From Patescibacteria group bacterium (lineage in GTDB: Bacteria > Patescibacteriota > Microgenomatia > UBA1406 > GWC2-37-13): DNA of 44,459 nt. The stretch covers positions 1 through 44,459 of the forward strand of contig JAMCTE010000021.1 of assembly GCA_023381015.1 (NCBI GenBank), given 5' to 3'. This document shows positions 1 to 44,459 of this stretch, in pieces; position 1 is the first letter of the stretch, and every line of letters begins with the position of its first letter. The translations under genes were made by a program, and so were the position numbers. The notes beneath the pieces are model-generated. The model did no database searches. It saw nothing but the letters and a program-made list of their open reading frames with translations, and was not told where the DNA came from.

Positions 1-1
1 C

Positions 2-559
2 CCTGATTGGAGTGATTATTTTAAGGATGCGGCTAAAAAACATGGAATTACTGTTGAGGACGTTAACAGCGTCTGGCATGAGCTTGATGATGATATTACT
101 CTTGGTAGAAAAGGGGCAAAAGAATATTGGCAAAGGGTGGTAGAGAAATTTAATTTAAAAAGTGATCCTAGTTTTGATTTTTTGGAAAGCTGGATGAGTG
201 ACTATCGACCGCGAATTGAAATCCATAAACTGGCAGAAGATGCTTCTAAAAAATATAAGATTGGTTTAATTTCAAATTTATATAACGGCATGTATCCAAG
301 ATTAATAGAGCTGGGGATTGTTGCCGATTTAGATTATTCTGTCGTTCTTCTATCTAATGAAATAGGTATGAGAAAACCTAATAGAGATATCTATGATTTA
401 GCCACAAAAAAAGCCGGGGTCAAACCTGAAGAAACATTTTTGATAGATGACAGGAAAGATTTTATCGAAGGCGCCAAAAAATTCGGCTGGCAAGGATTTT
501 GGCTGGACGACAAAAATGTAGAAAAAACGGTTCAAAAGATCCGGGAACTATTACTTTAA
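2..559 (+). CDS. HAD-family hydrolase, 5' partial
   Basis: The reading frame is open to the left edge, so the start and the nucleophile motif (DxDxT) lie outside the window. The visible part has the HAD subfamily IA core: a helical cap, 'ISNLYNG' (motif II region), 'EIGMRKPNRDIYDLA' (motif III Lys and the typical substrate-loop context) and 'FLIDDRKDF' (motif IV acidic pair). Such proteins are usually small phosphatases (phosphoglycolate- or haloacid-dehalogenase-like), and the substrate cannot be told from sequence. It converges on the minus-strand tryptophan operon, and its stop codon lies inside an 18-bp perfect palindrome. An internal GTG at 137 is not a likely start because homologous sequence continues upstream. 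Confidence 0.85.
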   Translation, partial: PDWSDYFKDAAKKHGITVEDVNSVWHELDDDITLGRKGAKEYWQRVVEKFNLKSDPSFDFLESWMSDYRPRIEIHKLAEDASKKYKIGLISNLYNGMYPRLIELGIVADLDYSVVLLSNEIGMRKPNRDIYDLATKKAGVKPEETFLIDDRKDFIEGAKKFGWQGFWLDDKNVEKTVQKIRELLL

Positions 560-570
560 TTAATTAAAGT
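553..570. repeat. 18-bp perfect palindrome, copy 1
   Basis: The sequence ACTTTAATTAATTAAAGT is its own reverse complement. It overlaps the HAD gene stop codon and lies just beyond the 3' end of the minus-strand trp operon. An identical copy occurs at 4537-4554, within the leader of the same operon, so the two copies bracket the operon. There is no T-run on either side, so a standard intrinsic terminator is not supported. A protein-binding site or an RNA 3'-end hairpin is possible. Confidence 0.7.
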
Positions 571-581
571 CAAACAAAACA

Positions 582-986
582 TCATTTAACTTCTTCCGAA
601 TGTTTTTTTTGCGTGATAGTACTGTAATGAATCCTTATTGGCTTCAAATTGCCAGAAAAATCTTTCTCAAAAATCCAAGTTTCCCTATATTTTTCTTCAA
701 CTGTTTTATTTTTGGGTAGCTTAAAAATGACTTCATTTTTGAAATACGCGATTGAGTACGGATTTCCAATGAGTGTCTTGAATTCAGAGATTTTTCTTTC
801 TCTTGGGTACCAGTTTTTCGTATCGTTGATAATCTCATTCATTTCTTCTGTATCTGTAACAACTCCATTATGGTGGACTATTTCTGTCTGATGTAAACAA
901 AGTTTGGATATTTTATCGGTATTTTTTTCATCAAAAGCTCTAAAAAAATCTAAAACAATTTGTTTGAGGGCTTTATCAGGGTCCAT
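582..986 (-). CDS. NTF2-like / SnoaL-like domain protein
   Basis: A 134-residue protein with the pattern of the NTF2/SnoaL fold: an N-terminal amphipathic helix ('IVLDFFRAFDEKNTDKISKL'), a conserved 'HHNG' turn, then alternating beta strands ending in 'GNLKPIRIHYST'. Members of this fold are ligand-binding or small-molecule enzymes, and nothing here fixes the substrate. It starts 1 bp after the stop of the TrpRS gene, so it is almost certainly the last gene of the trpB2-racemase-trpS operon and shares its regulation. A link to tryptophan use is only contextual. Base composition is more AT-rich than trpS. Confidence 0.7.
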   Translation of the reverse strand: MDPDKALKQIVLDFFRAFDEKNTDKISKLCLHQTEIVHHNGVVTDTEEMNEIINDTKNWYPRERKISEFKTLIGNPYSIAYFKNEVIFKLPKNKTVEEKYRETWIFEKDFSGNLKPIRIHYSTITQKKHSEEVK

Positions 987-987
987 A

Positions 988-2451
988 TTAGGTTAATCCC
1001 ATTTTTTCCTTGACTTCCTTTACGGTTTCTCTAGCGATTTTTCTCGCTCTTTCTGCGCCGTCGCGGATTACTTCATCAACATATTTTGTATCGGCGGCGA
1101 TCTTGGCCCGCCTTTCCTGGAAAGGCTTTAGTTCTTGATAGATCGCATCGGCGATTGCATCTTTCAATTCCACGAATTTGAGCGATCCGTCCTCAAAAGC
1201 TTTTTTGTATTTGTCAACTTCTTTGCTAATAAACAGTTCCGCGAATGTGAAAAGAGTTTTGACTCCGGATGACATTTCGCCTCCGGCCGTCGTCGCTGTC
1301 GGGACGGAACGGATTTTTTTCCTGATTTCCTCAAGAGAGTCGGTCAGGTTGATAAAACTTCCGGCGACGGTTTTGCTCATCTTTCCCTCTCCGGTTAATG
1401 ACGGAATGTATTCGCCTTTTGTCGCAAATCTGACCGGTTCTGGAAAATCAGTACCGTATATTTGGTTCATTTTCCTGGCGATTTCCCTTGTTACTTCGAG
1501 GTGAGGTTCCTGGTCGATGCCGACCGGCACGAGCGAAGCTTTATAGATCAAAATATCAGCAGCCATCAAAACAGGATAGTTCAGTAGCGCCATGGTGACG
1601 AAATGCGGGTGTTGCTTGATCTTGTCTTTGTAGGTAGGGAGGTGGAGCATCCTGGCAACGTTGACTACAGTTGAAAAGTAAAAAGCTAATTCGATGTGTT
1701 CTGGCACACTCGACTGGTAGATGATGATGCTTTTCTTTGGGTCGAGCCCGGCAGCTAGGTAATCGATAATTATCTCTCTTTTATTTTTTGCCAGGACATT
1801 TTTATCGTAAGGCGTTGTAATCGAGTGGACATCGACGACACAGTAGATCGTTTCATATTCGCCGGTTTTCTCCAGTTCCAAAAATCCTTTGACAGCTCCA
1901 AGGTAATTACCGAGATGCAATCTTCCTGTTGCCCTGATTCCGGAAAAGACCCGCTTAACTCCAATTGATGTTGAAGTAGTAGTTATGGAAATTTTTGTAA
2001 TGTCGGCTACTTGGCTGTTTGGAATTTTTTTCAAGTCTTGAACTTCATAGCGGAATGTATACAGCAAACTTCCTGATCCACCGTTGATCTTTGTTTTTTC
2101 AAAGACCCGTTCATCTATCAAAGTTCTTTCTACTTTATGGAGTATGTGAGCGGCTCCTGGAACGACTCCAGTGAGTTTTTTGAATTCCTCATCGGTTGCC
2201 ATCCTCAAGCTTTCAATTCCCAATGCTTTTTTTACTTTTTTGCTTTCGAGGCTGCTGTCGCCTCTTTTAATCAAGGCAACGAATCCCTTCTCAGTCTTCA
2301 TGATCAAGGTCGCCAGAGCTTCATCCAAGCCAAATCCAAGATATTTTTGGACATCTTCAACGCTTACCAATTCCGGATGCTCAAGAATCTCGTGATTAAT
2401 GCCCAATCGTTTCAGTTCGTTGCTGTATTCGAGAACTTTGCCGTCTATCAT
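988..2451 (-). CDS. trpS: Tryptophanyl-tRNA synthetase with N-terminal YbaK/ProX-type editing domain
   Basis: At 487 residues it is about 150 longer than an ordinary bacterial TrpRS. Residues 1-150 form a YbaK/aminoacyl-tRNA deacylase domain ('GFVALIKRGDSSLESKKV', 'LTGVVPGAAH', 'LIDERVFE'). A short Ser/Thr-rich linker (153-164) follows, then a full class Ic catalytic core with 'GIRATGRLHLGNYLG' (171-185, HIGH equivalent) and 'GEGKMSKT' (354-361, KMSKS equivalent). The core charges tRNA-Trp; the N-domain family hydrolyses mischarged tRNAs in trans (Cys- or Ala-tRNA-Pro in known members). A fusion to TrpRS suggests cis or trans proofreading, but its substrate is unknown. Third gene of the operon, 18 bp after the racemase. 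Confidence 0.93.
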   Translation of the reverse strand: MIDGKVLEYSNELKRLGINHEILEHPELVSVEDVQKYLGFGLDEALATLIMKTEKGFVALIKRGDSSLESKKVKKALGIESLRMATDEEFKKLTGVVPGAAHILHKVERTLIDERVFEKTKINGGSGSLLYTFRYEVQDLKKIPNSQVADITKISITTTSTSIGVKRVFSGIRATGRLHLGNYLGAVKGFLELEKTGEYETIYCVVDVHSITTPYDKNVLAKNKREIIIDYLAAGLDPKKSIIIYQSSVPEHIELAFYFSTVVNVARMLHLPTYKDKIKQHPHFVTMALLNYPVLMAADILIYKASLVPVGIDQEPHLEVTREIARKMNQIYGTDFPEPVRFATKGEYIPSLTGEGKMSKTVAGSFINLTDSLEEIRKKIRSVPTATTAGGEMSSGVKTLFTFAELFISKEVDKYKKAFEDGSLKFVELKDAIADAIYQELKPFQERRAKIAADTKYVDEVIRDGAERARKIARETVKEVKEKMGLT

Positions 2452-2469
2452 AAGTTTAAGTTTAACAAA

Positions 2470-3174
2470 TTATAAAGATTTGTAATAATAATTGACAATT
2501 CCTTCTGCCAAAATTTCATCACAGTTTATCATCTTATCTCCCAAAGCTTCATAGTTGATCGCCATCGGCAGTTCGGTACAGCCGAGAATGATCGCTTCGG
2601 CGCCTTCGCCAAGCAGCCTGTTGATTAGTCGCACATACTCATCCCTTTTTTCATGTTCTTTCTTGCCCGCTAAAACGCTTCTAATCATGTGGTCCAATGT
2701 TTTCAACTCCTCATTTTTAGGAATCAAAATTTTAATATTATATTTATTGAACTCTTTTTCGTAAATCCGGGATTTAATCAGGACCGGTGAACCCAAAAGA
2801 GCAACGGTCCTGAATTTTTTATCGCGGCATTTTCTTGCAACCAGTTCGACGACCGAGATAAACCCGGTTTTAGCATTCTTTTTTAATTCCGGAATTAGTA
2901 TATGAACGGTGTTACTGCCGATCGCCAGAGCCGTTGATCCGGCATTTTCTAATAGTTTGACACTCGAGCCAAGCATTTTCAGCGCCGTTTCAACTTGAGA
3001 TTTGTCAGAGATAAAGTCGGGAATAGGAATAGAGTGAATAACCATTTCCGGATAGTCATCGTTATTCTTTGCCTTGTATTCTCTCTGTGCTAACTGGACG
3101 ACTTTTTTATAGATATAATTGGTCGATTGTGGCCCGACACCACCGATCATGCCAATGATCTTCCTGTTTTTCAT
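2470..3174 (-). CDS. Aspartate/glutamate racemase family protein, first catalytic Cys replaced by Ser
   Basis: A 234-residue Asp/Glu racemase superfamily protein, beginning with '[13 protein letters not shown]' as aspartate racemases do. PLP-independent racemases use two cysteines as acid and base. The second is present (Cys199, 'ILGCTELPM'), but the first motif, normally CNT, reads 'AIGSNTVH' with Ser87 (codon AGT at 2914-2916). This predicts one-sided, altered or lost racemisation, or another activity on an amino acid. It overlaps trpB2 by 4 bp (ATGA) and precedes trpS. It is distinct from murI at 35033, which keeps both Cys. Confidence 0.85.
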
Positions 3175-4475
3175 AATTTATCGTGCAAAAACTTATCATA
3201 ACCGTTTAGATCCAAAAGACCATGTCCGGAAAGGTTGAAAAGAATTACTTTCTTTTTTCCTTCATACTTAGCCTTAACCGCCTCATCGATTGCCGATTTG
3301 ATGGCGTGGCAGGATTCAGGAGCAGGGATAATCCCTTCGGTACGGGCGAAATCGACTCCGGCCTGGAAAATTTCCTTTTGCTCGTAAGCCTTTGCTTCGA
3401 TCAACCCTTCGTCATAAAGAAACGAAATCAAAGGCGCCATGCCATGATAACGCAACCCTCCGGCGTGAATGGGTGAAGGGATGAAGTCGGAGCCCATTGT
3501 GTGCATTTTCAGTAAGGGAGTCATCATTGCCGTATCTCCAAAATCGTATTTATATTCTCCTTTTGTCAAAGAGGGACACGATGCCGGTTCGACGCCGATG
3601 AGCCGGGTTTTCTTTTTTCCTTTAATTTTCTCGGTTAAAAAAGGAAAGGCGATGCCGGCAAAGTTGCTGCCGCCGCCGACGCAACCTATGATGACGTCCG
3701 GATATTCGCCGGCCTTTTCCATCTGGCGTTTTGCTTCTTGTCCGACCACGGTTTGGTGCAAAAGGACGTGATTTAAAACACTACCGAGAGAATATTTGGC
3801 GTTTTTTGTTTTGACGACGCTTTCCAAAGCTTCGCTTATCGCAATACCCAGGGACCCCGGATGATTGGGATTGGTCTTCAAAATTTTCTTTCCGAATTCG
3901 GTTAGATTTGACGGACTGGCATTGACATCGGCGCCGTACATCTGCATGACGGTTTTCCGATATGGTTTTTGAACGTACGAAACATTGACCATGAATATCT
4001 GGCATTTTAAACCGAAAAAATTACAAGCCAGGCTTAATGCGGAGCCAAACTGTCCGGCCCCGGTTTCGGCGATCAAAGTCTTTACGCCTTCTTTTTTGTT
4101 GTAATAGGCCTGGGCGATTGTCGTATTGAGTTTGTGACTGCCGGTCGGCGAGGCGCCTTCATACTTAAAATAAATATGGGCCGGAGTATCCAAAAATTTT
4201 TCCAGCCGGTAAGCTCTGAAAACCGGCGTCGGCCGGTACATTTTATAAAAATCCCTGACTTCCTCCGGAATCTTGATTTTTTCCTCGAGTGACACTTCCT
4301 GCTTGATCAGCTCCATGGGAAAAATGGCCGCAAGATCAGCGGGTCCGGCCGGCTGCTTAGTCACCGGATTCAAAGGCGGATCGGGCAATTTTCCCAGATA
4401 TTTTTTAAGGTAATAGGAAATGTTCAGGTAATGTTCCGGAATTTCATTTTCGCTTAATGTGATTTTTGTATTCAT
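3171..4475 (-). CDS. trpB: Tryptophan synthase beta-like protein, TrpB2 type
   Basis: A 434-residue fold-type II PLP enzyme. The length, the N-terminal extension and '[20 protein letters not shown]' are typical of TrpB2, the long, usually TrpA-independent beta chain. The PLP lysine is Lys115 in 'TGSHKLNT', the catalytic Glu lies in '[12 protein letters not shown]', and the phosphate-binding loop is '[10 protein letters not shown]'. The expected reaction is L-serine plus free indole giving L-tryptophan in the cytoplasm. No trpA, trpC, trpD, trpE or trpF is visible, so indole would have to come from outside or from salvage. First structural gene after the leader/attenuator, with its ATG 27 bp after the U-run. 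Confidence 0.93.
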
Positions 4476-4502
4476 AATATTTATATATAAATTTATAAAA
4501 AT

Positions 4503-4527
4503 AAAAAAAACCGCCCTTGCGGACGGC
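4503..4527 (-). terminator. Rho-independent terminator (attenuator) of the trp leader
   Basis: On the minus strand the stem CCGTCC (4526-4521), the GNRA-like loop GCAA and GGGCGG (4516-4511) are followed by eight T (4510-4503), then A and more T. It lies between the leader peptide stop and the trpB2 start codon, so it cannot be a normal gene-end terminator. It must be conditional for the operon to be expressed. Its left arm can instead pair with the upstream segment 4564-4556. Confidence 0.85.
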
Positions 4528-4564
4528 GTATTAATGACTTTAATTAATTAAAGTAGCCACCCGC
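4519..4564 (-). promoter_or_regulatory. Predicted antiterminator fold of the trp leader
   Basis: On the minus strand GCGGGTGGC (4564-4556) can form nine consecutive pairs, two of them G-U, with GCCGTCCGC (4527-4519). The latter contains the left arm of the terminator, so the two folds exclude each other. The loop contains the 18-bp palindrome, which can form its own hairpin. A third, short helix CCGC-GAA-GCGG (4571-4561) would sequester the first arm. The arrangement copies the 1:2, 2:3 and 3:4 logic of enterobacterial trp attenuators. Pairing was derived by eye, without energy calculation. Confidence 0.75.
4537..4554. repeat. 18-bp perfect palindrome, copy 2
   Basis: Identical to the copy at 553-570. 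Here it overlaps the last codons and stop of the leader peptide and would form a hairpin nested within the antiterminator loop. Two exact copies bracketing one operon are unlikely to be chance. Confidence 0.7.
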
Positions 4565-4619
4565 TTCGCGGATATACTTTCTGCCACCAATTTTTGCCAA
4601 ATAAACTGTTTTTTATCAT
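4548..4619 (-). CDS. trpL: Leader peptide with tandem Trp codons (trpL-like)
   Basis: A 23-codon ORF (ATG at 4619-4617, TAA at 4550-4548) between trpR and trpB2, far shorter than standard gene callers accept. It contains 'GKNWWQKVY' with adjacent TGG codons at positions 11 and 12 and a third Trp at 21. The U-tailed terminator follows 20 bp after the stop. This is the standard design of ribosome-mediated trp attenuation: with scarce Trp-tRNA a ribosome stalls on Trp11-12 and frees 4564-4556 for the antiterminator. A ribosome that reaches the stop masks that segment, so the terminator forms. There is no Shine-Dalgarno sequence. It is convincing by architecture, though no protein homology is possible at this length. 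Confidence 0.85.
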   Translation of the reverse strand: MIKNSLFGKNWWQKVYPRSGWLL

Positions 4620-4650
4620 ATGTTTATATTGTTGTGACAAGCCGATATAC

Positions 4651-4663
4651 AACCTCCGAGGTT
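4651..4663. repeat. Short inverted repeat between trpR and trpL
   Basis: AACCTC-C-GAGGTT is a perfect 6+1+6 inverted repeat 22 bp downstream of the trpR stop. It has no T-run, so it does not look like an efficient terminator, and transcription from the trpR promoter could continue into the leader. It may be a pause hairpin or a binding site. Confidence 0.4.
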
Positions 4664-4685
4664 ATTTTTGGCCTGTCATAATAGC

Positions 4686-4931
4686 CTAAATATTCCTAAA
4701 TCTTCCTAGTTTAATTTCTCTAGATCCTCTCGTTACCGTCGCGACGCCAACCTTTAATCGGCGGGCGATCTCCTGGTGGGGGAGGCCGGATTTTATCAAT
4801 TTTACGATTTGTAACCTGGATTCCAACTCCGCCAATTCTTTCGGAGTGAGAATTCCCTTCAAAAACTCGAGCATTTCTCGGGGCGACTTTTGCTTGAGAA
4901 ATGCTTTGACCAACTCCCCTACTTTGTCCAT
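4686..4931 (-). CDS. trpR: Trp repressor (TrpR) homologue
   Basis: An 81-residue TrpR-family protein. Compared from memory with E. coli TrpR it keeps 'ILTPKE' (Thr29, equivalent of Thr44), 'SRLQIV' (Arg39, Arg54 equivalent) and 'GVATVTRGS' (Arg68, Arg84 equivalent). These are the residues that contact L-Trp and the reading-helix end. This separates it from YerC-type paralogues, which lack TRGS. It should bind operator DNA as a dimer with Trp as corepressor. I chose the ATG at 4931 because the upstream ATG at 4946 lies inside the -10 box. The mRNA is nearly leaderless. First gene of the trp region, directly upstream of trpL-trpB2. Confidence 0.9.
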   Translation of the reverse strand: MDKVGELVKAFLKQKSPREMLEFLKGILTPKELAELESRLQIVKLIKSGLPHQEIARRLKVGVATVTRGSREIKLGRFRNI

Positions 4932-4941
4932 ACGGTATACT

Positions 4942-4970
4942 ATCATACTAGTATGTTATCAAAATGTCAA
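4942..4970 (-). promoter_or_regulatory. trpR promoter with overlapping CTAG palindrome operator
   Basis: On the minus strand TTGACA (4970-4965), a 17-bp spacer and TATGAT (4947-4942) form a near-perfect sigma-70 promoter. Its predicted start is within a few bases of the trpR ATG at 4931. The perfect palindrome CATACTAGTATG (4944-4955) covers most of the -10 box and the spacer. It contains ACTAGT, the core that occurs twice in the E. coli trp operator. Autoregulation by TrpR and control of the whole operon are therefore likely. Confidence 0.8.
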
Positions 4971-5002
4971 ATGCAGATTATTTATTATTTTATTTAGCGA
5001 GT

Positions 5003-5404
5003 TTAGAGAGTTGACGAGTTAAATTGTTTATGGGATTTCATCATGCACATATTCATGATGACGGTCAGGCCGGCGCTGCGGGCTTTGGCAGCAGCAGCTT
5101 CGTCCGAGACGCCCTCCTGCATCCAGATCGACTTGGCACCAATCTTTATCGCTTCATCGACAATCGGCGCAACGAATTCGCTACGGCGGAAGATGTCAAC
5201 GACGTCTATCGGTTCGCTGACTTCCTGAAGACTTTTATGGCTTTTTAGGCCGAAAACAGAATTGATATTCGGATTGACAGGAATGATCCTGAATCCTTGC
5301 TTGATGAGATAGTTGGCGACCTGATAGGAATATCTTTCCGGTTTGTCAGACAGTCCGACAACGGCGATCGTTTTAATTTCTTTGAAATAGTTTTTATAAT
5401 CCAT
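5003..5404 (-). CDS. CoA-binding domain protein (YccU-like)
   Basis: A small single-domain Rossmann-fold protein of the CoA_binding_2 family. 'TIAVVGLSDKPERYSYQVA' is the glycine-rich nucleotide loop, and 'GFRIIPVNPN', 'DVVDIFRRSE', 'AKSIWMQEGV' and the C-terminal 'NMCMMKSH' are the family hallmarks. It probably binds CoA or an acyl-CoA, and the physiological role is not known. I start it at the ATG at 5404, eight residues before the first strand; a GTG at 5428, 12 bp after the upstream PBP stop, is an alternative start. Last gene of the operon membrane protein-metG-PBP-this gene. Confidence 0.85.
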   Translation of the reverse strand: MDYKNYFKEIKTIAVVGLSDKPERYSYQVANYLIKQGFRIIPVNPNINSVFGLKSHKSLQEVSEPIDVVDIFRRSEFVAPIVDEAIKIGAKSIWMQEGVSDEAAAAKARSAGLTVIMNMCMMKSHKQFNSSTL

Positions 5405-5440
5405 ACGCGATTTTTCGCCAATCTTCACCTTGGAACTTTT

Positions 5441-7657
5441 TTATAAATTTATATTGTAGTAAGGAATGTTGTCATTGTTGCAGTCGGTGCAGTACATGCC
5501 GAAGACGCCCTTGATGATGGTTTTTTGTTTCATTTGGGCTCCCGGGTAGTCGGCCGAAGGCGCCAATTTGTCATCAGGAGTTACCGGCACCATCGTGGTC
5601 ATTTTGTTCGGGGTTTTTGGCTCGGTGCCTTTGATGAAATATTCGAAGCGGGCCGGACAGCTCATGTTTCCCGAGGCGTCTTTGGTGGCCACGTCTCCTG
5701 AATCCCAACAGACCTGTTCGCCGACGATGTTTTCCGGCTTCATCGGCCAGAGATCGGGTTGGTTTTTTAGCACATATGTCATCACCTGATTCCAGATGGG
5801 CGCTGCCCCGGTAATTCCTGACGCTAGATAAGGATTCATCGGCGAGTTGTCGTTATTGCCGACCCAGACCGCCGTCAGGAAATTTGGCGTATATCCGATT
5901 GTCCAGTTGTCCCTTTTATCGTCGGTAGTTCCCGTTTTCACGGAAACGGCGTGTCCAGCAACCACCAGTCCGGAATTGGTGCCGAATTCGGCCACTCTGG
6001 CGTTGTTATCTAACAAAATGTGCGAGATCAAAAATGCCGTCTCCGGAGAGATTACCCGTTTGCCGATGATTGATAGAAAACTTGGATAGCTGAGAGGTTT
6101 GCTGACGTCGGGAATATAGTTTGGATCATCAAACTTATAAAGAACTCGGCCGAACTTATCCTCGATTTTTAAAATTCCGTTAAGCTTCTTGGGAATGCCC
6201 CGGTTGGCAAAGGCAGAATAAGCTTGAGCCATTTCCGTCATCCTGACTTCGCCTCCACCCAAAGTCAACGATAGGCCATAGCGGTCAGGTTGGTCAAAAG
6301 TCGTGATCGTAAAAGCAGACGCCGAAGCGACGAAATTTTTCACGCCGTTTAGAGCCAACATCTCGACGGCAGGAATGTTTATGGAATTGCCTAAGGCAAA
6401 ACGCAAGGCTTGCGGTCCGTGGAATTTACCGTCGTAGTTGACGGGGCAATAAGCTTTTGGTTGTCCGGGAGCAGTGAAACAAGTCGGTTCGTCGATGAAG
6501 ATCGAAGCCGGTGTTACCAGGTGGCGCTCTATGCCGACGGCGTAGTTTAGAGGCTTGATCGAGCTACCCGGCTGTCTTAGGGCGGTGGTGACGTTGAAAG
6601 CTCCCGACGGGGTGGCGAAATAATTGACCGATCCGACCATGGCGAGAATCTCACCGGTTGACGGTCTGGTGACGAGGACGCCGGCGTTGGTGACGTTTAG
6701 AGCTCTGCTGTCTTTGGCGATTTCGTCTTTGACGATCTGTTCGGCTTTTTCCTGGGTGTTCAAATCAAGAGTCGTCGTCACCTTAAGGCCTCCCTGTTCG
6801 ACCGTATCCGCCCCGTATTTTTGCTCGAGTTGCTGTTTGATGTAAAAGACAAAATGGGGCGCTTTGATGGTGTCGTGAAGGGGTTTGATGTCGAGTTTTT
6901 GATTGACGGCCTGGTCGTAGCTCTTTTGATCGATCATCTTCTGCTCGAGCATTTTTTTCAGGACAGTATCCTTTCTGGCAAAGGAAACGTCGGGGTTAAG
7001 ATATGGAGAATAAAGCGATGGCGCCTGGGGTAGTCCGGCCAAGAAGGCCGCCTCGGCCAGCGTCAGTTTTTTGGCTGGTTTTTCAAAATAAAGCTCACTG
7101 GCTTCTTCTATTCCGTAGGCGGTTCCGCCATAGGGAACCTGATTGAGGTACATTTCCAGGATTTCGTTCTTGGTGTAGATTTTTTCAGCCCAGGTTGCCA
7201 AAATGATTTCCCTGATTTTTCTCGTAATCGTCCTCTCCGGAGTCAACAAGGTCAATTTAATCAACTGTTGCGTCAAGGTTGATCCTCCTTGAATTTGCCT
7301 GGTCAGTATCGTATCCCTAATTGCCCGCAGGACTCCTCCCAAAAAATAAACCCCGCCGTGGTTGTAGAAATCTTTGTCTTCGATGGCGATCGTCGCTTCG
7401 CCGACATATTTCGGCAGGTCCTTTAGTTTGACCGGCGTCCGATTTTGTTCTTTATAGACAGAATAAAGGAGTTTTCCGTTGCGGTCGAGGATCTGGGTTG
7501 ACAAGGGTGTCGCTTGAAAGTTTTTTAATTTATAAGGATTAGGTAGGTTATAGAAAATGACAAACATCAGATAAAAAAATATTGCCAATAAGGTAAGGAG
7601 AATGATATTTCTTTTTCTTTTTTTGACGATTGCTTTTATGTCAGTGATGTTTTTCAT
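5441..7657 (-). CDS. Class A penicillin-binding protein (PBP1A-type)
   Basis: A 738-residue bifunctional peptidoglycan synthase. One N-terminal membrane anchor (about 17-37) is followed by a GT51 glycosyltransferase domain ('AIEDKDFYNHGG', 'QGGSTLTQQLIKL', 'EMYLNQVPYGG'). The transpeptidase domain carries SxxK 'GSSIKPLNYA' (Ser near 366), SxN 'GNSINIPA' and KTG 'SVKTGTTDD'. It polymerises lipid II and cross-links stem peptides outside the membrane. The C-terminus ends in a Cys-containing tail ('MYCTDCNN'), which could bind metal or form a disulfide. Its start overlaps metG by 4 bp. It supplies the wall polymerase for the precursor pathway encoded further along. Confidence 0.96.
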   Translation of the reverse strand: MKNITDIKAIVKKRKRNIILLTLLAIFFYLMFVIFYNLPNPYKLKNFQATPLSTQILDRNGKLLYSVYKEQNRTPVKLKDLPKYVGEATIAIEDKDFYNHGGVYFLGGVLRAIRDTILTRQIQGGSTLTQQLIKLTLLTPERTITRKIREIILATWAEKIYTKNEILEMYLNQVPYGGTAYGIEEASELYFEKPAKKLTLAEAAFLAGLPQAPSLYSPYLNPDVSFARKDTVLKKMLEQKMIDQKSYDQAVNQKLDIKPLHDTIKAPHFVFYIKQQLEQKYGADTVEQGGLKVTTTLDLNTQEKAEQIVKDEIAKDSRALNVTNAGVLVTRPSTGEILAMVGSVNYFATPSGAFNVTTALRQPGSSIKPLNYAVGIERHLVTPASIFIDEPTCFTAPGQPKAYCPVNYDGKFHGPQALRFALGNSINIPAVEMLALNGVKNFVASASAFTITTFDQPDRYGLSLTLGGGEVRMTEMAQAYSAFANRGIPKKLNGILKIEDKFGRVLYKFDDPNYIPDVSKPLSYPSFLSIIGKRVISPETAFLISHILLDNNARVAEFGTNSGLVVAGHAVSVKTGTTDDKRDNWTIGYTPNFLTAVWVGNNDNSPMNPYLASGITGAAPIWNQVMTYVLKNQPDLWPMKPENIVGEQVCWDSGDVATKDASGNMSCPARFEYFIKGTEPKTPNKMTTMVPVTPDDKLAPSADYPGAQMKQKTIIKGVFGMYCTDCNNDNIPYYNINL

Positions 7658-9072
7658 TTTAATCTAGGAAACAATGGCGGCAGTTTCTTAATTTTACCAC
7701 CGCTCGCGTTGACGATTTTTTCCGAAGTTTCCGGCAAAAATGGCGCCAGCTGCCAGCCGACTTTTTTTAGCGTCTTAAAACATTCTAATAAAAAATTTTT
7801 CCTTTCTGAAGTGGTTTTTTTCCATGGGGCAAAGTCGTCAATGGTTTTGTTAAGGGTTTTTATCTGTTTCCAAATGTCTTCAAGAATTAAATTAAACTGG
7901 AAATTACTAAATAATTGGACCGTTTGAACGCCATATTTTTCACCGACTCGGTGTGTAATTATGGTCAGATTATCTTTTTCGCCGAGGTTGGTCAAGCGGG
8001 AGGCGAGGTTGCCCAGTTCATTGGCCAAATCTGAGTTGTTTATTTCTTCCATTCGCTTATAGGAAAAATCGCCGTCTTCCGTCGGCGGTATTTCTTTCAA
8101 AAGATAGTAGCGGACCGGGTCGGTGCCGTATTTTTTTACCAGGTCGAAAGGATTAATGACGTTTCCTAGGCTTTTGCTCATCTTCTGACCGTTGGAAGTG
8201 ATGAAACCATGGATGAAAACCTGTTTGGAATTCGGCAGTCCGGCCGACATCAACATCGCTTGCCAGATGGCGGTTTGTTGACGCAGATTATCCTTACCGG
8301 CGACTTGCGTTCCCGGCCACCATTTGGAAAATTCCCGATTTTTTTTTGGCCAACCAAGAGTGGAAATATAAAAAACCAAGGCGTCAAACCAGACGTACAT
8401 GACGTGGTCGGAATCTCCCGGGACGTCGACTCCCCAAGGCATCTTTTTTTTCAATCTGGAAACGCTAAAATCCTCGAGCCCTTTTTGGACAAAGGTCCTT
8501 ATTTCCAACTGACGGTTTTTCGGGACGACAAAATCAGGGTTGCTATCATAAAACTCAAGAAGTTTTTTTTGATATTTTGAAAAACGGAAAAAATAGTTTT
8601 CTTCCTCGTAATTTTCAATTTTCAGGTTGGGGTGGATGGGGCATTTGCCGTCGACCAACTCCGAGTCGGTTTTTTCAAGTTCGCAGCCGACGCAGTATTT
8701 GATCCGGTAGTTTTTTTTGTAGATGTCGCCGTTTTTATAGCAGAGTTTCCAGAATTCTTGGGCCGCCTCTTGGTGGCTTGGGTCGGTTGTTCTGATGAAG
8801 TGGGTCGTTGACAGATTGAGAGCGAGCTTCATCTTGTCGAATTTTTTGGCATAGCCGTCGCAGTAGGATAACGGGTCTTTGTTGGATTCGATGGCCTTGC
8901 GATAGATCTTCAGGCCGTGTTCGTCGGTCCCGAAACCAAAAGCGACGTCTTCACCTAATTGGCGGTAAAATCTGGCCATAGCATCGGCCTGAACGATTTC
9001 CAGGGCAAACCCGATATGGGGGTCAGCGTTGACATAAGGAGCAGTAGTAGTAATATAATAGTTTTTTTTCAT
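7654..9072 (-). CDS. metG: Methionyl-tRNA synthetase
   Basis: A 472-residue class Ia synthetase. It has the N-terminal signature 'TTAPYVNADPHIGFALE' (HIGH equivalent PHIG), a connective domain with one Cys pair 'KYCVGCE' and a partner 'GKCPIHP' that may form a single zinc site, and 'GQKMSKSLGNVINP' (KMSKS). The anticodon-binding helical domain is present, with 'NELGNLASRLTN' at its start. No C-terminal Trbp111-like domain is attached, as in short bacterial MetRS. It charges tRNA-Met. It follows the small membrane protein by 4 bp and overlaps the PBP gene by 4 bp. Confidence 0.96.
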   Translation of the reverse strand: MKKNYYITTTAPYVNADPHIGFALEIVQADAMARFYRQLGEDVAFGFGTDEHGLKIYRKAIESNKDPLSYCDGYAKKFDKMKLALNLSTTHFIRTTDPSHQEAAQEFWKLCYKNGDIYKKNYRIKYCVGCELEKTDSELVDGKCPIHPNLKIENYEEENYFFRFSKYQKKLLEFYDSNPDFVVPKNRQLEIRTFVQKGLEDFSVSRLKKKMPWGVDVPGDSDHVMYVWFDALVFYISTLGWPKKNREFSKWWPGTQVAGKDNLRQQTAIWQAMLMSAGLPNSKQVFIHGFITSNGQKMSKSLGNVINPFDLVKKYGTDPVRYYLLKEIPPTEDGDFSYKRMEEINNSDLANELGNLASRLTNLGEKDNLTIITHRVGEKYGVQTVQLFSNFQFNLILEDIWKQIKTLNKTIDDFAPWKKTTSERKNFLLECFKTLKKVGWQLAPFLPETSEKIVNASGGKIKKLPPLFPRLK

Positions 9073-9076
9073 CCTT

Positions 9077-9352
9077 CTATTTTAACAGAATTAAAATGCC
9101 AACGAATAAACTAATAGTGAGAACGACATTGACGGGATCAAACAACTTTAGGGAGAGTAGGCAAAGGACGGTAAAAATCAACAAGGAACCAAGGAAAGCA
9201 TATTTTAAAGAAGAAGCGACTGATTTTAAAACCCAGAAGATCGTCAAAGAGGTTAGGACAATCAAAAGAAGGATAATAGACCAATGGAACGGAGGGACGT
9301 AATAGATTACGCCGGCGATGGCAAGCAGCAAAAAAAGTATTGCAACTAACAT
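9077..9352 (-). CDS. Small three-helix membrane protein, function unknown
   Basis: A 91-residue, very hydrophobic protein with about three to four membrane spans (roughly 2-19, 25-43, 50-68 and 72-90), separated by short loops such as 'PPFHW' and 'LKLFDPV'. I recognise no family. It is the first gene of the metG-PBP operon: it has its own consensus promoter (9361-9389) with a -10 box 8 bp before the ATG, and metG starts 4 bp after its stop. This supports a real gene over the competing plus-strand frame, which has no promoter and is rich in Lys/Arg from reading the hydrophobic strand backwards. Confidence 0.7.
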   Translation of the reverse strand: MLVAILFLLLAIAGVIYYVPPFHWSIILLLIVLTSLTIFWVLKSVASSLKYAFLGSLLIFTVLCLLSLKLFDPVNVVLTISLFVGILILLK

Positions 9353-9368
9353 AATGATCTATTATAAT
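9340..9368 (+). promoter_or_regulatory. rpsO promoter
   Basis: TTGCAA (9340-9345), a 17-bp spacer and TATAAT (9363-9368), a perfect -10 box, 14 bp before the rpsO ATG. The 5' UTR would be only about 8 nt. The -10 box overlaps the -10 box of the opposing promoter by four bases. Confidence 0.8.
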
Positions 9369-9389
9369 GATAACTTGTTTCTATGACAA
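9361..9389 (-). promoter_or_regulatory. Promoter of the membrane protein-metG-PBP operon
   Basis: On the minus strand TTGTCA (9389-9384), a 17-bp spacer and TATAAT (9366-9361), 8 bp before the ATG at 9352, predicting a leaderless mRNA. Its -35 box covers the rpsO start codon, and its -10 box shares ATTATAAT with the rpsO promoter, so the two promoters should compete. Confidence 0.78.
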
Positions 9390-9652
9390 AATTACCAGAC
9401 GACAAGCAGAAAATCATCACAAAATTCGCCCAAGGCAAAGGCGACACCGGTTCTCCCGAGGTTCAGGCAGCCCTTTTGAGTTTTAAAATCGACAAGTTGG
9501 CCGAACATCTGGACATCAACAAAAAGGACAACCATTCGCGTCGCGGTCTCCTCAAAGTCATCGCCAAAAGAAGAAGAATTCTCAACTATTTACAGAAACT
9601 AGACGAAAAAAGATATAAAAAGCTTGTCAAAGAACTGGGGTTAAAAAAGTAA
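9383..9652 (+). CDS. rpsO: Ribosomal protein S15
   Basis: Exactly 89 residues, the usual length. It has the family signature 'GDTGSPEVQAALLSFKIDKL', 'HSRRGLLKVIAKRRRILNYL' and a Lys-rich end. S15 binds 16S rRNA helices 20-22 early in 30S assembly. It is followed 28 bp later by pnp, the conserved rpsO-pnp pair of most bacteria. It is transcribed from the promoter at 9340-9368 with a very short 5' UTR, leaving no room for the S15 autoregulatory pseudoknot known in E. coli. Confidence 0.98.
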   Translation: MTKLPDDKQKIITKFAQGKGDTGSPEVQAALLSFKIDKLAEHLDINKKDNHSRRGLLKVIAKRRRILNYLQKLDEKRYKKLVKELGLKK

Positions 9653-9680
9653 TTTCGTATTAAAAATTAAAAATCTCCAA

Positions 9681-11768
9681 GTGAATATTATTGAAGAATC
9701 TTGCGAAATTGATGGTCAAAAGTTGACGTTGCAGTTTGGTAAATTGGCCCAGGCGGTCGATACTTCGGTTTACGCCACATTAGGCGATACCGCGGTCTTG
9801 GTCACGGTGGCAATCGGTCCGGAAAATCCCAACCTCGATTATTTTCCTTTGTCAGTCGAATACGCCGAGAAGCTTTATGCCGGCGGTTTGATCAAGGGTT
9901 CCCGCTGGATCAAAAGGGAGGGTCGGCCCTCTGATGACGCGGTTTTGACCGGTAGATTGATCGACCGTTCCATCAGGCCATTATTTCCCAAGACATATAA
10001 AAAACAAGTTCAGGTGGTTGTAACGCTTTTGTCGATCGACGGCAACAACGCTCCGGAGATATTGGCTTCGATTGCGACTTCGGCGGCTCTGGCAGTGTCT
10101 TCGATACCTTGGGCAGGCCCGATTTCTACGATCCGCATCGGTTACGTTACTTCTTCGGAAAATCAGGAAACCGGTTTTGTCTTGAATCCGACGGAAACCG
10201 AGCAAGGATTTTCTTCTTTGGATTTGGTGGTGTCTTCAACAAAGGAAAAAGTCCTGATGATCGAAACCAAAGCAAACATGGTCAAAGACGACATCATCCA
10301 GGAAGGAATAGAAATGGCCAAGAAGGAAAACAAAAAGATCATTGATTTTATAGAAAAAGTCGTCAGTAAGGTCGGCAAGAAAAAAGACGTCGCTCCTGAG
10401 GAAGCCAACCATTCGGAAATACTGGCCTTGATCAAAGGCAAGTATGCCAAACCGGTGGCCGATGCTGTTAAACAGGCAGCTGAGACAGCAGGAAGCGAAG
10501 ACAAGATGCTTCAAGAAATTGTCACTTCTATTTATGAGGATCTTGACAAGAAGTTTGACGTCAAGCAGATCTTGGCGACGATTACAAAAAATAACTACGA
10601 GAATATCAAAAAAAATATCCTGCAAAAGAAAGCCCGACCTGACGGTAGGAAAGTCGACCAGGTCAGAAGTCTTCACGTCGAGGTTTCAGTTTTACCAAGG
10701 ACTCATGGCAGCGCTTTATTTCAAAGGGGACAGACTCAGGTGCTTTCGATCACCACTCTTGGTTCGACGACCTTGGAACAGCTGATAGAAGGACCAGAAG
10801 GCAAAGAAGCAAAAAGATACATCCATCACTATTCGGACGGACCATATTCGTATGGGCAGGTTGGCAGGATGATGGGTCCGTCGCGGCGCGCCATTGGTCA
10901 CGGCGCTTTGGCCGAAAAAGCCATCGAACCGGTGCTGCCGACGAGCGATGAATTTCCTTATGCGATTCGCGTCGTTTCGGAAATCCTGGCGGAAAACGGC
11001 TCCTCCTCTATGGGAAGCGTATGCGGTTCGTCGCTGTCCTTGATGGACGCCGGCGTACCTCTCAAAGCCGCCGTTGCCGGAGTGGCCATGGGACTGATGA
11101 GTCAGTCTGACGACGAATACGTTGTTTTGACGGATATCGTTGGCTTGGAAGATTTTTCCGGAGAGATGGACTTCAAAATTGCCGGTACGGCAGAAGGAAT
11201 CACCGCCATTCAACTTGACGTCAAAAACAAAGGTTTGACTTCCAAAATGATCAAAGACATCTTCACTCAAGGCAAGAAAGCCAGGCTGGAAATATTGGCG
11301 GCGATGAACAAGGTCATAGAAAAACCAAGAAAAGAGATTTCCCGTTATGCGCCGAAGGTCGTCGTTTTGACTCCACCCGCCGATAAGATCGGAGAGATCA
11401 TCGGACCGGGAGGCAAGAATATTCGCGCTTTGATCGCCAAAACGCAAACCGAGATCAACGTTGACGACGACGGAAAAGTGACAGTAAGCGGTTTGGACCG
11501 GATCAAGGTCGACGAAGCCGTTGCCTATATCAATAACATCACTCGGGTCGTCGAGGTCGGTGAAGAGTTTGAGGGCGAGGTAAAAAGGATCCTCCAGTTT
11601 GGCGCTTTCGTCGAATTCGCGCCGGGGAAAGAAGGCTTGGTACACGTTTCCAAGATGGGAAAAGGGTTTGTCAAAAATCCTTACGACGTCGTCAAGATCG
11701 GACAAAAGGTCAAAGTGAAAGTCTATCAAATCGACAATCTCGGAAGGATCAATCTCCAGATGATATAA
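9681..11768 (+). CDS. pnp: Polynucleotide phosphorylase
   Basis: A 695-residue protein with the full PNPase order: first RNase PH domain, all-alpha linker, second RNase PH domain ('EILAENGSSSMGSVCGSSLSL', the catalytic site), a KH domain with 'IIGPGGKNIRALI' near residue 575, and a C-terminal S1 domain ('EGEVKRILQFGAFVEF'). The trimer degrades RNA 3' to 5' with phosphate. The start is a GTG at 9681 without a Shine-Dalgarno sequence. It lies downstream of rpsO and probably shares its promoter. A RAYT element is inserted only a few bases after the stop. Confidence 0.98.
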   Translation: MNIIEESCEIDGQKLTLQFGKLAQAVDTSVYATLGDTAVLVTVAIGPENPNLDYFPLSVEYAEKLYAGGLIKGSRWIKREGRPSDDAVLTGRLIDRSIRPLFPKTYKKQVQVVVTLLSIDGNNAPEILASIATSAALAVSSIPWAGPISTIRIGYVTSSENQETGFVLNPTETEQGFSSLDLVVSSTKEKVLMIETKANMVKDDIIQEGIEMAKKENKKIIDFIEKVVSKVGKKKDVAPEEANHSEILALIKGKYAKPVADAVKQAAETAGSEDKMLQEIVTSIYEDLDKKFDVKQILATITKNNYENIKKNILQKKARPDGRKVDQVRSLHVEVSVLPRTHGSALFQRGQTQVLSITTLGSTTLEQLIEGPEGKEAKRYIHHYSDGPYSYGQVGRMMGPSRRAIGHGALAEKAIEPVLPTSDEFPYAIRVVSEILAENGSSSMGSVCGSSLSLMDAGVPLKAAVAGVAMGLMSQSDDEYVVLTDIVGLEDFSGEMDFKIAGTAEGITAIQLDVKNKGLTSKMIKDIFTQGKKARLEILAAMNKVIEKPRKEISRYAPKVVVLTPPADKIGEIIGPGGKNIRALIAKTQTEINVDDDGKVTVSGLDRIKVDEAVAYINNITRVVEVGEEFEGEVKRILQFGAFVEFAPGKEGLVHVSKMGKGFVKNPYDVVKIGQKVKVKVYQIDNLGRINLQMI

Positions 11769-11773
11769 ATCGA

Positions 11774-11794
11774 GACCACCCGTAGGGTGTACTT
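11774..11794 (+). repeat. REP-like hairpin, left end
   Basis: CACCC-GTA-GGGTG (11777-11789) with flanks GAC and TGTACTT. It lies 6 bp after the pnp stop and directly abuts the transposase stop codon. It is the inverted partner of 12562-12582. It could also serve as an mRNA 3' hairpin for pnp. Confidence 0.75.
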
Positions 11795-12466
11795 CTAGCC
11801 GTCAATAAGCAATTTTTTCATATCATATAGTTTTTGTTGGTGATCGATTTGCGTTGCGTGGAACTTTATAAATTTTTCATTTGATTTGAAGTTGTGTGTC
11901 ATTAAATTAGTATTAATAAATTGATTTTGTTTTTCATTTAAGTACCAGTAATAAGAGCTAAATGGATAATTAATCAACGAAGAAAATTCGATCAGTCGAG
12001 AAGTTATTGGATTTAAGTGAATATATCGGCAAACATGAAGAAATTCTTCTCTTGTTGTAATTCTTCTATATTTGAAACTATTTAGAAAAAGTGAGCCCTC
12101 TCTCTTATTTACTAAATTAAAAAATTTTGCGAAACTGTTTTGAAAATTACTAACAAATTGTCTTATTCCAGTAATTTGAAGTTGTTTAATTAAAAAATGA
12201 AAATGATTTGGCATAAAAGAAAAAGCTAAGAAATCAACAAGCGGTGAAGAAGAATATATTTCTTTAAGGTAAATATTCTTAACATCATCAGTTAATACCT
12301 TAAATTTCGATAATTTAATTCTTTGTTTATAGCGATAATAATTAATAATTTCTAACGCTTTTTTTAAGGTACTTTTATCAAAAATCAATGTTTTAGCAAT
12401 GGACTTATTATAAATATGATAAATTTCACCTGTTGCTATAAAAGGACGTCGAATGGTCATAAACAT
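11795..12466 (-). CDS. REP-associated tyrosine transposase (RAYT, IS200-like Y1 nuclease)
   Basis: A 223-residue HUH endonuclease of the Y1_Tnp family. The metal-binding HUH motif is 'MPNHFHFLIK' (His88, His90). 'CRYIHLNP' carries the Tyr (148) that corresponds to the catalytic Tyr of E. coli TnpA-REP, and 'INYPFSSYYWYL' is the usual C-terminal block. These enzymes nick single-stranded DNA at REP hairpins and attach to the 5' end. The gene is intact and strongly AT-rich in its codon choice, unlike its neighbours. REP-like hairpins lie on both sides. A 37-bp block upstream of its start (12495-12531) resembles sequence upstream of the HTH gene at 25357. Confidence 0.9.
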   Translation of the reverse strand: MFMTIRRPFIATGEIYHIYNKSIAKTLIFDKSTLKKALEIINYYRYKQRIKLSKFKVLTDDVKNIYLKEIYSSSPLVDFLAFSFMPNHFHFLIKQLQITGIRQFVSNFQNSFAKFFNLVNKREGSLFLNSFKYRRITTREEFLHVCRYIHLNPITSRLIEFSSLINYPFSSYYWYLNEKQNQFINTNLMTHNFKSNEKFIKFHATQIDHQQKLYDMKKLLIDG

Positions 12467-12494
12467 ACGTTACGGGTTGTAACTAAAGTATTCA

Positions 12495-12531
12495 ATGGAT
12501 TTTATGCTACAAAATCATATCTTTAGGTTGT
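12495..12531 (-). repeat. 37-bp upstream block shared with the HTH gene, copy 1
   Basis: An ungapped comparison by eye with 25831-25867 gives 29 of 37 identical bases. Both copies lie 28-36 bp upstream of the start codon of an AT-rich minus-strand gene. This may be a shared regulator site or a remnant of the same mobile element. Confidence 0.45.
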
Positions 12532-12561
12532 TGCAATAGTTTATTTTTTTTAATATCAATC

Positions 12562-12597
12562 AAGTACACCCGTAGGGTGGTCTTAAGGTGGTCTTAA
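12562..12597 (-). repeat. REP-like hairpin, right end, with tandem 11-bp repeat
   Basis: CACCC-GTA-GGGTG at 12567-12579 in the opposite orientation to the left end. It is followed by two tandem copies of GGTGGTCTTAA (12576-12586 and 12587-12597), the first overlapping the hairpin. Confidence 0.7.
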
Positions 12598-12607
12598 AGA
12601 GCTGTGG

Positions 12608-12636
12608 TTGATTTTCAGATAGCCTATAAGTAGAAT
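12608..12636 (+). promoter_or_regulatory. ftsK promoter
   Basis: TTGATT (12608-12613), a 17-bp spacer and TAGAAT (12631-12636), 7 bp before the ftsK ATG. The predicted start of transcription falls on or next to the start codon, so the mRNA should be leaderless. Confidence 0.68.
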
Positions 12637-12643
12637 CATTTAT

Positions 12644-14800
12644 ATGGCAAGAAGAAAATCATTAATACGGTTACCGTTTTTCAAATTCAAGATTAACAAA
12701 CAAACCATTTTTAATATTTTTGGTTTCATCGTTCTTGGCTCGGCTTTGGTTTCGCTTATTTCTTTTGCCGGGAATTTGGCGAACGAAAATTCAGGAGTCA
12801 TCCTTTTCAGACTGAACAATTTTTTGACTAATCACTTTGGCGGACTGTCAATCCTGCTTCCTTTTATTTTGATTCTGGTTTCGGCTCATTTTTTCAACAC
12901 CAAAAAATTTAAATTCGTTAAACCGAATATTTCGGGCGGCATCATCATGGTTTTTATAGCTTTACTGGGAGTTTTCAGGTCAGGAGATTGGGGGCAGCTG
13001 ATTTTTGAGAATTTGAGCCTTGATTTTTCTCTGCTTGGCGCGATCATCATTTTGGCCGTCATATTCATCATCGGTTTAGTGCTGTTTTTGGATACCTCGA
13101 TCGACGTCTTTATCATCTTCGTATTCAACCTGATCAAGTCGGCGGTGATTTTCGTCAAAAACTACCTGTTCAGGGCGGCGACGGAGAAGCCACTCGTCAA
13201 GGACGGAAAATCCGGTGACAAGCAGTTCATTTTGGACAAACGCGTCGGAGAAAAGATAAAAACTCCTGTTCCCGTTGCCCAGACTCCGGTGGCCGCCAAG
13301 GATTCGTCAACGATCACGATCAAGCCGTTACCAGCCTCGTCCAAATCTTCGACCTGGATCTATCCGCCATTATCGCTTTTGGCTGACGTTTCTCAAAAAG
13401 AAGCTGACCGAGGCGACGTCAAACAAAATGCATCGACGATCGAACAAACTCTCGATAGTTTCGGTATCAGGGCAAAAGTCGAAGAGGTCAATTTCGGACC
13501 GGCGGTTACCCAATACGCCATTGCCATCGCCATGGGAACAAAACTGTCGAGAATTACTGCCTTATCAAATAATCTGGCATTATCCCTGGCGGCGTCGACC
13601 GGGCAGGTGAGGATAGAAGCGCCAATTCCAGGCCGGTCCTTGGTTGGAATCGAGATTCCCAACAAGAGGCCCGAGATCGTTACGGAGAAAGCCATTCTTT
13701 CTTCCCCGGTTTTTACCTCAAATAACGACCCGCTTTTGGTGCCATTGGGATTGGACGTGTCAGGCCAACCGGTGGCGGCATCAATTGCCAAGATGCCCCA
13801 CGTGTTGATTGCCGGAGCCACGGGAAGCGGTAAGTCGGTTTTACTGAACGCTTGGATCTGCTCTTTTATGTTTAGGACAAGACCGGAAGAACTAAGGATG
13901 ATTTTGGTCGATCCGAAACGGGTGGAGCTTTCAGTATATAACGACATACCTCATTTGTTGACGCCGGTGATTGTCGAGGCGGAAAAGATAATTTCCGCCT
14001 TGAAGTGGACGGTCGGTGAAATGGAAGCCCGTTACAAAATTTTTGCCCAAGCCGGAGTGAGAAACGTCGAAGGCTATAACGTTTTGGAAGGAGTAGAAAA
14101 AAAACCTTACATCATTTTCGTCATCGATGAGTTGGCAGACTTGATGATTTTTGCGCCTGGTGAAGCTGAGGAACTGATTACCAGGGTAGCCCAGATGTCG
14201 AGGGCGACCGGAATCCATTTGGTTCTGGCCACCCAGCGGCCATCAGTTGACGTCATCACCGGTTTGATGAAAGCCAATATTCCAACCCGGGTTGCCTTTA
14301 ATGTTTCTTCGATGATCGACTCAAGAGTCATCATCGATATGCCCGGAGCCGAAAAGCTTTTAGGGAGAGGAGATATGCTATTCCTTCCTCCTGATAAGGC
14401 CAAGCCCGTCCGTATCCAGGGACCTTTTATCACCGAAAAAGAAGTCGTCAATCTGACAAAGTTTTTGAAAAATCAGTCGCCTGAGGTGCACTATACCGAA
14501 GAGGTGACAGAGCAGGCGGTCACGGTCAGGTCGGGAGTTGGAGGGACAGTGGTCGTCAACGGAGGCGAAAACGACGCTTTGTTCAACCAGGCTTTGGAGA
14601 TCATCATGCAACAAGACAAAGCCTCGGCATCGCTGTTACAGAGGCGATTGTCGATCGGTTATGCCCGAGCGGCGAGGATCCTTGATCAGATGGAAGCCGC
14701 CGGATACGTCGGTCCGGCCGAAGGATCAAAACCGCGTGACGTCATCAAGAGGCCTGCCAATCAAGAACCTTCAGATATGCAAGAGGGAGATATCCACTAA
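12644..14800 (+). CDS. ftsK: DNA translocase FtsK/SpoIIIE
   Basis: 718 residues: an N-terminal membrane domain with about four to five helices (roughly 20-175), a short linker, then the RecA-like motor with Walker A 'GATGSGKSVLLNAW' (near 391-400) and Walker B 'IIFVIDELADLM' (near 490). A C-terminal winged-helix gamma domain follows ('ASASLLQRRLSIGYARAARI'), which in the family reads KOPS/SRS polarity sequences. The linker is much shorter than in E. coli. It pumps chromosome ends out of the closing septum. It has its own promoter and converges on the murJ operon, 16 bp from the methyltransferase stop. Confidence 0.96.
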   Translation: MARRKSLIRLPFFKFKINKQTIFNIFGFIVLGSALVSLISFAGNLANENSGVILFRLNNFLTNHFGGLSILLPFILILVSAHFFNTKKFKFVKPNISGGIIMVFIALLGVFRSGDWGQLIFENLSLDFSLLGAIIILAVIFIIGLVLFLDTSIDVFIIFVFNLIKSAVIFVKNYLFRAATEKPLVKDGKSGDKQFILDKRVGEKIKTPVPVAQTPVAAKDSSTITIKPLPASSKSSTWIYPPLSLLADVSQKEADRGDVKQNASTIEQTLDSFGIRAKVEEVNFGPAVTQYAIAIAMGTKLSRITALSNNLALSLAASTGQVRIEAPIPGRSLVGIEIPNKRPEIVTEKAILSSPVFTSNNDPLLVPLGLDVSGQPVAASIAKMPHVLIAGATGSGKSVLLNAWICSFMFRTRPEELRMILVDPKRVELSVYNDIPHLLTPVIVEAEKIISALKWTVGEMEARYKIFAQAGVRNVEGYNVLEGVEKKPYIIFVIDELADLMIFAPGEAEELITRVAQMSRATGIHLVLATQRPSVDVITGLMKANIPTRVAFNVSSMIDSRVIIDMPGAEKLLGRGDMLFLPPDKAKPVRIQGPFITEKEVVNLTKFLKNQSPEVHYTEEVTEQAVTVRSGVGGTVVVNGGENDALFNQALEIIMQQDKASASLLQRRLSIGYARAARILDQMEAAGYVGPAEGSKPRDVIKRPANQEPSDMQEGDIH

Positions 14801-14816
14801 AAAACCCGGTTAGATT

Positions 14817-15428
14817 TTAGAGCTTTCTGTACAAGGCGACATTCCAGTCAATCCTTTTTGATTGGGATTTTTTGATGTAGAGTTCGATTTTTTTGAATCC
14901 GGTTCTTGACAGCATCCTGTCCAGTTCAGATAAAGTCAAAAGGTTGAACCAACGTTTTACTTTTGCCAATGAGTCGTAGCCGGCATGGGTTCCTTTACCG
15001 GTCTTTGTTGAGATACAAAGTATTCCTCCAAAAGTGAGGATCTCGTTGAATTTCCGTAAAACTTTTTCCATGTCTTTTTTTAAGAAGTGGTGAAAAACGG
15101 CGTTGGCAAATATTCCGTCGAATTCATTTTTTACGAAAGGGAGGTTTAACGCATCTGCTTTTATGAAAGTCAAGTCTGGATAGTTTTTTTTGGCCATTTC
15201 CAAAAGTTTTGTCGAAATGTCAATGCCGACAACTTGGAATCCCAGATCATGGATCGCTTTTGTGTCCCGTCCAGACGCGCAACCTACGTCCAGGACCCGG
15301 GCCGATCTCGGAAGGAAACCAATAAATTTTTCCAGTTGTATCGTAGGTTGTTTCGATTGAATCTTGACGCCGTAGTCTTTGGCGATTGAATCGTAGAGTC
15401 GTGCTACTTTCAGACTATTTGTCGACAT
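14817..15428 (-). CDS. SAM-dependent class I methyltransferase
   Basis: 203 residues of the Methyltransf_11/25 type. Motif I is 'ARVLDVGCASGRDTKAI', the acidic residue after beta2 is in 'GFQVVGIDISTKLLEMAKK', motif II is 'LTFIKADALNLPF', and 'EFDGIFANAVFHHF' follows. The substrate cannot be inferred; the pattern resembles small-molecule or quinone methyltransferases but also many unassigned enzymes. It lies 8 bp downstream of mltG, as the last gene of the murJ-phosphorylase-mltG operon, so it might act on an envelope component, though this is only context. Confidence 0.85.
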   Translation of the reverse strand: MSTNSLKVARLYDSIAKDYGVKIQSKQPTIQLEKFIGFLPRSARVLDVGCASGRDTKAIHDLGFQVVGIDISTKLLEMAKKNYPDLTFIKADALNLPFVKNEFDGIFANAVFHHFLKKDMEKVLRKFNEILTFGGILCISTKTGKGTHAGYDSLAKVKRWFNLLTLSELDRMLSRTGFKKIELYIKKSQSKRIDWNVALYRKL

Positions 15429-15436
15429 AGTAAAAA

Positions 15437-16399
15437 TTACTGCAGATATTTCTTGACGTTGGCGTTGTGTTCCTCAAGAGTTGTCGAATAGTGCATATTT
15501 CCTTGTTTGTCAGACAAATAGTACCAGTAAGGCGTCGACGGGTCGGCGTTGGCGACTGCCTTGATCGAATCCAGACCCGGGCTGCAGATCGGTGTTGGCG
15601 GTAGTCCAGTGTTGGTGTAGGTGTTGTATGGCGAATCGATTTTTAAATCAACCAATGACAGTTCTTTTTTCCACCAATTTTTCTCGTCAACTTGGTAACC
15701 AAGAGCATATTCGATCGTCGAATCGACCTGAAGAGGCATGTCATTTTTTAATCTTTTCAGCAAAATGCTCGCGACCAGATTTTTGTCTTTGACGTGTCTT
15801 GCCTCCCTTTCGACGATCGAAGCCAAAATGACCGTTTGTTTTTCCGTCAGACCCTTGCCGGCAGCTTTGTTCGCCAAATCGGCGGTAAATTTTTTTGAGA
15901 AGTTATTTTTGAGCATTAAGATTACCGAACCGACCGTGGCGTCTTTTGGAATCAGATAAGTGTCGGGAAACATGTAGCCTTCTTGAGCTTCTTTGACAAA
16001 CTCGATTTCCGGGATGTCGAGTTGCTTGCTGATGACTTGAGCCATTTCTTCTTTTCTTGTTCCTTCAATCAGTGTGACCCAGACATCCATAGTACCGTGG
16101 GTTAGGTCTTTGGCGATCTCGTAAGCGTCCATCGAGGGCGACAAGCGGAAATCGCCCGCCTGGATTTCGTGTCCCAGTCCTGACAGTCTCACCATCAGGT
16201 AAAAAACCACTTTGCTTCTAATCAGATTATTTTTTTCCAGGTCGTCGCTGATTGTTTGTAGTGAATCGCCTTGGTTGACGACGAAAATTTTCGTGTTTTG
16301 GTCATTTTTATCAACGGGAAGGAGAGCTTGTTTATAAAAAAGATAACCAAAAATAGCGATCAACAAAACGAAAAGAAAGGCAACTTGGTTTTTTTTCAT
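15437..16399 (-). CDS. mltG: Endolytic murein transglycosylase MltG (YceG-like)
   Basis: 320 residues with one N-terminal membrane helix (about 7-24), a LysM-like region ('NQGDSLQTISDDLEKNNLI') and the YceG catalytic domain. 'ILASIVEREAR' holds the catalytic Glu, followed by 'LQVDSTIEYALGY', 'SPYNTYTNTGLPPTPICSPG' and 'YWYYLSDKQGNMHYS'. It cleaves nascent glycan strands near the membrane and so sets chain length. Its ATG follows the phosphorylase stop without a gap. Neighbouring murJ places it in an envelope operon. Confidence 0.95.
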   Translation of the reverse strand: MKKNQVAFLFVLLIAIFGYLFYKQALLPVDKNDQNTKIFVVNQGDSLQTISDDLEKNNLIRSKVVFYLMVRLSGLGHEIQAGDFRLSPSMDAYEIAKDLTHGTMDVWVTLIEGTRKEEMAQVISKQLDIPEIEFVKEAQEGYMFPDTYLIPKDATVGSVILMLKNNFSKKFTADLANKAAGKGLTEKQTVILASIVEREARHVKDKNLVASILLKRLKNDMPLQVDSTIEYALGYQVDEKNWWKKELSLVDLKIDSPYNTYTNTGLPPTPICSPGLDSIKAVANADPSTPYWYYLSDKQGNMHYSTTLEEHNANVKKYLQ

Positions 16400-17671
16400 T
16401 TATTTTTCGACGGTAAAAATTGGTAAATTTTTTAGAGTCACTTCGGCCTCTTTAATTCGGTATTTGTCTGTCGAATAAAGAATCAACATCGGTTCGTTTT
16501 TTTCGACGCTATGATCAAGTTTTTTGCACAGGTATAGTCCGGCTTGTTTGTCGGTTGGTGAACCCAAGACTTTGGCGACGGTATTTAGATTGTAATTGTT
16601 GATATCTTTTATTTTACCAGAAACTGTTGACTTGACCTCTTTCTTGTAAGGCGCCAACTTTAGGTTGGCACTAGTGATCTTTGGATCGCCTTTTTGTCCG
16701 GCGACAATTTGGCGGAATTTTTTCAGAGCCTCTCCTGACTCGAGGATTTTTCTGGCTTCATCTTCGCCGTTTTTTTTGCCGGAAACGTTTTTTTTATCTT
16801 TAAAGCAAATATCGAGGAGCATGCCAGCGAGGCGGACCGCTTTGGCCTCAAGACGGAGCGGGCGATCCTTGTGCTGTTCTAAGACGTACAAAACGTCCCT
16901 GGCTTCGAGGATCGGTCCGATGCCCCGTCCAGCCGGCTCGAGCATTTCATTGATGTCGACGACTGCCTTTATTTTGAAGCGTTTTGCCAGGTCGACAAAT
17001 TTCTTGGCGACTTTTTCGGCGTCGCTGAAATGACGGATTTTGGCGGTTTTGCCGTAGGGGAGATCAAGGGCAAGGTGAGTGGTACCGGCGGCAACTTTTT
17101 TTGCCATTACCGATATGATGATTTTGTCGAAAGATTCAAAAGAGAGAGGTTCTTCGACCTTGATGATGATGTCGTCGGCCGGAGCGATTCCAAGTCGGCC
17201 GTTCCAGGCAATGCAACCTCCGGTCTTGTCGACGATTTTTTCGATTTCCGGGACGGTGAATTCTACGCTGGCGATTGCTTCCATGACGTCAGCGGTGCCG
17301 GCGGGCGTAGTGATCGCCCTTGAGGAAATCTTAGGAATCTTGAATCCGGCAGCGGCGACGATGGGAACGATGATCATGGTCGTTCTCGTCCCGGCGATGC
17401 CGCCGACCGAGTGTTTGTCGGCGACGATGCCCTTGAAACTTAGTTTGTTGCCTGTTTCCACCATGGCTTTGGTAAAGTGATATAGTTCATTAGGAGAGTA
17501 GCCCTCTCTAAATGACGAGGCGACAAAATACGTCGTCAATATATCGGTCAATTTTTCTTTGGCGATTTCATCCATGATCGCATAGATTTCCCGGTAAGAA
17601 AGTTTTTTCCCCAGCAACTTTTTTTGTATTGCCTTGATGGCAAGGGTTTTTTCGCCGTCTTCATTATTCAT
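16400..17671 (-). CDS. AMP/thymidine phosphorylase-like protein lacking the N-terminal domain
   Basis: A nucleoside or nucleotide phosphorylase of the DeoA/AMP phosphorylase family. It has 'DKHSVGGIAGTRTTMIIVPI', 'SSRAITTPAGTADVMEAIA', 'LGIAPADDIIIKVE' and 'GRGIGPILEARDVL', close to the archaeal AMP phosphorylase type rather than to classic DeoA. It phosphorolyses AMP or a pyrimidine nucleoside to free base plus (deoxy)ribose phosphate. The roughly 80-residue N-terminal domain of archaeal AMP phosphorylases is missing. I start it at the ATG at 17671, which overlaps murJ by 8 bp; longer starts at 17680 and 17734 are possible but overlap more. It belongs to the murJ operon. Confidence 0.85.
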   Translation of the reverse strand: MNNEDGEKTLAIKAIQKKLLGKKLSYREIYAIMDEIAKEKLTDILTTYFVASSFREGYSPNELYHFTKAMVETGNKLSFKGIVADKHSVGGIAGTRTTMIIVPIVAAAGFKIPKISSRAITTPAGTADVMEAIASVEFTVPEIEKIVDKTGGCIAWNGRLGIAPADDIIIKVEEPLSFESFDKIIISVMAKKVAAGTTHLALDLPYGKTAKIRHFSDAEKVAKKFVDLAKRFKIKAVVDINEMLEPAGRGIGPILEARDVLYVLEQHKDRPLRLEAKAVRLAGMLLDICFKDKKNVSGKKNGEDEARKILESGEALKKFRQIVAGQKGDPKITSANLKLAPYKKEVKSTVSGKIKDINNYNLNTVAKVLGSPTDKQAGLYLCKKLDHSVEKNEPMLILYSTDKYRIKEAEVTLKNLPIFTVEK

Positions 17672-19292
17672 ATTGGACATAAAGTTCGGTAAACTTCTTT
17701 TGGTATTCTTTGGCTTTGACGAGCAACCGACCAACCAGATATATTTCCTTAATGTCGATCAACCAGCCGATAAACAAGTATAGGCCGATAAACAAAGAGA
17801 AAGTTACCGCCAGGAGCAGGAAGACGTTGATGGTGTAACTGGTCTGGAAGATTAATCCATCCAACAACTTCATCGTCCCGTAAGAAACGACGGCGCTGAT
17901 ACTGGCGGCAAACGCCATTTTTGCCAACTCGGCGACGATCAGGGAAAAGTTAAAGCCGTGGACTTTTTTGGTCAAAATGAAAAATAGCACCAAACTGTTG
18001 ATGGTCATGGCAACCGAAAACGAGATCGCCAAAGACCAGATCGGCAGATGGAGGAGAAAAACAAAGGTCAGACTCAAAATCGTATTTATGGCGATCGAAC
18101 TGGCGCTGACGTAAAACGGAGTTTTGCTATCCATCATCGAATAAAAACAACGGGTCAGCAGATAGTAGATTGTGTGGAAGGGCAAAGCGACGGCAAAGTA
18201 GGACAGAGTGATGGCGGTTTGGACTGTCGCCTCCCAATCAAATTTTTCACCGCCGAAAAAGAGTCGGATCAGCGGCGTTCTGGCAAAAATAAAAAAAATC
18301 GCCATCGGCAAAATCATAAAAAAAAGATTCAAAAGGGAATCGGTGATGATTTTTGCGAATTCGTCAAACCGCTTTTCCTGGTAAATCTCCGAAAGGTAGG
18401 GCAAAGATGCTTGTCCAAAAGCGATTCCAATCACCGAGACCGGAAGAAGTTGCAAGTGTTGGGCAAAATAAAATACCGTATAAGCACCGCTTCCTAGTAA
18501 AGTAGCCAGAGTGAGGTCGATCGTGGCGTCGATCTGAGCGACGACGACCGTGAAAGCTCTCGGGCCAGCCAGTCTGAAAAAATCCTTCAACCCCCTGGTT
18601 TTTTTGATGATGAATTCGAAGCTGAAACCCGATTTAAAAATAAGCGGTATCTGCACCAGAAACAGCAAAAACGCGCCAAGGACAATTCCCCAGACCGGTG
18701 CGGTTAAACCAAGTTTTTGGCTAAACAGTACGGTAAAAACTATTGTCGTCAGGTTGTAGAGAACCGGTGCCAAGGCCGATAAAAAAAATGTCTTGTTGGC
18801 TTGTCCGATTCCGGTAAGAAAATTCCCGAGGACGAAAAAAGGCAGTTGTCCGACCAAAAGTATCCGGGAAAAAATGATGATTTGGTCCATTTTTTCTTTA
18901 CTGTACCCGGGAGTCAAGACCGGCATAACCCGATCGATAAAAAGATAGACCACAAAAATAAAAACGATCAGTAGCAATAAGATCAGATTGATGATTGAAG
19001 AAATGTTTTCCGTCAAATCCTTGTGGTCGTTTTTGTACTGCAAATAGATCGGAATGAAAGTCGACGTGATCGCTCCGGTAATGAGGATTTCGTAAATCAG
19101 GTCGGGGATACGAAAAGCGGCAAAAAAAACGTCAAGCTGGTCCTTGTTGAAATATCCGGCCAACACGCGGTAGCGGAGAAATCCGGATAGGCTGGTGAGA
19201 ACGATCATAAAAGATATCAGCATTGCCGAAGAAAAGATGCTTTTTTGTTGGGAAAAAATGAAATCAGAAGTTTTTTTGATAAAACGATCCAT
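17664..19292 (-). CDS. murJ: Lipid II flippase MurJ (MviN)
   Basis: A 542-residue MATE/MOP-fold protein with about 14 membrane helices. Family marks include 'SGFLRYRVLAGYFNKDQLDV', 'AFRIPDLIYEILITGAITSTF' near the N-terminus, 'GIAFGQASLPYLSEIYQ' and 'LTRCFYSMMDSKTPFYVSA'. It moves lipid II across the cytoplasmic membrane and so links the mraY-murG steps to the PBPs and FtsW. It diverges from mraZ, sharing an intergenic region of 65 bp with overlapping promoters. First gene of a four-gene envelope operon. Confidence 0.96.
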   Translation of the reverse strand: MDRFIKKTSDFIFSQQKSIFSSAMLISFMIVLTSLSGFLRYRVLAGYFNKDQLDVFFAAFRIPDLIYEILITGAITSTFIPIYLQYKNDHKDLTENISSIINLILLLLIVFIFVVYLFIDRVMPVLTPGYSKEKMDQIIIFSRILLVGQLPFFVLGNFLTGIGQANKTFFLSALAPVLYNLTTIVFTVLFSQKLGLTAPVWGIVLGAFLLFLVQIPLIFKSGFSFEFIIKKTRGLKDFFRLAGPRAFTVVVAQIDATIDLTLATLLGSGAYTVFYFAQHLQLLPVSVIGIAFGQASLPYLSEIYQEKRFDEFAKIITDSLLNLFFMILPMAIFFIFARTPLIRLFFGGEKFDWEATVQTAITLSYFAVALPFHTIYYLLTRCFYSMMDSKTPFYVSASSIAINTILSLTFVFLLHLPIWSLAISFSVAMTINSLVLFFILTKKVHGFNFSLIVAELAKMAFAASISAVVSYGTMKLLDGLIFQTSYTINVFLLLAVTFSLFIGLYLFIGWLIDIKEIYLVGRLLVKAKEYQKKFTELYVQYE

Positions 19293-19299
19293 TTGTGTA

Positions 19300-19329
19300 A
19301 TTATATATCATATTTTCCCCTTGACACAA
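19300..19329 (-). promoter_or_regulatory. murJ promoter
   Basis: On the minus strand TTGTGT (19329-19324), an 18-bp spacer and a perfect TATAAT (19305-19300), 7 bp before the murJ ATG. The mRNA should be leaderless. Its -35 box overlaps that of the mraZ promoter. Confidence 0.72.
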
Positions 19330-19349
19330 GGCGCAAAATGGTGTGTAAT
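19321..19349 (+). promoter_or_regulatory. mraZ (dcw cluster) promoter
   Basis: A perfect TTGACA (19321-19326), a 17-bp spacer and TGTAAT (19344-19349), 8 bp before the mraZ ATG. The predicted transcript starts at or next to the start codon. Confidence 0.82.
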
Positions 19350-19373
19350 GAAACTATATGGTGTTTTTTGGTG
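19339..19373 (+). promoter_or_regulatory. Putative MraZ operator: phased TGGTG repeats
   Basis: TGGTG occurs at 19339, 19359 and 19369, that is with 20- and 10-bp phasing on one face of the helix. The repeats span the -10 box and the first codons of mraZ. MraZ proteins are known to bind tandem short G-rich repeats of about 10-bp period at their own promoter, so this is a likely autoregulatory site. The slot at 19349 is degenerate. Confidence 0.55.
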
Positions 19374-19759
19374 AGTACCAAGTCAATCTTTCCGGAGCCG
19401 GGCGTTTTCTTCTGCCGAAAAGGATCAGGGAATTGCTCAAAGGCAATACTTTTATCTTGACTAAAGGTTTTGATGGCAGTTTATCCGGATACGACAAGGA
19501 GGATTGGGAGAAAAGAGCGACCGATCTATTGAATCCCCCTTTGCTTCAGCCGGTTGATCTAAAAGAAAGACGGGAGATCTTTTCTGCCTTGAACTATTTG
19601 GAGATAGATGATCAAGGCCGTTTCGTCATACCGAAAAATTTGTTGGTTTATGCCAGTTTGAGTAACGAAGCCGTCATTATCGGCGTCGGGGACCATTTTG
19701 AAATTTGGAGCCCGGAAAAATGGCGCGAATATAATAAGAAAAACAAGAATAAGGCATAG
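19358..19759 (+). CDS. mraZ: Transcriptional regulator MraZ
   Basis: 133 residues with two AbrB-like (SpoVT/MraZ) halves, each with its DxxxR-type signature: 'VNLSGAGRFLLPKRIR' (residues 9-24) and 'LEIDDQGRFVIPKNLL' in the middle. It forms a ring that binds DNA upstream of the dcw cluster and usually represses it. As in most bacteria it is the first gene of the cluster and precedes rsmH. The start is set by the promoter 8 bp upstream and by the usual 'GEY' beginning. The first motif has Ser-Gly-Ala in place of the usual Asp-x-x, so the N-terminal half is less canonical. Confidence 0.94.
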   Translation: MVFFGEYQVNLSGAGRFLLPKRIRELLKGNTFILTKGFDGSLSGYDKEDWEKRATDLLNPPLLQPVDLKERREIFSALNYLEIDDQGRFVIPKNLLVYASLSNEAVIIGVGDHFEIWSPEKWREYNKKNKNKA

Positions 19760-19795
19760 ATTTAATATTTGTTATTTGAATTTGACATTTTTTTA

Positions 19796-20611
19796 ATGCA
19801 CACGCCAGTACTTTTACAACAAGTGATGGAAAGGTTGGCCGTCAAGTCAGGGGGTCGATATATAGATGCCACATTTGGCGAAGGCGGTTATAGCCAAGAG
19901 ATAGCGAATCGGGGAGGAAAGGTACTCGCTTTGGACTTGGATTCAGAACAGCTCAAGGCTTTTGAAGTTTCGCGTTTGCCGAATCTGGACCTGGTCAATG
20001 GCAATTTCGCCGATATCGAAGCAATCGCCAAAGAAAAAAATTTTTGCCCGGTTGAAGGCGTTGTTTTTGACCTGGGGTTATCGATGAGGCAGTTGAAGCA
20101 TTCCAATAGAGGGTTTTCCTACAAGAATCTTGACGAGCCTTTGGACATGAGGTTGGATACGGAAAAAGAGTTGACGGCAGCCGAGTTGATAAAACGATCG
20201 AGTCAGGAGGATCTCTTTGAAATCCTGGCAAAGAATTCCGAGGAGTTGAGGTCAAAAGAGATTGCTCTTGCGGTCAAATCGCGAAGAAACCCGGAAACGG
20301 TCGGCGACCTTGTCAGGGCGATCGACCGGGCGACGGGAATCTCCAGCCAAGCTGTCTATGCCCGGGTTTTTCAGGCTTTGCGGATCGCCGTGAACGACGA
20401 ATTCGGCAGTCTGCGCCGGGGTCTGCAAGGCGCGGTCAACATCTTGTCGCCGCAAGGAAGAATCGTCGTCGTCACTTTCCATTCTCTTGAGGATAGAATA
20501 GTAAAAAATTTTGTCAAAAACGGAAAATTAAAATTTTTGGAGAAAAAACCGTTTAGAGGGTTAAAATCCTTTGAACGAAGCGCAAAAATAAGAACAATCA
20601 TCAATTCTTAA
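19796..20611 (+). CDS. rsmH: 16S rRNA m4C1402 methyltransferase RsmH (MraW)
   Basis: The start at 19796 gives the typical 'MHTPVLLQQVME' N-terminus; the in-frame TTG at 19769 would add nine atypical residues. The SAM-binding motifs are 'YIDATFGEGGYSQEIA' and 'GGKVLALDLDSEQLKA'. 'VFDLGLSMRQL' is the active-site loop, and 'RGFSYKNLDEPLDMRLD', 'ARVFQALRIAVNDE' and 'VVTFHSLEDRIVKNF' are family blocks. It methylates C1402 in the decoding centre with RsmI. It lies 36 bp after mraZ and 8 bp before ftsL in the usual dcw order. Confidence 0.96.
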   Translation: MHTPVLLQQVMERLAVKSGGRYIDATFGEGGYSQEIANRGGKVLALDLDSEQLKAFEVSRLPNLDLVNGNFADIEAIAKEKNFCPVEGVVFDLGLSMRQLKHSNRGFSYKNLDEPLDMRLDTEKELTAAELIKRSSQEDLFEILAKNSEELRSKEIALAVKSRRNPETVGDLVRAIDRATGISSQAVYARVFQALRIAVNDEFGSLRRGLQGAVNILSPQGRIVVVTFHSLEDRIVKNFVKNGKLKFLEKKPFRGLKSFERSAKIRTIINS

Positions 20612-20619
20612 AATTTAAA

Positions 20620-20901
20620 ATGAGCAAATCAATCAATTTTGTCATCTGGGTGGCCGTCGTCGGCCTGGTGACCGCCAACATCTTTTTGTTTTACTCGTCG
20701 ATCAAGTTGGGAGACGAGATCACCACCTATGAAACTAAAATCGACCAGATCCATCACGACAATCTTAATTTGGAAAAAGACCTCTCCGAAGTCAGTTCGC
20801 TGCAATATGCCCAGAGTTTGGCCGATAAGCTCGCCTTTACCAAAAAATCGCAGCCAGATTATTTAGGACAATTAAATTATGCTTTTGCGCCCAATCAATG
20901 A
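20620..20901 (+). CDS. ftsL: FtsL-like division protein
   Basis: 93 residues with the bitopic FtsL/DivIC layout: a short cytoplasmic end, one membrane helix (about 7-27), then an extracytoplasmic coiled coil ('TYETKIDQIHHDNLNLEKDL'). Sequence conservation in this family is low, so the call rests on topology and on position between rsmH and ftsI. FtsL forms the FtsQ-FtsL-FtsB complex that activates FtsW-FtsI. Its stop overlaps the ftsI start by 4 bp. Confidence 0.8.
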   Translation: MSKSINFVIWVAVVGLVTANIFLFYSSIKLGDEITTYETKIDQIHHDNLNLEKDLSEVSSLQYAQSLADKLAFTKKSQPDYLGQLNYAFAPNQ

Positions 20902-22556
20902 AGACAAAGTTGCTGTTTGTTGGTTTTATCGTTATCTACGTATTGATTGTTTTTAAACTGTTTTTTCTGCAAATCCTTTCCCCATTCAAGGTCAATCAGG
21001 ACTTGTACTTGCAATCGAGAAAACTGCTTCCGGAGAGAGGTAAAATATATGACCGCAACATGACTCCGTTGGCATTGAACCAAAATAGCTATCTCCTTTA
21101 TCTCGAACCGAAAAAAATCACCGACGAGTTAAAATTGACAAAATTATTGAGCGGAGAACTTGACATGCCCGAAGCCTCTCTTGAAGCTAAGATTGACATG
21201 ACCAAAGACTGGGTCGCTATCACCTCCGGAATAAACGAAGACAAGAAAAATGCCATCGCCAGTTTGAAACTTGACGGCGTAGGGTTTCAGGAAGACATGA
21301 AAAGATTTTACCCCGAAGCTTCTCTGTCCGCCCACCTTTTAGGGTTTGTCGGCAAAGACAAAAACGGCGCCGACACAGGATATTTCGGTATAGAGGGTTA
21401 TTACAATCAGGATCTTAGCGGGTTGCCCGGTTTACTGGATTCGGAGCGCGATCTTTTTGGCCGGCCTATTTTCATCGGTGTCCAAAACAAAGTCGATCCT
21501 GAAAACGGTCGAGATCTGGTGCTGACGATCGATAAGACCGTTCAGGAAATCGCCAAAAAGAGACTCCAGGAAGGGATCGAAAAATATAAAGCCAAACAGG
21601 GCTGCGTGTTGATCGCCGATCCTTACACGATGGCGATCCTTTCCCTGGTTTGTTTGCCCGACTATGATTTGGACAAGTATTACAATTTTTCCGAATCCTA
21701 CTTTCTTGATCCAGCGGTTTCCGACGCCTTTGAACCCGGATCGATTTTCAAGCCTTTGATCATGGCGGCGGCGATCAACGAAAAAAAGGTCCAACCGCAA
21801 GATACGGTCAACGAAGACGGTCCGGCAGTCGTCAGCGGTTACAAGATAAAAACCTGGAACGACCAGTACGAAGGCAAAATCACCATGACAAGGATTTTGG
21901 AAAAATCGTCCAACGTCGGGATGGTTTACGTCGGGGACAGGCTTGGCCAAGATGACATCTACAAATACTTAGAGAAGTACGGTTTCGGTAAAGAGACCGG
22001 CATCGATCTTCAAGGGGAAGATCCGAGCTATTTGAAACCGAAGTCGGACTGGTACCCGATCGACTTTGCGACGGTGACATTCGGTCAGGGAATTGCCGTG
22101 ACGCAGATTCAGATGGTGAGAGCGTTTGCCGCGGTGATAAACGGTGGTTACCTAATGAAACCATATGTCGTCGGTCAGATTCGTTCTGACAAGGAAACGA
22201 TCAATGTCCAACCCCAAGTCCAGGGTCGGGTTATTTCCAGCCTAACGAGCGACATCATGAAAAAAATGTTGGTTTCGACAGTCGACAATGCCGAAGTCAA
22301 GTGGGATCGTCCCCAAGGGATCCAGATCGGCGGCAAGACGGGTACCGCTCAAGTGGCTATTCAGGGTCACTACGACCCAAACAAAACCAACGCATCATTC
22401 ATCGGTTTTTTGCCGGCTGACAAGCCGAAGTTTATTGCCTTAGTTACTCTGAAGCAGCCACAAACTTCGCCCTGGGGTTCGGAAACAGCCGCACCCATTT
22501 TTTTCAATATCGCAAAAGATCTTATAGTATACTATGGCATAACCCCTAGCCAATGA
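20898..22556 (+). CDS. ftsI: Class B penicillin-binding protein (FtsI/PBP2-type transpeptidase)
   Basis: 552 residues: a membrane anchor (about 5-23), a PBP dimerisation domain ('LLPERGKIYDRNMTPLA' at its start) and a transpeptidase domain with SxxK 'EPGSIFKPL', SxN 'KSSNVGMVYV' and KTG 'GGKTGTAQVA'. It cross-links septal peptidoglycan with FtsW. It is overlapped 4 bp by ftsL. The C-terminal PASTA domains of some Gram-positive homologues are absent. Its TGA stop lies in a TGACA-AA-TGTCA inverted repeat. Confidence 0.95.
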   Translation: MKTKLLFVGFIVIYVLIVFKLFFLQILSPFKVNQDLYLQSRKLLPERGKIYDRNMTPLALNQNSYLLYLEPKKITDELKLTKLLSGELDMPEASLEAKIDMTKDWVAITSGINEDKKNAIASLKLDGVGFQEDMKRFYPEASLSAHLLGFVGKDKNGADTGYFGIEGYYNQDLSGLPGLLDSERDLFGRPIFIGVQNKVDPENGRDLVLTIDKTVQEIAKKRLQEGIEKYKAKQGCVLIADPYTMAILSLVCLPDYDLDKYYNFSESYFLDPAVSDAFEPGSIFKPLIMAAAINEKKVQPQDTVNEDGPAVVSGYKIKTWNDQYEGKITMTRILEKSSNVGMVYVGDRLGQDDIYKYLEKYGFGKETGIDLQGEDPSYLKPKSDWYPIDFATVTFGQGIAVTQIQMVRAFAAVINGGYLMKPYVVGQIRSDKETINVQPQVQGRVISSLTSDIMKKMLVSTVDNAEVKWDRPQGIQIGGKTGTAQVAIQGHYDPNKTNASFIGFLPADKPKFIALVTLKQPQTSPWGSETAAPIFFNIAKDLIVYYGITPSQ

Positions 22557-22664
22557 CAAATGTCAAATAAACAAATGATAAATGGAGATTTAGTTTTTAA
22601 TCATTTGATATTTATCATTGATTGATGGATTTGTCATTAATGATTTGGGTTTTGAGATCAAACT
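22557..22664. repeat. AT-rich intergenic inverted repeats
   Basis: A gene-free gap with nested inverted repeats: TGACA/TGTCA at 22554-22565, CAAATGAT (22572-22579) with ATCATTTG (22600-22607), and AATGATAAAT (22574-22583) with ATTTATCATT (22610-22619). The copies give mutually exclusive hairpins. No consensus promoter is seen. The function may be mRNA processing or none. Confidence 0.5.
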
Positions 22665-23819
22665 ATGTTTCAAGATCTAAAGAACATCTATCATTTTCTA
22701 CAAGCCCTCCTAGCCAATATTTATTACGGCTTCCCATCACGGCGTCTTAACGTAATCGGCGTCACCGGTACCGATGGCAAGACGACCACCACCCAGCTGA
22801 TCGCCCACGTATTGAAGTCGTCAGGCAAAAAAGTATCTTTTATATCGACGGTTAAGGCGGTCGTAGCCGGTAAAGAGTATGATGTCGGTTTTCACGTGAC
22901 GACGCCCTCGCCTTTTGCGATCCAAAGATTCCTTAGGCAATCGGTTGAAAACGGGGACGAATACTTCGTCTTGGAAACGACTTCGCACGCGATTGATCAA
23001 AACCGCGTTTGGGGAATAGACTACAAATTAGCGGTATTGACAAACGTTACTCACGAACATCTGGATTACCACCGCACCTACGAAGACTATATCATGACTA
23101 AGTCGGTGATTTTGAAAGCCGCCAAGGTCGCTTTTGTCAATGAGGACGATGAATCCTACAACTATATCAAAGATCAAAAATTTAATTCAAAAAAAACCTA
23201 CAAGGTAGAAAAAATCATCAAGAATAATTTTAGCGACAAAACCAAATTCAACCAGTACAACTTTTCCGCGGCTTATCGTGTCTGTAATTATTTGGGCATA
23301 TCTGACGAAAAAATTATTGAGGCTATTAAGACGTTTCAGTTGCCCAAAGGAAGATTGGAATTGGTTTATGACGAAGACTTTAAAGTGATGATCGATTTTG
23401 CCCATACTCCTAATGCTTTCCAGCAGTTGCTGCCTGAGGTGAAAAAGATGTTTCTCAAAAATGGCGGAAGATTGATCCATGTTTTTGGCTCCGCCGGGTT
23501 AAGAGATAATAGCAAACGTTCTTTGATGGGTTTGGTGAGCAGCGAATATTCGGACATCATTATTTTGACAGAGGAGGATTTTAGGACAGAGAAACCAGAA
23601 GAGATTTGTCGCCAGATTGCCTCGGGAATAAAAAACAAAAAATACGAAATAATCATCGATAGGGAACAGGCAATCGATAAAGCGATTAAATCTGCCAAAA
23701 AAGGTGACATCGTTTTGCTGACGGGCAAATCACACGAAAAAAGTCTTTGCCGGGGGAAAATCGAGTATCCGTGGAGTGAACATCAGGCGGTTAAGAAGGC
23801 ATTACAAACGCACAAATAA
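22665..23819 (+). CDS. MurE-like Mur ligase without the N-terminal UDP-binding domain
   Basis: 384 residues, about 100 short of MurE. The central ATPase starts almost at once with 'VIGVTGTDGKTTTTQLIAHV', then 'YFVLETTSHAIDQNRVWGI' and 'LTNVTHEHLDYHRTYEDY', as in MurE. The C-terminal domain has 'MIDFAHTPNAFQQLLPEVKK' and 'LLTGKSHEKSL'. The amino acid specificity motif (DNPR in meso-DAP enzymes) reads EDFR in 'LTEEDFRTEKP'. It probably adds the third residue to UDP-MurNAc-dipeptide, but substrate recognition must differ, and another ligase role cannot be excluded. It lies between ftsI and pgeF in the dcw cluster. Confidence 0.85.
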   Translation: MFQDLKNIYHFLQALLANIYYGFPSRRLNVIGVTGTDGKTTTTQLIAHVLKSSGKKVSFISTVKAVVAGKEYDVGFHVTTPSPFAIQRFLRQSVENGDEYFVLETTSHAIDQNRVWGIDYKLAVLTNVTHEHLDYHRTYEDYIMTKSVILKAAKVAFVNEDDESYNYIKDQKFNSKKTYKVEKIIKNNFSDKTKFNQYNFSAAYRVCNYLGISDEKIIEAIKTFQLPKGRLELVYDEDFKVMIDFAHTPNAFQQLLPEVKKMFLKNGGRLIHVFGSAGLRDNSKRSLMGLVSSEYSDIIILTEEDFRTEKPEEICRQIASGIKNKKYEIIIDREQAIDKAIKSAKKGDIVLLTGKSHEKSLCRGKIEYPWSEHQAVKKALQTHK

Positions 23820-23895
23820 ACAAATAAATTATTAAATGATTTAATAATTTGAATATTTATTTGTAATATTTGATTATTTGTTTATTTAATCATCC
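23820..23895. repeat. AT-rich intergenic hairpin
   Basis: A perfect 11-bp stem AAATTATTAAA / TTTAATAATTT with loop TGA (23826-23850), inside an outer pair CAAATAAAT (23821-23829) and ATTTATTTG (23855-23863). It lies between the murE-like gene and pgeF. There is no clear T-run, so terminator function is uncertain. Confidence 0.6.
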
Positions 23896-24633
23896 ATGAT
23901 TTTATACGATTCTAATCTCAAGATCTTTTCTTCTTCTCTGATCAACGACAAGAATTTTTTTTCTGGTTTTGGAACAAGGCAACTAGGGGACGGCAAACGC
24001 CATGTCGACAACATTTTCAAATTTTTGAATGACAACGAGATCTCTTATAAAAAAGTCGTCATTCCCGAGCAAATCCACTCTGTAAATATTGGATTTTTTA
24101 AATCAAAAGCGATCGATCGCCTTGAAAAAGTCGACGAAACGGACGGCATATTGACAAACGAACAGGGGATAGTTTTGACAGTCGTTACTGCTGATTGCTG
24201 TCCGATTATTTTTGTCGACAAGGACGCCAAGCTTGTCGGGATTTCCCATCAGGGATGGCGCGGTTCGGTCAAACGGCTGGTACAGAAAATGATCGAAAAG
24301 ATGATAGATCGGGGAGCGAAGATCGAATCCATTCGGGTAGCGATCGGTCCGGCCATTGGCGAGTGCTGCTATGACGTCGACGACGACCGCTACTTTGAAT
24401 TCAAGGAAGAGTTTGACGGTTATTCCGACAAGATTTTTCACCACCGTAAAGAACGATGGCACCTAAATTTAGCATTACTTAATTATTTATTGCTTTTGGA
24501 AAAAGGACTGAAAAAAGATCAGATAGATTTTTTTCCTTTCTGTACGAGATGCGACAAAGACCGTTTCTTTTCCTTCCGCCGCGACAAAGACAAGGATTTG
24601 AGCGAGATGTTTAGCTTTATCATAAAGTATTAA
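23896..24633 (+). CDS. pgeF: Polyphenol oxidase/laccase-domain protein PgeF (YfiH/YlmD)
   Basis: 245 residues of the DUF152/YfiH family. The zinc/active-site residues are visible: His in 'PEQIHSVNIG', Cys in 'TVVTADCCPIIFVD', His in 'GISHQGWRGSVKRL', and the 'GPAIGECCYDVDDD' block. Known members hydrolyse purine nucleosides, and E. coli PgeF removes wrongly added L-Ser from UDP-MurNAc. Its place in the wall precursor cluster, upstream of murC, fits the latter editing role, which is inferred from context. It ends 5 bp before the glycosyltransferase. Confidence 0.93.
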   Translation: MILYDSNLKIFSSSLINDKNFFSGFGTRQLGDGKRHVDNIFKFLNDNEISYKKVVIPEQIHSVNIGFFKSKAIDRLEKVDETDGILTNEQGIVLTVVTADCCPIIFVDKDAKLVGISHQGWRGSVKRLVQKMIEKMIDRGAKIESIRVAIGPAIGECCYDVDDDRYFEFKEEFDGYSDKIFHHRKERWHLNLALLNYLLLLEKGLKKDQIDFFPFCTRCDKDRFFSFRRDKDKDLSEMFSFIIKY

Positions 24634-24638
24634 TCAAG

Positions 24639-25319
24639 ATGAAAGTTGACTGCATTATTCCATATTGCGACGAGGGACTAAGGCCATTAAATGTTGTTGA
24701 GGCAATTCTTAGCATTAAAGAAATTAATAAGATTATAACCATTGACGATGGAAGTCAAGATAATAAAGCTTTTAAGATCATAAAATCTCGGCATCCGCAA
24801 ATAATTTCTTTAAAATTAAAAAAAAATTTGGGAAAGGCGGAAGCTGTAAAAGAAGGTATGAAATTTGCGACGTCTCCTTATATTTTTCTTCTTGATGGAG
24901 ATCTAAGCAATATAAAAGAGGCAGAGATTACCGATGGTTTTCTAAAAATAGCCAAGGATAATCGGATCGACATGATAATTTTTAGAAGGATTATCGATAA
25001 GACAGTTTTGTTTAGCAAATTTATAAGACATGACACTATTTTTAGTGGTCAGAGAATATTAAAAAGAGAAGATTTGACAAAAGTTTTGAATTCAAAAATT
25101 GAAGGCTATAAGCTTGAATTGTCGATAAATAGCTACATGATAAATAATCACAAAAAAGTATATTGGATGCCCCTTTCTGTTTACAATCCTTCCAAACAGA
25201 AAAAATGGGGTTATTTAAAAGGAATTTTTAAAATAGGTATTCCCTCTTTTTTCAAATACATGATATCGCGAGACATCATTTATCAAACATTTTTTTACTG
25301 TCGGGATAAAGCTCCTTAA
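24639..25319 (+). CDS. Family 2 glycosyltransferase
   Basis: 226 residues with the GT-A fold pattern: 'VDCIIPYCDEG' start, 'IITIDDGSQD' nucleotide-binding Asp pair, 'NLGKAEAVKEGM' and 'YIFLLDGDLSN' as the DxD-type metal site. No membrane helices follow, so a cytoplasmic or peripheral enzyme that adds a sugar to a lipid carrier or a wall/capsule precursor is likely. The base composition is clearly more AT-rich than pgeF and murC. Together with the next gene it looks like an insert in the dcw cluster. The donor and acceptor are unknown. Confidence 0.85.
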   Translation: MKVDCIIPYCDEGLRPLNVVEAILSIKEINKIITIDDGSQDNKAFKIIKSRHPQIISLKLKKNLGKAEAVKEGMKFATSPYIFLLDGDLSNIKEAEITDGFLKIAKDNRIDMIIFRRIIDKTVLFSKFIRHDTIFSGQRILKREDLTKVLNSKIEGYKLELSINSYMINNHKKVYWMPLSVYNPSKQKKWGYLKGIFKIGIPSFFKYMISRDIIYQTFFYCRDKAP

Positions 25320-25326
25320 TCAATTT

Positions 25327-25352
25327 ACTTTATTATATTAATATAATAAAGT
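25327..25352. repeat. 26-bp perfect palindrome at the 3' end of the HTH gene
   Basis: Half-site ACTTTATTATATT followed by its exact reverse complement. It is related to the imperfect copy at 25795-25820 (22 of 26 bases) and shares the ends ACTTTA and TAAAGT with the 18-bp palindromes of the trp operon. It lies between the convergent glycosyltransferase and HTH genes and could be a bidirectional terminator hairpin or an operator. Confidence 0.65.
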
Positions 25353-25356
25353 AGGA

Positions 25357-25794
25357 CTATATTCCAAAAATTTTTTCTTTGTTTGTTTTAATCTTACTTT
25401 CCCAAGCGGATTTCCAGTTTGTTCCCGGTAATCCAGGATGATAAATATCATTAAAGATCTCTTTTAGAAATAAAGAAATTTTTTCGATTTTAACAATGTT
25501 CCTGAAAGTTGGGACAATTCCGTCACTTTTTTCCATAATCAATGCGAATTTTGAAACGGTTGAGGAAGAAACCTTAAGGCGATCACAAATGCTATAATAT
25601 TCAATCTTCTTCATTAGAAGATAAATTATTGCCACTCGCTTGGCTAGCATTATTCTTTCCGCGGGCGACAAAAGGTCAAACATGACCTTCATAAATTCTT
25701 CCTGAGAAGATTTCTTACCCATAATTTCAAAAAATAAACTAAATAATTTACTCAAAAGCTCTTCGCTTAATTTAAAACGTGAGTTTCTAACCAT
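25357..25794 (-). CDS. TrpR-superfamily (YerC-like) helix-turn-helix protein
   Basis: 145 residues with a central TrpR/YerC-type domain: 'DLLSPAERIMLAKRVAIIYL' and the HTH 'YYSICDRLKVSSSTVSKFAL'. The Arg that equals TrpR Arg54 is present ('AKRVAI'), but the TRGS motif is replaced by 'VSKFA', so Trp binding is unlikely. The C-terminal 50 residues are not recognised. AT-rich codon use. A 26-bp palindrome touches its start codon and another lies just after its stop, so autoregulation is plausible. It is on the opposite strand to the dcw cluster. Confidence 0.75.
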   Translation of the reverse strand: MVRNSRFKLSEELLSKLFSLFFEIMGKKSSQEEFMKVMFDLLSPAERIMLAKRVAIIYLLMKKIEYYSICDRLKVSSSTVSKFALIMEKSDGIVPTFRNIVKIEKISLFLKEIFNDIYHPGLPGTNWKSAWESKIKTNKEKIFGI

Positions 25795-25820
25795 ACTTTA
25801 ATCTATTAATATAACGAAGT
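25795..25820 (-). promoter_or_regulatory. 26-bp imperfect palindrome at the HTH start codon
   Basis: It matches the palindrome at 25327-25352 at 22 of 26 positions and ends directly at the start codon of the HTH gene. Its TATATT segment could be part of a -10 box. A repressor bound here would block the gene, which suggests an auto-operator. Confidence 0.5.
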
Positions 25821-25830
25821 GGGTTTGTCT

Positions 25831-25867
25831 ATGGATTATGTACTACAAGATTGTATATTTAGATTGT
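25831..25867 (-). repeat. 37-bp upstream block shared with the RAYT gene, copy 2
   Basis: 29 of 37 bases match 12495-12531 without gaps. Within and just beyond it, AGATTGTA occurs twice (25848-25855 and 25861-25868) with a 13-bp period, resembling a tandem binding site. Confidence 0.45.
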
Positions 25868-25931
25868 ACTGATAATGTAATAATTATAAAATTACTTTAT
25901 ATTAAGCGACTTTTTTAAAACAAAAGAATAG

Positions 25932-25937
25932 TATAAT
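25932..25937 (+). promoter_or_regulatory. Candidate -10 box for murC-murB
   Basis: A perfect TATAAT 11 bp before the murC-murB ATG. No good -35 box is visible at 16-18 bp. The gap of more than 600 bp from pgeF, with an antisense gene in between, makes a separate promoter here necessary or at least useful. Confidence 0.5.
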
Positions 25938-25948
25938 TAGCTATTAGA

Positions 25949-28234
25949 ATGTTGAAACAAGCTAAAAATATATTTTTTCTCGGCATAAAGGGTGTTGCGA
26001 TGGCTAATTTGGCGGTGATTTTGAAAAAGATGGGCAAGGCCGTCCTGGGCGCCGACGTCGAGGAAGAATTCATCACCGACAAGTTGTTGAAAGACAACCA
26101 TATTGTCTGGAAAACCGGCTTAAAACAGCCGGGGCTTCTTGAAGGAGTCGACTTGGTAGTCTATTCGGCCGCCCACGGAGGTACCAATCACCCGATCGTC
26201 AAAGAAGCAATGCGAAAGAATATTCAGGTTATTTCCCAGGCTGACCTTTTGGGAGAGATTATGACTGGTTTTAAAACCCGGATAGCGGTCAGCGGTTGCC
26301 ACGGAAAAACTACCACGTCGTCTCTTTTGGTTTACGCTTTAGACCGGCTAAAGGCAGATCCTTCATATCTGGTCGGCGCGCCATTTTTCAGCGGTTACCA
26401 AGGGGCTGATTTCAGAGGCAACCAATACTTTGTCGTCGAGGCGGACGAATACGGCGTCAACCCGCCCCTCGACAAAACGCCAAAGTTTTTCCGGCTAAAA
26501 CCTGATTGGATCATCGGTACCAACATCGATTTCGACCACCCGGACGTTTACAAGAATATCGGAGACACCAAGGCCGCTTTCGCCAAGTTTTTTGCCGGAA
26601 AAAAAATCGTCGTTGACGTTGACGACCAAAATACCGCCCAAGTCGTTGGAAAACTGGAAAGAAAAAACTGCCTGACTTATGGTTTTTCCAAAAACGCCGA
26701 CTACCAAATTACCGATTGGCAAACCGATGGTCACGGATCGTCATTCAACGTGAAAAACGTCGGCCGGTTTGAGATCTCCCTTTTCGGAAAACACAACGTC
26801 GCCAATGCGACTGCCGTTATTGTCCTGCTTTTGCAGCTTGGATTCAAAGCCGAATCGGTCAGGAAGGCGCTGGTTGGTTTTCACGGTGCAAAGAGGAGAT
26901 TCGAGTTGGTTTGCCAAAAAGGAGACTCATTCCTTTTTGACGACTATGCCCATCACCCGTCAGAGATCAAGGCTACGATTCAGGCGGCGAGAAACCGCTT
27001 TCCGGGAAAAAGAATCATTGTCATTTTTCAACCCCACACTTTTTCTCGGACCAATTTTCTCTTGAAAGAATTTAGGGAAAGCTTGTCATTGGCCGATTCC
27101 GCTTTTATTTTACCGATTTTCGCTTCGGCTAGGGAGAATAGCAAACAGTTCAAAATTGATTCCGAATCGATCACTGAGGGCAAAGAAAATCTCAGGTCAA
27201 TAAAATCGGAGAAAGGACTGATCGATGTTTTGGAAAAAACTTTAACGTCCAGCGACATAGTTTTTACCATGGGTGCAGGAGACGTTTATAAATTGAAAAC
27301 ACAAATCATAGAACTTATAAGTCAAAAATCAAAAGTCAAAAGTCAAAGCTACGACTCAAAACTAAAAATTGAGAGAAGCAAAGACATTTCACATTACCTT
27401 ACATTACGGAATCACGTTGAGGCCGAGTATTTTGTTGAAGCAAAGACAAAAGAAGATTTGATAGACGCGAAAAAATACTCACTGGTAAATAAAATTCCAT
27501 TATTTATTTTAGGTGGAGGTAGCAATCTGGCGATTACTAAGGAACAAATTTCCGGCCTGGTCGTCAAAAATAACTATGTCAATCTGAGAACCATTAAGGA
27601 AAGCGATGATGGCGTGGCCGTATCGGTTTCTTCCGGCTACCCGGTTTCATTGCTGATTGCCAAGTCGATCCAAAACGGTTGGAGCGGTTTCGAATACCAC
27701 CAAGGGTTGCCCGGTACTGTCGGAGGAGCGGTGTACATGAATTCCAAATGGACCAAGCCTTTGACATATTTCGGTGATAATTTGCTCTATGCCTATTTGG
27801 TCGATGGGCAAGGCAAAGTAAAAAAGGCCGATAGGAAATACTTCAAATTCGGATACGACTATTCGATTTTGCAAAAGACCAATGAGGTTATTCTCGAGGC
27901 AATCTTTGAATTGAAAAAAACCGACAAGAAAACCGTCAGGGATCGAGCTAAATTCGCCTTGGACTACCGGAAGAAAACCCAACCTTTCGGCATTGCGTCG
28001 AGCGGTTGTTTTTTCCGGAACCCGGGAAAGGTTTCCGCCGGCTATTTGATTGATCAGGCCGGATTGAAAGGATATGCCGTTGGCGACTACTTTGTTTCGC
28101 CTATTCACGCCAATTTTATCGTCAATAAAGGCAAGGGCAACCGTGAAGATCTGTTGAAGCTACTGCAAATCATCAAGACTAGAGTTAAGGAGAAATTTGA
28201 TGTAAATTTAGAAGAGGAAGTCATCATTATTTGA
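25949..28234 (+). CDS. murC: MurC-MurB fusion: UDP-MurNAc-L-alanine ligase and UDP-MurNAc enolpyruvyl reductase
   Basis: 761 residues. MurC part 1-455: 'FFLGIKGVAMANLAVIL', P-loop 'AVSGCHGKTTTSSLLVYA', 'FVVEADEYGVN', 'GTNIDFDHPDVY' and 'FDDYAHHPSEI'. MurB part about 478-761: FAD-binding 'LGGGSNL', 'YHQGLPGTVGGAVYMNS', 'IASSGCFFRNPG' (Cys687 at the position of the E. coli catalytic Ser229) and Glu in the terminal 'NLEEEVIII'. The usual YRxS motif reads 'GYDYSIL', with Asp637 in place of Arg. The linker (457-478) is coded by repetitive AT-rich DNA. It joins two consecutive steps: reduction to UDP-MurNAc, then L-Ala (or other) addition. Confidence 0.95.
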   Translation: MLKQAKNIFFLGIKGVAMANLAVILKKMGKAVLGADVEEEFITDKLLKDNHIVWKTGLKQPGLLEGVDLVVYSAAHGGTNHPIVKEAMRKNIQVISQADLLGEIMTGFKTRIAVSGCHGKTTTSSLLVYALDRLKADPSYLVGAPFFSGYQGADFRGNQYFVVEADEYGVNPPLDKTPKFFRLKPDWIIGTNIDFDHPDVYKNIGDTKAAFAKFFAGKKIVVDVDDQNTAQVVGKLERKNCLTYGFSKNADYQITDWQTDGHGSSFNVKNVGRFEISLFGKHNVANATAVIVLLLQLGFKAESVRKALVGFHGAKRRFELVCQKGDSFLFDDYAHHPSEIKATIQAARNRFPGKRIIVIFQPHTFSRTNFLLKEFRESLSLADSAFILPIFASARENSKQFKIDSESITEGKENLRSIKSEKGLIDVLEKTLTSSDIVFTMGAGDVYKLKTQIIELISQKSKVKSQSYDSKLKIERSKDISHYLTLRNHVEAEYFVEAKTKEDLIDAKKYSLVNKIPLFILGGGSNLAITKEQISGLVVKNNYVNLRTIKESDDGVAVSVSSGYPVSLLIAKSIQNGWSGFEYHQGLPGTVGGAVYMNSKWTKPLTYFGDNLLYAYLVDGQGKVKKADRKYFKFGYDYSILQKTNEVILEAIFELKKTDKKTVRDRAKFALDYRKKTQPFGIASSGCFFRNPGKVSAGYLIDQAGLKGYAVGDYFVSPIHANFIVNKGKGNREDLLKLLQIIKTRVKEKFDVNLEEEVIII
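27320..27372 (+). repeat. In-frame simple repeat coding the MurC-MurB linker
   Basis: Overlapping copies of AAAAGTCAAA-like units within an otherwise unique coding sequence. The units resemble those in intergenic gaps such as 28235-28260, which suggests an old spacer was read through when the two genes fused. Confidence 0.55.
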
Positions 28235-28352
28235 TGTCAAAAGGCAAATCATAAATGTCAAAACCAAAATTAAAAACTTTAAATCTATTTAAAAGATTTG
28301 GGATTCAAGATTTGGATTTACCATTTAGGATTTAAGTTTCAAGATTTATTTT
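28235..28352. repeat. AT-rich repetitive spacer before murA
   Basis: Contains TGTCAAAA-type units, an inverted repeat AAATCT/AGATTT around 28281-28299 and two copies of TTCAAGATTT (28304-28313 and 28338-28347). No promoter consensus is seen. It is similar in style to the gaps at 22557 and 23820. Confidence 0.5.
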
Positions 28353-29675
28353 ATGGAGGATTCATACATTATCCACGGCGGCAGAAAGCTAAAAGGAGAA
28401 GTCGTTTTGTCCGGGGCGAAAAACGCCGCCTTGAAGATGATTATCGCTTCTTTGTTGTTTGAAGACAAAGTCATTTTAAACAACGTCCCGAAGATTAACG
28501 ACGTCGAAGAACTCCTTCATCTGATCAGGTCTTTGGGAGCCAAGGCAGATTTTGTTGCTCCAAACGTCGTCGAAGTCGATTCGCAACCGCTCAAATCGAA
28601 TCGGGTAGATCTTCTCCATGCTTCGAAAATCAGGGTGTCTTTCATGTTGTTTGCGCCGCTTTTGTACAAATTCGGTAACTGTTTTGTCCCCAATCCGGGC
28701 GGTTGCCGGATCGGCGCCCGGCCGATTGATCGGATCGTCGACGGCATGAAAGCCCTTGGAGTAACAGTTAAATACAATTCGGAAACCGGTTTCTACGAAG
28801 TGGCCATGCCGAAAAAACCAAGCGGAAGTTATCGATTTTCCAAACCAAGTCACACCGGGACAGAGCTGTTGATTATGCTCTCGGTTTTCGGTAAAGGAAA
28901 GATCGTTTTGGAAAATTGCGCCAGCGAGCCAGAGATCGATAGCCTGATTGAGTTTTTGAATGGCAGCGGCGCCAAGATAAATAAAATTGACGGTAGGGTC
29001 GAGATAGAAGGCGTTTCTAGTTTGAAATTTAGTCGGCCATTTGAGATCGTTTCCGACAGAAATGAGGCGGTTACCTATGTGACTTTGGCTTTGGCGACAA
29101 AAGGCAGCCTGTCTTTAAAATCGATTGTTCCGGATCACATCGCTACATTTATAGAAAAACTCAAGCAATCAGGTGCCGACATAAAAATCGAAAATGGAGA
29201 AATTTTTTTCGGAAGCAATAGTCAATTACGCGCGGTCGATATCGAAACCATACCCCACCCGGGTTTCATGACGGACTGGCAACCAAACTGGGCGGTGTTG
29301 ATGACTCAGGCAAAAGGATCCTCAACCATAGTTGAAAGAGTTTTCGAAAACAGGTTTTCCTATGTCGAGGAGTTGAAAAAACTCGGGGCAAAAATAACCT
29401 TTGTCGACAAGAAAATATCCAACCCGGAAACTTACTATTTTTTTAACTACAAAAAAAACGAAATTTACAGGCAGATGATCAAAATAGAAGGACCGGTTGA
29501 TCTTCACGGAGGAGTTCTGACGGTCGCCGACCTGAGAGCCGGAGCCAGCCTGGCGACAGCCGCCCTGGCTGCTTCGGGAGAATCGGCTGTCAACGGCGTT
29601 TCCATTCTCGAACGCGGATACGAGGACTTCGTCGGTAAGGTGAGGAAGCTGGGAGGCGAGATCAGGAAGATTTAA
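28353..29675 (+). CDS. murA: UDP-GlcNAc 1-carboxyvinyltransferase
   Basis: 440 residues with the EPSP synthase-like fold. The N-terminus 'GGRKLKGEVVLSGAKNAALK' includes the catalytic Lys-Asn pair, the active-site loop 'PNPGGCRIGARPID' carries Cys118 (the fosfomycin target Cys115 in E. coli), and 'SDRNEAVTYVTLALATKG', 'HPGFMTDWQPNWAVLMTQA' and 'ADLRAGASLATAALAASG' are family blocks. It commits UDP-GlcNAc to wall synthesis using PEP. With a Cys at 118, fosfomycin sensitivity would be expected. It follows murC-murB after a repetitive spacer. Confidence 0.97.
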   Translation: MEDSYIIHGGRKLKGEVVLSGAKNAALKMIIASLLFEDKVILNNVPKINDVEELLHLIRSLGAKADFVAPNVVEVDSQPLKSNRVDLLHASKIRVSFMLFAPLLYKFGNCFVPNPGGCRIGARPIDRIVDGMKALGVTVKYNSETGFYEVAMPKKPSGSYRFSKPSHTGTELLIMLSVFGKGKIVLENCASEPEIDSLIEFLNGSGAKINKIDGRVEIEGVSSLKFSRPFEIVSDRNEAVTYVTLALATKGSLSLKSIVPDHIATFIEKLKQSGADIKIENGEIFFGSNSQLRAVDIETIPHPGFMTDWQPNWAVLMTQAKGSSTIVERVFENRFSYVEELKKLGAKITFVDKKISNPETYYFFNYKKNEIYRQMIKIEGPVDLHGGVLTVADLRAGASLATAALAASGESAVNGVSILERGYEDFVGKVRKLGGEIRKI

Positions 29676-29737
29676 TGTGATAAAATTGACCTATGATCCT
29701 TCGATGTTACTCAGGATCATATTGAGAAAATCGAAAT

Positions 29738-31003
29738 ATGAGGAAGATAAAAAACGCTCTTATATTGGCCGGAGGCGATAGCACCAGGTTCTGGCCGCTA
29801 GAGGAAAAAAGCCTTTACCAGTTTTTAGGAAAACCTTTACTCCTTTATCAGGTAGAACAACTGGCTCAGTATACCGAAAAAATTACCGTTGTCGCCAGCG
29901 CGACCAACGTTGCCTCCATCACAAGACTGTTGAGGAATAGCCCCGGGTCAAGCCGCTATCTGGTCGTCGCTCAAAAGGATCCTGATGGTCAAGCTGGAGC
30001 CGTCCTGTCAGCCAAGAATCTTCTCGACGGCGAGGTCGTCATCGTCAACGCCAACGATCTGGTCGATTTTTCCATGCTAGAAAAAATCGCCAACAGAAAT
30101 GACGTCAAGGACAGGCTGGTTTTGTTCGGGAAAAAAATCAGCCAGTATTTTCCGGGGGGGTACTTCAAATTCAGCCAGGCGGGTGACGTCAGGGAAGTCG
30201 TCGAAAAGCCCGGCGAAGGAAACGAGCCGTCAAATATTACCAAGCTGGTGGTTGATTATTTTTCAGACATAAAACTTTTGCTTGATGCCCTTGAGGAGGC
30301 AAAAACAGACAAAGACAATCGTTATGAAGTCGCCCTGAACAGTTTATTGTCGTCGGGCATGGCCAGGGATTATTTCGTTTACGACGGTTATTGGCAAAGC
30401 TTAAAATATCCATGGCATGTTTTGAGCATGATGGGACTGTTTTTGTCGATGATCAAGAAAAAAAAGATTTCTGCCAAAGCGACGATTTCCAACAAAGCGC
30501 TCATCAGCGGCGATGTTATCATCGAGGACGGCGTCCGCATCGGCGATTTCGTGAAAATCGTCGGGCCCTCGTATATCGGAGAAAATAGCGTCGTTGGCGA
30601 CTATACCTTGGTGAGGGAAAGCCACATTGGAGCCGACTGCCTGATTGGTTCATACAGCGAAGTCGCCCGCTCCCACGTCGGCAATAATGTATTTCTCCAC
30701 CGCAACTATGTCGGAGACTCGGTGTTGGCCGACGGATCGTTGATGGGGGCTCAGGCGGTGACGGCGAATTTCCGATTCGACGGAAAGTCGGTCGCATCAT
30801 CGGTTGGCCAAACCAAAGTTGATTCCAACCTGCACAAATTTGGGGCCATTGTCGGCCGTAACAGTAAGATCGGCGTCAATTCGACGATATTGCCGGGGAT
30901 AAAAATCGGCAGGAATACCTTTATTGCTCCCAGCCATTCGATCGCCGAGGACGTTTCGGACGATTCATTCGTTAGAAAAGGAGTATTCAAAAACAAGCAA
31001 TGA
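29738..31003 (+). CDS. Sugar-1-phosphate nucleotidyltransferase with hexapeptide-repeat domain (GlmU-like)
   Basis: 421 residues. N-terminal GT-A nucleotidyltransferase: 'ALILAGGDSTRFWPLEEKSL' (consensus GGxxxR), 'QKDPDGQAGAVLSAK' and 'VIVNANDLVDF'. The C-terminal half from about 250 is a left-handed beta-helix with Ile/Val hexads ('ISGDVIIEDGVRIGDFVKIV', 'IGENSVVGDYTLV'). The layout is that of GlmU or glucose-1-phosphate nucleotidyltransferases. Between murA and yvcK a role in supplying UDP-GlcNAc is likely, but the sugar and nucleotide are not proven. It overlaps yvcK by 4 bp. Confidence 0.85.
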   Translation: MRKIKNALILAGGDSTRFWPLEEKSLYQFLGKPLLLYQVEQLAQYTEKITVVASATNVASITRLLRNSPGSSRYLVVAQKDPDGQAGAVLSAKNLLDGEVVIVNANDLVDFSMLEKIANRNDVKDRLVLFGKKISQYFPGGYFKFSQAGDVREVVEKPGEGNEPSNITKLVVDYFSDIKLLLDALEEAKTDKDNRYEVALNSLLSSGMARDYFVYDGYWQSLKYPWHVLSMMGLFLSMIKKKKISAKATISNKALISGDVIIEDGVRIGDFVKIVGPSYIGENSVVGDYTLVRESHIGADCLIGSYSEVARSHVGNNVFLHRNYVGDSVLADGSLMGAQAVTANFRFDGKSVASSVGQTKVDSNLHKFGAIVGRNSKIGVNSTILPGIKIGRNTFIAPSHSIAEDVSDDSFVRKGVFKNKQ

Positions 31004-31968
31004 AAAAAATTACCGTCATTGGTGGAGGGACAGGTACTTTTGTAGTCCTTTCCGGGCTCAAGGATAGGCCTTTGGACCTATCGGTTGTAGTATCGATGAT
31101 GGATTCCGGCGGATCGACCGGCAAGCTGCGCGACCAGCTAGGAGTGTTGCCGCCGGGAGACCTTCGCCAGTGTCTTGTTGCGTTGTCCGACGCCCCACTC
31201 CTTTGGAGGAAACTTTTTCTGTACCGGTTCGAAAGCGGGGATCTCAAGGGCCACAACTTCGGCAATCTTTTTTTGGCGGCGCTCGAGAAAGTCAGCGATT
31301 CCTATAACCAGGCGATCGAAACCGCCTCCTATGTCTTGAAAACAAAGGGAAAAGTCATTCCCGTCACTCTTGACAAACTTCATCTCGTGGCCGAGTATGA
31401 AAACGGCAAGACAGTGACAGGGGAGGGAATGATCGACGAAAATCACCTCGAGTCTTCCAGAATAAAAAAAGCTTATCTGACTCCTGCCGGCACTGCAAAT
31501 CCTAAAGCCATCGAAGCCATCAAATCGTCCGATTTCATCATCGTCGGGCCGGGAGATCTTTATACCAGCATCATTCCGGTTCTTTTGGTAAAAGATATCG
31601 CCCGGGCAATCAGTGACAGCAAAGCAAAAATTATTTATATCATGAATCTGATGACCAAGTCGGGTCAGACTACCAATTATTCGGCGAGTCAGCATCTCGT
31701 TGACCTGAAAAAATATTTAGCTAAGGAACCTGATTTTATCTTGTTGAATAACGCCAAAGTATCTTTTGACATCCTTAATTCTTATAAGAAGTATAATGAA
31801 GAGGTAGTCGTCAACGATTTGAACACAAAAGGATACAAAGTGATAGAGGCGGACCTGATCGATAACCAACCCATCAAAAGCGAGTCGAGCGATGTTTTAT
31901 ACCGGAGCATATTAAGGCATGATTCGAAAAAGGTCGCCGAAGTTTTGGAAAAAATTTTCAATGCTTAA
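31000..31968 (+). CDS. yvcK: YvcK/CofD-like protein (gluconeogenesis factor family)
   Basis: 322 residues with 'ITVIGGGTGTFVVLSGLKD', 'SMMDSGGSTGKLRDQLGVLP', 'PPGDLRQCLVALSD' and 'DFIIVGPGDLYTSIIPVLLV'. B. subtilis YvcK binds UDP-GlcNAc and is needed for normal wall growth on gluconeogenic carbon sources. Its place between the sugar nucleotidyltransferase and mraY agrees with a link between UDP-sugar level and wall synthesis. Its 3' end overlaps dgkA by 8 bp. Confidence 0.94.
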   Translation: MKKITVIGGGTGTFVVLSGLKDRPLDLSVVVSMMDSGGSTGKLRDQLGVLPPGDLRQCLVALSDAPLLWRKLFLYRFESGDLKGHNFGNLFLAALEKVSDSYNQAIETASYVLKTKGKVIPVTLDKLHLVAEYENGKTVTGEGMIDENHLESSRIKKAYLTPAGTANPKAIEAIKSSDFIIVGPGDLYTSIIPVLLVKDIARAISDSKAKIIYIMNLMTKSGQTTNYSASQHLVDLKKYLAKEPDFILLNNAKVSFDILNSYKKYNEEVVVNDLNTKGYKVIEADLIDNQPIKSESSDVLYRSILRHDSKKVAEVLEKIFNA

Positions 31969-32326
31969 ACAACACACGATTTCAATCAAACATGCCTGGG
32001 ACGGACTCGTCTGGGCCCTTAAAACCCAGCCCAATTATCGCGTTCACCTGACACTGTCTTTAATAGCAGTCGCCTGCAGCGTCATTTTAAAAATAACCTA
32101 TATTGAGTTTTTGCTGGTCGTTTTCATGATTACGGTCGGATTGGTGATAGAAACAATCAATACCGGACTCGAACAGACGACCGATGCCATCGACAGGAAG
32201 ATCCGCGAAGACATCAAGATAGCCAAAGACGTGGCTGCTGCGGCAATGCTCATCTACGCTTTCGGATCATTTTTGATGGCGTGCCTCATTTTCGGGCCAA
32301 GAATTATCAGTCTGTTGGTCAAATAG
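31961..32326 (+). CDS. dgkA: Undecaprenol/diacylglycerol kinase (DgkA family)
   Basis: About 121 residues from the ATG at 31961, which overlaps the yvcK stop (ATGCTTAA); the upstream ATG at 31919 would overlap yvcK by 50 bp. It has the small trimeric kinase layout: an amphipathic start ('SIKHAWDGLVWALKTQPN'), three membrane helices and the signature 'VIETINTGLEQTTDAID', where the usual NTAIE core reads NTGLE. Gram-positive homologues phosphorylate undecaprenol, recycling the lipid carrier used by MraY. It lies 3 bp before mraY. Confidence 0.92.
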   Translation: MLKQHTISIKHAWDGLVWALKTQPNYRVHLTLSLIAVACSVILKITYIEFLLVVFMITVGLVIETINTGLEQTTDAIDRKIREDIKIAKDVAAAAMLIYAFGSFLMACLIFGPRIISLLVK

Positions 32327-32329
32327 TCC

Positions 32330-33370
32330 ATGACTTCGATCTATCTATTGGCACTAATTGCTTCTTTTTTCGTCAATTTCATTTTGATCATCCCTTTCAT
32401 AGACTTCCTTTATAAGGCCAAATTCCAGAGGGCCGACCAGAAGACAAAAGACGCCTTCAACAAGCCGACGCCGATTTTCGACAAATTCAATGCCCACAAA
32501 AAAGGGACTCCGGTCGGAGGAGGGATCCTGGTCTTGGCGACGACAACCTTGATGTTTTTCATGTTCATTTTTCTTTACTGGTTTTTCAAGCAGAAAATTC
32601 TCACCAACTATCCGTCGATCGCCTCGGAAATAAAAATCATCCTGTTCACGTTTTTGTCTTTTGGATTCTTGGGACTTTTTGACGATCTCAACAAGATTTT
32701 CCTTTGGACCAAGACCGGCATCTTTGGCTTGAGGATCAGGTATAAGTTGGCGATCGAAATCATCCTGTCGCTGATCATTTCCTACTGGCTGTTGACCGAA
32801 CTGAAGATTCAGTTCATGCACGTGCCGTTTTTCGGAGTTTTCAATTTGGGATATCTGTATGTGATTATTTCTTCTTTTATCATTGTCGCTTTTGCCAATG
32901 CCGTCAATATCACCGACGGCTTGGACGGATTAGCAAGCGGAATCCTGACTTTTGCCCTGGTCGGTTTTTGGGTAGTTTCCCGGTCGATTTTGGACGTCCC
33001 GACTTCGCTTTTCATCGCCGCCTGGATCGGCGGTCTGATGGCATTTTTGTATTTCAATATCTGGCCGGCGCGCGTCATCATGGGCGATACCGGAGCGCTT
33101 TCTTTCGGAGCCACTTTTGCCGTCATCGGCCTAATTCTCGGCAAGGCTTTTGCGCTTCCTATCATGGGCGGAGTTTTCGTCGTCGAAGTATCGTCTTCAT
33201 TGATCCAGCTTTTCGGCAAGAGGTTTTTGAAAAGAAAGATTTTCAGCGTTTCCCCTTTTCACCTTTATTTGCAGAGCAAAGGTTGGGAGGAACCGAAAAT
33301 CGTCATGCGGCTGTGGTTGGTTTCCATCATCTTCGTCATCTTCGGACTGATGATCGCTTTCATGAAGTAA
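32330..33370 (+). CDS. mraY: Phospho-MurNAc-pentapeptide transferase MraY
   Basis: 346 residues with about ten membrane helices. Catalytic Asp motifs are present: 'GLFDDLNKIF' (DD), 'VNITDGLDGLASG' and 'MGDTGALSFGAT'. Substrate-side motif 'AHKKGTPVGGGIL'. The C-terminal HHH motif, usually PLHHHFE, reads 'SPFHLYLQSKGWEEPK', so only the first His is kept. It joins UDP-MurNAc-peptide to undecaprenyl phosphate to form lipid I. The next gene in sense is murD; a small antisense gene lies in between. Confidence 0.93.
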   Translation: MTSIYLLALIASFFVNFILIIPFIDFLYKAKFQRADQKTKDAFNKPTPIFDKFNAHKKGTPVGGGILVLATTTLMFFMFIFLYWFFKQKILTNYPSIASEIKIILFTFLSFGFLGLFDDLNKIFLWTKTGIFGLRIRYKLAIEIILSLIISYWLLTELKIQFMHVPFFGVFNLGYLYVIISSFIIVAFANAVNITDGLDGLASGILTFALVGFWVVSRSILDVPTSLFIAAWIGGLMAFLYFNIWPARVIMGDTGALSFGATFAVIGLILGKAFALPIMGGVFVVEVSSSLIQLFGKRFLKRKIFSVSPFHLYLQSKGWEEPKIVMRLWLVSIIFVIFGLMIAFMK

Positions 33371-33422
33371 ACGTTTCAAGTCATTATCGAAGTTAAATTT
33401 TCTTGTCACCGTTTAACTTTTC

Positions 33423-33620
33423 TTATCTTATTCGCTGAGCCATTATGTCTTGGGCGACTGGAATTATTGACATAATGCTGTAGAAAGGAAAAGCTATTGC
33501 CCCTTTGAGAGCGGCAAAAAAAATTGTGTCTTGTTTGGCGACGTCTTTTACCCCGGTTACATAGTCCAGCCAAAACCTCTTGGTGTTGGGCATGTTTTTT
33601 AGGCATTCGTTCCGTTTCAT
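33423..33620 (-). CDS. Small protein of unknown function between mraY and murD
   Basis: 65 residues (ATG at 33620), with a basic N-terminus ('MKRNECLKNMPNTKRFWLDY') and a hydrophobic middle ('DTIFFAALKGAIAFPFYSIM') that could insert into a membrane. I recognise no family. It is supported by a consensus promoter (33631-33659) whose -10 box lies 10 bp before the ATG, as in other genes here. A shorter start at the internal Met ten residues on is possible. The longer frame that reaches to 34349 is antisense to murD and is not used. Confidence 0.6.
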   Translation of the reverse strand: MKRNECLKNMPNTKRFWLDYVTGVKDVAKQDTIFFAALKGAIAFPFYSIMSIIPVAQDIMAQRIR

Positions 33621-33630
33621 ATTATGGGAT

Positions 33631-33659
33631 ATTATACCGGAATTGATCGATTGAATCAA
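33631..33659 (-). promoter_or_regulatory. Promoter of the small antisense gene
   Basis: On the minus strand TTGATT (33659-33654), a 17-bp spacer and a perfect TATAAT (33636-33631), 10 bp before the ATG at 33620. Confidence 0.7.
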
Positions 33660-33686
33660 GCCAAGTATTCTTGATAAAATGGACTC

Positions 33687-35036
33687 ATGGCGCAAGATAT
33701 TATCGCTAATATAAAAGAAAAATACCAAGGAAAAAAAATCCTCGTCGTCGGCCTTGGACTTCAGGGCGGGGGAGTCGGCATCGCCAAATTTTTCTCGGAA
33801 CTCGGGGCTCGCGTCACGGTTACCGACAAGAAAACAGCCGTCCAGCTGGCGGATTCGGTAGCCGATTTGGAAAAGTATCCGATCGAGCTTCATCTTGGCG
33901 GACACGTCCTGGAAGATTTTGAGGCAACAGACGTCATTTTTAAAGGCCCGTCGGTGCCCTGGACGATGCCGGAGATCGCCGCAGCCGATAAAAAAGGCAT
34001 TCCTGTAGAAATGGAACTGTCGTTTTTCTGCGCCAATTTTCCCGGTAAGGTCATCGGCGTCACCGGAACGCGCGGCAAATCGACGACGACCCGGATGATC
34101 TATGATTTGCTCAAAGCCGGTTCTTATCCGGCCACTTTGGCCGGAGGTTTGCCGGGGATTTCGACGATAAATTTTTTGAAGACATTGGGAGAGAGGGATT
34201 GGGTAGTGATGGAGATTTCTTCTTGGGCGCTGTCCGGTTTCCACCGGAAAAAAATCAGCCCGCACATCGGCGTTCTTACTAATATCTATCCGGACCACCT
34301 GAACTACTACAAGACCATGGATGACTATCTTTTCGACAAAAAAAGCCATTTATTTATTCAAAAAAAAGGAGACAATCTTGTTATCAACGAATCTTTGATC
34401 GATTCCTTGGGAAACGGTTTGAAACTTTTGCCGACAAACGTTACGACATTTTCCAAAAAGGATTTTCCCTACCGTCTGAATTATTTGTCCGGAGAACACA
34501 ACCTGGAGAATGCCGCGGCCGCCCTAAAAGTCTCCCAGATTTTAAGGATAGAATCCAGCCTTGCCGCAAAAACAATCAGCGATTTTCACGGACTGCCATT
34601 CCGTCAAGAGATCGTCGGCAAGACCAACGGGACGATTATCGTCAATGACACGACCTCAACGACGCCGGTCGCCACGATTGCTTCGCTCGATTCTTTCCGG
34701 ACCAGAAAAATCATTTTGATTCTCGGTGGCAATTCAAAAAATCTGCCCGTTGAAGAACTGTTGGGAAAATTATCCAAAGTCGAAAGAATCGTCCTGTTGG
34801 CCGGTTCGTTCACCAACCAGGTCATGGAAAGCCTTAAAACCCTTTATCCGCAAAAAATCAGCAGCAAAGTCTATAGTGACTTGGGCGAGGCCATTAAAGA
34901 GGGACTAAGCTTGGCAAAGCAACTAGATAATTCTTGTTTGCTGTTTTCGCCGGGCGCCACTTCATTTGCCATGTTCGACAACGAATTCCACCGAGGGAGG
35001 GAATTTAATAGAATAGTTAAACAACTCTTGATATGA
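33687..35036 (+). CDS. murD: UDP-MurNAc-L-alanine:D-glutamate ligase
   Basis: 449 residues with the three Mur ligase domains. N-terminal Rossmann domain 'ILVVGLGLQGGGVGIAKFF', P-loop 'VIGVTGTRGKSTTTRMIYD', 'WVVMEISSWALSGF', 'LTNIYPDHLNYYKTMDDY', and C-terminal 'VNDTTSTTPVATIASLDSF'. It adds D-Glu made by MurI, whose gene overlaps it by 4 bp. A weak promoter (TTGAAT 33651-33656, 18 bp, TAAAAT 33675-33680) lies just upstream and overlaps the divergent small-gene promoter. Confidence 0.94.
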   Translation: MAQDIIANIKEKYQGKKILVVGLGLQGGGVGIAKFFSELGARVTVTDKKTAVQLADSVADLEKYPIELHLGGHVLEDFEATDVIFKGPSVPWTMPEIAAADKKGIPVEMELSFFCANFPGKVIGVTGTRGKSTTTRMIYDLLKAGSYPATLAGGLPGISTINFLKTLGERDWVVMEISSWALSGFHRKKISPHIGVLTNIYPDHLNYYKTMDDYLFDKKSHLFIQKKGDNLVINESLIDSLGNGLKLLPTNVTTFSKKDFPYRLNYLSGEHNLENAAAALKVSQILRIESSLAAKTISDFHGLPFRQEIVGKTNGTIIVNDTTSTTPVATIASLDSFRTRKIILILGGNSKNLPVEELLGKLSKVERIVLLAGSFTNQVMESLKTLYPQKISSKVYSDLGEAIKEGLSLAKQLDNSCLLFSPGATSFAMFDNEFHRGREFNRIVKQLLI

Positions 35037-35851
35037 ATATAGGCGTTTTCGATTCCGGTTTGGGCGGTCTGACGATTTTGAAATCAATCATAAAGGAAAT
35101 GCCCGAGTACAGTTATGTCTATCTTGGCGACAACGCCAGGGTGCCTTATGGCAACCGGTCGCCTGAAATCATCTATGAATTCACCAAGCAAGCCCTTGAT
35201 TTTTTGTTCAAGAAAAACTGCCGTCTCGTCGTGATAGCCTGCAACACGTCGACTTCGACTTCGCTGCGCCGGATTCAGCACGAATACCTGCCAAGATTTT
35301 TTCCCGACCGAAAAGTCTTGGGCGTGGTCAAGCCGGCTGTCGAAGAAATCTCTAGCCACGGGTACAAGCGGATCGGCATCATCGGCACTAAAGCGACGGT
35401 GAATTCCCAGGCTTTTGTCAGGGAAGTAAAAAAGGTCCTTCCCCAAGCCGACGTTTATCAGCAAGCTTGTCCGCTCCTTGTTCCTTACATCGAGGATTCG
35501 GGCCGGAATCAGTCTGTTTTGAGGTTGATCCTGAAAGAGTATCTGGCCGGCCTTGAGGAGAAAAAAATCGACAGCTTGCTTTTGGCCTGTACCCATTATG
35601 AGATCGTTGAGAAGGAAATTGAACAAGAGGTCGGACCAAGCGTAAAAGTCATATCTGAAGGTAAAATCGTCGCCAAAAAATTAAAGGATTATTTGCTTAG
35701 GCATCAGGAAGTCGGCAAAGATCTGCAAAAAGAAAGGAAGGTTTCCTATTATGTCACCGACCTGAACCCTGATTATCAGCAGTTGATGAAACTGTTTTTG
35801 GGCCATCTTTTGGAAGAATCGCAAGTTCACCACGTGAAAATCGACCAATGA
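35033..35851 (+). CDS. murI: Glutamate racemase
   Basis: 272 residues. Both catalytic Cys are in place: 'VVIACNTSTSTSLR' and 'LLLACTHYEIV'. The N-terminus 'IGVFDSGLGGLTILK' and 'YLGDNARVPYGNRS' are diagnostic. It makes D-Glu for MurD, whose gene overlaps it by 4 bp, and its own stop overlaps ftsW by 4 bp. It contrasts with the racemase-family gene at 2470, in which the first Cys is Ser. Confidence 0.97.
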   Translation: MNIGVFDSGLGGLTILKSIIKEMPEYSYVYLGDNARVPYGNRSPEIIYEFTKQALDFLFKKNCRLVVIACNTSTSTSLRRIQHEYLPRFFPDRKVLGVVKPAVEEISSHGYKRIGIIGTKATVNSQAFVREVKKVLPQADVYQQACPLLVPYIEDSGRNQSVLRLILKEYLAGLEEKKIDSLLLACTHYEIVEKEIEQEVGPSVKVISEGKIVAKKLKDYLLRHQEVGKDLQKERKVSYYVTDLNPDYQQLMKLFLGHLLEESQVHHVKIDQ

Positions 35852-36939
35852 AAAAAAATTTTCTGATTAGAAATAAATTTTTTATCCACCTGATAACGAT
35901 TCCGATTCTGATGTCCTTGATCGGCTTGGTTTTCATTTTCGAAGCGTCGGCGATCAGGGCGGCCAGCAGCTTCGGGGACAGTCTACACTACATGAAGTAT
36001 CAGGCCATCTGGCTGTTTGTCGGCATCATGGTGCTGTTGTTTTTTTCTTTTTTTGACTACAAGAAGCTCTATTTTTTTTCTTTTCTGTCACTGTCGGTTA
36101 CGATCCTGCTTTTGTTGATTGTGTTGATTCCGGGAATCGGTTCCCAGGCGGGTGGCGCCAGGCGCTGGATCGACTTCGGCTTTTTTAGCGTCCAGCCGAC
36201 CGAGTTGGCAAAGTTCTCCGTCATAATTTATCTGTCTTCGTGGTTTATCAACAAGGAAAAAAGGCGGTTTCTGTCTTTTATCACCTTGGTCGGTTTTTTG
36301 GTTCTCTTAATTATCCTTCAGCCGGACATGGGGACGGCGATCATCGTTTTTTTGCTGAGCGTCATCCTTTACTATGAAGCGGGAATGAATATTTTTAATT
36401 TAGCCGTTTTGATTCCGGTTGCCGCCGGCGGATTTTTCCTCTTGATCAAAGCCGCCCCTTATCGGTTGAACCGTTTGCTGGCTTTTTTCAATCCCTCGGC
36501 TGACCCGCAGGGGATCACCTATCACATCAATCAGATTTTTATTTCCCTGTCGCAAGGCGGGTTGTTAGGGCAAGGGTTTGGTTCATCCCGGCAAAAATAC
36601 CTATTTCTTCCCGAAGCCCATACCGATTCCATCTTTGCCATCATCGCCGAGGAGTATGGTTTTGTCGGCGCCTTGATCCTGATCGGGCTTTATTTCATCT
36701 TTATCTACAAAATATACCACTTGATCAGACTGGCCCCGGACAAACAGTCGAAGTTGATCGCCGTCGGCGCCTTTGCTTTTTTCAATCTTCAAATTATCAT
36801 AAATCTGGCCGGTATGGTAGGATTATTTCCTTTGACCGGCGTTCCTCTGCCGTTCTTGTCATACGGGGGAAGCAATTTGCTGATATCGTTCGCTTTGATA
36901 GGGATGTTATTAAATATTGAAAAAAGGGTCAAGGTATAA
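35848..36939 (+). CDS. ftsW: SEDS peptidoglycan polymerase FtsW/RodA
   Basis: 363 residues with about ten membrane helices. Family blocks: 'GGARRWIDFGFFSVQPTEL' (after helix 3), 'ILQPDMGTAIIVF' with the conserved Asp, 'AAPYRLNRLLAFFNPSADPQ', 'LPEAHTDSIFAIIAEEYGFV' and 'GVPLPFLSYGGSNLL'. It polymerises lipid II and pairs with FtsI. Position between murI and murG in the dcw cluster favours FtsW over RodA. Followed by a REP-like element. Confidence 0.94.
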   Translation: MKKNFLIRNKFFIHLITIPILMSLIGLVFIFEASAIRAASSFGDSLHYMKYQAIWLFVGIMVLLFFSFFDYKKLYFFSFLSLSVTILLLLIVLIPGIGSQAGGARRWIDFGFFSVQPTELAKFSVIIYLSSWFINKEKRRFLSFITLVGFLVLLIILQPDMGTAIIVFLLSVILYYEAGMNIFNLAVLIPVAAGGFFLLIKAAPYRLNRLLAFFNPSADPQGITYHINQIFISLSQGGLLGQGFGSSRQKYLFLPEAHTDSIFAIIAEEYGFVGALILIGLYFIFIYKIYHLIRLAPDKQSKLIAVGAFAFFNLQIIINLAGMVGLFPLTGVPLPFLSYGGSNLLISFALIGMLLNIEKRVKV

Positions 36940-36949
36940 AGTAATGACG

Positions 36950-37027
36950 TGTCATCCCGACGGAGGTCGGGATCCAGTCTAAATTGTACAATTAAAAGTC
37001 TAGATTCCGGCCTACGCCGGAATGACA
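36950..37027. repeat. Palindromic REP/MITE-like element between ftsW and murG
   Basis: A 78-bp element with ends TGTCAT and ATGACA. It contains two GC-rich hairpins, CCCGAC-GGAG-GTCGGG (36956-36971) and ATTCCGGC-CTAC-GCCGGAAT (37004-37023), separated by the palindrome AATTGTACAATT (36982-36993). The arms resemble each other in inverted orientation. Such TGTCATTCCGG elements are known as dispersed non-autonomous repeats in many bacteria. It lies within an operon and contains no T-run, so it is not a plain terminator. Confidence 0.75.
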
Positions 37028-37037
37028 AAGTAAAATT

Positions 37038-38147
37038 ATGAAGATATTAATTACGGGTGGCCATCTGGCTCCTGCCTTGGCGGTCATCGAAGAGTTAAGG
37101 AAAACAAAACCCGAAACGGAAATCGTCTTTGTCGGTCGGAAGTATGCCCTCGATTCGGAAAAAACCGTATCGCTCGAATACAAGGAAATCAACAAAAGGA
37201 ATATTAATTTTATTCCCCTCCAAGCCGGAAGATTGACGAGGATATTTTCCCTACGGAGTCTACGGAGTTTTTTCCGCATTCCTTTAGGATTCATCAACAG
37301 TTTTTTCATCGTTTCCGAACAGAGACCGAATTTGATCATGTCGTTTGGCGGTTATGTCGCCTTGCCGGTGGTTTTCTGGGGTTTTGTTTTCGGAAAACCG
37401 ATTTTTACCCACGAACAGACAATAAGACCCGGGTTGGCGAATAAAATCATCGGTTTCTTTTCCAAAAAAATCTTCATCACTTTCGGCGAAACAAAGAAAT
37501 TTTTCGACCCGAAAAAAACCATCGTTACCGGCAATCCGGTCCGCCAATCGATCTACTCGGTTGACAAAAAACCGTTTTCAATCAACAAGGATCGTCCGGT
37601 TATTTATATTACCGGTGGAGCTCTTGGCAGTCACAGCGTGAACGAACACGTCAAGAAAATCATTGCCAAATTGTTGGTAAATTATATCGTCATTCACCAG
37701 ACCGGCGAGACCAAAGAATATCACGATTTCGAAGACTTGGCTCTGGTCAGGAATCGGTTGCCCAAAGAATTATCAGACCGTTATTTTTTGAGGAAGCACT
37801 TTTTCGAGGACGAAATCGGTTACGTCTATTCTTTGGCCGATTTGGTGGTCGGCCGGGCCGGAGCCAATACTTTTTTTGAATTGATCAACCTAAGGAAACC
37901 GGCAGTGTTTATACCGCTGCCATGGGCTTCCGGCAAAGAGCAGCAATTCCACGCCGAGATTTTTGCCAAAAATCAGACCGGTGAAATTTTCCACCAGATC
38001 GAAACCAGCGGAAAACTGTTGCGCTTAATTGATAAAATGATGGAAGACATCGGTAGTTACAAAAAAAATTTTCAGGTCCTAAGCCAGCTTTATAAAAAAA
38101 ATGCCAGCCAGTTCATCGCCAAAGAAATTCTTAACCAGGCTTCTTAA
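37038..38147 (+). CDS. murG: UDP-GlcNAc:lipid I N-acetylglucosaminyltransferase
   Basis: 369 residues of the GT28 GT-B fold. N-terminal 'ITGGHLAPALAVIEEL' (a variant of the GGTGGH loop; the usual GGTGGHxxPA is shortened by missing residues), 'IMSFGGYVALPVVFWGFVFG', 'THEQTIRPGLANKIIGFFSK', and C-terminal donor site 'VVGRAGANTFFELINLRKPA', 'PLPWASGKEQQFHAE'. It turns lipid I into lipid II on the inner face of the membrane. The 3' end overlaps ftsQ by 47 bp. Confidence 0.92.
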   Translation: MKILITGGHLAPALAVIEELRKTKPETEIVFVGRKYALDSEKTVSLEYKEINKRNINFIPLQAGRLTRIFSLRSLRSFFRIPLGFINSFFIVSEQRPNLIMSFGGYVALPVVFWGFVFGKPIFTHEQTIRPGLANKIIGFFSKKIFITFGETKKFFDPKKTIVTGNPVRQSIYSVDKKPFSINKDRPVIYITGGALGSHSVNEHVKKIIAKLLVNYIVIHQTGETKEYHDFEDLALVRNRLPKELSDRYFLRKHFFEDEIGYVYSLADLVVGRAGANTFFELINLRKPAVFIPLPWASGKEQQFHAEIFAKNQTGEIFHQIETSGKLLRLIDKMMEDIGSYKKNFQVLSQLYKKNASQFIAKEILNQAS

Positions 38148-38820
38148 GATACTGACAATTATATTTTTGGCTTCGATATTTTTTTCAGGTCTTTATTTTT
38201 CCGGCAATTATTTTAAAATAAAAACCATCGTCGTCGATAACGGGCAGGTCGATGTCCTTGGCCTAGACGAGATAAAAAATTACAACATGTTATTCAGCAG
38301 CGAAAAAGAAATCAGTAACTTGATTATCAGCAAAAATCCTTCGGTGCAGTCGGTCGTCCTCGAGAAAAAATATCCATCGACTTTGATCGTCAAACTGAGT
38401 TTTTACCAACCGGTTATGGTGTTGCCGGTCGACGCCGGATTTTTCTTCTTGGCCCAGGATGGCAGGATAATAAAAAAGACCAGAACCAACGATAGCGGTT
38501 TGCCGGTGATAAACTTTTACCAGAAGCTCAATTTCCAGTCTTATAATCCGGGGGACGTGGTGGATTTTAAGGAAATCAGCGAAGGTTTATTCTTCCTAAA
38601 GTCGCTCGTTGATTTTGACCTAAAACCGGTCAGTCTTGATATTAATGGAATCAATATGTTAGTATTTAATTTGTTGGACAAAAAGATTATTTTTGACAGC
38701 GAAAAAGACAGGTCACTACAGGTTTACCAATTGGAGCAGATTGTCAGGCAGTTTAAGATAGAAGGCAAACAGTACAAGGAGATTGATTTGCGTTTTGATA
38801 AGCCAGTAGTAAGATTTTAA
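38101..38820 (+). CDS. ftsQ: FtsQ/DivIB-like division protein
   Basis: 239 residues: a short basic cytoplasmic end, one membrane helix (about 15-35), then a POTRA-like domain ('FKIKTIVVDNGQVDVLG') and a FtsQ domain ('SVQSVVLEKKYPSTLIVKLS' and 'PVMVLPVDAGFFFLAQDGRI'). It scaffolds FtsL and FtsB in the divisome. The start at 38101 overlaps murG by 47 bp; no better start exists, since the membrane helix begins at once. It lies between murG and ftsA, as in many dcw clusters. Confidence 0.88.
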   Translation: MPASSSPKKFLTRLLKILTIIFLASIFFSGLYFSGNYFKIKTIVVDNGQVDVLGLDEIKNYNMLFSSEKEISNLIISKNPSVQSVVLEKKYPSTLIVKLSFYQPVMVLPVDAGFFFLAQDGRIIKKTRTNDSGLPVINFYQKLNFQSYNPGDVVDFKEISEGLFFLKSLVDFDLKPVSLDINGINMLVFNLLDKKIIFDSEKDRSLQVYQLEQIVRQFKIEGKQYKEIDLRFDKPVVRF

Positions 38821-38821
38821 T

Positions 38822-40081
38822 ATGCCAGACACTTTAATTTCCGGAATCGATATCGGCAGCAGCAAGATTGCGACCGTCGTTGGAATCAAGTCAGAGGAAA
38901 CCGGAGAAATAAAGATCATCGGGTTCAACACGACGCCGGCCCGAGGGATAAGAAAAGGTTTGATCGTCGACATCAAGGAGGTAACCGACGTCGTCGAAGA
39001 AAGCGTCGAGAAAGCAGAGAGAATGGCCGGTCATAAAATTTCCAGAGCCTTTGTTTCCGTCGGCGGTCCCCACATTTCTTCACTGAATTCTCATGGAATC
39101 GTCGCCGTTTCCAACCCCCAGGGAGAAATTTCCGGGAACGACGTTCAGCGCGTCGTCGAAGCCGCCCGGGCGATATCGTTATCATCGACAAGACAGATTA
39201 TAGAGGTGATACCCCGCGATTTTATCGTCGACGGCCAGCCTGGGATAAAAAGCCCGATCGGCATGAGTGGCGTCAGGTTGGAAGTGGAGACTCATATCAT
39301 CACCGCTTCCTCGACCAATCTGAAAAACATCGATAGGGTTCTTGATGATCTCGGTATCGAAAACGAAGGCTTCGTGTTTTCCGGCCTGGCTTCTGCCGAA
39401 GCGGTTTTGACCAATACGGAAAAGGAATTGGGAGTCGTTTTGGTTGACATCGGCGGCGGAAAGATCGATTTGACGATTTTTGTCGAAGGTGCTCTTTCTT
39501 ATTCTTCCTCGATACCGATCGGCGCCCGCCACATCACCAACGATATTGCCGTCGGACTGCGGGTATCCCTTGATTCTGCGGAAAAAATCAAATTGTTCCT
39601 GAGCAAAAATCTGACGTCCAAAAAGAAAACCCCCCAGCTCAATTTGAGCGAACTGAACCTCGAAGAACACATCAACGAGGTTTCTCTGAAAACTTTGGTT
39701 GACGGAATAATCGCTCCCCGCCTGGAGGAAATCTTCAAATTGCTTTTCGACGAAATCGAAAAAAGCACTTTTGGACAGATGGTGCCCTCAGGTTTGGTCA
39801 TCACCGGCGGAGGCGCCTTGACCGTGGGTATGTTGGAGACGGGCAAACGGGTCGTCGGTCTGCCGATCAGGATCGGCATCCCCGACCAGGTGACCGGTTT
39901 GGTCGACGAGACCGTCGACCCCCAATACGCCTCGACGATCGGTTTGCTTTTATACGGATTAAAAAATATAATGACCGAAGAAGAACCGGGTTTTAAGAAT
40001 TTCGGCAAGGTGTTAAGGGATTTTAATCTCGGCGGCGGAGTCGGAAAAATAAAAGATTTTTTTAAGCAATTTATACCGTAA
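38822..40081 (+). CDS. ftsA: Cell division protein FtsA
   Basis: 419 residues of the actin-like ATPase fold. 'ISGIDIGSSKIATVVGI' (phosphate 1), the 1C domain with 'GHKISRAFVSVGGPHISSLN', 'GVVLVDIGGGKIDLTIFVEG' (phosphate 2), and 'SGLVITGGGALTVGMLE' (adenosine loop). The C-terminal amphipathic end is 'VGKIKDFFKQFIP', which would tether it to the membrane. It anchors FtsZ and follows ftsQ by 1 bp. A 46-bp AT-rich spacer separates it from ftsZ. Confidence 0.97.
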   Translation: MPDTLISGIDIGSSKIATVVGIKSEETGEIKIIGFNTTPARGIRKGLIVDIKEVTDVVEESVEKAERMAGHKISRAFVSVGGPHISSLNSHGIVAVSNPQGEISGNDVQRVVEAARAISLSSTRQIIEVIPRDFIVDGQPGIKSPIGMSGVRLEVETHIITASSTNLKNIDRVLDDLGIENEGFVFSGLASAEAVLTNTEKELGVVLVDIGGGKIDLTIFVEGALSYSSSIPIGARHITNDIAVGLRVSLDSAEKIKLFLSKNLTSKKKTPQLNLSELNLEEHINEVSLKTLVDGIIAPRLEEIFKLLFDEIEKSTFGQMVPSGLVITGGGALTVGMLETGKRVVGLPIRIGIPDQVTGLVDETVDPQYASTIGLLLYGLKNIMTEEEPGFKNFGKVLRDFNLGGGVGKIKDFFKQFIP

Positions 40082-40127
40082 ATGTTAAAAAATTAAAACC
40101 ATGAATCTTTAGTTTTAAATTAATTTT
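40082..40127. repeat. AT-rich inverted repeat between ftsA and ftsZ
   Basis: AATTAAAAC (from about 40091) can pair with GTTTTAAATT near 40110-40120, leaving a roughly 12-base loop and bringing the ftsZ start next to the stem. It could alter ftsZ translation or stabilise the mRNA. No Shine-Dalgarno sequence is present before ftsZ. Confidence 0.4.
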
Positions 40128-41264
40128 ATGTTAGTCAAACCCAGGGCGGGGCAAGCCGCCAGGATAAAGGTCGTCGGCATTGGCGGAGGAGGCGGCAACG
40201 CGGTTTCTTCAATGGTGGGCGAAGGCGCCATCAACGGCGTCGAGTTCATCGCCGTCAACACTGATGCCCAGGCCTTGTTAAACAATAAGTCCACCATAAA
40301 AATCCAGATCGGAGAGAATCTCACCAAAGGACTGGGCTCCGGAGGTGATCCGGAAACCGGAAGGCAAGCCGCCGAAGAATCAAAAGAAAGGCTCAAAGAA
40401 GAGCTATCCGGCGCCGACATGATTTTTATGACCTGTGGCGAAGGCGGAGGTACCGGTACCGGGGCGTCACCGATCATTGCCGAAATTGCCAAGGAGACGG
40501 GAGCACTGACCGTCGCCGTCGTCACCAAACCGTTTGAATTCGAAGGCGTGAAAAGGAAGTTTACCGCCGATGACGGCATCAGCAAGCTGAAAGAGAGAGT
40601 CGATACTTTGATCGTCGTTCCCAACCAAAGGGTTCTCAACATCGTCGACAAAAAAACGCCAGTCTTGGAAGCATTCCGCAAAGTCGATGAAGTCCTCACG
40701 TCAGGCGTGAAAGGAATCGCTGAGCTGATTACGACTCCGGGCCTGATCAACGTCGATTTTGCCGACGTCAAGTCGATCATGAGCAATTCCGGTACGGCAT
40801 TGATGGGGATGGGAGTTGGTAGCGGAGACAAGCGGGCGATCGCCGCGATCAAACAAGCGATTTCCTCGCCGCTACTTGATATTTCGATAGACGGAGCCAG
40901 AGGCGTCCTTTTCAATATCGTCGGCGGGCCCGACCTGACGATGAGCGAGATCGACGAGGCGGCTTCAATCATCGCCAAGAGCGTTGACCCGGATGCCGAC
41001 ATCATTTTCGGAGCCGTTGTCGACGACCGGATGATGGACCAGCTCAAGGTCACAATCATTGCCACAAAATTCGACGACAGCAAGTTAAAGTTATTCCGTT
41101 TCAGAAAAGGAGAAGATTTTGAGAAAAAAGAGGAAACCCCGACTCCCAGCTTGACCAAACCTCAAACCGACAAGGAAAAAGTCGAAGAAGACATCGACGA
41201 TGACGAAGAGATCTTCGAGGATACTTCAGAATTTGATATTCCCGCTTTCCTAAGGAAGAAGTAA
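40128..41264 (+). CDS. ftsZ: Cell division protein FtsZ
   Basis: 378 residues. Tubulin signature 'GEGGGTGTGASPIIAEIAKE' binds GTP; 'VGIGGGGGNAVSSMVGEG' is the first nucleotide loop; the T7 region includes 'GLINVDFADVKSIM', with the catalytic Asp. After a short acidic linker the terminal peptide 'EFDIPAFLRKK' is the conserved tail that binds FtsA. It forms the Z ring. The linker is short compared with many bacteria. It is 1 bp upstream of the EamA-type gene. Confidence 0.98.
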   Translation: MLVKPRAGQAARIKVVGIGGGGGNAVSSMVGEGAINGVEFIAVNTDAQALLNNKSTIKIQIGENLTKGLGSGGDPETGRQAAEESKERLKEELSGADMIFMTCGEGGGTGTGASPIIAEIAKETGALTVAVVTKPFEFEGVKRKFTADDGISKLKERVDTLIVVPNQRVLNIVDKKTPVLEAFRKVDEVLTSGVKGIAELITTPGLINVDFADVKSIMSNSGTALMGMGVGSGDKRAIAAIKQAISSPLLDISIDGARGVLFNIVGGPDLTMSEIDEAASIIAKSVDPDADIIFGAVVDDRMMDQLKVTIIATKFDDSKLKLFRFRKGEDFEKKEETPTPSLTKPQTDKEKVEEDIDDDEEIFEDTSEFDIPAFLRKK

Positions 41265-41265
41265 T

Positions 41266-42123
41266 ATGAACTGGATAACATACGTTGTTCTTTCTATCGT
41301 TTTTTTTACCGCCCAGGGAATCTTTCAAAGGATCGTTGCCCAAAGATCTTCCCATCTGAAAGCAACGCCAATTGCTTTCGTGTCAATTGCTACCGCGATG
41401 TCGGTGGTGCTTTTTTTGTTTACCACCCGGTTAAACAGTTTTTCCCTGCCGAAAAGCTATCTAGCTTATTTTTTCCTTCTCTTAGCAACCATATTTTACG
41501 GAAGTTATGAAAAACTTCGCTTCAAAGCCGCGGCGGCGGTTGACCTGGGTACGATTTCGGTCATATCCAGCCTGTCTTTGCTGGTGGCTTTTTTGTTTTC
41601 GCTGATGCTTTATCACGAGTCAGCCAATTTCATGAAACTGATCGGTTTTGCCATGGTGATTGTTTCCATCGTTTTCATTTCCTACAAAAAATCCCATAAG
41701 ACCGTCGATTATAAAAATTACTTTTATCCGGTAGTGTCCCAGATCATCCTGGGTTTGGGCTGGTCGCTTGATAAAAAAGGCGCCCTTTACTTCGGAGTCA
41801 ACTTTTATAACATCCTGGTTTGGGTTTTGCCGTTAATGTTCCTTCTCTTTCCTAAATTCAGCATAACCGAAGTCGTCAAAGCGGCCAAGCGCGACTGGTT
41901 CGGGATGAGTCTGATCGCACTTTTTAACGTGATTGCCTACTATCTCCAGCTCAAAGCCTTGTCTTTGGCACCGGCCAGCAAGGTCATCCCACTGGTGAAT
42001 CTTTATGTGATCACCTCCGTCCTTGCCGGCATGGTTTTTTTGCGGGAAGACAAGGATCAGCTCAAAAAAATTCTTGCCTCGATCATTGCCTTTGCCGGGG
42101 GATTCCTCATCCTGGCTTTCTAA
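41266..42123 (+). CDS. EamA-type (DMT superfamily) membrane transporter
   Basis: 285 residues with about ten membrane helices arranged as two EamA halves: 'AVDLGTISVISSLSLLVAFL' in the first and 'ALSLAPASKVIPLVNLYVIT' followed by 'VFLREDKDQLKKILASIIAF' in the second. Relatives export amino acids, nucleobases or other small metabolites, and the substrate is not predictable. It starts 1 bp after ftsZ, so it is transcribed with the division genes and could move a wall or lipid precursor, which is inference only. Confidence 0.85.
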   Translation: MNWITYVVLSIVFFTAQGIFQRIVAQRSSHLKATPIAFVSIATAMSVVLFLFTTRLNSFSLPKSYLAYFFLLLATIFYGSYEKLRFKAAAAVDLGTISVISSLSLLVAFLFSLMLYHESANFMKLIGFAMVIVSIVFISYKKSHKTVDYKNYFYPVVSQIILGLGWSLDKKGALYFGVNFYNILVWVLPLMFLLFPKFSITEVVKAAKRDWFGMSLIALFNVIAYYLQLKALSLAPASKVIPLVNLYVITSVLAGMVFLREDKDQLKKILASIIAFAGGFLILAF

Positions 42124-42128
42124 ATTTG

Positions 42129-42215
42129 TCAGATGAATACGTCGAGAATGGTGGCAAACATCAATAAATACGGTGTGACGACTATCGCAAATATTTGCAG
42201 ATTGGTTTTGTTCAT
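42129..42215 (-). CDS. Putative 28-residue membrane microprotein 1
   Basis: ATG at 42215, TGA at 42131-42129. After a short polar end ('MNKTNLQ') nearly all residues are hydrophobic ('IFAIVVTPYLLMFATIL'), as in one membrane helix, ending in 'DVFI'. A promoter-like TTCAAG (42253-42248), 18-bp spacer and TATAAA (42229-42224) lies 8 bp before the ATG. The 19-bp repeat at 42256-42274 lies just upstream. It is too short for homology and could be a chance ORF. Confidence 0.4.
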   Translation of the reverse strand: MNKTNLQIFAIVVTPYLLMFATILDVFI

Positions 42216-42223
42216 ACCACAAA

Positions 42224-42253
42224 TTTATAATTTGAGAAGTATTTTTGCTTGAA
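42224..42253 (-). promoter_or_regulatory. Candidate promoter of microprotein 1
   Basis: On the minus strand TTCAAG, an 18-bp spacer and TATAAA, 8 bp before the ATG at 42215. The distance from the -10 box to the start codon matches the leaderless promoters elsewhere in this window. Confidence 0.4.
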
Positions 42254-42255
42254 CC

Positions 42256-42274
42256 TTGTATTACCTAATCCTGA
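42256..42274 (-). repeat. 19-bp repeat, copy 1
   Basis: TTGTATTACCTAATCCTGA on the plus strand, identical to 43844-43862. The similarity extends on both sides over about 40 bp with a few mismatches. It lies after the stop of the winged-helix ATPase gene and 41 bp upstream of microprotein 1. Confidence 0.65.
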
Positions 42275-42296
42275 ACAATCTGACGGTAGGATATCC

Positions 42297-43628
42297 TTAA
42301 GAAGGATTGAAAAAGCTGAAGCCCCGTTTTTTCAGGGTTTTTAAGTTTTCAGAGGGAAAACCCAAGGCGTCAAGTTTTTTCCTGAGAAGAGAAATGGATT
42401 TGTCGATCGACCAGTCGGAGTATTTGTCGAGGTAATTTTTGCCCCAAATGGCTTCGGCGATCTGGTCGCGGGTCACCAGCTGGTTTTCGTGGTTGATGAG
42501 GAACACCAAAATGCTGTACTCCTGGAAGGAAAACTTGTCCTCGCAGCTTTTGCCGCCATAAAAGAGTTTTTTTGCGTTTGTATCCAGTAGCAATCGCTGT
42601 TTGGGCAGCTTGTTTTTGACAAACTGCCTAAAAATTTCTCCGAAAACCTGGTATTTGTCGCCGGTTTTTCTGACGATCGAGAGCTTGGATAGGTACTGGG
42701 CATTTTCATTTTGCGAGTCGGTTATGCTGCCGTTGTTGACGATCGAAACGATCGTGGCCCTTTCTTGTTCGCTGAGGAAGTTCCAAACGTCGGCACAGAT
42801 GATTTTCAATTGGTATTTGTCACAAAGGAAGTCGATTATCTTATTTTTTCCGGTCTCGTCAATCATTCCCGATTTGAAGATGAGGTTCAAAGAATACTTC
42901 AGCAATCTCGGGTGGCCGCCGCAGACTTCGTATAGAGCAGATTTTAGCGGACCGGAAATTTTTTTCCCGAGTTTTTCCCCGATTCTGTCGAGAAGGTAAT
43001 AGCTCTGTTCCTGGTCAAAAAGCGGAAAAAACTTGACGTTTTTGGCAATGCCGTATTTTAGGTCTCCGAAGCTTTTGATGACGGTTTCATCAAGAAGGTT
43101 TAGCGTCGCCAAAAATAAAAAGACGATCTTCGACCGGCTGACGAACATTGAGGATTCAAGGTTGTGGATCGATTCGAGGTTGAGGTAGATGGTCGAAGAA
43201 AGGTTCAGGGTAAATTCGAAGTCATTCAGGATAAAGACGGCCCGCCAGTTTTTTTCCAAAAGCATGGCCAGGTTTTCCTTGATCAAAATCAATGGATTTT
43301 TCAGGGCAGGTTTGGAAACGGGCTCGATATTGTTTTTTGACATTTCCAAGACAAGGTTGTCAAGGATCAGTTGGAGGTAAGCTTCGTTGGAGACGTTGAG
43401 GATCTCGTCCGGGTCGACAAAGACAAAAAGGGTCGTGTCGAATTCTTCGCCGAAGACCTGTTTAATGAACGATTTTTCTTTCAAAAGATAGTTGAAGAGG
43501 GTTCTTTTGCCGCCGCCGGCGGTAAACAGGCAGGTGACCGATTCGCCTTTTTTTGCCGGTAGGAAGACATCTTTGGTAAAATCAGTCAAGAATTTATCCG
43601 ACAATGTCACTCCGTCACCATTTTTCAT
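42297..43628 (-). CDS. STAND-like P-loop ATPase with C-terminal OmpR-type winged helix
   Basis: 443 residues. N-terminal P-loop region 'LFTAGGGKRTLFNYLLKE', in which Lys is followed by Arg-Thr instead of Ser/Thr, Walker B-like 'RAVFILNDFEF', then a helical region ('SGPLKSALYEVCGGHPRLLK', typical of STAND/AAA lid domains). The C-terminal 90 residues form a Trans_reg_C winged helix: 'KFSFQEYSILVFLINHENQL', 'RDQIAEAIWGKNY', 'IDKSISLLRKKLDAL', 'KTLKKRGFSFF'. It is probably a transcription regulator switched by nucleotide state. The signal and targets are unknown. It is flanked by two 19-bp repeats and has its own promoter. Confidence 0.85.
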   Translation of the reverse strand: MKNGDGVTLSDKFLTDFTKDVFLPAKKGESVTCLFTAGGGKRTLFNYLLKEKSFIKQVFGEEFDTTLFVFVDPDEILNVSNEAYLQLILDNLVLEMSKNNIEPVSKPALKNPLILIKENLAMLLEKNWRAVFILNDFEFTLNLSSTIYLNLESIHNLESSMFVSRSKIVFLFLATLNLLDETVIKSFGDLKYGIAKNVKFFPLFDQEQSYYLLDRIGEKLGKKISGPLKSALYEVCGGHPRLLKYSLNLIFKSGMIDETGKNKIIDFLCDKYQLKIICADVWNFLSEQERATIVSIVNNGSITDSQNENAQYLSKLSIVRKTGDKYQVFGEIFRQFVKNKLPKQRLLLDTNAKKLFYGGKSCEDKFSFQEYSILVFLINHENQLVTRDQIAEAIWGKNYLDKYSDWSIDKSISLLRKKLDALGFPSENLKTLKKRGFSFFNPS

Positions 43629-43661
43629 CAGGATTTTCAGAATTTGGTAAGGATTTTTTAT

Positions 43662-43690
43662 ATTTTATTATGTAGGAGGAAACAAATCAA
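43662..43690 (-). promoter_or_regulatory. Promoter of the winged-helix ATPase gene
   Basis: On the minus strand TTGATT (43690-43685), a 17-bp spacer and TAAAAT (43667-43662). The predicted 5' UTR is about 27 nt, longer than for the leaderless genes. Confidence 0.6.
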
Positions 43691-43716
43691 CAACAAACGA
43701 TAAAATGCAAGATAGG

Positions 43717-43785
43717 CTAAAAGTAAATAAACGCTATGATGACGATGATCAAGACCGTTGATGATATGGGATCCATTTGTGCCAT
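43717..43785 (-). CDS. Putative 22-residue membrane microprotein 2
   Basis: ATG at 43785 (alternative at 43776), TAG at 43719-43717. The peptide begins 'MAQMDPISS' and continues as one hydrophobic helix 'TVLIIVIIAFIYF'. It lies between the 19-bp repeat (43844-43862) and the winged-helix ATPase gene, in the same direction. It resembles microprotein 1 in layout but not clearly in sequence. No convincing -10 box is seen directly upstream, so support is weaker. Confidence 0.3.
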   Translation of the reverse strand: MAQMDPISSTVLIIVIIAFIYF

Positions 43786-43843
43786 ATTCGTCAAACTGTT
43801 AACAGCTCCATTCTATTGTCGGCTAGGTCAGGTTGCTTGATTG

Positions 43844-43862
43844 TTGTATTACCTAATCCTGA
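43844..43862 (-). repeat. 19-bp repeat, copy 2
   Basis: Identical to 42256-42274, with extended similarity on both sides. It lies 58 bp upstream of microprotein 2 on the minus strand and 31 bp upstream of ileS on the plus strand, between two divergent units. Confidence 0.65.
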
Positions 43863-43893
43863 TAATTCTGAAATATGATAAAATTTATGGATT

Positions 43894-44459
43894 ATGTTTA
43901 AGCCGGTCGACAACAACCAAAACTTTCCCGAGATGGAGAAAAAGTGGCTGAAGCATTGGTATGGAAAAGGCATCGTCAAGAAATATCTAGACAAGAACAA
44001 AAAAAGCCAAAAATACTTTTCTTTCCTCGACGGGCCGATCACCGCCAACAACCCGATGGGAGTCCATCACGCCTGGGGAAGGACCTACAAAGATCTCTGG
44101 CCGAGGTTTTACAACCTGCTCGGCTATAGGCAACGGTTCCAGAACGGTTTCGACTGTCAGGGGCTTTGGGTCGAGGTCGAGGTGGAAAAAGAATTGGGAT
44201 TGAAGTCGAAAAAAGACATTGAGAACCTGGTCCCGGGCGACAAGTTTGCTTCGATCGCCAAGTTCGTCCAGCTTTGCAAAGACCGGGTAAAAAGATTTTC
44301 CGGAGTCCAGACCGAACAGTCGAAACGGTTGGGCTATTTTGCCGACTGGGACCATTCTTACTTCACCATGAGCGACGAAAACAACTACACGATCTGGAGA
44401 TTCCTCAAGGTCTGTTTCGAAAACGGCTGGATATACAAAGGCCGACGAAGTCAGGCGAC
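43894..44459 (+). CDS. ileS: Isoleucyl-tRNA synthetase, 3' partial
   Basis: 188 complete codons run to the window edge. 'YFSFLDGPITANNPMGVHHA' holds the HIGH-type motif of class Ia synthetases, followed by 'NGFDCQGLWVEVEVEKELG' and 'FADWDHSYFTMSDENNYTIW' as in the IleRS catalytic core. The KMSKS loop, editing domain and C-terminus are outside the window. The start ATG (43894) is followed by 'FKPVDNNQNFPEMEKKWLK', typical for the family; TATGAT at 43874-43879 is a possible -10 box. The last dozen residues (after 'GWIYKG') diverge from the family expectation and may reflect the edge or a sequence error. Confidence 0.9.
   Translation, partial: MFKPVDNNQNFPEMEKKWLKHWYGKGIVKKYLDKNKKSQKYFSFLDGPITANNPMGVHHAWGRTYKDLWPRFYNLLGYRQRFQNGFDCQGLWVEVEVEKELGLKSKKDIENLVPGDKFASIAKFVQLCKDRVKRFSGVQTEQSKRLGYFADWDHSYFTMSDENNYTIWRFLKVCFENGWIYKGRRSQA

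Follow-up and report, generated by a model that had tools for sequence, protein, structure and literature searches.

Does a patescibacterial trpR homolog act as a tryptophan-dependent repressor of its own operon, and does a Trp-codon attenuator downstream of the gene provide a second level of control? The window, that is, the whole 44,459-nt stretch of DNA that was analyzed, belongs to a 1.06-Mb genome (84% complete) placed among Candidatus Roizmanbacteria-like Patescibacteria, whose TrpR shares 73-83% identity with the closest named records. Patescibacteria are tiny bacteria, most of which have not been cultured. We examined in turn the layout of the operon, its leader region, the encoded protein, and the promoter site that this protein would recognize.

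Layout of the trpR operon and its promoter

The operon reads trpR-trpL-trpB2-racemase-trpS on the minus strand. The first gene (4686-4931) encodes an 81-aa TrpR-type repressor of the Pfam Trp_repressor family. Downstream of the leader ORF trpL lie trpB2 (3171-4475), which specifies a TrpB-like PLP enzyme (NF009057/TIGR01415), the gene of an Asp/Glu-type amino-acid racemase (2470-3174), whose start overlaps the trpB2 stop, and the tryptophanyl-tRNA synthetase gene trpS (988-2451). Profile matches revealed an N-terminal tRNA-editing (YbaK-like) domain joined to the synthetase in the trpS product, and full-length matches in two other loci (L026 and L027) suggest that this fusion is common to relatives. 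Just upstream of trpS, a promoter-like TTGTCA-18-TATAAT sequence (2469-2498, minus strand; score 11/12) may provide this gene with a promoter of its own, besides that of the operon.

The trpR promoter consists of a −35 TTGACA (4965-4970) separated by 17 bp from a −10 TATGAT (4942-4947), both on the minus strand. It scores 11/12, the joint best promoter-like score between positions 2000 and 8000, and is thus among the two best such sites of the surrounding 6 kb. The first-pass annotation of this DNA had recognized the promoter together with an overlapping palindrome, CATACTAGTATG, and both were confirmed. An in-frame ATG upstream, at position 4946, falls inside the −10 box; trpR more likely starts at ATG 4931, because the orthologs align from this Met onward, in the motif M[DN]KVGEL or close to it. 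The trpR mRNA is therefore predicted to be nearly leaderless, with a 5′ UTR of probably a few nucleotides as judged from the distance of 10 between the −10 box and the ATG.

From the trpR stop (4686) to the terminator of the attenuator (4527-4510), the minus strand contains no intrinsic terminator, in agreement with the earlier annotation. A strong stem-loop does lie between trpR and trpL (4635-4678, minus strand); it lacks a T run and is not a terminator. Several relatives carry hairpin-like sequences at the equivalent place, and in other relatives the leader start and the trpR stop share a direct ATGA, an overlap suggestive of translational coupling between trpR and the leader.

Gene content around trpR

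Profile searches for the trpA, trpC, and chorismate-binding (trpE) families yielded no match over cut-off in the host genome or in ten relatives, of which eight are 90% complete or more, whereas all 14 control genomes returned the trpA, trpC, and trpE families. The tryptophanase family (Pfam Beta_elim_lyase) gave no more than sub-threshold matches in the host genome. The operon is therefore probably devoted to tryptophan salvage, as in the trpRBA operon of Chlamydia. TrpB2 may use indole, and the enzyme encoded here would make tryptophan from a supplied precursor, perhaps indole.

The distribution of trpR within the genus follows that of its neighbor: the 13 genomes with trpR have it adjacent to trpB or trpB2, and the other seven have neither gene (trpR in 0/7). 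A family member (G037, locus L023) carries a more distant trpB2 without TrpR. Across a wider set of loci, the same cassette precedes trpB2, trpB, trpBA, trpE-GD, or trpS. One genome (G016) holds two copies of the trpR-trpL-trpB2 cassette (L014 and L025).

A Trp-codon leader and predicted mutually exclusive hairpins

The leader ORF trpL, MIKNSLFGKNWWQKVYPRSGWLL (4548-4619, minus strand), contains consecutive Trp codons at 4589-4584 and has equivalents in relatives. On this strand, segment 2 of the putative attenuator, GCGGGTGGC (4556-4564), is complementary to segment 3 (4519-4527) at nine positions if G-U pairs are counted, and segments 3 and 4 form an intrinsic terminator stem-loop (4510-4527) followed by a T run. 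This succession of trpR, Trp-Trp leader, and terminator-antiterminator recurs in the 14 same-family loci, namely, the window and thirteen further loci carrying trpR and trpB2. We folded these leaders with the ribosome footprint blocked, footprint sizes being assumed. The computation yielded the terminator in 14/14 loci when the ribosome occupied the stop codon and an antiterminator in 11/14 when it was stalled at a Trp codon; the remaining three (L013, L016, and L020) exhibited no switch in the stall-constrained folding. In the window, only a stall at the second Trp codon produced the switch. Thus, computed folding predicts antiterminator and terminator structures that exclude each other behind a Trp-codon leader, as befits an attenuator.

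The association extends beyond the family. In 33 of 78 loci (6.8% of shuffles), trpR is followed by a leader of 8-40 aa that includes two or more Trp codons, and leader plus terminator occur together in 31 of the 78 wider loci and in none of 1,560 shuffles. The Rfam Trp_leader model (RF00513) hits the right place and strand with 17.2 bits, short of its gathering score of 41. In three loci (L055, L063, and L102), a Trp codon is found among the last codons of trpR itself, which runs straight into attenuator-like hairpins; stall-constrained folding switched the structure in L102 and not in L055 or L063.

The trpR product and its likely ligand

The protein matches the Pfam Trp_repressor family (PF01371) with 65.7 bits (cut-off 27). 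Its score with the NCBIfam TrpR equivalog model (TIGR01321), 46.2 bits, lies below the cut-off of 67.25, and for this reason we name it TrpR-type and do not file it as an equivalog. The helix at residues 63-74 is its last, so that the C-terminal helix F is absent. Among the positions that we take, partly from general knowledge, to line the Trp pocket, Leu43, Thr44, Arg54, Val58, Arg84, and Gly85 are kept, Leu41 is replaced by Gly, and Ser88 by Glu.

This last replacement bears on the ligand, since a repressor could bind the predicted site and respond mainly to indole or another aromatic compound in place of L-Trp. Glu occupies position 88 in 79/79 patescibacterial proteins, the same position is varied in solved ligand variants of E. 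coli TrpR, of which S88Y was solved with indole-3-acetic acid, and indole as a potential TrpB2 substrate, along with the lack of upstream Trp-pathway families over cut-off, would fit such a preference. However, the pocket arginines and Gly85 are retained, the Trp-codon attenuator indicates that the operon responds to tryptophan supply, and relatives have the same operator before trpE-GD. A different principal ligand is hence unlikely, and L-Trp remains the favored effector.

Less probable still is that the protein is a histidine-sensing regulator of the HisR/YerC type with incidental trp neighbors. HisR is also a Trp_repressor family member in Pfam, and the NCBI YerC model (TIGR02531) scores 35.1 bits; this is below its cut-off of 42.2, and the TrpR model scores higher. 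The fold does not discriminate: the AF2 model (pLDDT 93) has as its best Foldseek match in the PDB the complex of E. coli TrpR with a half-site (1trr; TM 0.80), with E-values of ~1e-3 for so short a protein, and HisR structures score so close behind that fold alone does not decide between the two. The residues equivalent to Thr44, Arg54, and Arg84 of E. coli TrpR, cited in the first-pass annotation, are indeed kept, but they are not diagnostic of TrpR because solved HisR/YerC proteins equally possess them (PMC9413887). Discrimination came from six other positions, Leu43, Val58, Gly85, Thr83, Val79, and Gly78, at which the window protein and almost every one of the 79 patescibacterial proteins carry TrpR-like residues (13 of these have Ile at position 58, and either Val or Ile occurs at position 79), whereas HisR references have Cys, Ala, Val, Ser, Thr, and Ser, respectively. 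Moreover, the neighbors are trp and not his genes, the predicted operator is of the TrpR type and not cacTTTAnnnnnnTAAAgtg (TTTA-N6-TAAA), and a separate YerC-type paralog scoring over the model cut-off exists on contig C34. Residues, motif, and neighbors together led us to reject the HisR/YerC identity; at the sequence level, residues of the pocket and the HTH included, the protein is TrpR-type, not HisR-type. In a tree built on 82 columns, it groups with other CPR TrpRs, and HisR/YerC proteins and long paralogs fall apart from them, in a topology with most forks unsupported and a very long E. coli branch.

The long paralogs form a group of three proteins of 142-145 aa (window 25357-25794; L008 2237-2665; L009 4314-4745) that combine a divergent Trp_repressor domain with a conserved C-terminal extension. 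The YerC/YecD (HisR-like) paralog on C34 (L007 192-485) is transcribed divergently from an aromatic amino acid lyase gene (789-2354), with the palindrome TTAACACGTTAA in between.

A conserved predicted operator on the −10 box

TrpR operators follow a rule of GNACT half-sites with an 8-bp spacer (PMC9413887). Comparison of the promoters of the same-family loci disclosed as the conserved element TACTAGTATACTAGTA, which comprises two ACTAGT-like units 8 bp apart with the dyad axis in the −10 hexamer, and not the CTAG-centered 12-mer CATACTAGTATG (4944-4955) that the first-pass annotation had taken for the operator. A conserved site at the −10 box thus stands, with a different axis: the operator is likely the 16-bp TACT-N8-AGTA dyad at 4938-4953 (minus strand; TACTAGTATGATAGTA), whose axis lies on the −10 box and whose upstream half-site is contained in the 12-mer. 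The window copy matches the consensus at 14 of 16 positions; its outer ACT-N8-AGT is preserved, and the right half-site departs from the consensus in its inner part, reading GATAGT where ACTAGT is expected. In place of the outer G of GNACT, most of these sites have A.

We scanned 90 bp upstream of trpR in 81 related, and thus non-independent, loci, that is, the window plus 80 loci from named genomes, nearly all of them Patescibacteria. A match of at least 13/16 to TACTAGTATACTAGTA was found in 94% of the loci compared with 0.5% of dinucleotide shuffles, and the ACT-N8-AGT core in 57/81 loci compared with 4.6% of shuffles. A TTGAC promoter with a 16-18-bp spacer was recognized in 72 of the 81 loci (17 bp in 59 of these). 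In 48 of the 72, the −10 box sits at offset 6 of the 16-mer, and in 14 more at offset 14, one 8-bp period later, which makes 62/72 with one or the other. Many loci display a third half-site one period upstream, an arrangement that would suit tandem TrpR dimers. The site that the first-pass annotation expected to be conserved before orthologous trpR genes is therefore kept across Patescibacteria. That it arose by chance in an AT-rich promoter is scarcely credible and rejected for the family, given these frequencies and its conservation in fixed register with the −10 box over lineages with just ~50-60% protein identity, even if the 12-mer at up to two mismatches has only 2 matches in the window against 0.36 expected, a count equaled in 6 of 100 shuffles. 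The 12-mer, which has no second match in the 1.06-Mb genome when one mismatch is allowed, is by itself not far beyond chance; its placement and conservation carry the weight.

A scan by DNA pattern only supported the association from the opposite direction. Among 374 genomes of the class, 39 carry the 16-mer at up to one mismatch, compared with 3 for a reversed control, and in 13 of the 20 loci fetched a TrpR ORF follows it directly. The remaining seven, which we set aside, have no clear TrpR adjacent, and most hold a different, longer palindrome. A 24-bp palindrome, TACTAATATACTAGTATATTAGTA, recurs in L157, L164, L166, and L172 (near 1493-1524), from other Patescibacteria with no TrpR gene nearby.

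In the host genome, no site other than that of trpR comes within two mismatches of the operator consensus; a second one, as expected of a wider regulon, was looked for and not found. In 18 genomes scanned at up to three mismatches, the sites with at most two mismatches among the matches listed are at trpR, with the exception of one in G069 that lies elsewhere. TrpR therefore has the appearance of a local autoregulator, acting on the operon to which its gene belongs.

Probable repression and attenuation in series

The elements that can be read from the DNA are a conserved ACT-N8-AGT predicted operator on the −10 box, a Trp-Trp leader, predicted mutually exclusive hairpins, and a trpR-trpL stretch free of terminators. 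They make it very probable that trpR heads a tryptophan-salvage operon under TrpR autorepression and Trp-codon attenuation acting in series; the recurrence of leader and terminator and the stall-constrained folding lend support to this order of repressor and attenuator, which the first-pass annotation had proposed. With ample tryptophan, the Trp-loaded TrpR dimer would bind the dyad and block RNA polymerase, thereby repressing its own gene and the whole operon, while in transcripts initiated despite repression trpL would be translated and transcription would end at the terminator. As tryptophan falls, TrpR would leave the operator, and when charged tRNA-Trp is scarce, the ribosome would stall at the Trp codons and the antiterminator would form, permitting transcription of trpB2 and the genes after it. 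Since trpR lies upstream of the attenuator, it would be autoregulated but not attenuated.

A broader proposition, which we advance tentatively and judge a little less than evenly probable, is that Patescibacteria widely carry a compact, self-contained Trp control cassette in which trpR under its own E. coli-type operator, followed directly by a Trp-codon attenuator, precedes whichever Trp gene the lineage kept, with trpR doubling as the leader peptide in L055, L063, and L102.

To our knowledge, few Patescibacteria (CPR) transcription factors have a predicted ligand and operator. This TrpR has a clear physiological role and a strongly conserved predicted site, the Trp-codon attenuator points independently to its signal, and the system extends TrpR plus attenuation to a distant, genome-reduced group. 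The findings suggest that these cells, although they lack most of the pathway, have two ways of sensing a shortage of tryptophan. A search of the open-access literature yielded no earlier description of TrpR in Patescibacteria/CPR, a weak indication of novelty.

Relation to known systems

The gene set under control, which the first-pass annotation regarded as very different from that of E. coli, is not unprecedented, for the trpR-IGR-trpBA operon of Chlamydia trachomatis is a close analog: a trpR-led salvage operon in which TrpR controls the promoter upstream of trpR (PMC6504234, PMC7755916). The patescibacterial operon resembles it in the one-operon layout headed by trpR, the salvage role, here probable, and the TrpR-controlled promoter, here predicted. 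In contrast, the chlamydial IGR uses YtgR, and the chlamydial TrpL, which is unvalidated, has 59 aa without consecutive Trp codons (PMC7755916), whereas the patescibacterial operon combines a short leader peptide of the classic Trp-Trp kind with TrpB2 as its enzyme. HisR/YerC regulators (TIGR02531) share the Pfam family, the fold, a 20-bp palindromic site, and common autoregulation, and differ in pocket residues, motif, and the histidine genes that they accompany.

A parallel in promoter design is the E. coli trpEDCBA operon, with a TTGACA placed 17 bp from the −10 box, an ACT-N8-AGT dyad centered on the latter, a TrpR-type repressor, and a TrpL attenuator made of a Trp-Trp leader peptide and alternative hairpins. 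In MG1655, the trp promoter reads TTGACA-17-TTAACT inside the 16-mer AACTAGTTAACTAGTA, with the −10 box at offset 6. On the other hand, trpR of E. coli is located away from the trp operon and encodes a 108-aa protein with the C-terminal helix F, whereas patescibacterial trpR is the first gene of its operon, encodes 81 aa from a message predicted to be nearly leaderless, and is followed by trpB2-racemase-trpS as the regulated genes. The two-step control of E. coli thus seems to be at work in a distant lineage as well, where a single operon would contain it. This raises the question of whether the E. coli and patescibacterial promoter-operators have a common ancestry or arose alike. In two gammaproteobacterial loci, from Oceanospirillum (L104) and Gilvimarinus (L105), a short TrpR is encoded directly upstream of trpE, and a half-operator, GTACTAGTAC, lies shortly before the start codon.
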